DNA from: Ornithodoros turicata | Taxonomy: Eukaryota > Arthropoda > Arachnida > Ixodida > Argasidae | Assembly: GCF_037126465.1 (NCBI RefSeq) | Contig: NC_088204.1 | Span: 73,593,807 to 73,657,806 of the forward strand | Direction: 5' to 3' | DNA: 64,000 bases | Position numbers and translations under genes: made by a program | The notes under the pieces: model-generated | Told to the model about the DNA's origin: nothing | Database searches by the model: none | Seen by the model: only the letters and a program-made list of their open reading frames with translations | Shown: positions 1-64,000 of the stretch, piece after piece | Numbering within the stretch: position 1 is the stretch's first letter | How the letters are laid out: every line of letters begins with the position of its first letter

Positions 1-120
1 AGCGCAAAACGGTAGTCAGTCTTTCTCAAAAATGGTTTTCTGCAAAGCGTCTTGCACTTTTTGTCTATATATTTAGGTCTGCAAGTTCCAGGTGAGCTGG
101 AATCATTTGATAAACCTGTA

Positions 121-402
121 ACCGAGAAACATCATCATGACGTTGGTAGACACCGAAACCAAAACGGATCGAAAGGGGAGAGCTGAGTTCCACGAATGGG
201 CAATTGTTCGCTGCCTCCTATTGAAAGAAAAGTAGGACCGAAGGTCGCGTCCTTTTCAGAGACCATCGTAATTCCCTAAAGACCGTGGCTTTCGGGCACG
301 ACCTTCTTCGCACCTATCTTTGAACGTAGTTAAACTCTACCAAATTCGTGGCGCTGTCGAACACTGTGACGTCATTTGTTTACAAACAGGGAGAGGTCTA
401 TT
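121..402 (+). repeat. Short interspersed TIR-like repeat, copy 1
   Basis: About 285 bp shared with 910-1196 and 22649-22934 (for example GTAGGACCGAAGGTCGCGTC and ATTTGTTTACAAACAGGGAG). The right end GGGAGAGGTCTATT is mirrored at the left of copy 2. Non-coding. Confidence 0.7.
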
Positions 403-909
403 CGCAGAACGGTGAATCGCAGTAGCAGACGATTTCTGACTATACATGTCCACGTAACGAAGGAGAGAGAGGAGGTAATGCGCAGGCTTTCTCTGTCTGT
501 AGGAGGTGTTGACACAGCGCTCATTTCACGTCAGGGGACCAGACCACGTGCTAAAGAGCGGTGGAGATGATTGGAGTATAGGTGCCGCCCTGCTGGACGG
601 ATCAACCACTTTCCTTTCTCTGGACTCTTTGTTGCGTTGAGCAGGAAACGCATCAACGCAGTCGAGCACCACAGTTGCATTCCTGCAACGCCATACTTCC
701 CTAATGCCCGTTTGTTGAACGCGAAAATGAGGGAGGTAAGCTATTATAGTGCTGTGTCTCTCCCACCTCCCGCCTCCGAGACCACTGATGAGCACAATCG
801 TCCAAAAACCACTCGCTTAGAGATACAGACTACATTTTGCTAATAGACGCGCTAGGTTAGCTATAAATTGATAACACTGTTCCTAAATTCAGACCCAAGA
901 GGTCGTTCC

Positions 910-1196
910 AATAGAGCTCTACCCGAGACACATTATCATGACGTTGGTAGACAGACTGAAGCAGAAACAAATCGGAAGGTGAGGGCTAGGTTCCAGGAAT
1001 AGGCACTTGTTCGCTGACTCCTGTAAGTAGGACCGAAGGTCGCATCCCTTTCAGGGACCATCGTAATCCCCTCAAGACCGTGGCTTTAGGGCGCGACCTT
1101 GTTCGCTCATAGCGTCCAGCTTAGTTCAACTCTACCAAATGGGTGGCGTCTCCAACACTATGACGTCATTTGTTTACAAACAGGGAGAGGTCTATT
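910..1196 (+). repeat. Short interspersed TIR-like repeat, copy 2
   Basis: The best-preserved copy: left end AATAGAGCTCTACCC and right end GGGAGAGGTCTATT form imperfect terminal inverted repeats. Confidence 0.7.
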
Positions 1197-2561
1197 ATGC
1201 CTAAACGCACGCTCCACGCACTACCGTCGGGTCTGGGAGATGCTGCAAAATAGGCAAGACTAAGGCAAAGCGCTGTTGAGAAAACAAGCGTCCTAAAAGG
1301 TCGTCTCCCCTTCCCCGTCTCCCGTTTTCAACACTAGCCGAACACTAGCCAAAAGGCTAGGTGATAATAGCTCGCAAATCTCTTAGAATAGCAAATAAAT
1401 GTTTTATCGAGACTAGTAAAACCGACTGATTTTCCGAGATTTCTCGAGAGAGATTTCTCCAGACAGCCTGGGAGTTGCAATAGCAAAAAAAGAGGTCTGT
1501 CGGGGCGGCTCTTTCTATGCACGTCGGGAAAGGTTAGGTTTGTTTAGCGACAAGACGAATGAGATACAATGTCGAAAGTCGTTCTCTCTTGGGTGAACAG
1601 GTCCAAGGTGCATTACCTCCCCGTTAGAGATTTTCATCGCGGAAGGAATGAAAACAGGCACCTTATCCTGCCGAAAAGTTCAGCTAAGAGAAATGGGTCG
1701 ACCACGTCGCGCGGCCATTGACCTTTCGGTTTCACTTTAACAGTTGTCTGTATAGCCAGAACTCTATAGAGTTTGCGTGTGTCGTCTTCTGTGTCGGTGT
1801 CTCTCGGTCTTCTTCATGGGTCTGTATAGCCATTAGAAGATTAGTTTAAAAATGCGTGCCAAAAAGTCTTAAAGGACCCTCTCCTCAAGCTTCACTTGTT
1901 CCACGCATGCCTCGTCCTTCAGATACTTCGATTCCTCCCTTGGTATTTGGTAGCGTGCGCTGTGCAGCTACAACAGGAAATAGTGAAATATATCGACAGG
2001 TTTTCGTAGCACCTTCTCAGACCCCGGTTCCACTGCTTCGGTCTCTTAACATTTCTCGTTTTCAAACAAGAACAAACTGGAATAGATGAAGTGACATTGG
2101 ATGACGAAATTTGCCACTTAACTTCCGGCTAAATTCCACCAATTTTAGGCCAGTATGTGATATAAAATGATGAGGTGATTAATAATGAATTCAAACAAAC
2201 TACCTAATGAAGTAGAATAAGGTGAAATAAAATTCGCATTTTAATTTGAAGTGAAAAAAGGTGTACACAATAATACCTTTTACAGTTCATTGGAAAGCCT
2301 CTCGTACAGCATGTCGCCACACAAATTGGCTTACTCACCTTATGTGTAAATCTACTCGCAATGCGAATTTGAATCTGGAAAGCCTGTCATGAAAGTGTCG
2401 GTGAATTTCCAAAGATATAATGTGGGCATTTCAAGCTTTAACCTTGCATGTGTGCGTTTTCACCACAGCCTGAAGCTCTTATCTTCCTCAATTCCTTCTT
2501 TCCTTTCCTTTCTTCCTTCCTTCTTCCTTTTAATGGGGCACATAATGGTTTATTAGGCCCA
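1197..2561. other. No gene recognised
   Basis: Short open frames only, none with a known domain. CT-rich run at 2485-2530. Confidence 0.5.
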
Positions 2562-3070
2562 TAAGAAGTGTAACAGGTAGGGCCGGTTGGTACTGCTTGA
2601 GACACACTTGTCTGATATCTCCAGCCCCCGTAAAAGCGGGTTACCGAACCAAGTTTTGCTGTGCTACCTTCGCCTTCGCGTCACTTCCGTTCCCCTGGGG
2701 GCGGCGGGCCTGGGCAGCGCCACCAGACGGGAGAGATGGCGATCCGATAACCGCGCGTCGTCTGCTAGCTCCAAATGCGTCGACGGGGCAGCGCTTTCCT
2801 TGGAATGCGGAGTGGAATGGGAATTCGGCGCTAGCAGACGACGCGCGGTTATCGGATATCAGACACGTGTGTCGGAAGCAGCACATACTTCGTCGTGCAG
2901 CTACAAAAAGGAACAATCACAAAAGGATGCGTCTTGTGTTCGTCTTTTTGACATTGCTCCTTTCGCCGCTGTACCACGAAGTATTAGGTCCAGCCTGGAC
3001 ATCAATAAATCAATCAAACGCGTACACCAATATGCACCCACTAACATGATCAATAGTCGATCAACCTTGT
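2562..3070 (+). repeat. Probable interspersed repeat carrying a perfect 28-bp hairpin
   Basis: GC-rich block ending with an AATAAATCAATCAA tail-like run near 3004, reminiscent of a retroelement 3' end. Inside, ATCCGATAACCGCGCGTCGT.. (2742-2769) is exactly mirrored at 2830-2857 with a 60-bp loop. No conserved protein found. Confidence 0.4.
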
Positions 3071-3133
3071 CTTTTGTAATGTAATTTTACCCTTTGTTCC
3101 GTAGTTCTTTTCTTTTGATTTATTTTATTTATA

Positions 3134-3557
3134 CCCCTGTCACACGGGCATTTTCGATCCTGCTCGACCGAACCTGCTTGAACCCAATGCAGATCGGATG
3201 GTGCTACACGGCCGCTTGATCCTGCTTCACTCAAGACAGTTCCCATAACAGGATTGAGAATTTCAAGACGGCTCGACGGCCGCCATTTGCATCCTCGATC
3301 CCGGTGAACTGTCATAACTTAAGACGGACATGCGCGCGAAGCTACAAATGATGCTTACATCGGTATACGATAAATTACCACTAATATCGCTGTTATATAG
3401 GAAACGCGAATTAATGAGTTCCGTTTATTCATTTGCACAGGTCAACCATTCAATGCACATTGAAAGTGGCCGTGTAGCAGCGTCAAAACTCGAGCGTGCT
3501 CGGGAAGTTCGATGCAGATCGGATTCGAGAAGGATCGAAATGCCCGTGTGACAGGGG
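3134..3557. mobile_element. 424-bp MITE with TA duplication
   Basis: CCCCTGTCACACGGGCATTT (left) and its complement at the right form terminal inverted repeats of about 33 bp, flanked by TA on both sides (3132-3133, 3558-3559). No transposase frame; size and TA target suggest a Tc1/mariner-related MITE. Confidence 0.75.
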
Positions 3558-3596
3558 TATTATATTTTACCTGTTTCTCTTTTCTTCCTTTCTTTT

Positions 3597-3690
3597 GGTT
3601 TTACGGAATAGCAAGCCGACATATCGTATGGCTGACCTTTCATCCCGTTTTTTTTTTTCCTTTGTTCTAATAAATATACCCCCACCCCTT
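3597..3690 (+). repeat. Retrotransposon 3' terminal fragment
   Basis: GCAAGCCGACATATCGTATG to TAATAAATATACCCCCACCC, the same terminal module that follows the retroelement frame at 14.1-14.7 kb. Only this end is present. Confidence 0.5.
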
Positions 3691-5827
3691 GTTTTGGCAT
3701 TCTTCATATTTTTACACACCAATTTTAATATCGCTACTTGAAGAAAGGAATCCACCCACTATCCACCCCAATGTCAATATGGGCGTCATTTCGAAGATCA
3801 ATGCCAACACATATTGTGATTGATACTGACAGCAATCTTCTCACCCTTCTTCGAGGTCTCACAACAATGTGCGAAACAAACAACAAATCACTCCGCGTGA
3901 CAGGAAGAAAAGAAGTATAATATCGAGCTTTCAATATCCTTGGGTGAATGGATCGGATAAGTTTGATCAGCAAGAAAGGAACTTATAGCTCTTGTGTCCC
4001 AGCCCATTGTTGCAAGCCGCGTAATTGTTATCCGCTATATTGATATGTCTCCGGTTCATATTTCCAATTTCAACGGAGCGTTCCCCATTTTGAGTACGCG
4101 AGCACCCTACATGTAGTGCTTCTACTTAGAGCGTCGGGGACTATATATAGGTTAATGGAGCTATAGTGCCATGTACGGGGCAAATAGATATTGTGTGTCG
4201 AAGTTCCGTTGTTCTAGGAAAGCTGTATTGTGAAGAAGTGGTGAATAACTTTGTTTTCGAGGCACGTGCGGACTATGTACGACAACATGCAGCTACATGA
4301 ATGAGGATGGGATGAGGTAGTATGAATGAAGGGCTGTGTTGACCTTTTTGATTGACTGATTCACGTAGGAGTATGTGAAAGCATGCTCATTGATCTCGTG
4401 TCTCTGGTGTCTCCATTATCGCGGAATATTCGCGCTGTCTTTTGTGTTAACTGGGTCGTGTGCTATGACGGCAGTGTATAAGGAATTCAGGGTTACCAAA
4501 TGGTAAATCCTGCATGTAGCCAAAATGTAACCAGCTGAGGCTCTCTGTAGCCAAAAGAGATAGCCAAGACTTCATAATCTTTTTCTCATTTCTAATATTT
4601 TCTAAACTTTCAACATATCTTATCTCCCCTTACCGCAACAACTTCGCTTATCAACTTCAAAATTATTTCCCGAGCGATACGCAGGGCCGAAAAATTGATC
4701 AGCGCCGGATACTGATCAAGCGCCTGTATCAGTTTTGGTTTTCGGCAACTATTCCTACCCAAGCAGCACAATGTACTGAAAGTCGAGTGCAATAGGGGTG
4801 GACGGTATGTGTGTTATCAATGTTCCTTAGCTTCAAGACTCTGTTCAAGGTCTTCCACCTACCCGTCCACCCCTATTGCACTCGACTTTCAGTACATTGT
4901 GCTGCTTGGGTAGTAAGAACAAATTATTGTGATTAAAAAAAAGTACTGTACTCTTTGGCACACTTCTAAACGCTTATGAAATGCAATAGTATTACAGAAG
5001 ACGAAGGACGACGACTCGATTGCGGATGCGAAAGAAGCACACACATGGGTGGGTGGGTGTTAATGTCTTAATCTGCTCCTCGTTGTTGGCCACACATAGG
5101 TGGGCATCGTCACAACGATAGCAAAACAAAACGGATGGAGGATAAATGGTGGAGATGGGTAAAACGCGCGTGAGTCCGGCGGGAAGCGCAAAGGGTTACA
5201 AGGGTCGTTGTGCAAGATCCGCCTCCTTCAGGAAGAGAACAAGGTTTCTTGCTTTAGCTGAACTTTCGGCCTAAGAATTCCACCGGGGTAAAGGATATCC
5301 GCCGGCGTGCCAGAGCTGGAGTGGGGGAGGAGGGCTTCGTGAGCAGAATGGCGAGCTCGCCATTATGGCAGGATGTGCTCGCGTGTTTCCGGTTGTTGAG
5401 AAGTTCCGGTGACGTGACACGGCTTCACCGAGTCCTCAAAAAGTGCGTTAGAGTAAAGTTGCTGCTGATGTCGTTCCTGACAAGAAGTACGTGTGTGTGT
5501 GTGGTGTCATCGCCCCCGGGAAAATAATTTTAGGGAATGAACGAACCTTGTGTCGCCATAGTATATGCACACCATGACAAATGCAGGAAGAGATTACGCA
5601 CGTTACAAACGCTGATACCATAGAGGGACGAGACACTTTTGTTGATCTTTTTGACACGTAGTTGAGAAAAAAAGATGGAGGCATGCTCGAAAAATTGTGC
5701 ATCTCTCTTTTCTTCCTGTTTCGCGGTGTTACTCAGGAGGACATGGAGGGGTATAGCCGAACAGCCAAATAGCCAGCTCCGACATTAAGGAGCCAGCTGG
5801 GACCGCAAGTAGCTAAAGATGGTTACT
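3691..5827. other. No gene recognised
   Basis: Apart from the MITE at 4755-4913 I see nothing supportable; short frames on both strands lack conserved motifs. Confidence 0.5.
4755..4913. mobile_element. 159-bp MITE with 51-bp inverted repeats, copy 1
   Basis: The two arms (4755-4805, 4863-4913) begin CTACCCAAGCAGCACAATGT and are fully complementary. TA flanks CCCAAGCAGC on each side. The second copy at 13392 has the inner loop in the opposite orientation. Confidence 0.85.
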
Positions 5828-5920
5828 TGTATGCACACCTGGCCGATGGCCCAATAAGGCCGAAACAGCTCTCCAGTACTGGCGTGGCGACGTTTGAGCA
5901 TATATATATATATATATGGA
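5828..5920 (+). repeat. Degenerate hammerhead remnant ending in (TA)n
   Basis: The stretch shares the GGCCCAATAAGGCCGAAACA stem II/core and the downstream GGCGACGTTTG of the 235-bp unit. The CTGATGA core has decayed to CCGATGG and the cleavage triplet to CTC, so it should be inactive. It runs into a (TA)n tract just like the end of the 235-bp array, suggesting an older insertion with the same end structure. Confidence 0.6.
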
Positions 5921-6157
5921 TAACTTAGTACAGATGGACGCGAAAAAGACAGATTACAAGTAACGCAGAGACTTTTGGGAAGCCATATAAGGATTGTCCT
6001 ATTGAAGGCAGCGCCGACTGCCGAAGCGTCGATCCCTAAATGGAAATCTGGAAAAATCTCTGGAAAAAATAAACTGGAAATCTCTTTCTAGTACTTCCCA
6101 TTTAATTTTCTTGTTTTCTTCATTACTTGTAGCCCCTCTCGCTCTCTCTTTCTCTCT

Positions 6158-6188
<31 letters not shown>

Positions 6189-6239
6189 CTCATAGGTCGA
6201 GGGAAGTGCAAAAAATCAAACGACCACGAAGCTTTACCG

Positions 6240-6489
6240 TTGTGGAAGGAAAAAGACGCGGACAACAGATTTTAGGGAAGTTAGAAATACTAGTTCATTT
6301 AATGGGCAGAAATTAAAAGTTGAATGAAAAAAGGGTCGACGCTTCGTGAATATATGGTCGACGTTTCGACAGTGCCATTGTCGAAACGTCGACCCCTTTT
6401 TTCATTCAACTGTGATTTTCTGCCCATTAAATGAACTAGTGTTTCTAACTTCCCTAAAATCTGTTGTCCGCGTCTTTTTCCTTCCACAA
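6240..6489. repeat. Penelope-like fold-back with palindromic hammerhead half-sites
   Basis: Two arms (from 6240 and ending 6489) are near-perfect reverse complements for about 115 bp each. They meet at a palindrome around 6354-6392 in which the stem II/GAAAC/GTCGACC part of a hammerhead is mirrored. The complete CTGANGA core is missing on both sides. The right end passes into (TA)n at 6491, the left is preceded by (TA)n at 6161-6187. Interpreted as two truncated Penelope-type ends joined head to head; no reverse transcriptase is present. Confidence 0.55.
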
Positions 6490-6507
6490 CTATATATATA
6501 TATATAT

Positions 6508-6582
6508 ACGTCGCCCACCTACGCATTGCTGATGAAGGCCCAATAAGGCCGAAACAGCTGTCCAATGCTGGTGTGGCGACGT
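6508..6582 (+). ncRNA. Hammerhead ribozyme, type I, unit 1
   Basis: Outer stem I ACGTCGCC (6508-6515) pairs with GGCGACGT (6575-6582); inner stem I GCATTG (6523-6528) pairs with CAATGC (6563-6568), leaving an internal loop between them. The core CTGATGA is at 6529-6535. Stem II is GGCC/GGCC (6537-6540 with 6547-6550) with loop CAATAA. GAA is at 6551-6553, and stem III ACA/TGT surrounds a two-base loop. Predicted cleavage is after C6562 (GTC). One extra A (6536) sits between the core and stem II, a departure from the canonical fold. The stem III sequence ACAGCTGT is self-complementary, so a dimeric ribozyme is plausible. Confidence 0.75.
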
Positions 6583-6742
6583 TTGGGACTTATAAACATA
6601 TGTTCAACGTGCAGCCAAAGAGCCTAGGCTATTTTTTTCACTTAATACTTTACTGGCTTCGCACTGGGCTTTCAGAGGTGAGTTACTCACCCTGACGGGA
6701 GGACATCACGTTCCACGTGACCTTCCGCCGCCACTCGCTCAA

Positions 6743-6817
6743 ACGTCGCCCACCTACGCATTGCTGATGAAGGCCCAATAAGGCCGAAACAGCTGTCCAA
6801 TGCTGGTGTGGCGACGT
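6743..6817 (+). ncRNA. Hammerhead ribozyme, type I, unit 2
   Basis: Same sequence as the unit at 6508. The core starts at 6764 and predicted cleavage is after C6797. Confidence 0.75.
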
Positions 6818-6977
6818 TTGGGACTTATAAACATATGTTCAACGTGCAGCCAAAGAGCCTAGGCTATTTTTTTCACTTAATACTTTACTGGCTTCGCACT
6901 GGGCTTTCAGAGGTGAGTTACTCACCCTGACGGGAGGACATCACGTTCCACGTGACCTTCCGCCGCCACTCGCTCAA

Positions 6978-7052
6978 ACGTCGCCCACCTACGCATTGCT
7001 GATGAAGGCCCAATAAGGCCGAAACAGCTGTCCAATGCTGGTGTGGCGACGT
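6978..7052 (+). ncRNA. Hammerhead ribozyme, type I, unit 3
   Basis: Same sequence as the unit at 6508. The core starts at 6999 and predicted cleavage is after C7032. Confidence 0.75.
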
Positions 7053-7212
7053 TTGGGACTTATAAACATATGTTCAACGTGCAGCCAAAGAGCCTAGGCT
7101 ATTTTTTTCACTTAATACTTTACTGGCTTCGCACTGGGCTTTCAGAGGTGAGTTACTCACCCTGACGGGAGGACATCACGTTCCACGTGACCTTCCGCCG
7201 CCACTCGCTCAA

Positions 7213-7287
7213 ACGTCGCCCACCTACGCATTGCTGATGAAGGCCCAATAAGGCCGAAACAGCTGTCCAATGCTGGTGTGGCGACGT
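7213..7287 (+). ncRNA. Hammerhead ribozyme, type I, unit 4
   Basis: Same sequence as the unit at 6508. The core starts at 7234 and predicted cleavage is after C7267. Confidence 0.75.
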
Positions 7288-7447
7288 TTGGGACTTATAA
7301 ACATATGTTCAACGTGCAGCCAAAGAGCCTAGGCTATTTTTTTCACTTAATACTTTACTGGCTTCGCACTGGGCTTTCAGAGGTGAGTTACTCACCCTGA
7401 CGGGAGGACATCACGTTCCACGTGACCTTCCGCCGCCACTCGCTCAA

Positions 7448-7522
7448 ACGTCGCCCACCTACGCATTGCTGATGAAGGCCCAATAAGGCCGAAACAGCTG
7501 TCCAATGCTGGTGTGGCGACGT
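7448..7522 (+). ncRNA. Hammerhead ribozyme, type I, unit 5
   Basis: Same sequence as the unit at 6508. The core starts at 7469 and predicted cleavage is after C7502. The body of this unit carries the single substitution noticed in the array. Confidence 0.75.
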
Positions 7523-7682
7523 TTGGGACTTATAAACATATGTTCAACGTGCAGCCAAAGAGCCTAGGCTATTTTTTTCACTTAATACTTTACTGGCTTC
7601 GCACTGGGCTTTCAGAGGTGAGTTACTCAACCTGACGGGAGGACATCACGTTCCACGTGACCTTCCGCCGCCACTCGCTCAA

Positions 7683-7757
7683 ACGTCGCCCACCTACGCA
7701 TTGCTGATGAAGGCCCAATAAGGCCGAAACAGCTGTCCAATGCTGGTGTGGCGACGT
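7683..7757 (+). ncRNA. Hammerhead ribozyme, type I, unit 6
   Basis: Same sequence as the unit at 6508. The core starts at 7704 and predicted cleavage is after C7737. Confidence 0.75.
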
Positions 7758-7917
7758 TTGGGACTTATAAACATATGTTCAACGTGCAGCCAAAGAGCCT
7801 AGGCTATTTTTTTCACTTAATACTTTACTGGCTTCGCACTGGGCTTTCAGAGGTGAGTTACTCACCCTGACGGGAGGACATCACGTTCCACGTGACCTTC
7901 CGCCGCCACTCGCTCAA

Positions 7918-7992
7918 ACGTCGCCCACCTACGCATTGCTGATGAAGGCCCAATAAGGCCGAAACAGCTGTCCAATGCTGGTGTGGCGACGT
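7918..7992 (+). ncRNA. Hammerhead ribozyme, type I, terminal unit 7
   Basis: Complete ribozyme in the last, truncated unit; core at 7939, predicted cleavage after C7972. Only about 18 bp of body follow before the (TA)n tract, so this copy closes the array as the 3' ribozyme. Confidence 0.75.
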
Positions 7993-8004
7993 TTGGGACT
8001 TATA

Positions 8005-8041
<37 letters not shown>

Positions 8042-8159
8042 GAAGCTTAAGAGGGCGGTTGTCCACGAGAATGAAACAGAAAAAATCAGAAGACGACAAA
8101 GAGCTTACAGGATATACGGTAAGAGAAGAAAAGAGTGGATTGGCACGAAATGATATAAA

Positions 8160-8555
8160 TACAAAATAAACGAGACGTGAAGAACCGAAGTAGAAGTATT
8201 AAGTAAAAAATAAAAGGATTTATTATGAATTAAACTAGTTAATTAAAATGCCCTAACGGAAATTTACATGCAGTCTACGTTGCGGCGGAGCCTCCGCCTT
8301 CTTCAGGACAAAAGTATTAAGTGGCCTCGTAGCGCCACGTGGCGCGACCTCCTCCATTGTGACGTCACATTTGACTTTCGGAAGCCCTATGCGGCCACTT
8401 AATACTATTGTCCTGAAGAAGGCGGTGCCTCCGCCGCAACGTAGACTGCATGTGAATTTACGTCAGCCCATTTTAATTAACTACTTTAATTCATAATAAA
8501 TCTTTTTTTTTACTTAATACTCCTACTTCCGTTGTCCGCGTCTCGTTTATTTTGT

Positions 8556-8556
<1 letters not shown>
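8160..8556. repeat. Penelope-like fold-back with hammerhead-like motifs in both arms
   Basis: Inverted arms of about 150 bp, each carrying the motif CTGAAGAAGGCGG...CCGCCGCAACGTAGAC (left arm on the minus strand at about 8273-8312, right arm on the plus strand at about 8410-8447), flank a GC-rich centre of about 100 bp. The hammerhead GAAAC box reads GCAAC here, so self-cleavage is doubtful. The right end enters a long (TA)n tract at about 8560, as in the neighbouring fragments. Confidence 0.5.
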
Positions 8557-8604
<48 letters not shown>

Positions 8605-8605
<1 letters not shown>

Positions 8606-8755
8606 CCGTCCTGACGAAGGCGGAGCTTCCGCAGCAACGTTGACTCCCCCCTTAACTTTCCACTAGTAAATAAATAACTCCCCCTTTTTCTACTTCCTAC
8701 ATCTTCGTTGTCTGCCTCATATTTTGTTAGTACCTATATATATATATATATATAT
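8605..8755 (+). repeat. Penelope-like terminal fragment with hammerhead-like motif
   Basis: GTCCTGACGAAGGCGGAGCT at about 8608 opens a hammerhead-like motif with the same GCAAC variant as the neighbouring fold-back. It is followed by about 90 bp and then (TA)n at 8733-8754. Same orientation and same end structure as the right arm at 8410-8556. Confidence 0.45.
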
Positions 8756-8890
8756 TCAATAAGGATCAGGAGCGGAGACAGTCTTCTACAGGACAAGGTA
8801 TAAAGGAGGAACTTCATTAAAAACTAAGAGGGGGTATCCGACGTTTCGACAGCAGCGCCGTCTTCAACAGGAATGGGATATTATGGTGAC
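8756..8890 (-). repeat. Penelope-like terminal fragment with hammerhead-like motif
   Basis: On the minus strand, CTGTTGAAGACGGCG, then CTGTCGAAACGTCGGATAC, lies at about 8847-8882. This keeps the GAAAC box and a GTC cleavage triplet but has TT in the CTGANGA core. The fragment is bounded by (TA)n at 8733-8754. Confidence 0.45.
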
Positions 8891-8975
8891 TATATATATA
8901 ACTATATATACTAACTAACTAACTAATACTAATACCTATGTGTATATATGTATATATATATATATATATATATTC

Positions 8976-11520
8976 TGGCGTGGAGTAAAATGCATCCACT
9001 ATGTAATGGACCACATACGCCGAAGTGTCACAACCCGTTTAATGCATGCACACCATTATACGATCATGAAACACAATAAGAAACAACAAACAAACAGCAA
9101 CAAACAAACAATAAACGTGCCTTCCTATTTCCGAACAATCTAAAGCGCAAACAGAAAAGTTTCATGGGAACAATACACAAAAAGGGCGCTATTAGCTGGA
9201 AATTAATATCGTGCACTCTCTTTTTTATTTTGTTTCATTCACTGCAGTGTTCCATCGGAAATTACAGACAGAGAGAGAAAAAAAGAGAGACAGAGAGAGA
9301 GAGACGGTACAAAACCCGTAATTGATTGTTCGCGTCAGCACCGCCGTTGCTGTAATTGTTCACGCTCTCTCTTCCTTATATACCCCCATCTCCTTTTCCT
9401 CCTCTTTCTATTCCTTTTGCCGCACAGGGTAACATCTGGGACGCGGGTGCTTTGGTATGCGTTTGCTTAGCGCCAACGTTTAACACCCCAGCGTCGTGAA
9501 CGTAGCATTAATGAGAGTACCAGCAACACTGCCAGTAAAAAAAAAAAAAAAGAGAGAGAGAAAGAGAAAGAAACAAGTAGGAAAGGTTGGATCCTTCATT
9601 ATCCTGCAGTTGTCTCCTCGACGAGACTGTGCAAATTTATCTCGTGAAAACCTTTTTACTGTTCCTTTATTATCCGAAGAGAAATATCGCTCTTCTGCGT
9701 TTTGCTCGTTCACGGTACCGGGGCGTCAGAGTCTGTGTCAGAAGCCGATATATCGGAAAAGATTAAGAAGAGAAGGAAAAGCATTTCTTTATTAAGTTGA
9801 TTTTTTTCCCCCTGTTTGCGCGGAGCGGTAGTTGGGATAAAAAAAATTGTTGCGAAATGATGGCCATGGATCGAAAATATTGAGCAGACTTTATCGCCAC
9901 GAATCATTGGTCATCATCAGAGAGGGATAGTGTTTGGAAGTGCTATCGACTACATTTTAATTTATTCTGATCGCAATTGTAAAAAGACGAGGAGCAGTCT
10001 ATGGTTGATTGATTGCTGAGGAAGCAACATCAAGATATTACTCACATTTTGGCACTACTGTCTGATGCGTATGGATGATTCTTTTCGTATCTATAATTAA
10101 TGTGTGACAGATACGATTGTATTCCAATCCATGTAGGGCATAACAAATATTTCAAGTGAAGTAATGAGCAGCCAGGGACAACAGATTATCTGGGACACGC
10201 GAGCAACAAAATAAGCCTTGTCAGAATTTTATCGCTGAAGGACATGGTGAAGCAATCGGCTCCATTTCGTTTGTACACGTATGTAAGCTGCGTTGGAAAA
10301 CTGCGACGCAAAGAGCAAATTATCTCAATGTTCTTTCGCCATGTTGTATGTGCTGTATACGTCAGACATGTACTACGTTTCCGAACATTACCATACAGGA
10401 TATCGCTTACAGCGACATCCTGAACAGGAGCTATTTTAGCATAGTTGCCAACAGTACAGTTACAACGCGTCATGCGGTCGACGTCGATGCAGATAACCAT
10501 AGCGTTTTCTCTCACCGTTGCAAAGTAAAAAAATAAATAGATAAATACGTGTATAAACGAATACATAAATGAGTAAATAAATGAATAAATAAAATGAACT
10601 TCTGCCGTGATCTCGCCCTCGACAAGCAGGTAGATTAACTTCGTTCAGTTGATAGATAACTTGATGCGTCGAGAAAAATAATCGGAACGGGTCTATTGGA
10701 CAGCTGACAGCACCGTGCGCAGCGCCGTCCAGTGGGCGGGTTCCAGTGACTCATCTCGACATATCAAGTTATCTCTACACTGAACGAACTTAGCCCTGTC
10801 ACTGTTAGCCCAAGACTGTTGTCTCGTTCCGTTGACGTTTTCGCGCATCGCATCCGCTTGCAGCGATACGAGAGCGCGCGTTAATCAATTCGCAAGTATA
10901 TGCGAATTTATAACCCAGTATTTATACCACCAGCTCGATGTAATAAGTTTTCTTGATATAACCTGCATTCCCTCCGAAATATCGCATTAATATTCACTGC
11001 ATTATAAATTACGATGTGCGAGCACGTACGTGTAATCAACCATCGTGTTTCTTGCAAGGTATGCGAGCTCGAGGATAATTACATTTCGGTGAGGGGCATA
11101 AACGTGGTTTCACACCAAACTCGATATAAATATTGAAAGTTATGCATTTCCAACGAGGAGAGACGGGTGATTATACAACCCTTAATTGGCACATACTTAA
11201 TTCATGGAAAGGTGCGATATGACGCTGGCTAAACCTTCTCCGTAACATATTCTTAGGAGCCTGACAGGGACAGGGGCCTTGAGAGCCTGACGAGGGATTG
11301 ACAATCTTGCAAGCGGGGGGTGCACCCACGTATTTCTTGGTTCATTCATTACAGAGTTTTAGTGTATCGTATGTTACCGACTTTGCGCACGTAAGGGATA
11401 TAGCGTTGCTGGGCCTGCGCACGCGGAAAAACACAGAGAGTGCGCGCAGAATCACCACGCTATTCCTTGCGTACGCAAAGCCGATAGCGTACGATGCACT
11501 ATTTTTTTTTCTCTCATTCC
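8976..11520. other. No gene recognised
   Basis: Contains a GA-rich microsatellite near 9270-9305 and the 153-bp MITE. The 126-codon minus frame at 10186-10566 matches no family known to me. Confidence 0.5.
10638..10790. mobile_element. 153-bp MITE with TA duplication
   Basis: Ends ACTTCGTTCAGTTGATAGAT and, mirrored, ATCTCTACACTGAACGAACT give imperfect inverted repeats of about 38 bp. TA borders both ends. Confidence 0.65.
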
Positions 11521-11665
11521 GTGTCAGCGCCGCGAAGCAACTGTGGCTACGAGCGGCGTACAGGCGTGGACCGATGGAGACAGGGAGGTTAGTACGCGTC
11601 CTGGGCCAACTTCACTGAGAACTGTGCCGACGACATTCGTCCGGACACCAACACCGGAAGTCAGG
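11521..11665 (-). repeat. SINE 3' fragment
   Basis: Minus-strand 3' half of the family seen complete at 60.0 kb: GTGTCAGCGCCGCGAAGCAA at 11521 is the complement of its terminus, and the GGCACAGTTCTCAGTGAAG segment is recognisable. The tRNA-like head is missing. Confidence 0.55.
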
Positions 11666-11725
11666 TGGTTTAACATTCCCTGTCCGCCCTTCTGCCGGCC
11701 TCTGCACGATTCCTCTGGCTCGGAC

Positions 11726-11953
11726 CAGGGGGCTTAATCGCTTCATCGTCGTTACGGTCGTTGCAAGCTAACGAGTGGCGGGAAATTCAAAAAGGTGGGC
11801 ACGTGACACATTGCGCGTGACGTGTACCACGACCTTCACGTATCGCGCGAAGAGCGCCGTGCACGTGTTTTATCACGTGTCCACCTTTTTCAATTTCCCG
11901 ACACTCGTTAGCTTGTAACGACCGTAACGACGATGAAGCGATTGAGCCCCCTG
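11726..11953. mobile_element. Inverted-repeat element (CAGGGGGCTTAATCGC), copy 1
   Basis: Arms of about 75 bp (CAGGGGGCTTAATCGCTTCA, CGAGTGGCGGGAAATTCAAA) mirror each other around a centre rich in CACGTG and CGCG. A second copy lies at 39778. CAGGG ends recall hAT MITEs, but no 8-bp duplication is visible. Confidence 0.7.
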
Positions 11954-12056
11954 GAGTGAGATGGCGGTCTGACCCGCTCATCCAGCTCGGAGTATCGGGA
12001 AGACCAGACAAAGACGCCATTAGTACTCTGAGGGGTATACTACTGAGAGGTCACTC

Positions 12057-12265
12057 GTGTATATGACTAATCTTTCCCGTCGTTGTTCCCTTGCACTAAA
12101 CATATTCCCACAACCACCTTTTCTTTTCTTTCTTAATTTTATTCTTATTTCATTTATTTTTCTTTCCTCTTTGCGGAATAGCAAGCCGACGTCCCGTTTG
12201 GCTGAACTTTCCCCACTTTTTTTTTCCGTTGGTCTAATAAATACATCCCCCCCCCCCACCTCAGC
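12057..12265 (+). repeat. Retrotransposon 3' UTR fragment
   Basis: T-rich untranslated stretch ending AGCAAGCCGACGTCCCGTTT ...TAATAAATACATCCCCCC. Same module as the minus-strand copy at 14.1 kb and the shorter one at 3.6 kb. Confidence 0.5.
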
Positions 12266-12477
12266 CACCACGATGAATGGGCTCAAAAGCAGCTTGAAAT
12301 GAAATCAGTTTCGCTACTGCATAATCAAGTCGATTAACCTTTACTGATCTGCCGTATAGGTGACTTAGATATGTGATGCCTAGTATTAGTGGGAAACAGA
12401 ATGTCAACACGTTTAACATTCGGCAGGACGAACGCGTGCATCATCAGCATGAAAGCTGGAAGTCACAGAAAAGGTTA

Positions 12478-12549
12478 GCCAGCTGTAGGACTCGAACCCA
12501 CATCTTCTGGATTGCCGGTCCAGGGCTCTACCAATTGAGCTAAGCTAAC
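12478..12549 (-). repeat. tRNA-like sequence, probably the head of another SINE
   Basis: A perfect 72-nt cloverleaf on the minus strand: acceptor GTTAGCT/AGCTGGC with two G-T pairs, D stem GCTC/GAGC, anticodon stem CTGGA/TCCAG, T stem GTGGG/CCTAC. The seven-base anticodon loop CCGGCAA would give anticodon GGC (Ala), but position 33 is C instead of T and the usual Ala G3-U70 pair is reversed. These defects, and a related flanking segment (GGAAGTCACAGAAAAG) repeated at about 12893-12910, make a SINE head more likely than a working tRNA gene. Confidence 0.6.
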
Positions 12550-12651
12550 ACATCTCCCCAGCGACTTCCAAGGGTGCGTCATCTGAAGGGACAAAACCAG
12601 CCACTCTCTCTCACTCATCCTCCTTTCACTCTTACATTTTTCTCACTCATA

Positions 12652-12703
12652 TTGCATGACGAACTAGCACTGGGAACGTTCCCAGTGCTAGTTCGTCATG
12701 CAA
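12652..12703. repeat. Perfect 52-bp palindrome without spacer
   Basis: TTGCATGACGAACTAGCACT..GGGAAC is followed immediately by its exact complement. It lies between CTCACTCAT-like sequences and matches no other repeat here. Confidence 0.9.
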
Positions 12704-13391
12704 GATCAACACCAACACGCCCGGTTTTTCACCTTGATGTCGGTTCTCACTCATACACACATTCATACGACGGGATCGACGCAAGCGGCAACTGTCGAAC
12801 ATGAGAGAACTGATGTTCTGAGGCTGGAACAACATAGAAAGGACAAACACATACAAAGGCTCAAAATGCCTAAGAAATTAACGATGAAAGATGGAAGTCA
12901 CAGAAAAGATTAGCATGTTTGCGGCACGATAAGGATACGGAGGCGGCGGAATCGGATACATTCGCAGGCTCTGATAATGGACCTTTTTCACATAGGATAG
13001 AATCCTAGCGGCTGCTCCAACGAACCACGCTCGGCGCGCGTCAAAACAAATCCACGTGGATAGCACAAATGACCAAAAACCGGTCCGAAGTGGGACCGAC
13101 AAGCTGGCGCCATTCGTGCGGTCTCCCCACTGGCCCGCACTTCTGTCGTTCCCATAGTGCGCCATCTAGTGAGGAAGGAAATAATCCCCTCCGGCGCCTC
13201 AAGGTCGTGCGCATGCGCATGGGCCATTGTGAAAAAAAGATCCAATTTCCCAATGATGCATGTCGCACTTATAGGAGCCATTACGCAGCTCGCCGGCAAG
13301 TGTCTCACTTCTCCGGGCACCTCCGTACCCACCCTCTATCGTCCGGATAGCGAATCTACGGATAAGAGAACCAAGTGCGGGAATGCGTGCA

Positions 13392-13544
13392 TCCAAGCAG
13401 CACAATGTACCGAAAGTCGAGTGCAATAGGGGTGGACGGGTAGGTGGAAGGCCTTGAACAGACTCTTGAAGCTAAAGAACATTGATAAGACACATACCGT
13501 CCACCCCTATTGCACTCGACTTTCAGTACATTGTGCTGCTTGGG
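13392..13544. mobile_element. MITE with 51-bp inverted repeats, copy 2
   Basis: Same element as at 4755, about 97% alike in the arms by eye, loop inverted. The flanking dinucleotide is CA instead of TA on both sides. Confidence 0.85.
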
Positions 13545-14106
13545 CAGTTTCTTATTTCAGCCCCTTCCTCGTTCCCGTAGAACAGGCCGTGGACCTTCCG
13601 ACGTCAACGCCCGTCCCTGATCGATAGTCTGGGGGGCTGACATTCGCTGTTACTTCACTTCCCTCAGCAATAAACACAAACAAGAAAGACCAATGCTTCG
13701 TATACTCCTCCCGCAAGGCGACGTACGAAAAATAAAATAAATATTACATCCTTAAATAAAGTAAATATCAAATTTTCGGCGTTGCTCACTTGATGCTCAC
13801 CTAAAATAATGTAATTCACTCTTAACGAGCCAGTCCCACCCAAGAAAATCTCGCTAATCAGGTCGATGCGCACTGATATCTCAGGGGAAAAGAGACACGG
13901 AGTACCATGATATCCTCTTTTTTTTTTCTCTTCCTGTTCTTCTTTTTTTGCATGTAAATCCACTCCTAATTATCATAGTCTTTGTTTTTCTAGAGGAGCG
14001 AGAACAACACAACAGAACCACTTTATTGCCTCTGTCTTCCTTCTTGCTTCACTCCGACCTGTCATTTCTTCACGCTCATATTAACCTCTTTGCAGTGGAG
14101 TATGGG

Positions 14107-14698
14107 TGGGTGGGGGGGATATATCTATTAGAACAAAGCGAAAAACAGCAGGAAAGGTCAGCCAAACGGGACGTCGGCTTGCAATTCCCAAAATAAAAAA
14201 TAAAAACAAATGAAAGAATAAAAATAAATAAAAAGAGAATAATTCGGAAATATAGGGTATGCTAACAAACGGCGAAAGAAGGATGTGAGATGGATTAAAG
14301 AAAAAAAGATATTAAAATAAAAAGACGAGGTTAATGCGCTGAGGGTGAGAGCGATAATGTGACGGCACATCTTGAGTTCACAGGCCGTGCATGAGAATTG
14401 TGTCGCTGAGGAACGTCAAAACTGCTTTGGTCACAGACCGCTGTGTGGGATGTCGTACTGGGACAAGCAGAGTGGCCAGGGAAAACTCTGTGCACCGCAG
14501 CTCGCAGCTCGAGTATAGACGTCGTCTGAGCGTGGTTCGCGGGATGTCGAGTCTGTGACAGACGAGGAGAAGATGTGGGATATCAGCTTCAACAGCGCAA
14601 GCGGGGCATTTGGGCGAGTGGAGAAGACCCATATTACAGAGGAGCAGAGGTGTCCTGGCTCCTGGTAGGGTCCTGTGGCTACCACGGCGTAACATCCC
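14107..14698 (-). pseudogene. Non-LTR retrotransposon 3' end (RNase H/zinc-knuckle tail plus 3' UTR)
   Basis: Minus-strand frame from 14695 to 14378 keeps CPACAVEADIPHLLLVC, the C-x2-C...H...C knuckle that ends I/R1-like retroelement polyproteins. About 270 bp of untranslated sequence follow, finishing with the AAGCCGACGTCCCGTTTGGC ...CTAATAGATATATCCCCCC segment. That terminal segment recurs alone at 3597 and 12171. The reading frame is cut at 14699 by a SINE. The element is 5'-truncated and dead. Confidence 0.65.
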
Positions 14699-14997
14699 AT
14701 GTCATAATAATAATAATAATTAGGGGTTTACGTCGCGAGACAACTGAGATCATGAGCGACGCCATAGCGGTCGGTCTGTGGATTGCTTTTGCCCACCTGA
14801 GGGTTCTTTAACGTGCGATTAAAGCTCATCACACGGCACCCCGTATTTAACGTCCCTCGCGGAAGACGGCGTGTCTAAGAAACTTGTACCCTGCCACCAA
14901 GTTGCTGGCGTCCTCGGCCGGGTTCGAACCCGCGATCTCGAGATCAGAAGGTGAACACGCTACCGACCGAGCCACCGAGGCCGGTCGATGTCATAAT
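14699..14997 (-). mobile_element. tRNA-derived SINE with 10-bp target duplication
   Basis: On the minus strand a tRNA-like head (about 14985-14912) has A-box-like TGGCTCGGTCGG and a perfect B box GGTTCGAACCC. An unrelated body and an (ATT)n tail at 14706-14720 follow. ATGTCATAAT occurs at both edges (14699-14708 and 14988-14997). It interrupts a non-LTR retroelement tail that lies on the same strand, so it inserted later. Confidence 0.8.
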
Positions 14998-15429
14998 GAC
15001 TTTTCCGTCATTTATTTTTATTGTTGTTGCTGATGCTTCACTTCCGTGTGCCGAGCTCACACTCAACAGTGACCTGCACAGACCGCGAAACCTAACCCGA
15101 CGCAATCTTTCTTCCCTCGAGATCTCGAGCAGCAATTAAAAGCCGGGCTCTCGAGTGCCCCTCGTGGCTGAGGATTACACGACTGCCGTAATTATCGTCG
15201 GTATCGTTAATGCTGAGCAATCACTCGGAAGCGAGCTTGTTTTTTCCGCTAATTAGAGGCCGATTAGTGGTATATACTTTCCGTATACTTCCGATGCTTC
15301 TAATTACCCGGGGGACCTTTGTTATCTTTAATGCTGTAGTGATGCCTCCTTTTTTGGCGATAAAAATCTGTTCTGTTATCCTTTGCATCTTGCGTTATCT
15401 TCAAACATCGGTGAGCCGCACGTTTCCTG

Positions 15430-15845
15430 ACTTTTACAGCTTGCTTTTGTTTGTGCGTCATCCAATTAATCCTGCTGCATTAATCCATCGAATGCGCCTC
15501 GATGTGGCCTTTGCAGCTCAGTGGCGTTACCGCTTGAGACAACTTGGCTCTCCCACCTGCTGCCACTGTGGGGTTCTTGACGATCTGGAGCATATTCTTC
15601 TTCATTGCTCCCACTACCAACCTTCCCGAACTACACTCTCCGAGTCCCTTCGTCAGCTGGACACTCGCCTTTTCTAGGCCAGCAACGCTCTGCGCTCAAA
15701 GGTCTTCTGACATTTCTGGACACCATCGGACTTCGATCGTTATTGTGAAGGGGCTCGTTATTTTATTCCCCACCAGCAATGGTGTGGCGATGAAGCTCCC
15801 CACTCTCCAAAGCCAAAATAAAGTTGTTGTTGCGTCATCCGAGGT
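15430..15845 (+). pseudogene. Non-LTR retrotransposon C-terminal fragment, frameshifted
   Basis: From about 15450 the frame reads LIHRMRLDVAFAAQWRYRLR and then CCHCGVLDDLEHILLHC, the C-x2-C...H...C knuckle after the RNase H region of I-like elements. After LDTRLF a stop is met at 15675; one frame over, SALKGLLTFLDTIGLRSLL continues to a stop at about 15749. The 3' UTR ends AAATAAAGTTGTTGTTG near 15830. Only the last tenth or so of the element is present. Confidence 0.7.
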
Positions 15846-15893
15846 ACAGTTTGGGACACGGTTGTCTAAAATCTCCAGCCCGCGGCCGAGCAG

Positions 15894-16087
15894 TCCTCTA
15901 TCGGCGATGTCGCGCACGAAGGAACTGTACGAATATACTCTCCGAGGGGAGGCCACGCGCCGCCACCTGTCGGTAGGGAGAACCATCGGATACTCGGCGT
16001 CGTCTGCTAGAGAGAGCAGTTGAGCGCGGCCTCCCCTCGGGAAAGATATTGGTAGAGTTCCTTCGTGCGCAATATCGCCGATAGGGG
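15894..16087. repeat. Fold-back repeat of 194 bp
   Basis: Arms CCTCTATCGGCGATGTCGCG..CCGAGGGGAGGCC and their imperfect complement (about 58 bp each) around a short centre. Starts about 65 bp after the retroelement tail at 15.8 kb. Confidence 0.6.
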
Positions 16088-16880
16088 ATCGCTGGAAGCC
16101 AACGTGGCGGTTCTGCTCAATGCGAGAAGCTCTATGTTTTGCGCGTTCGCGGAACCGCCGGCGCTATCCTTTACGTGCGCAAATGCAATAAGGGACGATG
16201 CACTAAAACTGACTAATAATCACCACCTTCATCAGCATCGTCATCACACCATGACGAAATATCGTTTTTTTTTTGTTGTTTTTTTCACTTCTTTTCAGAA
16301 TTCACAACGGAAACTTCACAAAATTTCACTTGATGGAAAATATGTTTCAAGCATCCATAACGGAACGGATTTAGATGTTTCGCTTGCCAGATCCGGAAAT
16401 TTTGTATATCCAGCTCACTTGCAGACATCATACCAGACATGGAAGTGGTCGATCCTCTTTTCATCCCCTTTTCCCTTAACGACAATGCGCGAAGCTCTAG
16501 CCCCATTTCTCTTAACTCGATTACTCTCGAATCCGCCCTTAATTTGTTCTCGCTCTGCTGCACACACAGTTACAACTGCTTTTGTGCCTCAATTCTTACT
16601 ACCTTTCTCGGACATTAAACGAAGTTTAGAAAAAAGAGCCCCGTTTGTTTCGCGTTTTATGACCATATTACACGCGGTACCCCCGGTACCTGCGGCACTT
16701 GAGTGCTAACGCCCAGCATTAATTTTATGTTCTCGACGGAAATGAAACAGGGGGCGCGAAAATGAACGGCTAATTCCGCCATTAAGTAGGCTTAGTTCCA
16801 CTGATGTGCGAAAAAGAAACGAAGACGGGAGTGGAAGATGGAGGATTAACGTTAAAACGTTTCTTCTTTTTTTTTTTCAG
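16088..16880. other. No gene recognised; intron-like before the THAP exon
   Basis: A 214-codon plus frame at 16065-16709 begins inside a fold-back repeat and shows no domain; I treat it as chance. If the THAP-like exon was once real, this could be its upstream intron. Confidence 0.4.
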
Positions 16881-17203
16881 CTTTACGCCAAAGTGGACAC
16901 GTGTGTGCGAAAAGCACATTGACGTCATGCGACATCGTTAGAGCGGACGAATTCCCCGTGACACGGGAAGCTCGGAATGGCACTCCAAGCAAAGAGAATG
17001 TCTCATTGCCTCGCGACAGGCCAAAGCTGCGTCATGGGGCCGTGCCACGAATTTTCGACGGTTGTCCGCAGTATTTGAGCACCCTAAAGCCTAAAAGTCG
17101 TGCAACGGGGAGGCCGCCAGCAGCGAAACCGTCCTCGAAGAGAAAACGGACGAGTAGTGGTGGTGCGAGCTCGGCGCCCCTCATCCACGTTGGAACAGGA
17201 TAA
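16881..17203 (+). pseudogene. THAP-domain-like exon, frameshifted
   Basis: A strong acceptor (long T tract ending CAG at 16880) opens an exon whose first frame reads FTPKWTRVCEKH then stops at 16938. That is the second half of a THAP zinc finger (the C-x2-H pair, here C..H in VCEKH). A shift of frame near 16928 then gives DIVRADEF, followed about 25 residues later by LRHGAVPRIF, matching the AVPTIF box that closes THAP domains. A basic serine-rich linker (about 35 residues) follows to a stop at 17203. THAP domains bind DNA in host regulators and in P-element-type transposases. The first half of the finger (C-x2-4-C) would be on an earlier exon that I do not see. The frameshift points to a dead gene or transposon relic; a sequencing slip is the alternative. 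Confidence 0.5.
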
Positions 17204-17689
17204 CTCGGCGTTCAAGACCGACAGCTAGGCACGTCAGATGAAACAGAAGATGCGTTGCTATTCATAGAAACCCGTTGAAACTTGTCTGCTGTAACACTTG
17301 ACCGCAATGCAGCCAGCAAGAGGCCATAATAAGACACATTCAAGAATTTGTCTTTTCTATGTGGTAGGAAAGTTTAATACGACGTGGAACGGTCAGTACA
17401 TGGGCAGCGCCTCGAGAACAATCTTTACAATCTGTCTTTTCTAGGCTGCAGTGAAACTTGCAACAAGTCACGTCAGACTGATTCACATGTCTGCACAAAA
17501 GCAGTACACTTGACCGACTAAAGCAGAAGATGTGAGGAAAACTGTACACAAAAGAAACTGTACACACTGCACACAAAAGAAACTGTACATACTGCAGAGA
17601 AAGTTGGTACAGGTCCGTGCAACCTGCAAGATGTCACTTGTACCTCACATGTATGTCACACGCCCGGGTGCTAGCAAGAAATGGGCATA

Positions 17690-17835
17690 AATACTTTTTT
17701 TTAGTATTTAAATATAAATACAAAATACTTTGTAGAAATGGGTATTTAAATACTCTTCATAAATACTTTATAATATGAGTATTTAAATACAAAATATAAA
17801 GACAGAGTCATTAAATACTTTAACTACTACCGTAA
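17690..17835. repeat. AAATACTTTAAATAC low-complexity tract
   Basis: Irregular GTATTTAAATAC-type units. The same kind of tract occurs at 21000-21190, 22580-22640, 51610-51740 and 52200-52345. Possibly one diverged repeat family. Confidence 0.55.
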
Positions 17836-17984
17836 ATACTGTGAGGAAGATGTCATCTGGAATTACAGAAATAACGGTGATGATAACAACAAATCAGGAA
17901 CAACAGCATTTAGTTGTTAGATTATCATGTCGATTTTAATATTAGAATTTTCATGTAGTCTGCATTTTTAGGTATCTTCTGTAC

Positions 17985-18382
17985 TCCTTTCCCCTCTCAC
18001 GTTGGGGATGAAGGAAATACGCGTCTGCGAAGATGCGCATAGAACAAAATAAAGAAAAAAATGGCGTTCCTTCACTAATTTCTTGCGGGCGATCTATCGA
18101 GCGGATTTTTGTTCTGAAAATGGCTACGATATCAGGTGACCGAAAGGAACTGATGTTCTCATTGGGAAAACTTTGTCGCTTTTATAATTAACAAGTTAAT
18201 TAATGAAAGTTAATTAAGACATTGCCTTTGGACTTTGCTAATGCCCTCCCAGGGAGTGCCCTTCAGCATATGCTATATTGCAATTGATTTCAAGATTTGA
18301 TTTTGATTTTCAAGATTTCATCTTGGAAAAAGTGTTATATATATTTTTTAAAAATATGTTCACAGTTAGCGTGGACACCCTG
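17985..18382 (+). repeat. One arm of a GGGTGTCCC-type TIR element
   Basis: Matches the right arm of the complete element at 21.2-22.1 kb (AGTGCCCTTCAGCATATGCT, GACACCCTGTA at the end). The left arm is missing. Confidence 0.6.
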
Positions 18383-19240
18383 TATATTGCTGCACACCCG
18401 TGCACGTGCAAAGTAAAACAAAATTCATATACGCTGAACAACCTTATTTGGTTTGTTGTGCCAAAAAACCGTCCAAAACGGCCAGCTCAGCCCACGCGCG
18501 AACGTACGGCTACTATGCGCCAGATGCGATCGTCACCCTTTGCTGCTGATGCGCGCACCGCCGCGCGGCAGCTCGGGTCCCTAGGCTAACTTTCGGGCGG
18601 AGTTTCGTGACCAGAGAGAGTATCAAAAGACCGTGGTAACGCCACACCGCGCTCGTTTTAAATGCACTTAAATTCTTACCAACAGAGAACAACGACACGC
18701 TGCAAAAACGGAGTTCCAGTCTCTGATGCCATGACAGTTCAATACACGCGAGGCCAAAACCGGCAGAAGTGCGCGAAAAATGAGCTCCCAGCGCTCCCGC
18801 TCCGCAGCGGAACCGATCGGAACACGGGCGGCGCGCCGGCGCATAGGTCTATCTGTAACGGAGTATGGAGTAGCCTCGAACGAAGAGCGATTGGACGACA
18901 ATACTATCGAACGAAGGCTACACCGTGTTTTCATTTATCAACTACTCGAAGTCTGCGTGCAGATATTGCAGAACTGGAGTACGTATTTTAAATTAATTGG
19001 TCGTATTGCTACGTTTACTGTTGCTACGTCGTACGTGTGGGCTGGTTGTAATGAAAATATCTAGCGCGACATCTTTGGGTATATTTTTCAAACGAAACAC
19101 TAAACGGAGATCACTCTTGCCACGACACGGACACGAACTCCTTTCGCGAAGGTGCCCTGTGCAGCTGTAAGGGACCCTAATGAAGAGATCGGACGTGTCC
19201 GTATGTCAGGGTTATAAATAAGCTTCGAAGCTTATTTATA

Positions 19241-20120
19241 GAGTCACTAAATAAGCTACGCTTCAGAGTATCGACACTGAGTTCTAAGAGCGAGCATGCG
19301 CCATCTTGTTTCCGCGCTACGCTACCCACGGTCACTGCGCACTTCAGAGCCGTTTATAGAGAGAGTTTGGCCATTAGGAGGAGCCTAACTTAAAGCGCGT
19401 CATGCGACGTCACGACTGAAAGACCTTCCTCGTCGTGCTCCATTGTTATCCAGTCGTCAACCGGTCGCCGACGCCATATTGATGCTGATCGTTGTTTACA
19501 ATCCAAGGAGAGAAGACACGTGCGACTTCTTGCTTCGAAAGCCTTTCGTCCTTGAACTGTTTCAGTTCGACAACAAAGCCCCCCTTATCCCTGGGGCCGG
19601 CGGGTCATAAGCCGGTTATTCCTGTAGATTACATTCAATGCGACCACGAAGCTGCTGACCAGCTGGCGGACAGCATCAGTATGGCGCGGACTAGATGGCT
19701 GATAAGCGGATTCCGCTCGGATTCAGGCTTTTAGGGCGGCGCAACGACGACTCTGACGTCAAAATAAGCTCCTCCCATGAGGCGGCAAACGATCAAAGAA
19801 TGGCCAAACTCTCCCTATAAATGGCTCTGGCGCACTATAGCGCACGATGCCATCTATCGTGCGCGTATGAAATGTTCCTTTCGTTTACAAGCAGCAGTTG
19901 GCGGCCTTGAGCTCACCTTGACATCTTCGGGACGCTCTGGTGGACAATACATGGATTATCCCACAACAATCATACATGCTTCTCTATGCCACAGCGAGGA
20001 TTACGTTAGCCGGCTTTGATCCTCAACTGGGGATCGTACCGGTGCGGAAACAAGATGGCGCTTCTGCTCTCCCTTGGACCTCAGTGTCGATACTCTGAAG
20101 CGAAGCTTATTTAGTCACTC
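19241..20120. mobile_element. 880-bp TIR element with TA duplication, host of a nested element
   Basis: GAGTCACTAAATAAGCTACG ..GTATCGACACTGAG at the left is mirrored at the right (about 75 bp, imperfect). TA borders both ends. A second TIR element lies inside at 19349-19828. Confidence 0.7.
19349..19828. mobile_element. 480-bp TIR element nested in another
   Basis: GAGCCGTTTATAGAGAGAGT..GGCCATT and its mirror (AATGGCCAAACTCTCCCTAT..GGCTC) form inverted repeats of about 29 bp. A run of short unrecognised frames lies between. Confidence 0.6.
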
Positions 20121-20785
20121 TATTATTGAGTGAGTCTAGTTGTGACACAGCATTGCCTCCATGGCTTCTTCCTACCGGATTCCCACTTGCCACTGCACTT
20201 TCCTGATCCCACGCTTTTACTACTGAATAATTAATATGGACAGGTGAAAGCCTAACGCAAAGCATAGGATACACATTCCCACGGGGACACTCGTTCCCTT
20301 TTTCTCCCCCTAATCCGCGTTAATCCCTCCCTGCCCGAGAGCTGACAGCATGCCATTTTTAGCTTCCGTCCCCCCCACGCAGAATGCTTAACGTTAGTCA
20401 TATAATCGTTACTTCTAACCCTTTGTTCCACAGTGTAGGGCAAAAAGGGTAGCGATGAGCTCCACCTACATTCTACGTTGTTTCTTTGGGTATAACTTGG
20501 TCTAGCTAAGAGGATTTTGTCTTCATATGGAGTTAAGGCCGTGACGTTGTAGGACGTGATGATGTTTTCGTCTTCGCAGTGTGCCATGGGGCAGCTTAAA
20601 GAGAACTTTCTGCAGCCGTCGGCTGGCTTTCAGATAGAGACTGTATGCGACTTAACAGTGGCGACTCTCTCCTTTTTTTGTTGTTGTTTTTTTGAGGCTG
20701 TGTGAACTGCAAAGCGACTGTGGTTATTCGCAGTGTACAGAAGTGAGCTGCTGGAGACAGTATACTGTGACCACGAGCCGCAGAT

Positions 20786-21000
20786 GTTGCAGTCCCGTGG
20801 CATGATAGGGATTAGGATGATCGCTTTCCACGTCGAGACTCGGAGGTGATGCTTATTCAAATCAACGCACCGGCTGGGCTGTCTGATATTTCCGCTGGCC
20901 GCTGTCCCGCAGACTATAAAGATGGATGTCTGCACAGTTCCCACTGAAGTCGGCCCTGGACGCACACTAATCACTCTATCCCTTCCTTCCTTCCTGCTGT
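20786..21000 (+). repeat. tRNA-derived SINE, diverged copy
   Basis: GTGGCATGATAGGGATTAGGATGATCG-like head from about 20793, TGCACAGTTCCCACTGAAGTC body and CCTTCCTTCCTTCCTGCTGTC near the end match the complete copy at 60.0 kb. It stops before the usual GCCACAGTTGC terminus. Confidence 0.55.
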
Positions 21001-21242
21001 CGAAGTACAGACATATGTACAAAATACCGCCGAAAAGTAATTGAAATATTTTGCAAAATACTCCGCGTAAGAAGTATTTCAAATAGAGTATAAAATATTC
21101 AAAACTGAAAGTAATTTGAGTACAGTACTAAATACTGTAAGAAGTATTTAAGATACCTTAAAATACTTTAATATACCTGAAGTTACTTAAGTTCATAAAT
21201 GTTAGCAGTAAATGAAACGCGCATTCCCAATGTGGCCGTATA

Positions 21243-22139
21243 CAGGGTGTCCCAGCTAAATGTGACCATATTTATTTAAAATATATCTAGCACTTCTTCT
21301 GAGATGAAATCAATTGCAATATAGCATATGCCGAAGGGCACTCCCTAGGAGGACATTATCAGACTCCTAAGGCAACGTCATAATTAACTTTCAATAATTA
21401 ACTTTTTAATTATAGAAGCTACGAAGTTGTTCCAATGAGAAAATCTGATCTCTTCGGTCACCAGATACCAAACCCGTTTTCAGAACAAAAATTCGTTCGA
21501 TAGATCGTTCGCAAAAAAATTCGTGAAGGAACACCATTTTTTCTTTATTTTATTCATTGCGCATCTCTATAGAGACGCGTCTTTCCTTCACCGCCAACAC
21601 GACAGGTAATAAGAGCACACTATCGCCTTTTGCGTCCTGGAAAAAGATTAAAAGAAAGCAGAAAATGCAGCCCAAGATAAGGGCAGTTGCTGATAGAGCC
21701 CCCGCATACATTTTTTGTTTTGTTTCCGCAAGTTAAAGCTAATCTTCGATGCATGAGGCGGTACTGTGCTCTTTCTCTCTCTCACACTGGCGGTAAAGGA
21801 AAGACGCTTCTTCGAAGATGCGCAATGAACAAAATAAAGAAAAAAAAGGTGTTCCTTCACGAATATTTTTCGGACGATCTATCGAACGGATTTTTGTTCT
21901 AAGAACTGCTTTGGTATCCGGTGACCGAAGAGCTCAGATGTTCTCATTGGAACAGCATCGTAGCTTTTATAACTAGAAAATTAATTATTGAAAGTTAATT
22001 AAGACATTGCCTTAGGAGTCTGCAAATGCCCTCCTAGGGAGTGCCCTTCAGCATATGCTATATTGCAATTGATTTCATCTCGGAAAACGGGATAGATATA
22101 CTTTTAAGAAATATGATCACATTTAGCTGGGACACCCTG
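21243..22139. mobile_element. 897-bp TIR element with TA duplication
   Basis: CAGGGTGTCCCAGCTAAATG and its complement open and close the element; inverted arms of about 350 bp surround a 170-bp centre. TA flanks both ends. No transposase recognised. Confidence 0.75.
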
Positions 22140-22648
22140 TATAAGTGAAAGGAATAAACTTAATCCGCCATGCTTGAGCATCTCTCTTTATTTGTAAGGT
22201 CTTGCTGTCAAGTAATGTTTGGTGAACCTTGGTGAACTCAAGTAAACTTTGGTGATACGTTCTGACCCAAGACTTCGTAATCCTTCCCGTATGTCATCTC
22301 AGGTCTTTCAACTTCTGGCGCGTTTATTGCTTTTGCGAACAAGGAAATAAATGCCGGGTTTCCCTTGTACCCAATCCCCTGGGGATTCACTTGACAGTGT
22401 GAATAGGAACCGTTTTCTGAAGAAAAGGCCAGGCGATTGACAAGTAAGGCCAAGCTTATAGGATCAGCCCCAGGAGGTTAAATAAAAAAAGGGGGATGTT
22501 CCAGTGAGCTGAAAATCTGGACACGGCGGGGAAGTGTGCTGCATACCACTTGACGAGGACGGAAAGTATTTTGGGCACTCAGTAGCGAATACTGAAAAAA
22601 GTATTTTAAATACTTTAACAATACAAGTCGCAAAAAGTATACATCTCT

Positions 22649-22934
22649 ACTCGAGAAACGTCATCATGGCGTAGGCGGACAGACTGAAACCGACACAAAT
22701 CGGAAGGGGAGGGCTGGGTTCCACGAATAGGCACTTGTTCGCTTCCTCCTATTGAAAGAAAAGTAGCACCGAAGGTCGCGCTGGTTTCAGAGACCATCGT
22801 AATCCCCTCATGACCGTGACTTTCGGGCGCGACCTTGTTCGCCCCTGACCTTTCTGCGTAGTTCAACTCTACCAAATTGGTGGCGTTGTCGAACACTATG
22901 ACGTCCTTTGTTTACAAACAGGCAGAGGTCTATT
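22649..22934 (+). repeat. Short interspersed TIR-like repeat, copy 3
   Basis: Same 285-bp unit as at 121 and 910, ending GGCAGAGGTCTATT. Inserted beside an AAATAC-rich tract. Confidence 0.7.
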
Positions 22935-23046
22935 AAGTATAGTACCAAAATATACGAAAAGGTATTTAGAATACTGTATTCTAAGTACGTACTCAAGATA
23001 GGTACAAGCCTCGTACGTCTCGTCGAGTCTCGTACGATACGTACAA

Positions 23047-23113
23047 GCCTCGCTCCATCTGTCCACATCTGTACGTCGCTCGTAGCCACAGTTGCGTCGC
23101 GGCGCTAACACGA
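23047..23113 (+). repeat. SINE 3' terminal fragment
   Basis: CCATCTGTCCACATCTGTAC to GCCACAGTTGCGTCGCGGCG, i.e. the last 60-odd bp of the SINE family complete at 60.0 kb. Confidence 0.5.
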
Positions 23114-23129
23114 AATTTATATTAAAAAA

Positions 23130-23320
23130 AAAGATATTGGAGTAAGAATGTCGCTTGAAGGGACTTCATGTTCAGGTTGTGCAGACGTCAGAGTGGAAAA
23201 CCTGCCGGAAACCCCAGGAGAAGCCTGAGACAGCGCACCCGGTGGTGGGATTCGAACACATTACCTTCCAGACTGTATAGCGAGACTTCCGAGCTACCAC
23301 CATCCACTATACGCGCCACG
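23130..23320 (-). repeat. tRNA-derived SINE 5' part
   Basis: Minus strand: tRNA-like head at about 23318-23247 (GATGGTGGTAGCTCGGAAGT, B box GTTCGAATCCC) followed by a body segment with TCCTGGGGTTTCCGGCAGG that resembles the neighbouring SINE family. The 3' terminus is absent. Confidence 0.55.
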
Positions 23321-24709
23321 TCACTTCTGGGAACAATGTGATGCTTGAATGGTACGACCGCGGCAAATAATAATAATCGAAAGAAGAAAAAAAAAAGTGG
23401 GGGAAGTGTTCATAGTGCTTGTAATGCAAACAGGAAGATGACCGCGAGTGCAAGAACATGAGCAAAGATTGATTGATTGATTTTTAAAAGAAAAAAATGG
23501 AGATGGTAGTCTCGAGCCACTCGGGACTGGCATGAGCAAAGAATATGTGCATCCTGGCATCGCTTGTGTGCTTACCATATGCAAACACGACCAATTTTAG
23601 TGTACCGTATTTAACATAATCGTGTCAGCCTACTAGCGTAACAAAATGTTTACACAAACACGAACCTGTCTTGGTATAAGTTTTCAAACAAATCCGGACG
23701 CGAGAACTTGGTCTATCTCCCAGAAAGAATAGTATGTTGAAAATTATGTTATTATGAATGAAAAAGTATGTATGAAATCAAAGCTGAACAGGAAGACATG
23801 TACTGATGACAGAGCATCGACTAAAAGGCAGACGAATTTCTCATTCCTTTCAAAGTCCAAACCAAATCGGACGTCATCAGGGACTTCTTTCATCAAAGCC
23901 TCCGACATCGCACGACCTGTCATCTAAATTTTATGTCAACAAATTACAATAGCCAACCGCTCCACGCAACTTTCACATTCACTCTCTGTGTATTTAGTAG
24001 TTTGCGAGCGCTCAGCGTGCGTGCTTTTATTTTGCTGACTTCGCTCTGAATTTACGCATAATCCTGACATATTTGAGTCCGATTATGTATTCATGACGTT
24101 TAGTAAAGTTGGGGAGATCCTTGCCGAGTACTGACTGACAACGTCTCCCCGAACACAGCACAATTGTTTATCTTCTTTCAAAACTGCAGTCAGTCATCTT
24201 TGTTCAGGCAGGCAACTTTTGCACTATGTCTTTATAACCTCACCTTATTATGCTGCGAACACTTTAAAACTCCATGATCCATGATTTAAAATGATGATTT
24301 AAAATTACCATGATCGTTGAAATTGAAGTTAAAGGAATTTAAGACAGCTTTCGGATGGTAACGTCCGTTTTCATCCCCAATGCGCTATAAATGTGGTGGA
24401 GTAAGTTGTGGAGTAATTACAGCTTCTAGTTCCATAGTTTGCAGTTACTCCTCAGTTAGTCCACTGACCGAGAAATTTACTCCCCAACACAGCAGAGTGT
24501 CCGTAAAGTTTACATGAACTCTAGTGTTGAATGCAATTTAATCTCGAATGGGATTGATGGAAACAGCGTTGAGTGCTTTGGAGCAAAAGTTGTGGCAACG
24601 CATCTAGACCTCAAGTGGACTCACATGGCTCTCTCTTTCTCTCTCTTTTTTCTCTTATAGTGTAGTTCTCGATCGTTACCTTTATCAATGAAACATTCTT
24701 CGACAACGC

Positions 24710-26110
24710 ACGATTTACCGGTGTTGGGGGTAACTCGTTACTGTAACCATATAAGCTACTTTTTCCGGTAACTTTTAACTTAACTCGTTGCTTTCGAGCT
24801 CTAGTAACTTGTTGAGGAACTCGTTCCACTTTTAGGTAACTTTGTGAGAATAACTTGGGGAGTTCCTTTTGTTCGATTCTCGTCTGCATCGCCCTCTGCG
24901 TCCTCCCTCTTTACTGACAGGACAGCCGCGTGCACGCCGGTAGGTGATAACGTGCACGGCGCGTCTGACTCCCTTGTTGTTACGCGGGCAACGTTACAAA
25001 TTCTGTTTTGGTAGTACAGTTAAAGAGGCTCAGGTGACGCTCATTTTAGCGACGAGAAGTGTATCTATAATGCCGGAGGGCACTGCGTATAGCAGGATTA
25101 AAACTTGGCGCGGTTCTACGATCATATGCGTGGAGGACAACTCATGGAACATAAACTTTCAATGCCTGCTTTGTGCTTCGTTCAATCATCAAATCCCTCC
25201 CTAAATGAGTACATAAAGGTAGGCTCCTTTAGGCGGCTTTAGGATGTTGGTACAGTTTCCGTTTATCAAAACTATATTCAAACGTCTTGCGTAGCCCATT
25301 GTGAGTTCAAGATCTGAATTCATTATAGAAAGTTCAAAAAGCCATCCCCATATCATCGTCATCATGTGTTTCTCTCTCTCTCAAAAACTACAAAGTAAAC
25401 ATTAGGTAGCAAGTAACCTGAAAGCAGACTTGTGCGTAACGTGTTACTAGTAATTGCGTTACTTGTAATCAATTACTTTCTTGAGTAATTTTTCGAGTAA
25501 TCAGCCTTTTCGGAGTAATCGATTACTCAGTAACTGATTACTTTTCGGGCAGAGATTAACTTATCTTTCAGATGTTCTGCCCCAAGCCAAGCCCCCTGGT
25601 CATCGTAATAATCGTTCTGGAATTTCAGTGTCTCTCTCCCTAATCCCTTCCTACATCAGTGTGGCGGTACCTGAAGCTTTGGAGGTTTAGGAAGTCATGG
25701 GGAAGTTCCACGCAATGTTCTTCCACAATCGGGTCAACTTCTTCCCGGGCGATAAATACAGTAGACGTACAGATCTACTAGAGTCACTAAGATCTACCTG
25801 TCCTAGGCGTTTTCGTTTGTCGTGTCATTTCAGCTGTTCCGCTGTTAAACTTTTTTCTTTTCTGAGGCACACAAAGACGAGTATAATTTGCGTGAATGCA
25901 GAGTAACGACCGGAGTAACGCGTTACTTTTCTACTCGTTACTCAATTACATTTGGAGTCGAGTAATTGATAATGGTAATCAATTTCTTTTTTCGAGTAAC
26001 GGGCACAAGTCTGCCTGAAAGTAACTCGTTACCTGTCCAAAGTAGACCAGGAACTTCAAGTTCATCTTCATTACGCGTAACTTCGTTAGTAACATAGTTA
26101 CATTTTTTGC
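24710..26110. repeat. GTAAC/GTAATCGATTAC-rich inverted element
   Basis: Blocks dense in GTTACTCG, GTAATTGCGTTAC and GAGTAATCGATTACTC lie at 24720-24860, 25420-25550 and, mirrored, 25900-26110. About 350 bp of ordinary sequence with a weak, unrecognised frame lies between the last two. Probably a degenerate self-complementary repeat. Confidence 0.5.
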
Positions 26111-27587
26111 ATTGTAGTTGAACTGGTAACGAGTTCATTTTGTCGAGTATAACCTCCCCATCTCTGCACCGCCCTACTCTCACGGAACACCCCCCAGCCT
26201 GCTCAAACTTGATTTCAGTCCCTCACTATCGAATTCTTGTTATACACTATGAGGTATACAAAGAAAAAAAAAAAGGTAATCTAGCAACTATGACACTGGA
26301 TTAGCTATGTCTGTCATTATATCGGAAGAAAGGTAACGACATTGAAACTGATTACAGCCATTCTGCATATGTTTCGCAACTGGGAACAGCGGAAAGCAAG
26401 CATTCCTGATCACGTGACGTTAGTTTTACGTTTGCCTTGTTTAAACGCGAGGTTCCGCTCGAATTCGTTGCCCGTAGCATTTCACTGAGTTTCAACGACG
26501 AAAGGACCTTGACACGGAAAGTGTGCAGCGGTCCGTACCACCATCACTGCCTTTACAGCAGTCCTTTCGTTCTTTTCTATAGCTAATTAGAACTCGTCGT
26601 TAGAATCAATTTGTTTAATAGCCTGCAACAGACGTCTTTCATAATTGTCTATGCAGTGAGCGCGGCGTCTCTCACCTTGAAGACGCCATGGGACATTCTC
26701 TTACCACTGGACAAATGGCGTTTTACTCATTCGGTTCAGGCGCAACACCTCTCCTCCTAATAGAAGGAATGCTCAGGAGACCCAGACACGTCATTTCGGC
26801 AGGCGCAGCTCTGAGGGAGACTTTGTGATTGGTGCTAGTCTGTTATGGCACGCGATGAGGGTGGGTTGCCGAACAGCCACTAGGTTGCGACGTGAATAGG
26901 AAGTATATCCGTTTTACCTAAGAACTGCTGAATGACTTTCCTAAGCAAAGAATCTTCGCTACGTGGCACACGTGTGTCGCTTCTTTTTGTAGAAAGGCCG
27001 CACGTATTAGCAGACTAAGCCTAACATGGAGGCAGCTCCTTGCTCAGCCGTGTTACTAAGAAGGTCGACGTCACGCAGCTCTATCGGTTACAATCAGGAC
27101 AAGCAGATCAGGACCAGAAAAAGGCCGCAGGGGCTTAGCAAGAGGATTTGTCTTTCAAGGCGTCGAACTAATTCTTCTTAATCTCGCCTTTGGGATCAGG
27201 TGGTGTGCGTCCTCGTTGGGTCGTTGTCTCCCCCTTCGGTGGCGTGGGCTAGCAAGGAACGAGGCAAGAGCGTCATTTGGCGCACAAATTGTTGACGTCG
27301 GGGACAGCCTTGAAGGGATGAACTCGATTCAGACTGGTTAGGTTCGGCTGGGAGGCAGGCGTCGTTAATTGGCTGCGTTGCGAATTGGGATCTTCTAGCT
27401 AATTACTATAAGCCTAAGGCAAGACTCGTGGCTGTTAGATTGAGTCGTTCTTTCCAACTGCCAACTGTCAACGTTGCGGGTTGTGTACTAAAGAAGAAAA
27501 GGTAGAAGTGTTTGAGAGGAGGAACTGCGTTGCTTGGTCTGTATTGGTTCAGCGAGCTCTACTTGCCGTTTCCTGTGCGCCGTTTCC

Positions 27588-27725
27588 TCAGACGCTTTCA
27601 GACATATGTCGGCACAGTTCCCTTAGAAGTTGGCCCAGGACGCACATTCCCCCAGGGCGTCAGTCGTGACGTTGCCCACATCTGTGAGGCCGACAACGGC
27701 GAGCCCTTTCACCATCACCATCACC
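27588..27725 (+). repeat. SINE body fragment
   Basis: TATGTCGGCACAGTTCCCTT and GGCCCAGGACGCACATTC match the body of the SINE at 60.0 kb. Head and terminus are not seen. Confidence 0.4.
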
Positions 27726-27924
27726 ACCACCTGTGCGCATGATGTTCCGATAGACATCGGTACTGTCTGGTACGTGTTTGACTAGTCGATGTTATAATAA
27801 TGCGCATCGCAGTGGTAGGCGAACAGAATATGAATACAATGTTCACCACTTCCTGGGCTTCTACATCTGCACAGTTCTCGGTGTTTTGTAGGGCTGGACC
27901 TGAGCTCCGATGCCAAGCGCCTCC

Positions 27925-28240
27925 ATCACCCCCTCGTCCTGCTGCGTTCCTTATGCATACGCTTCGACCGAACGTCCGGTGTAGCGATCGCTTGCTGCGC
28001 AAACTAGGCAAGTGTGCTTCCCCCAAATGTGGCCAATGTGGTGTCATAGAAGACTTGGAACACGTCCTCGTCCACTGTTCGAAATACGTCGACAGTCGCA
28101 GAGGGCCTTAGAAGAGAGCTTCTCTCGTCTGGAATGCCCGCCCTTTCGACGCTGCGAAAATTTTAGGGCCGTGGCCAGCACACCATAAAGCGGCCGCATT
28201 CCAGGCTCTCCTGCGGTTCGGGAGTCAGCCAAGTTGATTA
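27925..28240 (+). pseudogene. Non-LTR retrotransposon C-terminal fragment, frameshifted
   Basis: LRPNVRCSDRLLRKLG, then CGQCGVIEDLEHVLVHC, gives the same knuckle as the copy at 15.5 kb. A stop at 28109 follows; beyond it other frames keep ALEESFSRLECPPF and ILGPWPAHHKAA, so there are at least two frameshifts. Confidence 0.65.
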
Positions 28241-28284
28241 GTGCTTCACAACTTGTGACCAGACCTCGGCAGTTTTGACTTTCG

Positions 28285-29440
28285 CTCACTCAAGTTCACT
28301 CACCACCCACCCAGTTCTCGGCTCGCTCACTCACGCTCACAGTCTGCTCAGCTCTCGATTCACTCATTCACGCTCACTCACCGTCCACTCAGCTTTGAGC
28401 TAGGTCAGTCAAGTTCACTCACCACCCGCCTTGTTCTCAGCTCGCTCACTCACCGTCCTCTCAACTCTAGGATCGCTCATTCACGCTCACTCACCGTACG
28501 CTCAGCTCTTGGCTCGCTCACTCAAGTTCATTCACCACCCGCCCAGTTCTCAGCTCGCTCACTCACGCTCACTGACCGTCCGCTCAGCTCTCGGCTCGCT
28601 TATTCACGCTCACTCGCCGCCCGCTAAGCGTCTTACGGTCTTACGGCTGTTCCTTATCTTTCATCAACCCCGTGTATCAACCGAGCGGATGACCACGAGA
28701 TTGACAGCCGGATAGCTGATCCAAAGAGCGCACTGGTGCACTCCTCCGCGCAAGAAATTTGTAAACTGAAACCAATTAATTACTCGGAAAAATCACTAAG
28801 TGTCAACGCGGTTTTTTTCTTGCAATATTTTTCGCTGAAGGTCCCGATGCGCAAAAATAGAGGTTCCGTAAGCGCTCGAAGTAAAATTTAAAAGTTAGGA
28901 TGTTTATTTTATTGGTGAGCGTATGCAAATGGGCCGCTCAGTACTCAGTTCATAGCCCAACTGGCCACTCAGCTCCAGACTCGCGCACTCACGTTCAGTC
29001 ACTGGCAGCTCAACTCTCGAATCGCGCGCTCACGTTCACTCAGTGCGCACTCACGCTCGCTCACTCACTCACTGCCCGCTCAGTTCTTGGCTCGCTCACT
29101 CACGCTCAGTCACTACCCATTCACTTCTCGGCCCGCTCACTCACCGACAGTTCAATTCACGGCTCGCTCATTCGGGTTCACTCATGTTCCGCTCAGCTCT
29201 CGGCTAGCTCACTCACGCTCATAGATGGGTAGAAATCCAGCGAACCGGTAGAGATGTAGGAAGGGAGTTGCCTCAGGACAGAAGCCGCCGATATTTCCAA
29301 CAGAGACTGTTCTTCTTCTGGGCCAAGAAGCCCCCAGAAGAAGAACAGTCTCTGTTCGAAATATCGGCGGCTTCTGTCCTGAGGCAACTCCCTTCCTACT
29401 CACTCACGCTCAGTTCATTAGCCGAATTGAGCGTGAGTGA
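28285..29440 (+). repeat. TCACTCACGCTCA minisatellite, interrupted
   Basis: Irregular units of about 50 bp built from GCTCAGCTCTCGGCTCGCTC and ACTCACGCTCACTCACC at 28285-28625, 28935-29225 and 29399-29440. About 310 bp of unrelated DNA and a 142-bp hairpin separate the blocks. Short proline/serine-rich open frames here are by-products of the repeat. Confidence 0.8.
29257..29398. repeat. Snap-back hairpin with 66-bp arms
   Basis: TAGGAAGGGAGTTGCCTCAG.. is mirrored almost exactly, with a loop of about ten bases and a two-base slip near the middle. It lies inside the minisatellite. Confidence 0.85.
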
Positions 29441-29778
29441 GCTTTGCCGAGGTGTGCTTGTGACTTCTTATACGTTAGGACTACTGGTCTAATGCGTCTT
29501 TTACGTTAAGCCTTATTACTGTAACCGACAACCGGGACATTCTGTTTTGACTCAGAGTGTTTGACTGTCTGCTCTGGCTGTGGCTCTTCGTCTTGTTTCA
29601 CCGACGGATCTCTTCTTCTTACTGCCGATCCCCCCTTTTGCTTTTTTGATCTACGCAGGTGTACCGGGATCTCAGTCCGACCTACTCGCGTCTCACCTCC
29701 CAATGTTTTTTTTCTTCTGTCCGTAATCATCGCAGATACAAAGAATGAAATATGTGTGGCTATACTAAGTACTTAATA

Positions 29779-29783
<5 letters not shown>

Positions 29784-29815
<32 letters not shown>

Positions 29816-29975
29816 AAGTGAAATAATAAGACTTGGACTACAGATTACAGGAACGTTAACAAAAACTAATTTATTTATTGGGCAATTTAACACATAGATT
29901 AAAAAAAGAATGGTCGACGTTTCGACAGTGGCACTGTCTTCGTCAGGACTGCATATGTTTGCACATGTGCCCACA
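29784..29975 (-). repeat. Penelope-like end with hammerhead motif at a (TA)n tract
   Basis: The minus strand at 29912-29949 reads CTGACGA-A-GACAGTG-CC-ACTGTC-GAAAC-GTC-GACC: a well-kept hammerhead core with a strong stem II, a minimal stem III (ACGT, no loop) and a GTC cleavage site. It is followed on that strand by an AT-rich tail that ends in (TA)n (29784-29812). Stem I is short, so activity would probably need a dimer. Confidence 0.6.
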
Positions 29976-31697
29976 TGCCTTCATTACGGAGTTTGTCCTC
30001 CAGCTAGTCTGCATCTACGCCATTTTAGCGTAGATGGCACACGATTTCCTGGCTGACTGTCATAGTCTGGTAGCAGAAGTAAACGCAGCAGAAAGGACGC
30101 AAGCACGAGGGAGAAGTGACAGACAACAGAAACTGCGTTATAGACTGCTCGTTCTGCTGCAGTATGTCTAGACTGAAGGCGTTTTGGGGAGTGACGGACC
30201 ACAATATGTCATATACACTGTGCCGTTAAATATACCATAAAGCACTATAGACGTGCAATCTCAGAAAATTCACCTATTCGGTAGCCTGAGGCATCAGTAC
30301 GTCACAACATCTGTCCCATGCATTCGCAGTTTATTTTATTTTATTTTTTAAGTTTGAAATGAATAATTACACGCATCACTGCGTCGAAGTTGTCATAGTT
30401 GCCACAAACTCCGCATTGCTCGTCAAGCATGACCTGAAAACTACATTTCATGCTGATAACACCGGGTCCAAACGGAATGAAAGTCGGCTACGTGGCCACC
30501 AGGAGCAGCAATTCAGTTTTGAACACATCACTGGATCACTGTTGCATTGCGAATCGGGACTATTTCCCGTACGATTCCTTTTTTCCCATTCCCCTTTCCC
30601 ATTCGTTTTTTTTTCTCAGTTGCGAAAATTATAAGTGCTATACATATTGATGAAAATACGTCATGACTTTCCCTAAGCGAAGGGCGCTTGAAATAAGGTA
30701 TTGCCAGCACTGACTATACTTTTCTTTAGCACGCTAAATCGTGAATATATGCAGCATCAGAGACACGTAATCCGTTTGGGCAAGAGAAATTTCGCATTCA
30801 TCTCGTTATGCACCCGTTAGAGATCGCCGACGGCGTTTGAGGTCCGACATCGCAGTGCATCTCAAACTAACTAGATTTCCTTGCACGATGTGCACTCGAC
30901 TACGTCGCACTCAATAAACTAATCCTGTCAAGTGCGCTGCTCGATTCATTTAACGGCATTGCGTCACGGGCTTCCACGGCAGTCTGCTAGAATTGGCGCA
31001 AGGAGACGTGCAGTTTGCAACCTCGTCACGTATATGAACTGCGGCCGTAACGGAAGAGGAATACGTGTCCAGTACTGAAATGAAGTTGTAGAGCCGTGTC
31101 AGAGCTGTGTCCAACTGCGTACGTGAGTAGAGCCCCGTTAAAATGACTATCTGGTGAGCAAGTACGATGCGACGTTATGTTGCATTTTTTTTTCTCTTTC
31201 ACTTGGGAACGACGCAGAAGGATGCCATGTCCCGTGGGGGCAAAAAGAATTCGCTGATGTTTGAGCTCCTGCTCGTTCTGAGTGCTACGTATTTGCTTTT
31301 GCGCCGATATGTTGATGAGATAAGCAAATTTAGGAACGGGGTTGTTTGGGAAACTGACGCGAAAGTCAAATGATAGTCGAATAGAAAGCCAACGCGCTGT
31401 CGTCACTTGGAATGTCGAAAAGCAGAACCTTGTTAGAGAGGCAGGGTGCTGGGCGGCGTATTCTGCAATTTTCGTTTGCTCTCCGGGAATCACTCTCACT
31501 TTGACAGAAAACAACGCGTATTTAATAAAAGTGAAACAACGGGAGCAACCTGTTACTCTTCAAAATTGTGAACGAGCAATAAAACAAATATTGCAACAAA
31601 GCTGCTAGACAAGACCAGCTGGATCTGCGTCCGTGCAATATTTATCAGGTGGTATATGCAGGAAGTACGTGGTAAATATGTGGTACGTGGTGGTATA
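29976..31697. other. No gene recognised
   Basis: The longest frame (162 codons, minus, 31026-31514) has no recognisable motif. Confidence 0.5.
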
Positions 31698-31902
31698 CAG
31701 GGTGTTGGCTCTCACGTGTCCAGAAATTTTATTTAAACCGAGCGATAAACGAGAAACGAGCGCTACTTTTCAGGTACTTGACTAGAGTGCTACTTGTGAA
31801 GCAGTACCTGTTTCTTACTCAAGCAGCAGAAAAGTACCACTTGCTTTTCTTTTATCGATCGCTTTAAATATAATTTCTGGACACGTTAGGGCAAACACCC
31901 TG
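31698..31902. mobile_element. 205-bp MITE with TA duplication
   Basis: Ends CAGGGTGTTGGCTCTCACGT and its imperfect complement, both bordered by TA; an internal pair around AGTACCTG adds a second inverted repeat. Confidence 0.7.
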
Positions 31903-32889
31903 TAGATGGAAGAGCCAAGCGGTTGAGAGTTTAATTTTCACGGTTTATCGGAAAGTGGAACTGAGGTGTTACATGCACATATCTAAATTTTTAAGCATCT
32001 AATATACGTCCACCAAGATACGTTATACCTGCTAGGCAGCATTTTTAACACGTTTCCACATTAGTAAAAATGCATGGTACTTTGTGCCAGAAAACACCTT
32101 GTAGCTAAGCACTGGTGTCTTCGAATACCTAGTAGATGTAATTGGATCTGCTATACTGACAGGGCAGTGTTGTCTTGTTTATACCAGGGGATTCGGACAA
32201 TATCATACGACTAGCTACGCCTGGTTTGTTCACCGAAAGGGTCTACGAATAATGACTGGAAAAGAGCGCCCCCAAGCGATACATCGAGCCAATTAATTTA
32301 TTTGTGCATGGATATGAACTATATGTGTGAATGCATTTGTGTACTCACGGTATTGCTGACGGCACTATCCGGACGTTTCCTGGACGAATGAAGAGACTGG
32401 TGGGGCAGTCAATGACCTGCAAGATACACAGCGTCAAATGAAGAGTTTGCGCGGATTATTCTTTCTTCAGCGTGGTTACCCTTTTCGTTATGTACTCGTA
32501 TAATAACGTCACGACATCTCTCCGTTGATTCTTTTGTATTACGTCAAATTACCACGCGGAGCTCATTCACGTGGAGGATGCCGAAATATGAAACAGCGTG
32601 GATCCAGACAGCATTTGTTCTGTGTGAAGAAGTCTTAGCAATTGGCATATATCCACGATAGCGGTTCCGAGAACATGATTGGCCAAACGCATTACCGCTT
32701 TCAAACGATCACATTGCTTGAATGTCACAGCACCATTTAGTATCGTTTTCATGTGGTGAATTTTGTGGTCAAAGTGTGGAAACACAGCCCTGCGCTCGGA
32801 AATCGCTAGCCGTGCGCTCGTGCCAGGTGACGTGACAGTTCTCACCCGAACAACATATTCACGCCGATAATATATCACCAATATATTTT

Positions 32890-33030
32890 AAATGACACCG
32901 AACACCTTCAGAACCGTGCCATGTGTTTTATCCTCCGTGAATATTCGCCATATTCAAGCGCCGCCTTCCTGAAACTGCGAGAGGAGCCAAACGCCACTTA
33001 GATACTGAAGGCCTGCTTATTGCTGAAAGA
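32890..33030 (+). pseudogene. CR1/L2-like reverse transcriptase C-terminal fragment
   Basis: The frame at 32890 reads EHLQNRAMCFILREYSPYSS, a hallmark of the region just after the RT domain of Jockey/CR1-like elements, followed by a stop at about 32995 and KACLLLKDGSPFF. No upstream RT motif or 3' tail is visible. Confidence 0.6.
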
Positions 33031-33597
33031 CGGAAGTCCTTTTTTCTCTTTTAATAAAACCATACCCGGCCCCCTCCTGCCCGTGCATCTGACGCACCGT
33101 GTATTTAGATCTGCTTGTGCTTACGTATCTGCTTTTGGTCCGCGCCTAATTACGAATCCCATATGGGGCCGTCGAGACCATATGTTGTAGCGTACCCGCT
33201 ACGGACAACCTTTTCAAAGCACGACCTTCGCTAGTCAAGTTCCGCCTAACACAATGCTGACTCCTGCGCGAGCATCGCCGTGTGTACTGATTGGAAATTG
33301 GAGCCTGCGCGAGCTGAACGGATGGATTAGTGGGGACGGGATCGTTATGCTTGCGTTGCAATCACGCCGACACATGTGCGTAATCACCGCGTGAGGTGCG
33401 CGACCCCCAAAATTATGTACATAGTGTCCTTTTCCCGACTCTGTATGGAAACGTAATCAAACGTATGTCAAAACACCTCACAGATGACGTTCCTGACGTG
33501 AGAAGTTTTGCGGGATATTATCACTGACATGCTCTGTTCTATGCGCTGAATCGAGCTTCATTATGCAAAACAGACGCACGTGGTGAATTTTATTAAT

Positions 33598-34010
33598 CCT
33601 GTGTTAGCGCCGCGAAGCAACTGTGGCTATGGGAACGTACAGACGGAGACAGGACAGCAGGAATGAGATGGGGACAGGGGGTTAGTATAAATCCTGGGCT
33701 GACTTCAGGGGAAACTGTGCCGACATACGTCTGGAAAGCCTTCGGAGAGCCCAGGGAAAACCGAAGTGCAAAGTTGGGGTAGTTCGTGTAACATTACTAG
33801 TTTAGGCTGCCAAGGGGACGGCGGACAAAGAAACAAAAAACAAACAAACACATGGGATTTCTTTGTCCGTCGTCCCCTTGGCAGCCTAAGCTAGTAAAGC
33901 CAGGGAAGCACTCAGACAGCACGGCCGGTGAAATGATTCGAACCCGTGTAACCACCCAGTCTCGACGTAGAAAGCGATCATCCTAACCACTATGCCACGG
34001 GGGCTGGTCC
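33598..34010 (-). mobile_element. tRNA-derived SINE, same family, interrupted by a hairpin
   Basis: On the minus strand the head (GTGGCATAGTGGTTAGGATG, B box GGGTTCGAATC) spans about 34005-33930, and the body ends at GCCACAGTTGCTTCGCGGCG near 33600. A 100-bp hairpin with 38-bp arms (33796-33895) sits inside the body. Confidence 0.65.
33796..33895. repeat. Snap-back hairpin inside a SINE
   Basis: Arms of 38 bp beginning ACTAGTTTAGGCTGCCAAGG and ending with its complement, with two mismatches and a short A-rich loop. It has no counterpart in the other SINE copies here. Confidence 0.8.
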
Positions 34011-36390
34011 ACATGGTGAAAAGCACATGCTACGTTCGTGAATGCGGAACACACATGTCTGTGCATTGTCGGTTCAGACGGAAGTTCACGCACTGAAGTA
34101 TTGGCGTATGAGTCGAAACGTCGGTGACTACCTCCATAAGTCGTTCTCCCATACTTGATGACAACACACACAGTCGGGAACGACCTCCATAGTTCGTTCT
34201 CCTTGATGTAAAATACCCCTACTCGGTGACGTGTAGGTTCTATACTTGATGACAATATACGTTGGTAATATTTCCTCGTTCATAAGTTTCGTTCTACATG
34301 CCATGCCAGCACCACTAGATATATATGGATCTCGTTCCTATTTTTTTCGATGTGGTTCGCGCAAAACGAGTTCAGCGCTCGGAATTTGTTCATTCCTTCT
34401 AGTGCATCCTAGAACATTTTACGTACCCCGTAGTCAGTTTGCTCAGAAATTTCACGAATGCTATAGCACCTTGCAGTAATGCAGCAGCAGTGTTACTGTA
34501 CGTTTTTTTCCGTAATAATGTGGTACAGTGTTCAGTACTATAGCGATTTTTCTCCTCGTTGCAAGTTGTAACGTTGTATGTTATTTGCATAATTCAGAGA
34601 GCGTTTTATATTCCACTATCATTTTCTTCACATCTGCATAACACGTAAATACACCTTCTCTATATACGTCAGTTACCTTTGTAGTTGCCGAGGTAGGGCT
34701 GTACTAGCCCCTAAGGCGACTCTTCCTGAGTTCTGGATTGTTCGCGTGGTCTGGCGGACACGAATAGCAATCCCCCTATAGGGTTAAAGTTGTACTCCAC
34801 AACGTCTCAAAGAGAGGGACTAGGGGATGGTGAACGAAGGAGCGTATCAGTATAGAGAAAGTGCTCATTCAGCACCTCGCACAAAGGCACACTTTTTTGT
34901 TCCGCCTCGACTTCAAATTCATTCGAGGGACTCACGGAATTTACGGAAAACTGTGCATGAAACGCCCTCTGCGCTAAAATGCCCACAACACACATCCGCT
35001 ATTGTCTTTCAGCCGATGCTATCAACAAAAAAATCGCTCTCACTCCCTATCCCTACTCAAAACTGATCCCTAACTTCTACTCACAGCTGCGGTATTATAT
35101 TCGTACATCCGCTAAAGCCACGAACCAACCAACAACTTCCGCAGCCGGTGCAGCACTTTCTCTCTCCCATTTTCACTCCCCTCATGTAGGGATAAAGAGG
35201 GAAAAATAAAGGGAAAAATTTCCCTAGAGCTGCTCCGTAAAACTAGGGAAGCGAAATATCCACGAGAATTACTATAGAGAAAGGAGAGGGTGCTAAATGA
35301 CAGGCAGAAAAGATAGGGAAAAGCACCGTATAAATTAAATAAATAAAGGGAAAAGGGGAAAAGGATGGAAGTGGTCTTTCGGGTGAAATTACCCGTCCAC
35401 CGCGATACCAAGGGCCTTTCTGCGTCTCAGCTTACAGCTCTGCGGCTTCTCTTCGAAGACCAATCGTTTAATGCCTTTTTTTCCCCCCAAATCCCCTGGC
35501 TGCCATAAATAAACCCGGTATACCCCCGTTGAAATCTTCCGCACGCGGTAGGAACCCGCGTGTCGTTCCGGTCATCCAGATCAGCCGCCCGGCGCCTGCA
35601 CCTAAACCTCTGTACGTTTGCTTTGATTACGATGTGCTTGCCGCGATCGACGGCGCGTGTAATGTGGCAGCATATCTATATGCGCATATCATGCGTCGTT
35701 CGGTCGGTAAGTATACACGAACCGCCCCTCGTCCATAACGGAGGCTCGTGGCTGTAAATGGATATCCATTAGCGGACTTTTACTGCCTGTCCTGTTGCGT
35801 CAGAGATAGGGATAATTATTTATTTCCCGCATATGCTTAGTGCCACTATAGGCTGCTCTATATACGCATCGTGTGAGAGGAAGTTGCCGTGCGTGTCGTT
35901 GGGTGGTAGGTAGGAGCTTAGGAAGCGGCTTTGGTATCATTCATATTCATGGGGAGGTTTTGCGGGGTGTATATATGTATATATTAGCCGCGCATTAATT
36001 GTGGACAACATCGCAGTTCCAATACTTGTCGTAACATAGAATAATGACGTAAACTGTGTGGTTGATAACGCATGAACGCACTTGGCGTCTTTAACCAGCT
36101 GTACTGGAGACGTGTCGCTCATCCCTTTCATTGCACCCAGCAAAGCAAAATCATAACTCGTAGCAAAGTTGATAAAAGTCATACCAGTTATATTATTATT
36201 TTAACAATTTTTTTTTATATTGACTACTCGATTTATAATTATTATATCTTAAAGTTACTCTCGCGTTGAAATCGATAATTTCAATTACTGCAAATCACAA
36301 AACGGGTTTCGCGTGGCTTGAGAGGGAAGTCTTTGAAAACTTTGAAAGAAAAAGGAAATGAAAGGTGCAAGCACGTGTTTTCAAGTGTCC
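34011..36390. other. Upstream region of the receptor gene
   Basis: No repeat or coding exon recognised. It should hold intron and perhaps a 5' exon or promoter of the receptor, but I cannot place them. Confidence 0.4.
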
Positions 36391-36416
36391 TAATATCTGG
36401 CAAATCTTCTTTGCAG
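36391..36416 (+). promoter_or_regulatory. 3' splice acceptor upstream of the receptor exon
   Basis: A CTAAT branch-like motif near 36391 is followed by a pyrimidine-rich run ending TCTTCTTTGCAG at 36416. The receptor ATG lies 35 bases downstream. This suggests that the receptor has at least one more 5' exon (untranslated or a short coding piece) that I could not locate in the upstream DNA. Confidence 0.55.
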
Positions 36417-36450
36417 GCCTTTAATAAAGAAACCATTCGGGACTACCAAG

Positions 36451-37677
36451 ATGGAACTGTACACCACAAGCCCGGAGACAAACGGTCCACATCACGACCA
36501 TCGGCTACTACCTCATCCCACCCTGTTTGCATCCACATTACCCACCATACTGCAGACAAGCTCTCACCTCTGCAACGCCACCTCGTGCGACAACCTAAGC
36601 GGTGATCCACTCATAAACCCCGCAGCTTCCCAGCTGAACCCTGGCCTGGAACTGTTCTTAGCGAACCAAATCGTCGAAGAGATTTTAGCCGTCGTCGTCC
36701 CTATCCTATTCGGCGCCATCGCCATTGTTGGCTTCTTCGGAAACGCCCTGGTGGTTATGGTAGTCTTGTGCAACCCGCAAATGCGTTCCACGACGAATAT
36801 ATTAATCATAAACCTCGCCATGGCCGATCTGCTCTTTATAGTCTTCTGCGTACCGTTCACCGGCTGGGACTACACGCTAAATTACTGGCCTTTTGGAGAC
36901 GTCTGGTGTCGTATAGTTCAGTACTTAGTCATAGTCTGCGCCTACGCCAGTATCTACACCCTGGTCCTGATGTCCCTGGACAGGTTCCTAGCTGTGGTTC
37001 ATCCGATCGCTTCGATGTCGGTCAGGACAGAACGAAACGCGTACATAGCCATATGTCTCACGTGGGTCGCCATACTTGTACTGTGCGTTCCTGCCCTGTT
37101 CGCTCACGGTATGGAAGTGGTTGGAAGCTATTCAGCCTGCATGTTCAGAACCAGCGAAGGCTACAACTGGCCAGCCTTTCAGATATGCTTCTTCATGTCA
37201 TCGTACGTTATCCCCCTCTGCCTCATTTTCATATTGTACCTCCTCATGCTGAAGAGGCTCTGGTTCGGTGTCGCCCCGGGAGGGCGAGTCAGCGCCGACA
37301 GCGTCAGGTCAAAGAAGCGCGTCACGAGGCTAGTGGTCGTCGTGGTCGTCGTCTTTGCCGTGTGCTGGTGCCCAATTCAAGTGGTGCTCGTTCTGAAAAG
37401 CGTCGATTCCTACGGCCCGTACATGACCCCGCCGAGAATCGTGATCCAGATCGCGTCTCAAATCTTGGCTTACACGAACTCGTGCGTGAATCCGTTCCTC
37501 TACGCGTTCCTGTCTGAGAACTTCCGGAAGAGCTTCCGAAAGATCATTCTCTGTAGCTCAAAGACAAAGGAACGAGGTCGCACTCGAACGCGCGAGGACG
37601 CTGAACGTACGGAGCGTGAAACGATGACGAACTGCAACGGCAGCAAGTCCGCTAAGATAGTCAACGATATCGTGTAG
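36451..37677 (+). CDS. Allatostatin-A receptor-like (galanin-type) class A GPCR
   Basis: A 408-residue rhodopsin-family receptor with all seven membrane segments: TM1 about 79-105 (GN98), TM2 113-136 (D126 in NLAMAD), TM3 152-178 ending in DRF (177-179, a DRY variant), TM4 197-218 (W205), TM5 242-267 (P255), TM6 293-318 (CWCP 305-308), TM7 330-354 (NPFLY 347-351). C153 and C230 can form the usual TM3-ECL2 disulfide; N42 and N48 are N-glycosylation sequons; helix 8 (FRKSF) is followed by C368, a possible palmitoylation site, and a basic tail. The overall pattern, especially the WPFGDVWC, VHPIASMS and YTNSCVNPFLYAFLSENFRK stretches, matches arthropod allatostatin-A receptors, the relatives of vertebrate galanin receptors, which bind FGL-amide peptides and usually signal through Gi/o at the plasma membrane. 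The ATG has a good context (A at -3, G at +4). The frame stays open to the splice acceptor at 36416, so an upstream start in an earlier exon is possible. No frameshift or internal stop is seen. Confidence 0.93.
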   Translation: MELYTTSPETNGPHHDHRLLPHPTLFASTLPTILQTSSHLCNATSCDNLSGDPLINPAASQLNPGLELFLANQIVEEILAVVVPILFGAIAIVGFFGNALVVMVVLCNPQMRSTTNILIINLAMADLLFIVFCVPFTGWDYTLNYWPFGDVWCRIVQYLVIVCAYASIYTLVLMSLDRFLAVVHPIASMSVRTERNAYIAICLTWVAILVLCVPALFAHGMEVVGSYSACMFRTSEGYNWPAFQICFFMSSYVIPLCLIFILYLLMLKRLWFGVAPGGRVSADSVRSKKRVTRLVVVVVVVFAVCWCPIQVVLVLKSVDSYGPYMTPPRIVIQIASQILAYTNSCVNPFLYAFLSENFRKSFRKIILCSSKTKERGRTRTREDAERTERETMTNCNGSKSAKIVNDIV

Positions 37678-38423
37678 CATGTGATCACAGCGGGGTTCTG
37701 TGCCTCAAAGAAGAGATGTGATTTTGTGAACGTGATCAAGTGATAAAGCGAGCTACGGTGTCGCATCCTGAAAGTTGAGCGGCCAAAGACAGACATCCTT
37801 CTATGGTCATCACCACCACATATGTGTGAGTGTTTGTGTCTGTTCTGTTGGGTGAAAAACCTGTTGTTTTTGCGGTGATCTACCATACCTGCTTCGAAGC
37901 TCAGTGGATTTCACAGTTTTCCGGCACGTGGAATATACGGTCATCGTGTCTTCACTCTTTTCGTGAATACGGAGCCAGTGACAACAACATTATCGAAAAA
38001 AACGGAAACCGGAACTTGAAAAACTCTCGCCATCTGGCGTTGTTGGCGCCGTCGCGCACCACGTGACCTGCCTTCCTTCTTCCCATTGGTTCCCGATACT
38101 TTCGCGTGTTTACGTTTTCTTTGACAATTTTATACTGCAATTGCTATTTGATGACGAAAATGACAGCTGAAACTTTTTTGTGGTAAGCCGCAATTGCGAG
38201 TGTGGCTGGATCACAGGTTCCCACCCTTGGCTAATTATCCTAGAATCGCCGAAAGCCACGATATGCATATCTGTCTGTTTGATGTTTATTTCATGGAGGA
38301 GCTTGCGATGCCGGCAGAGCAAAGAGTAGCTACACTTAGCTCTTTTCTGTATGTAAAAGCGGAGACTTTTTATAGTCATGTCCCCGTCATCCAGGTTTCA
38401 GTAATTCGGATAATATGATTAAG
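37678..38423 (+). other. Presumed 3' UTR and flank of the receptor gene
   Basis: No canonical AATAAA was found close to the stop codon, so the transcript end is undefined. Confidence 0.4.
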
Positions 38424-38764
38424 GCTGCGTTCCAATACCCCGGTTAGTCGACTGCCTAGCGGTCTAACCGGAAGTGCCGCCATGTTAGGTCTCGTTCCAA
38501 ATCTCGCCAAGTCCGCTATTCAGTCGGCTACCGCCTAGTGCGCATCGATGCAGTCTAGTTATACGCCTGACCATCTGACAGCCGGGATGGCTGACAGCGG
38601 GAAACGCTAGTACCTGCTGCGCTTGCGCCGTACGCATTTCTTGCGTGAGCAACGAGATGGCGCCACAGGCGCCTCGGCTAGGCAAGCCTGTTCCAATAGT
38701 GACAAGCAAAGGGCTCAGCTGCCTAGTCACGCGGCTTCGCGGGCGCGAGGTATTGGAACGCAGC
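38424..38764. mobile_element. 341-bp TIR element
   Basis: GCTGCGTTCCAATACC at the left and GGTATTGGAACGCAGC at the right form 16-bp inverted repeats; GC-rich interior with further partial symmetry. It lies 750 bp downstream of the receptor stop codon. Confidence 0.65.
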
Positions 38765-39065
38765 ATAAATTAGAAAGTTTACACCCAAAACTGGCCAGAA
38801 CTGGCTCAAGTTGGCCCAGCAGCCATGGGATAGTATACGCTAAAGGACAGTGTGCCACGAGAGGAAGTGAACAGAAGAGAGAATGAATTGAGAAATTACT
38901 AGCGGCAGTAAGAAGCGAGGGCAACTGGCCAAACACCTGGTCGTTGTCTCCGTGCATCGCCACGTTCGCTTTGGTTGGCTTAGTCTCATCCTGTCGTCGA
39001 GGCTAGGTGGTGGAGCTAATATGCCCTGATAGGCCACAATCAGGTGGGCAACGTCACGACTACCG

Positions 39066-39150
39066 CACTGGCGGGGGTGGGGGAGATCATGCGTCCCGGG
39101 CCGACTTCACAGGGAACTGTGCCGACATTTGTCTTAAAGCGTCTGAGGCT
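39066..39150 (-). repeat. SINE body fragment
   Basis: Minus-strand copy of the segment GCGTCCCGGGCCGACTTCAC and GGGAACTGTGCCGACATTTG shared by the SINE family. Nothing else of the element is kept. Confidence 0.45.
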
Positions 39151-39479
39151 AGGCTTGTGTGAGAACGCTGCCTCAGCCAATCGCCGTGTGCGCTTTCAAA
39201 CAAATGTCACCAATGACTGGTCATGCGGTTGATGATGCTGTCAAGCAAGGCCGCGACTGGCGGACTCTTAAGGACCGTGTCACGCAATTTAAGCAACCGG
39301 GCTTTCTTTACCTGGTGCCGTTGACATAGTGCACCTGAATGTTTTTTTTTTTTCTGTTTTCCTTGTTTCCCCCCGTTTCCCCTGTGCCCACCCAGTGAGA
39401 GCACAACCTTCACAAACAGGGGAAAGGAGGAAGCTAGAGCGATGTCCTCTTCACCTACGTATAGCGAAAATAACGTATT

Positions 39480-39715
39480 ATTGCGTGGCCCTTAATCCGT
39501 GAGGATTACGTGGGGCGCCAAGCTGGTCGGCCTCGGGATTAGCGTTGCCCACATGAATGTTCTCTAACGTGCGCTGCAGCCTCGGCACATGGAACACCGT
39601 TTTTAGCGTCTCTCTAGGGAATTTTACCAAGCCGACAAATTGTTGGCTTCCTCGGTGGGGTTCAAACTCGCAAGTCCAGGATGAGCAACAGTCGTCCACG
39701 CGCCAGCACGCCAGC
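39480..39715 (-). repeat. SINE related to the one at 14.7 kb, diverged
   Basis: Same order of parts on the minus strand: tRNA-like head with degraded B box (GTTTGAACCCC, about 39715-39645), ACGTTAGAGAACATTCATGTGGGCA-like body and terminal segment. No clear target duplication or ATT tail seen. Confidence 0.5.
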
Positions 39716-39777
39716 TATAGTCAGTTCTATCGGACGCAGTCCAGGAATGAGGCCACGGCGTGTGGCCCTCCGTTCCT

Positions 39778-40012
39778 GGGGGCTTAATCGCTTCATCGTC
39801 GTTACAAGCTAACGAGTGGCGGGAAATTCAAAAAGGTGGGCACGTGACACATTGCGCGTGACGTGTACCACACCATTCACGTATCGCGCGAAGAGCGCCG
39901 TGCACGTGTTTTATCACGTGCCCACCTTTTTAAATTTCCCGCCCTCCATTTTGAATTTCCCGCCACTCGTTAGCTTGTAACGACCGTAACGACGATGAAG
40001 CGATTAAGCCCC
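39778..40012. mobile_element. Inverted-repeat element (GGGGCTTAATCGC), copy 2
   Basis: Same element as at 11726 with a short duplicated segment (AATTTCCCGCC twice) in its right arm, followed by a few repeats of GATTAAGC. Confidence 0.7.
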
Positions 40013-41428
40013 GATTAAGCGATTAAGCGATGAAGCGATTGTCACTCCTCCCCGGTACGTTCCATTACCATCGATCAGGACTCAAGGTGTGTGTGTGGGG
40101 GGGGGGGGGGGGGGCACTATTTCCTTCACAGACGTACGAAAGAAACAAACAAACATGTTGGAAAGAGCGAATGATTTCAAATACAGCGAAACACGTTCCA
40201 CATGTGTTGCTGAAGATGAACGTTGCGCGGTATAGCTCTTGGAGTGTTCACTGGGAAAAAAAACTGTACGACGCAGTGTTTCAGGTTCCCATTTGTTTGT
40301 CGACGTACACTGTACAGTCTACGTCAACTATGTAGACAGGTTTATGTGCATCTGCATACAACATCATGTATGTAAAGATTTTGCGGTACCATTTGGTTTA
40401 CTTGTGGTGTCGTGCGGTTCACCTCTACGCGTTGTGCGTTGGCACTATTAGTTAACCATATAGTGACATATGGTTTCCCTGTTATCATTTCTTGCTCCGT
40501 CGATTTTTTACAGCGATAACCCTGGATCTTTAGAACTGGATAAGCTGCCTCGATGAACGGACGTGGCACTATGTCTTGGTGACACGCCGACTAGTAGCCT
40601 GCTATTTCTCAACGGCGTAACTTAAATGAACTGTTTAACGAGCAACAGTTGTAGGCATCCCGATAATTCTCATGGAAATATCTTTCTCTTTTATTTTATT
40701 TATTTTTTTTCATTCCTTTGCGTAAATCTCTAGTTGGCTGTTGTCCGCCTCACAAGGACACCGTGAATTGAGGAGTTAAACGGATGCCTCGGTTGTCGTC
40801 CCTAATTACGATACTCCAGTTTGCATAAAAGTCGTGCTGGGGCCTAACCGAAAGCATCTTCCTTTTGCGCAATCAATCAATCAATCATTTAGCGCAGCTT
40901 TGTAACTGCTTCAAGCGCGTGCTGGACCCCTAAAGACATCGCTATCTTCTAGCTCGTACCAAACACATTTATAATAATAACTGGAATAGTTTTGCAGTAC
41001 CAAACACATTAAGAAAGCTGTAGCTAAGGGTTTTCCTCTTGTTAGGTTCCTAGCGCAATTTTTGTGCAAACGATCGTAGGTTCTCCTCTTTAAGTGTTTA
41101 CTTACATTAGTGTTCTTGCATGTCGTATCACACGCTGGAGCATGCGCGACGTGCCATGAACCCGTGAACTCCTGCGTTACGTTGGTTTCAAGTTCTACCT
41201 CAGCTATACGCTGGGACAGTAAATATTATTTATGTTCGTGGACGAGTCTGGGTGAAATGTACATGTAAGAACATGGAAACAAAGCATGTAAATAAAAATC
41301 AAATGTTTTACGATGTTGTTGCATGACGTAGTTTCAAGACTAGCCACCATGTACGCCGGCGGTCTCGGTAATCATCAGGTATGGGATTGCCATCGATATA
41401 GGTTCAAAATAAGCGTGTGATGAAGCTA

Positions 41429-41643
41429 CAGCTTGGGACAAAAGTTTACGGAACAGTGGGGTGTCGCTTTTTTCCCTTGAAGTGATACCCTAGCAGCAAC
41501 CTTGAGTGGACACACATACTGAGAGATTGTTAGCACAGCCGGTCATCCGTTTCTTATTCGACCTCTTCCCGATATCTAGCACGGGACGTCTCCGATGAAG
41601 AAATACGCATGTGCCGTGTTCCGTAAACTTTTGTCCCAAGCCG
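41429..41643. mobile_element. 215-bp MITE with TA duplication
   Basis: AGCTTGGGACAAAAGTTTAC ..GGAACA is mirrored at the right end; TA is present at both borders. Tc1/mariner-like in size and target. Confidence 0.7.
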
Positions 41644-42457
41644 TACTATGTATTCGCCCTCACGGCCGCTTTTGAGATTAGGACACTAATTTGCAAGTCG
41701 TCAAAAGGTAAGCCACATGCGCGCGATCCATGTGTCATGAGTTGACGTTGGTTTTTCTACTTTCCTATCTATTCACGTGTTCTGGACTAGCCTGACCCGA
41801 CGTTGTTGGCTCTCCTATCACTTTTTTTTAAGTCAATCAATCTCACGAGTATTTACGTTGAATTCATGTTGAAAACATACTAACGAAAGCGTGCGAAGCC
41901 TCATGTGCTTTGATCACGACGATCTGGATCAACAGGCACCGGATTGACCTAGATCATTACAAAGATGCACCGGTTATGTTTATAGATCTGCGAATACGGC
42001 CCCTGCAAATGTCTACCACGGTTGAGCACGTAAACAAGTGCGCAGAAAGGGAACGCAATCTGGACCAAAGGATGACTCCTTTCCTTCGTTGCTACTCGCA
42101 TATGCACGGCCGTATTCTCAAATGATCCTTGACTCGGCCTTCCACTCGTGAGTAGTTCCGCGTTTCCTCCACGCTTTTGTCACATACTGAGAACCTGAGA
42201 GGATGGCGACTAGCTGGTGAAAATTCGTACTGTAAGAAAGCCTTGAGCTTTCTTGTGAGCCTTCGTGGTGTGTCGTCTTTTACGTGTCCTCAGCCTCAAA
42301 GTTTTCTTACACAATGATTCGCTGGTAATGGTGGCAATACAGGTGGTACGAAGACACGGCTCTTAAAACTAGTGTGCTAATGAACATGTGTGAGCGTGAT
42401 GGAAAAGTGAGGCCTATATATATGCTACGGCGAAAAAAATTAAATGCACAGGCTATA

Positions 42458-42668
42458 CAGAATGTTCAAAATTAAGCTTTCACGAGCGCTACGCAAACAC
42501 AGCGATGACAGGAAACCGGATGATAACTTTACGCTACTTGTGTAAGAAACAGGTGCTGCTAATTATGTAGCACCTATTTCTTAGTCAAGGACCAGAAAAA
42601 ATAGCACTAGTTGTCTTTTGGTCGCCTATTTATAAAGTGCTAGTGAAAGCTTAATTTTGAGCACCCTG
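42458..42668. mobile_element. 211-bp MITE with TA duplication
   Basis: Ends CAGAATGTTCAAAATTAAGC and its near complement (GCTTAATTTTGAGCACCCTG); TA on both sides. The inner AAGAAACAGGTGCT/AGCACCTATTTCTT pair resembles that of the element at 31.7 kb, so the two are probably related. Confidence 0.65.
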
Positions 42669-43229
42669 TATACAGGTGTTAACGAGATGCATAAGCTGGA
42701 TTGAACAATGAAAAATGGAAAAGACAGAATCACGAACTTGTACCACTCCGCGCTGCAATACTCGATAGTCTCGCAAGGAGATCGATCCTCCCCAATGTTC
42801 AAGATAGGACTGGCCTTACCATCTTCCAAGGAAAACGTGGTCAGCACTTGAAGATCTTCTTGAAGTGTCTTTACTACCAGACACCTTGCCCGCTGTAAAA
42901 TTAGTAAGGCGGGAGTCTCTCGGAGACTCTGAACAGCAGCTCGGCACATTGCGGACCACAAGGTTGATGATCCGCACGCGGTTAGCACGGTAAGCATATG
43001 ACCGTCGGGCGAACGCAGACGAGGCAAGGTGTCACGAAAGTCCACGGGACATCGAATGTTTGAGGACCTTCGCAGATTCTGCCGAAAAGAATACCACAAG
43101 TACAGCTACCTCTGCCAGTATTGGCAGCTCGTTTAGATGGTGAGGCCGCTACAATAAGGTGAGGTTGTGACCAAGGGTGAGCAGAGGTGGCCAGAGGTGC
43201 GAACTCACAATCTTTGCCCTCACATCAAT

Positions 43230-43430
43230 TTTTGCAAGCAGAGGTTTCTTCCCACCTCACCTAAGGTTCTTTCTAAGAATTTTTTTTTCACCTCGCCTCA
43301 ATGTTTTTCTGAAGACTCTCCTCGCCTCACCTCACCTCAATCCCTTTTCTGAAGAGTTTACTTACCTGACCTCATCGCAATATTTTTGTTGGAAGCTTTC
43401 CTCAATCTCACCTCAACGTCTTCGTTGTTT
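43230..43430 (+). repeat. CCTCACCTCAAT minisatellite
   Basis: About four irregular units of the form CCTCACCTCAAT-poly(T)-CTGAAGA. The short open frames across it are repeat by-products. Confidence 0.6.
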
Positions 43431-43988
43431 TATCCAGGGCCGGCCCCTGGTCCCATGTATCAATACATCGGAGAGTAAAAATTTCGGCAAAGAAACGCAA
43501 ATGAGCCGTTGGGCACCGTACTTCACAAGGTGATTCCCTATTAAGACAGGTGGTGATGGTGGTGTGGTATTTCCGAGGTGGTATTAATACAGAACAGAAC
43601 CACACGATACGCTGGCGGCCAACCACTGTACAAAACAATACTGCTGTCATGTCACACTGAGGAATCCTGAGCTCTGGGCAAAGACTCATTAAAAGCACGA
43701 CACACAAGTTCCTTCTGCTTGGTGCGTCTGGTTCTTTGTGTGTGCTTCTTTTTTTCTTTTTGTTCAACATACAAGACGTCTCCGAGATGGCCCCGCCAGC
43801 TGCTGGTGTCGTTCTCCTACTTCGCCCCTTCACTGCATTTCACAGTTTCCCCCTATAGTGAGGACTTCATACCGACCTCAGTGAGCCAGAAAGTGTTTCC
43901 ACGGACAGTGGATGTCTACACTTTCCCCGCTCTCGGCAGTTACAAGAATGAACGCGAGTGTGCTGGAGAAGAGTTTACGATTTTGTAG

Positions 43989-44083
43989 TCCATAACTTAA
44001 AACTCGAGAATAGGGGACAAAAAAAACGACAACACAGACAAGGTCGTTTTTTGTCCCCCTAGACTCGGGTTTTAAGTTATGGA
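43989..44083. repeat. Snap-back hairpin
   Basis: TCCATAACTTAAAACTCGAG ..GGGGACAAAAAA is mirrored at 44041-44083 with few mismatches; loop about 15 bases. Confidence 0.75.
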
Positions 44084-44160
44084 TCTAAACCACCAGCTCA
44101 CTTGCTACCTCTCTATCCTCTCCTAATTTGGTCATGTTGGGCACTTTCCTTCTATTTCAA

Positions 44161-44553
44161 TGGGCGCGTTGAGTGGCTGCTCCGGAACGCGATTGTTTGG
44201 CACTCCTACCTTTAAGTGGTTGCGCTTGTACTCGTAGTTTCGTACGCGAGCGCGCTCTTCACGCACGTGCTCTTGGAGGGTGCGCGAAAAAGGGGGTATC
44301 ACGCTCCATCACGTGACCTCTTCCCTCCTCTCCACGAAAGCGAAGAAAGAGAACGCAGCACGTGGGGCGGCAGTAGAGTGGAGAGAGTAGAAAAAAGAGA
44401 ATGGTTTCAACGGCAGCACAGCGAGCGTGTTCAAGCGTCAAAGTGCCGTTTAATAGCTGCTCCAGGAGCACGAAACTGGGAGCTTAATAATTGGGGGTTT
44501 ACGTCGCGAGACAACTGAGAGCAGAGTAAGAGAGCAGCTACATAACGCGCCCA
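44161..44553. mobile_element. TIR element of about 390 bp (TGGGCGCGTT ends) containing a SINE tail fragment
   Basis: The first 24 bp (TGGGCGCGTTGAGTGGCTGCTC) are mirrored at the right end (GAGCAGCTACATAACGCGCCCA). Near the right end, about 44484-44522 matches the tail of the SINE at 14.7 kb (GGGTTTACGTCGCGAGACAA). No coding potential recognised. Confidence 0.55.
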
Positions 44554-47500
44554 ATGTCTCTATGGTGGACTGGCCCACCATAATGTCTCCAGGGCTCATC
44601 ATCTTTCTCGCCCTGTTTTGGTACCCTTTGTTTGTTTGCTTGTAGAAAAGATAGAGGAGATTTTCGTACCCTTCCTTCTGACAATATATGCGTGTTGCTT
44701 ACCTCTGCTACCGCATGTTTGGTAGTCAGCCTCTGAATGGTCCAAGTCATGGTCCGGTCCGGAGCACCTACACTGCGTTGCACTGTCAACAGGAATTTCA
44801 CTTCCCTTCCCATGCAGCCAAAAAATACTTCAAAAGGTAAGATAACATAGCGCCTCTCCGGATTATCTTCTCTGTACAGCCGTTAAAACGTTAATGAAAT
44901 CGTGCTACATACACGAACAATGAAGACGCGCCACTTCGTGAGACAGGTGGTAGGTTGCTTACGCCTTAGGCTCACGCCGTTGCAAGTTTCGACACTGCCT
45001 GGATTGAAAATAACACAACCGTAGCAGTCCTGCAGAAACCTGCAGTTTCAGTACGCAGAAAAAGACACGGAAATTTTACAAATTTTGTCCATTTCACACA
45101 TCTCCCCAAATACGGAGCCCCCTGTTGCGCGTTCATAAATTATGCCACACACACGTGCCTTCACGCTGCACACTGAATCTGTGGAAACAGAAACAGACAA
45201 TAAATAAGGTTCAACACGGTACGTAATGCTCCGCCACCGCTTTTAATAAATCTTCCACGTGCGACTGAATGTTTAAAGGGATTACGACGCGTTCCTCAGG
45301 TGTGCGTCCGCCCTAAATCCTGTTCCGGGCGCTGCTGGGAGGTTTATCTTTTTTGCAAGGAAGCCGCTCCATATAATATGTGGGAGGCGAAGTTAATTCC
45401 GCGATGAATTCGAAGCTATTCGCGATTCCAGCGAAGCCGTAGCCACGTGACGGAGATTTCGAAAAGCTGCGAGTGGCGGTCCGAGCGCGCGTCCGGACAG
45501 GGAAGCGGTACATGTTTCTCTTGCATATGGACAGAAAGCCGGAAAGAAAGAATGTATCGAAATCGAAAAGATGAACGTTGCATTACTAGTTTCTTCTCAG
45601 ACTGCTGGAAATACCGCACGCTTTCTTTTAATAGTCTTCTAATCAGGAAGAACCGAACGGAAGTCCCATGTGTCGAGCCATATATCGCACGAGTTTCCTG
45701 ATTAGCTCTGTCACCACAAATTTATCTTAATACTAATCTTAGTAATTAATTAAGTAAGTAAGTAATTAATACAGAACGGGCAACCGGAATTTCTTTCTCA
45801 CGTTGACATGTATGCATTTTCAGACCTCAGGCAAGGTAAACGATATCTCCGTATTAATGCGGCATAACCGAGCATCCACTATGGACGGTCTCTGGGAGAG
45901 ACAGGTTCTGTCTGGTGTCCCACACGTATCAACGAACGACAAAGATAAAACTACCACACCAAGTTGTGTGTGAATACCAAGAGCAGTGCAGAAAACGAAT
46001 ACTTCAATTTGCCAAAGCATCTCTTGCAGCACTCAGATGTTTGCCGCAGAGCATATGACGTATATGTTAAATAGCTACACATGTATGGTGTTAAGGCAGG
46101 GGGGTCAGATATACTCATGAGTGCAAAGGATTTTCAAAATATCTGTTATTCACGTATAACGTTGACATACAGTCACAGAGTTCTGCGAACATCGGGTTGA
46201 AAGCTAACATCACATGAGCACGTTTTATCACCGCCACACCAAACAAAGAAGTGTTCTCTTGAGCTCTTGCAAATGCCCATGTAAACGTTAACTTGTGCAG
46301 TACAATTTTTTATGATTACATGTGTCTCGAAGGTCAAACAAGAGGTATCTAATTCCTAGAAACACTACACTTCCAACGGAACTGTTGCTGCCTTGCAACG
46401 CTCACATGTAAATACTACGGGACTATCGAAGGAGAAATTCAAACATGTATTGCCTTGCAGAATACTAATCCATATTCCAAAACACGTGCTATGTCCCTCT
46501 TCTCAGCAACTAATCCCAGCTTTGCCTTCTTAGATTCTAAAATGTCTCCTTTGTTCGCTCAACTCCCGACGTATGTAAACAAACTCCGACGACGGAAACT
46601 GTTTGCCTATATTTCTTAGTTGAGCTGCACAGTATGAGATGACCAATTGACAGACCAGATGACAAAATTGATTCCGTCTTCATGAAACATGTCAATTTCT
46701 GGGTATCAAACCTGAAACAGATGAACATAATTCCGCCGACACCGCATTCCCTACGCTGGCTTTGCTCGGAGACCTCCTTTCGTCCGCCATCTTGGAAGTT
46801 TGGAGCGCCACCTGTAGTTCATTGGAATCGCGAATAAAGAAGACGCAGGTGTTGTAAATAGAGAACGATGACGGAGCTTGTTCGGAAGTTTGGCGCGTGT
46901 AACGCGTTGTGACGTGGCATGCTCGTAAGCACCTCCCACTGGTGGTCACCTTTTCGTCCTAGCGGCATTGAAAGATGAGAAACTGCGCTATCTTTCAATG
47001 CGACAACCAGAGTTTTCATAACAGAAAATGTGAGAACGAAATGACGAAGCGTCTTCGGGATAAAAAAAAAGGTACGGACGCTACCGGGTTTCAAAACACC
47101 ATTTAAGGCTTCGTTTTCGAGCACATGGCAGATAATCTCGGCAGCTGCACCGATAGTGGCCACTATACCACGGCGGCCAAACGTGTTCGTTTGGCGTCAT
47201 TTGCAAACAGCCTATGTTGATCGGTTGCTGTAACCTTCCGTCGCTCCGGCTCTTTTCCTTATCAGCAAGTAAGGTAAATTTGTTGGCGTACGATACTGTG
47301 AACATCTCGCAGGTTGGAGAAGAACGGCTTTCTCCGTGCGTGGGTATACAGAAATCGTATACCTGTCAAAATACTCTGCCGCTATTCTTTCTATATGCGT
47401 GTAACATGAAAAACGGTTAGGAGCCCCTAACCGTTCCTCCTAACTTGCTCCCGTTGCTCCTAACTTGCTCCTAACCGTTTTTCATGTTACGTGTGTGACT

Positions 47501-48646
47501 CCCTCATCGCGGGCTCCTTGACGGTGTTTGCTTGTTTTATTTTTTGTTTTTTTCCCTTTCCGACGTATATATACGTGTAGGGGAAAAGCATCGTTGCTGA
47601 ATCGCCTGGATACGCTATCGCCCCCCCCCCCACACACACAGACTTCGCACCACATCTACAAAGAAAGAGAACGTTAGTATTCTGACCTCATCAGAATGAA
47701 TAAGAAAACTGACTCGTCAGATAGATAAACCTCGTGGAGACGTGAAAAAAAACGTTCCTGTATTTCACCTTGAGCCACATGTTCAGACAGAAGAGAGCGA
47801 GAGCTCAACAGTTTTTCTACATAAGACACAAGGGAGAGAAGAAAGGTCACGTGGTACAGAGATCCAAAGCGTTGTACACAAACGGAAAGAAAAGGAAACG
47901 GAGCGAACCATAAACACACCGGAGCCACCCACCTCGTCCAGCCAGACCGCTGGAACGCAACCGAGTTAAACCCGACACTTGTTGTGGTTATGGCCTGTGG
48001 AGTCAGACAGGGGTTCTTCGAATTGTATCAACACCGGGGATCCCGCTTCGAGATAGGTGGAATGTTATGGTTCCCTGCAATCTGCCCCTCCGTGTATACT
48101 TCTACTGATATCATTTGGTTTGAGTACAAGAAATTCACACGCTAAGAATACAGAGCAAAGAAACGAAACCTGTGCCTTGTAAGCGTCAGCACAGTTAGAG
48201 ATTCCCGAAGACTTCGAGTACTTCGTGGAGAATCACTTGCAATGATGACTTTTTTCCGAAACATTGCCATGTTGCGTTCCACGCGGGCGCAGGCAGTTAA
48301 CGCAAAAAAAAAAAAGGACAGAAAAAAGAAGAAAGAAATGGGCAAGCGGCAGCCCGACATGCCCCCTATGAGAGGCCCGATGTCATTGGCATCCCTTTGT
48401 CACACCAAAGCCAATTCACCAGTGGGGAAGGTAACCTGCTTCTGAGGTCACATTTAGTTTCTCCGTCGCGCCGGCAGATGTCAGGTCAGCCGTTGCCTTT
48501 TTTTCTTTTTTTTGTTTTGCCGTGGTTTTCAGCTAATATCTCAGTTATTCCAACGAATGTTCAGTTACTCCTCATGACGAATGTGTCAGCGCCTAGGAAC
48601 GCGTAAGAAATGCTTATAGATGACTTCAGGATCTTTTCATAGTTCT
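44554..48646. other. No gene recognised
   Basis: Apart from the hairpin at 47401-47490 and a small stem at 46962-46999, no repeat or conserved frame was found in 4 kb, the longest quiet stretch in the window. Confidence 0.5.
47401..47490. repeat. Hairpin with perfect 24-bp arms
   Basis: GTAACATGAAAAACGGTTAG..GAGC at 47401-47424 is exactly mirrored at 47467-47490. The loop itself has CTCCTAACTTGCTCC repeats. Confidence 0.8.
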
Positions 48647-49316
48647 TTTAAAGAAGCACAAAAGGCGCTTCTGTCGCAATCTTTTTTCTTTTTTTTTTAC
48701 CAAGACGTTAACTTGACTACTAAAATGCAGAATACGAAGTGATCCATTCGACAGATGCATAAGTCTTGCAGAATTTGATTTTATAAGTCGCGACCGTGCG
48801 CAATGGTGGCAATGCCCGCAACCAAACGCCCAAGTCACTTTGACGTCACAACGGTACAGCACGCTGACTGGTTTGGAGAAACGTCGTCCACTACACAAGG
48901 AGAGAACATTTCCCTCCCTGTGTAGCAGACGACGTTTCTCCAAACCTTCAAACCAGTTTTCTCAGTGAACTGGGTGAGACACGAGAAAAATAAATAAATA
49001 AATAAAGTGTGAAAAGCGCTGGTCCCGACTGGAGCGCGGTCTCTCTTGTAACCGTAATGACGTCACCGATGACGTTTTTCTCCTCCACCACCTCGTTTCA
49101 CCCTACAGAGCGAGTTGACCGAGCCCGCACGCGTTGATATTTGGGGCGTTTTTTTTTTTCTTTTATTTTTTCTGAGAAATATATCGCATGCAGAGATTTT
49201 TTGTGTTGTTTATCAAGTAAAGACACACCCTTTCATAATGCGTGAACAACAAAATCTTTCAAAATAACCAAAACCATATAAAGAAACAGACAGTTGGCTT
49301 TCTGTGCTCCTTTAAA
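48647..49316 (+). mobile_element. MITE-like element, TTTAAAGNAGC family, copy A
   Basis: Ends are TTTAAAGAAGCACAAAAGGC and, inverted, GCTTTCTGTGCTCCTTTAAA. Internal segments (GCGACCGTGCGCAA, TGACGTCAC..CGATGACG, AT-rich right part) recur at 50.4, 54.2 and 59.5 kb. A secondary near-perfect hairpin (about 48870-48946) lies inside. No coding capacity recognised. Confidence 0.55.
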
Positions 49317-50359
49317 CGAGCAGAAGGCACCATGGAAACTGTTTTCACAAATATACAAAACCACTCAGGGAAATGAGTCGTTGCCAGCCGGCTCGATCTT
49401 TTCGCATGGACGTCCTGGTAGCCGCCCCGTGCCTACTTTCTTTCCTTCTTGTCGGCTCACGCGCTTGAACCCGCTTTCGCTGCGCCGGACTACGTCCCGT
49501 GTCACATCATCATCCGCTGCCAGGACAACTGCTGACGTCACAAAGCGCCCTTACGTTCCCTCCCTTTCTTTCTTTCACGTTTTTTTCAAACCATGAACGG
49601 TTTTTGAAAGCCGTGCAAAGCAGATACAGCGTACAGCGCTCCTGCGTGCCCCCTGCGCTTTCGTACTTTCACAGGTGCTCATTTTATCTGTTGCGAACAG
49701 GTCCCCCAAGGTCGCCATTTTCCCATGTATTTGTTCCTATCCCGATGCGTGCAATGCCGGAGGCCGCCCTTAGATACCCCATTGTTACCAGACGTTGGCT
49801 TGCGTTTGATTGTAGCGCGCTAAAGATCCAGTTGAAGCACAGTCCAAGCCAGGCCAAGTCACTGAAGGAGAAATGGACGACTGCGCCTGCGGCGCCAGTG
49901 GCGGCGCCTGTACGACAGTTACGCTATGTGATGCACGCAGCCGTGCACTAGATCCTTCCGATCGCTCAACACGTTTAAAAACGGGACAAAAAAGCACGAC
50001 ACAGAAAGTTGTTATACGCGTTTTATTTGGACATATAAAGGCTAGATTCATTCGCAGAAACAACAAAAACATTTTGCCGCTAAACTTAGCGCGCTGAAGT
50101 GATCCGGAACGGCAACAGTGGGGTATCTAGTGGCGGCCTTCTTCGTTGCACGCTTCTCCGAGGTGAGTTTGAGGGACCTGGCGAATGACGCCGCAGCTAA
50201 AGACAAAAAGAAAATATGTGCGCCACCTCATTGCTTCTTTAAGTCGTCCGCAGAGCAAACTCCGTGTTTCGATTCAGAAGGTTGTTATATTCATTCTCTC
50301 GACATTCTCTCTTTCATTTTCCCATTTTCTCTCACACGAATGCATACCTTGAATCATGC

Positions 50360-50892
50360 GGCAGAGAAAGTACTTTAGTCACTACTTTTTTTTTTTTTTT
50401 TTGCTTTGACCAAGCGGTTGTCTTGCCTATTAAAATGTACCATTCGAAGTGATTGATACGACAGATGCTTAAATCTCGCAGCATTCGAGTTCAAAAACCG
50501 TGACCGTGCGCAACGGTGGCAATACCCCCAACTAGTCGCCCGAGCCACTTTGACGTCATTACGGCACAGCCCGATGATTGGTTTAGAGAAACGTTGAGTG
50601 CTACACAGGAAAAAATGGGAGAGAAACAAAAAAGTGGAGAGCGGTCGCTCTTGGAATCGTAATGACATCACCGGTGATGTCTTCGCCCTGCTCCTGCTCC
50701 TCCTGTTCCTCGATTTGCCCTGTAGAACGCACTCAGTGGGAGCGCGCGCGTCGATGTTCGGGTGCATTTTTTATTCGAAAAAACATTGCAACGGAAAAAA
50801 ATCCCTTTGTATTAGTCGTCAAATCAATTATATCCTTTTATAATGCGTGAGAGCCAGAAAATTTTCTATATGGCTTTCTGTGCTCCTCTAAG
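50360..50892 (+). mobile_element. MITE-like element, same family, copy B
   Basis: Begins near AGAAAGTACTTTAGTCACTA with a long poly-T and ends TGGCTTTCTGTGCTCCTC. Shares the CGTGACCGTGCGCAACGGTG block and the right-hand AT-rich segment with copy A. The left terminal inverted repeat is poorly preserved. Confidence 0.5.
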
Positions 50893-53800
50893 CCACACGC
50901 ACGCACACCAAGCTGCACAATTTGCGTTGCGGTAGTAGTAGATCTTCATCGTTGTTTCCCGAACAGCGCGCGACCGAGGTGTTCGTGCTGTTATAAGAAA
51001 CATTTTTATCACCGACTGGCTGATTGCGCTGCTGGTACTGTCTGTATACTCAAATTGCAATGAAATAGGACCTCTCCGTTTCTTCCGTAAGAAAGACAAG
51101 GTGCCAGAATGAACTCTGACGACAACGGCGTGCGGAGTGATAGAGACGTGACTTAGATGCCACTACACCCTACGGATACCCAACGGATGAAATAGGCTCG
51201 CTCACGGTAACATAGTTCATAACAGCCAGCAGTTTCACATTTCGCCTGTATCTCGCTCAGCACCATTGCCCAGCAGTCGACCACAGGGCCATGTCTGTAG
51301 AATACAACACCCAGTATATTCGGTGTTGTAGTCCACTGAACATGCAGGAACATGTACGGCGCATAGTTCCGAAGAGGCATGAGATTGGAATACTTGCGCA
51401 TCTTGATTACGATCATGTGCTACCTACGTATCATGTCACTGTGTCACACGTTGCGCCTAGGCTGAATCTCAAATTCCCGAGCCTTCTCGGGTAACAACCA
51501 TTGCTGACAAATAGTGATGTAGGAAGGAGATGACTCAACGTACAGGAAAGATCGTAGGATATGTCGATTTTAGACGTATTTTTGTGGGGGCCATGACAGA
51601 CTTGTACGCATTTGGAGTATTGTACTTAAAATACGGTATTTTAAATACAATTTGAGGTATTTTGGTACTCTACTCAATGCTTTTTGTTTTGTGCATTTGT
51701 ACTCTATTTAACATACATTTTATGATATTTTCTACTCAATACTCTAATTACATATTCTGGGTCTCCCTCTGAAACTTTCTGTGTCTCGCCATTATCTTGC
51801 TTGTTCAGTGGAAATTTCTTGAGTCTCTCGGACTTGTCCCGGACATTGACCCTTCGTGGAAGTATCCATTTAGAGATCTTGCCCGGTGTGTATTAAACCT
51901 TGGCGAGTGAGGGTTCTATTATGGGGTGATGTTTCCAATGGGTGTGCCCTGACGCGGTAACGCCGAATTCTGACCTCGCAGAGCAGGGAGCTGCTAGAAG
52001 TTTCCTTTGTTCTGCGTTATCTTGTATGAGTTGTGGTATCTCTTTGTCTTGAGCTATGTGGTATCTCTTTGTCATCCTTTTTGGGACTTCGGTTTAGATG
52101 ACTCATATCACACAGGGAGGGCTTGCGCAGTACGCGGGGTATAGGTGATTCATGTCACATAGCGGCGACTTGCCGCATTGACCAGTGACTTTTGGCGTAT
52201 AGTATCATAATTGTATTTCAAATACTTATTGAAGTATTTTTACTTACTTACTTTAATTTACATGTATTTATACTCTATCTTAATTACATTCTAACGTCAG
52301 TATTTATTATCTTATCTAAAATACATTTTTGAGTACCTTTTACATGTCTGGGCCATGAAACGAGAATACTACGTTAAGATATATCTCTTGTACGAATGAT
52401 CACAGGGGCGTCATAGCAACGTTTCCTCACACCGAAAAATCTATCCTCATTAGGCACTAGACATCGTAGTCATCTACCAGTGGAGACATAGACTTCGCGC
52501 AAATGGAACATTTCCTCCCGGGGACATACACGAGTTTATAAAATGCACGCGCGGGCAAAGACAGACAAAGGAACCGCAACCATGAAACCGATGACGTGGA
52601 TCCGCCCATGCGCTGAAGGGTATACCGCCGCCTTAGGGCAGCACTGACATTATACTGCCATGCTCAATAGAGTCCCTCCTCCTTTTCACTGGAAAATCGT
52701 TTCAATCCCAAAGTCATGAACGCTGCGTACGAGTCGCGTCTTGCGGTGGTCGAGCTTCCGTGGCTTTGCCCAATACGTGCTCGTAGGCCGACTTCTACTC
52801 TGAATGCTCTAGTGACTCGATTTACTTCGTGTCCGTAGTATAGTCCATTCCTAATGAAGGCCATGGGACACGTTTCTATCGAGTTTGGAAGAAATCAAAT
52901 TGTACGATGTCCAATCGGGGGAACGAAGTCCACCGTGCTGCATACTAAATAGATTTGTACCCCGTGAAACGACAGGGTTTGCTACGTTCACTGGGAAGCT
53001 TCAGATTAGAAAATAGGATTTTGTTAGTGGATAACTGAATTGGAGCTGCTTCTCTTGGAATTCTGATTAGTCGCTCGTGCGTGATTTCGACATCGCACGT
53101 GTATCGTGTTGCATGTCATCTACGAGGCATTATACAGGGCACCCTTTGTTCAGTGGAAATTTGTTGTAAAAAAAAAAGCTTACGAGGACCACAAACCCCT
53201 TTGTGCAGGCGCATTACCGCGTAGGGCATTGACAGGGCGGGCATCTACTTTTCGCCTCTGGGGGACAAGTGGGAAATTTGCGCCCCCCCCCCCCGTATTC
53301 TTGCTTCCCGAAAGGTGTATTTTCCACGCCCCTTTAGGCGGGCTCAGGGGTGACCCTATTTGCCCCCCCTTCCTCCGTAGACGCTTGCGCTGCGAATAGG
53401 GTATACGGTATACGAATATTATACGGCCAGGTGAATATTTTGTCGACGAAAGTATGTAACTGCCAGATGATTAATTACCTAAGATTCATTAATTATTTTT
53501 AATTTCAGGTTATCAGGGAAATGGCAGGTAGCAAATTTCGGACCAACTTATTTAGAGCCAGTCTCCATCTCCAAAATACCTACTTAGTTCCATAATTCCT
53601 ACTTTGAGACATTTATTACTAAATATTATCCGTACAATAAGCCAGAACGGAAGCCAAGTTCATCAAGAGCGCAGGAAGGACAGCGCCCAGTGCCCATGTC
53701 GGCGATCCGCGTGTTTCGATACGATGGAGCTGGTTGCAGTAGCTAGTTGCAGTACATAGTAGGTAGCTGGTTGCCATCCAGATAAATCACTTTAATGACC

Positions 53801-54208
53801 AGATGAGTCATCGACGTCGAAAAGTCCTGCCCTTCCTGCGCTACCGATGGGCTTGGTTTCGGTTCATTTGAATAACAAACTTTGGTGATAGATATATCGC
53901 ATGCTTGCTCGTTTCAGGGTTTTAAGAGAGAGGGTGGCTTGCTCCTTTCCATTTTTTTTGCCACGTGGACATGGGTGGTTGGTTGGCTTGTGCGTTGGTC
54001 GAGAAGCGACCTTCATGTGAGCTCTGACCTTAAGGTCGCTTCTCGGCAGATAACGGATGTAGTACACTCGTGTTCAACTTAAGAAGGAAAAGAAATCTAG
54101 TCCGCCATCTACATGCACCGTTGGCGATAGGGATACACAATAGCGCGCCAGGAGAAATACTGCAGTGCCACCACGGGGGAGGACTCGCGTAGTGTCATGC
54201 GGCCAGTC
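50893..54208. other. No gene recognised
   Basis: Contains two AAATAC-type tracts and a run of C near 53282. Nothing coding. Confidence 0.5.
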
Positions 54209-54508
54209 TTAAAGGAGCTAGGAAAGCACTTTAATCACTAGCATTTTTTTTAAACCAAGTGGTTAATAAGCATATTAAAATGCACCATGCGAAGTAATAC
54301 TATCAACAGGTGCATTAATATCCCAGAATTCGATTTTGAAAATCGCGACCGTGCGCAACGGTGGCAATACCCGGAACGAGCCGTCGAGCCGCTTGCGTCA
54401 TTTTGGCGTGAGAAAGGTGGAGCCCCTGATTGGTTTCGAAGAACGTCGTCTGCTATTTTTCACTCGGAACCCCGCTGCAACGGTGGAAGGCGTTTCTTTT
54501 GCTTTTTC
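54209..54508 (+). repeat. MITE-like repeat (TTAAAGGAGC family), left half, split by the fold-back
   Basis: Starts TTAAAGGAGCTAGGAAAGC and continues with the poly-T, CGCGACCGTGCGCAACGGTG and CTGATTGGTTTCGAAGAACG segments shared with the copies at 48.6 and 50.4 kb. It is cut at 54508 by the 3.8-kb fold-back insertion. A matching right half may be the stretch at about 59490-59800. Confidence 0.6.
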
Positions 54509-57500
54509 GGGTGTTGTTTCCAATGCAGCCCCCAATAGACGGATTATCTCCGATGAATAGAAGGATTAGCCATTGTGTAGGGTACACCACTAGAGGGCGC
54601 TACGAGCGACGCCTCACCACTAGGGGCCGCTGCTGTCGCATTCCGCGGATGACGTCATTGCTCCTTCGGGGAGCATGGTGAGAGATAGCGGGAGGCATTG
54701 GATGGCGATGCGAAATAGAGCGCCCCCTTGTGCAAGGCTGTGGTGGCGCTGCGGGCGACATGACAGACGCTCTCGGTGGCGGCTCTCCACGGCGGTGTCA
54801 TGGTCTCGTGACCGCGATACGCGGCGTCGGCGGCAAAAGGGTTTTGGGTCCAGCGTTGTGTACGAGTCTTTGAGCGAGTTTATATTAATCTCACTCCGTT
54901 TATTGTTCAACTGATGGTTGTTGTTTGAGAGCTCAATTGCTATGCTGTGAGATTGGGGTGTACGGCACGCATACGGCATACGACAATATAAATAAATAAA
55001 TATAAACAAAAGGACGTGCACGATAAATTACGCCACATTATTATGGCTTCCCGTGTTGCTACACTTTGCATTATAAAGGCGCTTTCGCTAACCAGTCCGT
55101 TCACAAACAGCCGTGTGCATCCCTTGGTGTATTTATTAGACTTGGATACTTTCCTTTTAATTGCCTAATAACGCTTTTGTGACTCGAGCGCGTATATTAG
55201 AAGGCTCCAGACTCGCGCAATATTATTTTGGTGATGGCGCATATGTTCAGACAAGAGCGGAGGAAAGTTGTTCCCCCCCATTTGCTTTATGTATTTATTC
55301 ACCTCAGTATGTCATTCTCACATACTAGTTTAAATTTAATTAGCGATTAGTAATACTGCAGTATATGCAATTTAGCACACTACAGTGCTGTAAGATATAT
55401 TGTACAAGCGCCTTGGCTGCAGAATCACTGGGTGGATATCTGTAAAATTTTAGTGCCTTCTTTTCTGTGGTGGTCTCACTAATAGGGATTCAGTTAAGTG
55501 TTGTGGCAATTCCAATGTAAACAGTCATCTGCTATATTGGAAAGTGAGTGATTATGGTCAAACAAGTCAATTAACATGATACCTTCTACAATACCATCTG
55601 TGATTCCTAAATGTCAGTATACAACAAGTCAGTATATGACAAGGTATGAAGAAATGTTAACGTAGTGCATGCTATTCAAAGCAAGTTCTTCCACATCCCC
55701 CCCCCATCTACAAACACCCAGAAAACAAAAACAAAAAAACTGGTCTTGGGTTTGCCTCTGGAAACATAATTTAACTACACAAATGCAGATATGTGCAGCC
55801 AAACACATTTGCCATAAGGAAAGCATGAAGATTATTGCAGTTGCAACGGTCATGTCAGTAGGTCATGTACATCTTGGTATTTTCGAAATTTCCCAAACAT
55901 TTCCATGTCTTTTATATTCAACATACTGGACATCTAGTGTGCAACACTTGATATCGAATCAAAATCTGAGCCAGTATTGGGTCATGAACACACCGGTGTA
56001 ACATGAGCAACAAAAAGGCAGACCACATGTCAACAAGTTGCAAACCGTTGTTTCATCTTGCACATTTATCATGCTCATCTAGGTATTTTTGAAATTTCAA
56101 AAATACCTAGATGAGCATGACAAATGTGCAAGATGAAACAACGGTTTGCAACTTGTTGACATGCCGTCTACCTTATTGTTGCTCAGGATACACCGGTGTG
56201 TTCATGACCCCATACTGGCTCAGATTTTGATTCGATATCAGGTGTTGCACACTAGATGTCCAGCACGTTGAATATAAAAGATATGGAAATGTTTGAGAAA
56301 TTTCAAAAATACCTAGATGAGCATGACAAATGTGCAAGATGAAACAACGGTTTGCAACTTGTTGACATGTGGTCTGCCTTTTTGTTGCTCATGTTACACC
56401 GGTGTGTTCATGACCCAATACTGGCTCAGATTTTGATTCGATATCAGGTGTTGCACACTAGATGTCCAGCACGTTGAATATAAAAGATATGGAAATGTTT
56501 GAGAAATTTCAAAAATACCTAGATGAGCATGACAAATGTGCAAGATGAAACAACGGTTTGCAACTTGTTGACATGTGGTCTGCCTTTTTGTTGCTCATGT
56601 TACACCGGTGTGTTCATGACCCAATACTGGCTCAGATTTTGATTCGATATCAGGTGTTGCACACTAGATGTCCAGCACGTTGAATATAAAAGATATGGAA
56701 ATGTTTGAGAAATTTCAAAAATACCTAGATGAGCATGACAAATGTGCAAGATGAAACAACGGTTTGCAACTTGTTGACATGTGGTCTGCCTTTTTGTTGC
56801 TCATGTTACACCGGTGTGTTCATGACCCAATACTGGCTCAGATTTTGATTCGATATCAAGTGTTGCACACTAGATGTCCAGTATGTTGAATATAAAAGAC
56901 ATGGAAATGTTTGGGAAATTTCGAAAATACCAAGATGTCCATGACCTACTGACATGACCGTTGCAACTGCAATAATCTTCATGCTTTCCTTATGGCAAAT
57001 GTGTTTGGCTGCACATATCTGCATTTGTGTAGTTAAATTATGTTTCCAGAGGCAAACCCAAGACCAGTTTTTTTGTTTTTGTTTTCTGGGTGTTTGTAGA
57101 TGGGGGGGGGGGATGTGGAAGAACTTGCTTTGAATAGCATGCACTACGTTAACATTTCTTCATACCTTGTCATATACTGACTTGTTGTATACTGACATTT
57201 AGGAATCACAGATGGTATTGTAGAAGGTATCATGTTAATTGACTTGTTTGACCATAATCACTCACTTTCCAATATAGCAGATGACTGTTTACATTGGAAT
57301 TGCCACAACACTTAACTGAATCCCTATTAGTGAGACCACCACAGAAAAGAAGGCACTAAAATTTTACAGATATCCACCCAGTGATTCTGCAGCCAAGGCG
57401 CTTGTACAATATATCTTACAGCACTGTAGTGTGCTAAATTGCATATACTGCAGTATTACTAATCGCTAATTAAATTTAAACTAGTATGTGAGAATGACAT

Positions 57501-58300
57501 ACTGAGGTGAATAAATACATAAAGCAAATGGGGGGGAACAACTTTCCTCCGCTCTTGTCTGAACATATGCGCCATCACCAAAATAATATTGCGCGAGTCT
57601 GGAGCCTTCTAATATACGCGCTCGAGTCACAAAAGCGTTATTAGGCAATTAAAAGGAAAGTATCCAAGTCTAATAAATACACCAAGGGATGCACACGGCT
57701 GTTTGTGAACGGACTGGTTAGCGAAAGCGCCTTTATAATGCAAAGTGTAGCAACACGGGAAGCCATAATAATGTGGCGTAATTTATCGTGCACGTCCTTT
57801 TGTTTATATTTATTTATTTATATTGTCGTATGCCGTATGCGTGCCGTACACCCCAATCTCACAGCATAGCAATTGAGCTCTCAAACAACAACCATCAGTT
57901 GAACAATAAACGGAGTGAGATTAATATAAACTCGCTCAAAGACTCGTACACAACGCTGGACCCAAAACCCTTTTGCCGCCGACGCCGCGTATCGCGGTCA
58001 CGAGACCATGACACCGCCGTGGAGAGCCGCCACCGAGAGCATCTGTCATGTCGCCCGCAGCGCCACCACAGCCTTGCACAAGGGGGCGCTCTATTTCGCA
58101 TCGCCATCCAATGCCTCCCGCTATCTCTCACCATGCTCCCCGAAGGAGCAATGACGTCATCCGCGGAATGCGACAGCAGCGGCCCCTAGTGTTGAGGCGT
58201 CGCTCGTAGCGCCCTCTAGTGGTGTACCCTACACAATGGCTAATCCTTCTATTCATCGGAGATAATCCGTCTATTGGGGGCTGCATTGGAAACAACACCC
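54509..58300. mobile_element. 3.8-kb fold-back element with 1.59-kb inverted arms and 8-bp target duplication
   Basis: The left arm (54509-56094) and right arm (56713-58300) are reverse complements in register; I found only scattered substitutions and a two-base difference in a C/G run (55696 region versus 57102 region). The centre (56095-56712) is three extra copies of a 206-bp unit whose fourth copy forms the inner end of each arm. Ends read GGGTGTTG...CAACACCC and are flanked by identical 8-bp GCTTTTTC (54501-54508 and 58301-58308). No transposase-like frame was recognised; the arms contain only unrecognised short open frames. The structure resembles Foldback-type DNA elements; 8-bp duplications occur in several superfamilies (hAT, P, Merlin), so I leave the class open. 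Confidence 0.85.
56095..56918. repeat. 206-bp tandem repeat in the fold-back centre
   Basis: Four units begin at 56095, 56301, 56507 and 56713; one further unit lies inverted at about 55889-56094. Units two and three look identical. The two arm units share variants (for example CAAGTGTTGC and TGTTGAATATAAAAGACATG) absent from the middle ones, so the arm copies are each other's closest relatives and the middle ones expanded separately. Confidence 0.85.
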
Positions 58301-58308
58301 GCTTTTTC

Positions 58309-59489
58309 TTTGGTTTATCAGATACAGTAAACGAAGACTTGTCTACAGACACTGTTCAAGGTTAGACCGTGAGATTGTAGAGGCCTCCTCATTGAACTCC
58401 CCGAGCGAAGTCAACCAAAAATCGGTCAACCTCTCCCCGCTTGACCTTGCTTTGTAGGTGGATTATGAAAATAAACTTCAGGTGCCAGTTGAACGCTGTT
58501 CTGTCCGTGTCTGTGTTTTGTATGCTGTTCGTTATCGTGGTGACTGTTTCTTGTTGTGTTGTTGGTGGCAATACGTATAAACACAGTGCGGCACTAAGCG
58601 CTGCTTCACTTCACGCCTCGAAATGATCGCTGCATGGCTATGACCACTAATTCCGTCCGCTATGTCATTATATCAATATACGCTATATCACTAATTCGCT
58701 ATGATCACTAGTGGCCGTCACTTTGACCAGCAACTTTGTTAGCCATTCAGTTAATTCCTTATTCGGTTGGAGGAGTGTTCTTGCCCATACGTTGCCAGAT
58801 ACAATCCAGTGAAATCTATCGCAATATGCCGTCGCCGGCACATCGTGGCATCAGGAGTTGAACATTCATTGCCTGAGTTACACACCAACATAGCCAAGCA
58901 GTGTCATAAGACAACCACAATTTATGGTCAACTTACCAACCACCGAGCTAAACGAGAATTGGCCGATGCAGACTACAAATGTGGACGACGCAGACACGCA
59001 AGTTCGAGTTCATCCGTGCTCGGCGCCATTTGTTTTGTTACCATATAGTGCATCAGTTTTATCCACCATATAGTGACCGGCAACGCCGGTTAAGTTTGCG
59101 TCCGACGACATTTCAGCGTGCACTGAAACAACACGTGACTAGCGTAAATTTTAGCTGACTATAAAATGCACATGTTGCGCGCGGAAAACTGCCAACGGCA
59201 AACTGTGACTAACCCACCCATAATATTGCAAGCACACAACCAACCAACATGCCGCCCTGCTAAGCCAAATGGCTTCTAAATGTGTCTTTCGTTCGCTAAG
59301 GCGACTTGAACACATATAGAAAATTCCTGAATTTGAGTAGTTAAATAGTGATGTTATGTTCTTAATCGCGGCATAACATCTTACGAAGCAGCATTTCCCC
59401 TTTTCCTTGTTTCCAGAACATGAATTTCGAGAACGGGGGTTTCACGACCATGAATATCGAGGTCCTCCCTTATTCATCCCTTGACAAAG
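58309..59489. other. No gene recognised
   Basis: Sequence after the fold-back's right target duplication. A 61-codon frame at 58441-58626 has a hydrophobic run but no family match. It may be a further insertion between the two halves of the split MITE. Confidence 0.4.
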
Positions 59490-59800
59490 AGAAAGCAGGG
59501 TGAAAGAAAACGGAAAGAAAGAAAAGAAAACCAGTCAGCACTGACCCGGATAGAAGCGCGGTCGCCGCTTTCGCACCACTTTTATTACGTCACCAATGAC
59601 GTTTTTTTCTTTCTCCTCCTCGTTTGACCCGGAGGAGCGAGTCGAGTGGGAACACGCGCGGCGATGTTCAACTGTCTTTTTTTCTACGAAAAACATCGCG
59701 CACAGAGAAAATTTTCGTGTTAATCATCAAGTTAAGTTACCTGCTTCCACAACGCGTTCGGAACGGAAAATTTTTGAGATGGCTTTCAGAGCTCCTTTAA
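59490..59800 (+). repeat. MITE-like element, same family, right half
   Basis: Contains the GAAGCGCGGTCGCC, TTACGTCACCAATGACG and CGCGCGGCGATGTTC segments and ends GGCTTTCAGAGCTCCTTTAA, matching the right end of the copies at 48.6 and 50.4 kb. No left half is attached; it may be the remainder of the copy broken at 54508. Confidence 0.5.
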
Positions 59801-60024
59801 CAGCCAAGAAAGCAGAATCAGTGTGATGGATTACATTATCTGACGGAGGGGGGGGGGGGAATGACGACTCTGTGCGCAGCCATCCTATCTGCGGCGCAGT
59901 AATATATTGAGAGCTGACGGGCTAGGTTTATTGTCCTTCTTAAGTTGAACACGACTATAGTTCTGTTCAATTGAGAGCCGTGAAATCGAGGCGCTCGCAC
60001 CGTGTTGCGTGGTACTCTTTCGGA

Positions 60025-60289
60025 CCAGCTTCCGCGGCATAGTGGTTAGAATGACCGCTTTCCACGCGCGGAGACTGGGTGGCGACACGGGTTCAAATAT
60101 CCGCACCGGGGATGTACAGTCTGGGGTTTTCGCTGGATTTTCCGAGAGACTTTCCACGAGAATTTCGGCACAGCTCCCCGTGATGTCAACCCAGGGGCGC
60201 ATATACTAACCCCTCCACTCCTTCCTGCTGTCTTCTCTCCATCTGTGCACGTCTGTACGCCGCTCATAGCCACAGTTGCTTCGAGGCGC
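60025..60289 (+). mobile_element. tRNA-derived SINE, complete copy
   Basis: The tRNA-like head CGCGGCATAGTGGTTAGAAT (from about 60033) has a B-box-like GGGTTCAAATA. The body includes CGGCACAGCTCCCCGTGATG, and the end GCCACAGTTGCTTCGAGGCG is shared by all members of this family in the window. Partial relatives lie at about 11521, 20786, 23047, 27590, 33600 and 39066. Expected to be a pol III transcript mobilised in trans. Confidence 0.7.
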
Positions 60290-60938
60290 GGCTCCACGCG
60301 AGGCGCCGCTATAGGAAACAAACATGACGTCACGTGACGTCTTTCAGCGCTTTGAGTCATGTGACTCGGGAAAACAAGGGGATGCGTCACAGACGTCATA
60401 CTGCGGGCCGAATGAGGCAACAGTGTGTGTTTTTACGATTTCCCCTCGTATAATTGTACGCATACCGCAACAACATCACGGCATGCCCTCCTGCTGTGAC
60501 TCCGGTGCAGCAATACGTTTTCCCCAGTCACGTGACCAAACGTGACGTCATTGCGCAAGCATCGTTGCGACGGGCGTTTCTCGGCATGGATTAACACTTT
60601 CCACTTCACATGTCGGCCCTAAGACGAAGAACTAAAAAAGTTTGCCAATTCAGCCAGCACGAAAAAATATAGGCGGTTAGAAGACGGGACTCCTCACAAT
60701 ATTCTGGGCTTCAGCTTTCATTCGTTTATGACGCACCGGTGCACGTTAGCTTGGACAGATGAACACCCTCTATAAATACCCTCTGTGAACATTACGGGCT
60801 TCCAAGAGTTTCTTAAAGAACCCGGAAAACTTCGCAGTTTCGGAGTCTCCGGTAGGATGCGACGTCACCGAGAGCCTCGTGCCTCTGTCTCCTAGCAACA
60901 ACAGCGGGCGTATGCGCTCCCCCCCCCCCCCCCGCGGC

Positions 60939-60963
60939 CACACACACACACACACACACACAC
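60939..60963. repeat. (CA)n microsatellite
   Basis: About twelve CA units directly after a run of C at 60919-60934. Confidence 0.9.
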
Positions 60964-61204
60964 GTTGGAAGATCGTCGGCAGCTGTGGTAGGAGAAGGAA
61001 ATCACGCTTCGAGGATCAACGTTGCCAGCTGCGTGGCAAATAGACGAGTTCAGAAAATCGCAGTGCTCTTTGCTCACGCATTGCATCCTGGGCGCTTGCT
61101 GAGCGGGGGAAAGAATGATAATCCTTCACGTTTCGCTTTCGCTGACCTTGACACGTCGTGGACAATGGACCGGTAGGGGAGAAATCGAAACAGAGCGGAG
61201 GCCA

Positions 61205-61860
61205 CCCGTTTATTTATTTATTTATTTATTTACATACGTTGAGGACCCCCAAGGGGGTATTACACAACGGAGGGGCAAGGAAAAAGACAAGGAAACAAAG
61301 CATGTAAAAAGAAAACAACAAAAACAAACAGACAAATAGCAAAAATATTGCAACAGATGTACAACCAATATAAAACAATAGATTTGCAGTGCTCACTAGA
61401 AATGACATTGGATTAATGCAAAAGGAAAAGACGGTCGAGGTGAGAAAATAAAAGAAAAGAGGTGGCGGAAAGTGACGCTGGAGCGATCATGAGATGTAGG
61501 CTATGTTTTGTAGTGTTGGGTGATGGCAGCCTTAAAGTGGGCGGGGTCTTTCATAAAAACGATCGACTCTGGCAGGTGATTCCAGTCCCGAATTGTTTTA
61601 GGAATGAAGGAGTACATGAAAGAATTAGTATGACATTGTGGGGTTCTAATCTTGTGAGCGTGGTCGTGACGTGAAGAGATGTATTCCGCAGGGGGGAGAA
61701 GACGATCACGAGTGTTTCTGTTATAGAATAGCTTATGGAAAAGACACAGACGGGAGACCTTTCGTCTGAATGTGAGATGGTCCATGCCAAGGTCTTCTTT
61801 TAGTCCCGAGACGCTACAATCCGAGTAGTATATATAGGTTGAGAGACTCAAACAATGAGA
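61205..61860 (-). pseudogene. CR1/L2-like retrotransposon 3' end with (AAATA/AAAT)n tail
   Basis: Minus-strand frame to 61501 keeps GLKEDLGMDHLTFRRKVSRL and, near its end, SFIPKTIRDWNHLPES, the typical C-terminus of CR1/L2/Jockey polyproteins, ending in a stop at about 61501. A 270-bp 3' UTR follows and ends GTCCTCAACGTATGT(AAAT)n at 61208-61234. Strongly 5'-truncated. Confidence 0.7.
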
Positions 61861-62049
61861 AACTCAGACATTGCCACCAGGGCAGCGCTACCGTCGCGCC
61901 GACTTTTTTCGCGTATTTTTCCTCGCGCGCGGCAGGCGGCGCTCGGGTGGAGGCTCTTACCGGTGGGCGGAGCGTGGCCGGAAGGTTGCGTGCGCGCTTA
62001 CCCGCTCACATTTTTCAGCCTGGGCCGACTTCTTTCATCATTTCTCAAT

Positions 62050-64000
62050 CCGTGTCGAATTCAATCGCAATTTTTCCCCCGCTACAACAGGTGTGCATAC
62101 AACAGTGAAAATATATTTATTAAAGTCATTAGTGTCAGGAATTATGATATGACTCTGTGTGAAGGAGAAAAACCCAGCCGAAAAACCTGAAGCAGAAGAA
62201 ACACAATACATGTAACAAAGATTATACTTATTACAGGTATGATGCAATAGCATTGAAGGGGTATCACACATCATACACAATATTTTTTATTAGTGGTAAT
62301 CACGCGTTTTCAATTAAGCAGAAGGGATAGCACATTTAATCAAAGAAGATATTTTTAATCCATATGATTACAATCAAAATTACAAGTTTTATTATAAAAA
62401 GTCTCACATTTTTTCAGCCTGGGCAGACTTCTTTCGTCATTTTTCCGCCTGGGGCGACTTCATTCATATTTTTACTAGATACAATAGGTGCGCAGTAGGC
62501 GGTTTAGATGCATGGGGCGACTTCATTTATATTCTTACCCGATACAATAGGTGCGCAGTAGGCGGTTTAGATGCATGGGGCGACTTCATTCGTATTTTTA
62601 CCCGATACAATAGGTGCGCAGTAGGCTGTTTACATGCATGTATAGACATACAAAGAGGAGTCATACACAAAAAGTTAAAATATATTTATTAAAGCCATTA
62701 GTGCTGGGAATTGTAATGCCAATTGTGATGCCAATCAGGTGAAAGAGAAAAACCGAGCCGAAAACCTTCACGACCTGAGACAGAAGAAACAATATACATA
62801 TTTTATTCACTATACCTAGCCATCTGATTCTGAAAGAAAACATAAAATCAACATTCATCACGTTGCTTACTAGTTTAATATTCCAACATGACACCAATAA
62901 TCAGTTTCTTATGAAGTGAATAGCGCAGACATAAGCAAATAATTAGAATCAACACGATCAACACATAGCATTAATACAGAACCAATCCTCCAACATGTAG
63001 GGAAATAATAGCTACACAATACAATATCAAAACGAGAAACAGTCACCACATTTAATCAAAGAAGATATTCTTAATCAATACGATTACAATAAAAATTACA
63101 AGTTTTATTATAAAAATTCTGAGACGCGAGAACCTGATAGATGTAAGTAATTTCGAGCGCAATAGGGAAGATTATTCCAACATTACACAATTAATCAGTT
63201 TCTTATGAAGTGAATAGTGCAGACATAAGGAAATAATTCGAATCAACACGATGAACACATAGCATTAATATAGAACCAATCCTCCAAATGTAGGGAAGTA
63301 ATAGCTACACAATGCCATATCAAAACGAGAAACGGTCACCACATTTAATCAAAGAATATATTTTGATCAATATGATTACAATCTAAATTAAAAGTTTTAT
63401 TATAAAAAGTCTAACATGACAACCATAGTGGAGCTTTAATTACAAGTGCCGATAGATGTATGTGAACAGCAGAGAACCTGGAAGACCATGGGACACGAAC
63501 ACAAGAGGAAATAAAATCTATAACAATACATTGGTTAATCAAAACAACAGAGGAGAATAATCTATCACTTTAACTGTCATAAAATCATCCTCGTGACTTC
63601 CCAATACAATTTTCATTCTAAGAGACACTACAAGCTTTACTTTGTTTTATGAATCCGACACAGAAAATATGTTAAAAAATTAACTTCAACACATAGCACG
63701 CTCCTAGCCAACAATCAGCTCTAATAATATCTGCCCTGATGTGTTGAAGAAAGAAGGCGTACACCTGACAGTTATGAACATTTTCGAGCGCAATAGGGAA
63801 GATTATTCCAACATTAAGCAATTAATCATTTTCTTATTAAGTAAACAGCATAGACATACGGAAATAATGAGAAACACGATCAACAGCTAATAGAGAACCA
63901 AAACCTATCACATAAACAACAGACAGATGCAGGCAAATAAATGAAAAAAGAATCTATCAAAACGATAAACATGCACGGACGAATAGCAGAGAAACACTTT
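62050..64000 (+). repeat. AT-rich repeat block reaching the window end
   Basis: Segments recur within the block: AGTTTTATTATAAAAA at 62384, 63103 and 63390; AATCAGTTTCTTATGAAGTG at 62899 and 63193 (294 bp apart); TTTCGAGCGCAATAGGGAAG at 63149 and 63781. Base composition is clearly more AT-rich than elsewhere. No coding frame recognised. It may continue beyond the window. Confidence 0.6.
62450..62640 (+). repeat. 63-bp tandem repeat, three copies
   Basis: Units begin at 62451, 62514 and 62577 with GGGGCGACTTCATT and contain GATACAATAGGTGCGCAGTA. A more diverged relative (TGGGCCGACTTCTTTCATC) lies at about 62021. Confidence 0.8.

Follow-up and report, generated by a model that had tools for sequence, protein, structure and literature searches.

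A retrozyme family of the tick Ornithodoros turicata with insertion ends like those of Penelope-like elements

INTRODUCTION

Non-LTR retrozymes were described as a class in metazoans by Cervera and de la Pena (2020; PMC7229834), who proposed Penelope-like elements (PLEs) as strong candidates for their helper. The proposal is repeated in the review by these authors (PMC7761336), and in the parts of the two publications on which we rely the candidacy rests on hammerhead ribozymes shared by the two kinds of element, on tandem copies, and on co-existence. Relatively little is known of how PLEs insert, as stated by Frangieh et al. (2024; PMC11167929). According to the sections of that paper used here, reverse transcription by the purified Anolis PLE protein (PAc) begins at either of two neighboring internal positions, and this accounts for the optional 30- to 40-bp tail of genomic copies. 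Both strands of the target are extended by the protein, which has a preference for AT-rich DNA and for which a dimeric state is predicted; its start site shows no apparent difference between the strands.

Here, a 64,000-nucleotide stretch of contig NC_088204.1 of the soft tick O. turicata (the window) was analyzed, in which an earlier note, made from the letters alone, had pointed to tandem 235-bp units with hammerhead ribozymes as an animal retrozyme candidate. The retrozyme reading is supported by the size of the unit, the type of ribozyme, the tandem layout, the dispersed copies, and the retrotransposed appearance of these copies.

RESULTS

Array and ribozymes in the window

Tandem Repeats Finder described window positions 6508 to 8011 as 6.4 copies of a 235-bp period with 99% matches. 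The six full units differ by a single substitution, located at unit position 183 in the fifth unit, and the GC content of the unit is 51.5%. In a survey of stop-to-stop frames of at least 110 aa, none overlapped the array. The features of the array and of its first ribozyme are as follows.

6508-8011, plus strand: retrozyme array, six full 235-bp units followed by 94 nt of a seventh
6491-6508, no strand: (TA)n preceding the array at its 5' end
8008-8038, no strand: (TA)n following the array at its 3' end
8005-8011, plus strand: 3' end of the array at end site A (unit position about 94)
6634-6650, plus strand: zone of end site B in the first unit (unit positions 127 to 143), serving as the 3' end at other loci
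5845-5911, plus strand: decayed retrozyme fragment, 85% identical, covering unit positions 27 to 94 and ending at site A in (TA)n
6508-6582, plus strand: first of seven type I hammerheads (RF00163, compensatory changes), the rest following at 235-bp steps
6508-6515/6575-6582 (8 bp) and 6523-6528/6563-6568 (6 bp), plus strand: distal and proximal parts of stem I of the first hammerhead
6537-6540/6547-6550 (4 bp), plus strand: stem II of the first hammerhead; its stem III has 2 bp and a palindromic AGCU loop
6562-6563, plus strand: predicted first cleavage site, GUC / C, placed by the position of the GTC
6563-6797, plus strand: predicted 235-nt monomer

Seven matches to the Rfam model RF00163 (Hammerhead_1), each with 28.2 bits and an E-value of 2.5e-4 for 1,701 bases searched, were obtained, the first at positions 6523 to 6568 and the others every 235 bp thereafter. 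This is the exact spacing of seven ribozymes reported in the earlier note, and its structural details were found as well, i.e., the CUGAUGA/GAAAC core, the GUC triplet, and a stem I divided into stretches of 6 and 8 bp. The GTC triplets end at the five positions that had been named (6562, 6797, 7032, 7267, and 7502) and also at 7737 and 7972, and cleavage is predicted there. The note had named the lack of a significant covariance-model match among the outcomes that would speak against its reading; the E-value is significant, though the score is below the curated Rfam gathering cut-off of 34 bits, which is why a default Rfam scan of the window lists no hammerhead. The pattern CTGANGA-N6..30-GAAAC-N0..10-GT occurs nine times in the window, seven of these within the array, compared to 0.69 occurrences expected. 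A search of viral contigs with the exact ribozyme pattern gave 0 matches.

The 80-nt ribozyme folds at a z-score of -4.3, and the 235-nt unit, folded as a circle, reaches -83.8 kcal/mol with 64% of its bases paired (z = -5.2 versus 100 shuffles). Note that the minimum-energy fold predicted for the ribozyme is not the hammerhead, which would count against the hammerhead reading: a rival hairpin, in which the catalytic core is base-paired, has a predicted advantage of 5.2 kcal/mol (-36.9 versus -31.7 for the hammerhead, tertiary contacts being ignored). Co-variation was assessed in an alignment of 19 ribozymes chosen for diversity, 16 from the 235-nt family, including diverged subfamilies, and three from the related 289-nt family described below. 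In these sequences, 91.2% of the cells in the hammerhead helices are paired, compared to 27 to 46% if the partners are slid by one to three columns, and in 9 of the 20 base pairs both partners have changed. The lowest value, 75% paired, belongs to stem II, in part owing to an out-of-register alignment of the 289-nt family in this helix. Despite its score below the Rfam cut-off, the 235-nt hammerhead is thus supported by compensatory changes and by a related family above that cut-off.

Genomic copies, their ends, and their targets

A search of the genome (1.07 Gb), in which 39 of 561 candidates were scored, gave 111 matches, and the copy number is a lower bound. The sample used below comprises 38 loci (designated L), namely the window and 37 further regions, and favors long and similar copies. 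It contains 70 retrozyme segments with a median length of 5.1 units and a maximum of 33.9 (L013); 53 of the 70 have at least two units. Median identity among the 341 full units, which belong to 52 arrays, is 99.2% within arrays and 96.2% between them.

The 3' ends could be scored for 66 of the 70 segments, the other four lying at the edge of a fetched region or at an assembly gap. As many as 55 of these ends fall into two zones, 30 at unit positions 90 to 98 (site A) and 25 at positions 127 to 143 (site B), i.e., approximately 39 nt and 72 to 88 nt, respectively, downstream of the predicted cleavage site; the remaining 11 lie elsewhere. The two zones make up 11% of the unit, corresponding to a binomial probability of 8e-42 for zones drawn post hoc, and in a zone-free Kuiper test, 0 of 5,000 simulations were as extreme. 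The 68 scorable 5' ends are uniformly distributed over the unit (Kuiper p = 0.44). Fixed 3' end sites combined with uniform 5' ends are the signature of target-primed reverse transcription with incomplete extension.

A (TA)n stretch of four or more repeats abuts 40 of the 66 3' ends, compared to 1.8% of the 28-mers elsewhere in the same loci. The zones are not mere chance matches to (TA)n, since 17 of the 26 3' ends without it also fall into zone A or B. The segments form 47 insertions, six of which reach an edge or a gap and were left out; the other 41 are flanked by (TA)n on both sides (13), on one side (15), or on neither (13). Three of the 13 insertions lacking (TA)n are bordered by duplications of 11 to 14 bp (L022, L025, and L030), found in 6 of 5,000 control pairs, and the other ten share just 3 to 7 bp across the insertion. 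With their two 3' end sites, uniform 5' ends, and occasional duplications, the copies look retrotransposed, and the (TA)n that bounds the array in the window, already noticed in the earlier note, reflects a preferred target.

Two arrays on different contigs (L012, end at 4157; L024, end at 2600) both stop at unit position 42 and are followed by nearly the same non-retrozyme sequence, which may stem from a single later insertion or from chimeric copying.

Head-to-head insertions

Arrays in minus-then-plus order form 22 pairs within 80 bp, and one more at L010 with a distance of 272 bp; in the opposite order, two pairs were found within 80 bp and four within 300 bp. Ten pairs are joined directly, with 1 to 9 bases shared at the junction (mean, 2.9 versus 0.67 by chance); twelve pairs with 1 to 55 nt of filler were left out of this test. 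The junction coordinates differ in all 23 pairs, which therefore look like separate events. Both outer ends lie in the zones in 12 pairs (11 of the 22, and L010), and 11 of these combine one A end with one B end, the exception being an A/A pair at L040 (p = 0.003 versus random assortment). Of the remaining 11 pairs, three extend past the fetched stretch, and in eight the zones are missed by one or both of the outer ends.

The two arms were compared in the 20 of the 23 pairs whose arms have at least 60 unit positions in common. Their consensus sequences are identical in 8 of the 20, and in 13 of the 20 no other array, out of about 59, comes as close to an arm as its partner does. For the seven exceptions (L021, L026, L028, L031, L036, L040, and L044), one or more of the other arrays equal the partner arm in closeness. 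Different start sites together with the same private variants in two arms are most simply explained by two cDNAs of one RNA.

A related 289-nt family

A second hammerhead retrozyme family, with a 289-nt unit, was detected in the flanks of the fetched loci and is present at L009:3978-4664, L032:488-1031 and 2841-3236, L015:51-537, L016:150-999, L033:2340-3066, and other places, and likewise displays two 3' end zones and head-to-head pairs. It is related to the 235-nt family, as indicated by alignments of the whole unit (z = 8.8) and of the ribozyme-free body (z = 5.1; 300 shuffles each). Its GC content is 47.8%. At six places (three in L009, two in L032, and one in L036), its hammerhead scores 37.5 to 41.2 bits with RF00163, above the cut-off of 34, and at five others (L015, L023, and L032), the best overlapping model is RF02275 with 38.5 to 40.8 bits, below the cut-off of 52 for that model. 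The 3' ends of 16 of 20 segments fall into two zones, 4 at positions 31 to 41 and 12 at positions 125 to 142. Three pairs have both ends in the zones, two being A/B and one B/B.

Close to one of these copies, at L009:3837-3953, lies a short palindromic element flanked by (TA)n, the hairpin of which draws many microRNA matches below the Rfam cut-offs.

Penelope-like elements in the same loci

The fetched loci also contain fragments with a CYGANGA...CGNAACGT motif that end in (TA)n at two distances from it. This motif probably corresponds to the published minimal PLE hammerheads, a link that is aided by a passage of PMC7761336. The motifs were not called hammerheads by Rfam in seven loci with E-values up to 1. 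Translation upstream of the hammerhead-core-like motifs yielded PLE frames, three of which reached the Pfam cut-off for GIY-YIG (one of four frames tested and then two of three). Specifically, a 203-aa frame at L021:3792-4400 (minus strand) scored 28.0 bits for a cut-off of 22.6, and an extended 408-aa frame at L046:392-1615 (minus strand) scored 26.3 bits. Pfam reported no reverse-transcriptase model for the tick PLE frames, motif scans of the flanks for a PLE reverse transcriptase gave nothing except one unconvincing match, and PDB searches with two PLE frames gave nothing useful. Among the best 120 of 494 protein relatives, many carry PF00078, the reverse-transcriptase family, and some of them PF01541 as well; two of these 120 are named as O. 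turicata proteins, one of which has PF00078. The GIY-YIG frames and the PF00078 and PF01541 relatives are the reason for calling the fragments PLEs. Three of these elements in the window are the following.

6189-6490, no strand: head-to-head insertion of PLE type, adjacent to the array; its left arm (B) extends about 50 nt beyond what the right arm (A) reaches, and both end in (TA)n
8153-8563, no strand: second PLE-type inverted insertion, downstream of the array, with core-like motifs at 8306 (minus) and 8413 (plus); end sites unclassed
29812-29949, minus strand: fragment from the 3' end of a PLE that carries a CTGACGA...CGAAACGTC motif and terminates in (TA)n at its site A

Like the insertion at 8153-8563, a fragment at 8608-8645 has the hammerhead-core-like PLE motif beside (TA)n. 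The region from 5.8 to 9 kb of the window looks like a nest of (TA)n-targeting elements.

By eye, 25 PLE 3' ends were assigned to a short site (14) or a long site (11) located 25 to 50 nt apart, edge-cut and repeated copies being left out of this count. For one copy in each of four PLE families, the long end coincides with the cut made for the query and matches by construction, the neighboring (TA)n being read directly. Copies at L046:4100-4202 and window 8608-8660, as well as both arms of window 8153-8563, stayed unclassed. All five PLE head-to-head pairs with two readable ends (L015, L026 around 1470-1690, L031, L032, and window 6189-6490) combine one short with one long end. When pairs of the 235-nt family, the 289-nt family, and the PLEs are pooled, the fifth PLE pair not being part of the pool, 17 of 19 are mixed (p = 4e-4). 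Overall, the PLEs in these loci show the same insertion anatomy as the retrozyme, with two-site ends, (TA)n, and mixed pairs. Six shuffle comparisons of the A-B tails of the two retrozyme families with three PLE tails gave p-values from 0.06 to 0.89, the best being 0.06 for the 235-nt and 0.14 for the 289-nt family; none is significant, and sequence similarity therefore does not single out the helper PLE.

Other features of the window

Positions 54508 to 58301 form a large, near-perfect inverted repeat with 1,232-nt arms at 99% identity and additional inner arms. The repeat encloses a 206-bp tandem array at 56091-56945 and is possibly a transposon of the foldback type. An open frame at 36451-37674 encodes an allatostatin-A receptor-like GPCR, the closest named relative being an O. 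turicata protein with 76% identity. A tRNA-Ala with anticodon GGC is located at 12477-12549 on the minus strand (ARAGORN; 57.9 bits with the Rfam tRNA model).

DISCUSSION

Proposed insertion mechanism

With a probability of roughly 0.78, the array in the window is one insertion of a non-autonomous retrozyme, the RNA circles of which would have been reverse transcribed by PLE machinery primed on both target strands. Visible in the sequence are the repeat, the co-varying ribozyme, the two-site 3' ends, the uniform 5' ends, and the (TA)n target. The head-to-head pairs, the like arms in 13 of the 20 scored pairs, and the PLEs of the same anatomy can be read from it as well. Transcription, cleavage, circularization, the part of a PLE as helper, the choice of the PLE, and the order of the steps are what we infer from these features.

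In the proposed course of events, the array would be transcribed, and each type I hammerhead would cleave the transcript, releasing 235-nt monomers that a host ligase would close into circles. A Penelope-like reverse transcriptase/GIY-YIG endonuclease would cut AT-rich DNA, preferably (TA)n, and the 3' end at the cut would start reverse transcription approximately 39 nt or 72 to 88 nt downstream of the cleavage site. Several rounds of the circle would produce a tandem array whose 3' end is fixed and whose 5' end is arbitrary, so that the circularity of the template is offered as the explanation for tandem arrays with arbitrary 5' ends. Often both cut ends would be extended, one from A and one from B, and the two cDNAs would be joined 5' to 5', resulting in head-to-head arrays.

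As read from the genomic copies, the paired A and B ends suggest that two enzymes act on one RNA, each serving one target strand. The pairing of A and B with the strands is derived here from genomic ends, because PMC11167929, in the sections on which we draw, reports no apparent strand difference in the start site. We tentatively go further and propose, with the odds slightly against us, that a single circle may be copied simultaneously by two PLE-type reverse-transcriptase subunits from A and B, each primed by a different strand of one symmetric (TA)n target. Two-sided insertions would then consist of head-to-head arrays, one ending at A and the other at B, derived from a single circle. If true, two-ended rolling-circle target-primed reverse transcription would be common to animal retrozymes and PLEs.

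Alternative explanations

Near-identical head-to-tail units, and arrays of which some are long (33.9 units at L013) and many are mixed, would also suit satellite DNA that was grown or homogenized by unequal crossing-over or rolling-circle DNA amplification, with the hammerhead as an incidental feature or a relic. Crossing-over is, however, not expected to scatter copies over many loci, to confine their 3' ends to two sites with the 5' ends uniform, to leave duplications at 3 of the 13 insertions outside (TA)n, or to yield inverted arm pairs with different outer ends. The paired positions of the ribozyme co-vary, and the array bears an insertion signature that a merely homogenized tandem array would lack; a satellite origin is therefore considered highly improbable. 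Retrotransposition by a LINE-type element, the inversions arising from LINE-style twin priming, would also agree with the ends, given that LINEs give rise to fixed 3' ends and 5' truncation, and a frame at window positions 61501-61863 looks LINE-like by eye. Inverted segments that arise by LINE twin priming, however, are not known to stop at the canonical 3' site, whereas both outer ends lie at canonical sites in 12 retrozyme pairs; moreover, the PLEs of the same loci also have two-site ends, (TA)n, and mixed pairs. We regard the involvement of a LINE as improbable.

The template copied by a PLE could also have been a linear multimeric transcript instead of a circle. In vitro, the Anolis PLE protein inserts unprocessed RNA, and hammerhead cleavage is not needed for this, according to the part of PMC11167929 used here. 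In the 48 arrays of at least three units, 219 variants are fixed throughout their array, 371 are confined to a single unit, and 183 are partly shared, being present in several but not all units; this last kind occurs in 34 of the arrays, most in L014, L023, and L028. Such variants speak against a single circle, which does not predict them unless they arose later. On the other hand, 14 of the 48 arrays lack any partly shared variant, one array reaches 33.9 units, and the arms are identical in 8 of 20 pairs. None of these three observations is decisive, since a homogeneous linear multimer would lead to the same result. Taken together, a linear template appears unlikely, though worth keeping in mind, and copying of RNA circles by PLE machinery is the reading we retain.

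Comparison with known systems

Plant LTR retrozymes, as portrayed in the part of PMC4918200 used here, resemble the tick retrozyme in being non-autonomous and hammerhead-bearing and in having circular RNA intermediates, which are predicted for the tick. They differ from it by LTRs, type III hammerheads, RNAs of 600 to 800 nt, and a proposed Gypsy-type mobilization (as summarized in PMC7229834 and PMC7761336). A short stem III of two base pairs under a tetraloop is shared with the axolotl ribozyme HHR_Amex2; the axolotl and newt repeats are of vertebrate origin and 330 to 350 bp long and, judged by their description in PMC7229834, are as far as known unrelated to those of the tick.

The tick element also resembles the metazoan non-LTR retrozymes. 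As described in the sections of PMC7229834 on which we rely, these have type I hammerheads and units of approximately 170 to 400 nt (220 to 240 bp in A. millepora), occur as dimers to long multimers with duplications of more than 4 bp where present, and share their genomes with PLEs. Consistently, the tick element has a type I hammerhead (28.2 bits and co-variation, with 37.5 to 41.2 bits in the related family), a tandem array of 6.4 copies of 235 bp, and duplications of 11 to 14 bp at L022, L025, and L030. Its GC content of 51.5% exceeds that of the metazoan set, given as below 50% (below 45% in a figure legend), a value that we treat as a description of the known set and not as defining. Two 3' end sites, head-to-head paired ends, and the (TA)n target are features of the tick retrozyme not mentioned for metazoan retrozymes in the same sections of PMC7229834. 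The tick families and their paired-end insertion anatomy were not found in searches of the open-access literature; for hammerhead ribozymes in ticks or Ixodes, these yielded solely work on R2, and the titles and abstract openings of papers on retrozymes and Penelope name no tick. The retrozyme class and the proposal of PLE mobilization are known, and within these searches the tick retrozyme families and the paired-end anatomy appear to be new.

The array is not itself a PLE, because it lacks a frame of at least 110 aa for a reverse transcriptase/GIY-YIG protein; the 235-bp unit and a tail not detectably related to three tick PLE tails are further differences. As in PLEs, the 3' ends of the retrozyme fall at two neighboring sites, at unit positions 90 to 98 and 127 to 143, so that a tail is optional, and the retrozyme agrees with PAc of Anolis, as far as described in PMC11167929, in two start sites, use of both strands, an AT-rich target, and a hammerhead upstream of the start sites. 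Insertion scars matching those of PLEs in the same genome constitute physical evidence for the mobilization of animal retrozymes by PLEs, a proposal that becomes testable with one purified protein and one RNA. Conversely, the pairing of A and B ends bears on the insertion of PLEs themselves, suggesting that each of the two target strands is served by a start site of its own on the same RNA.
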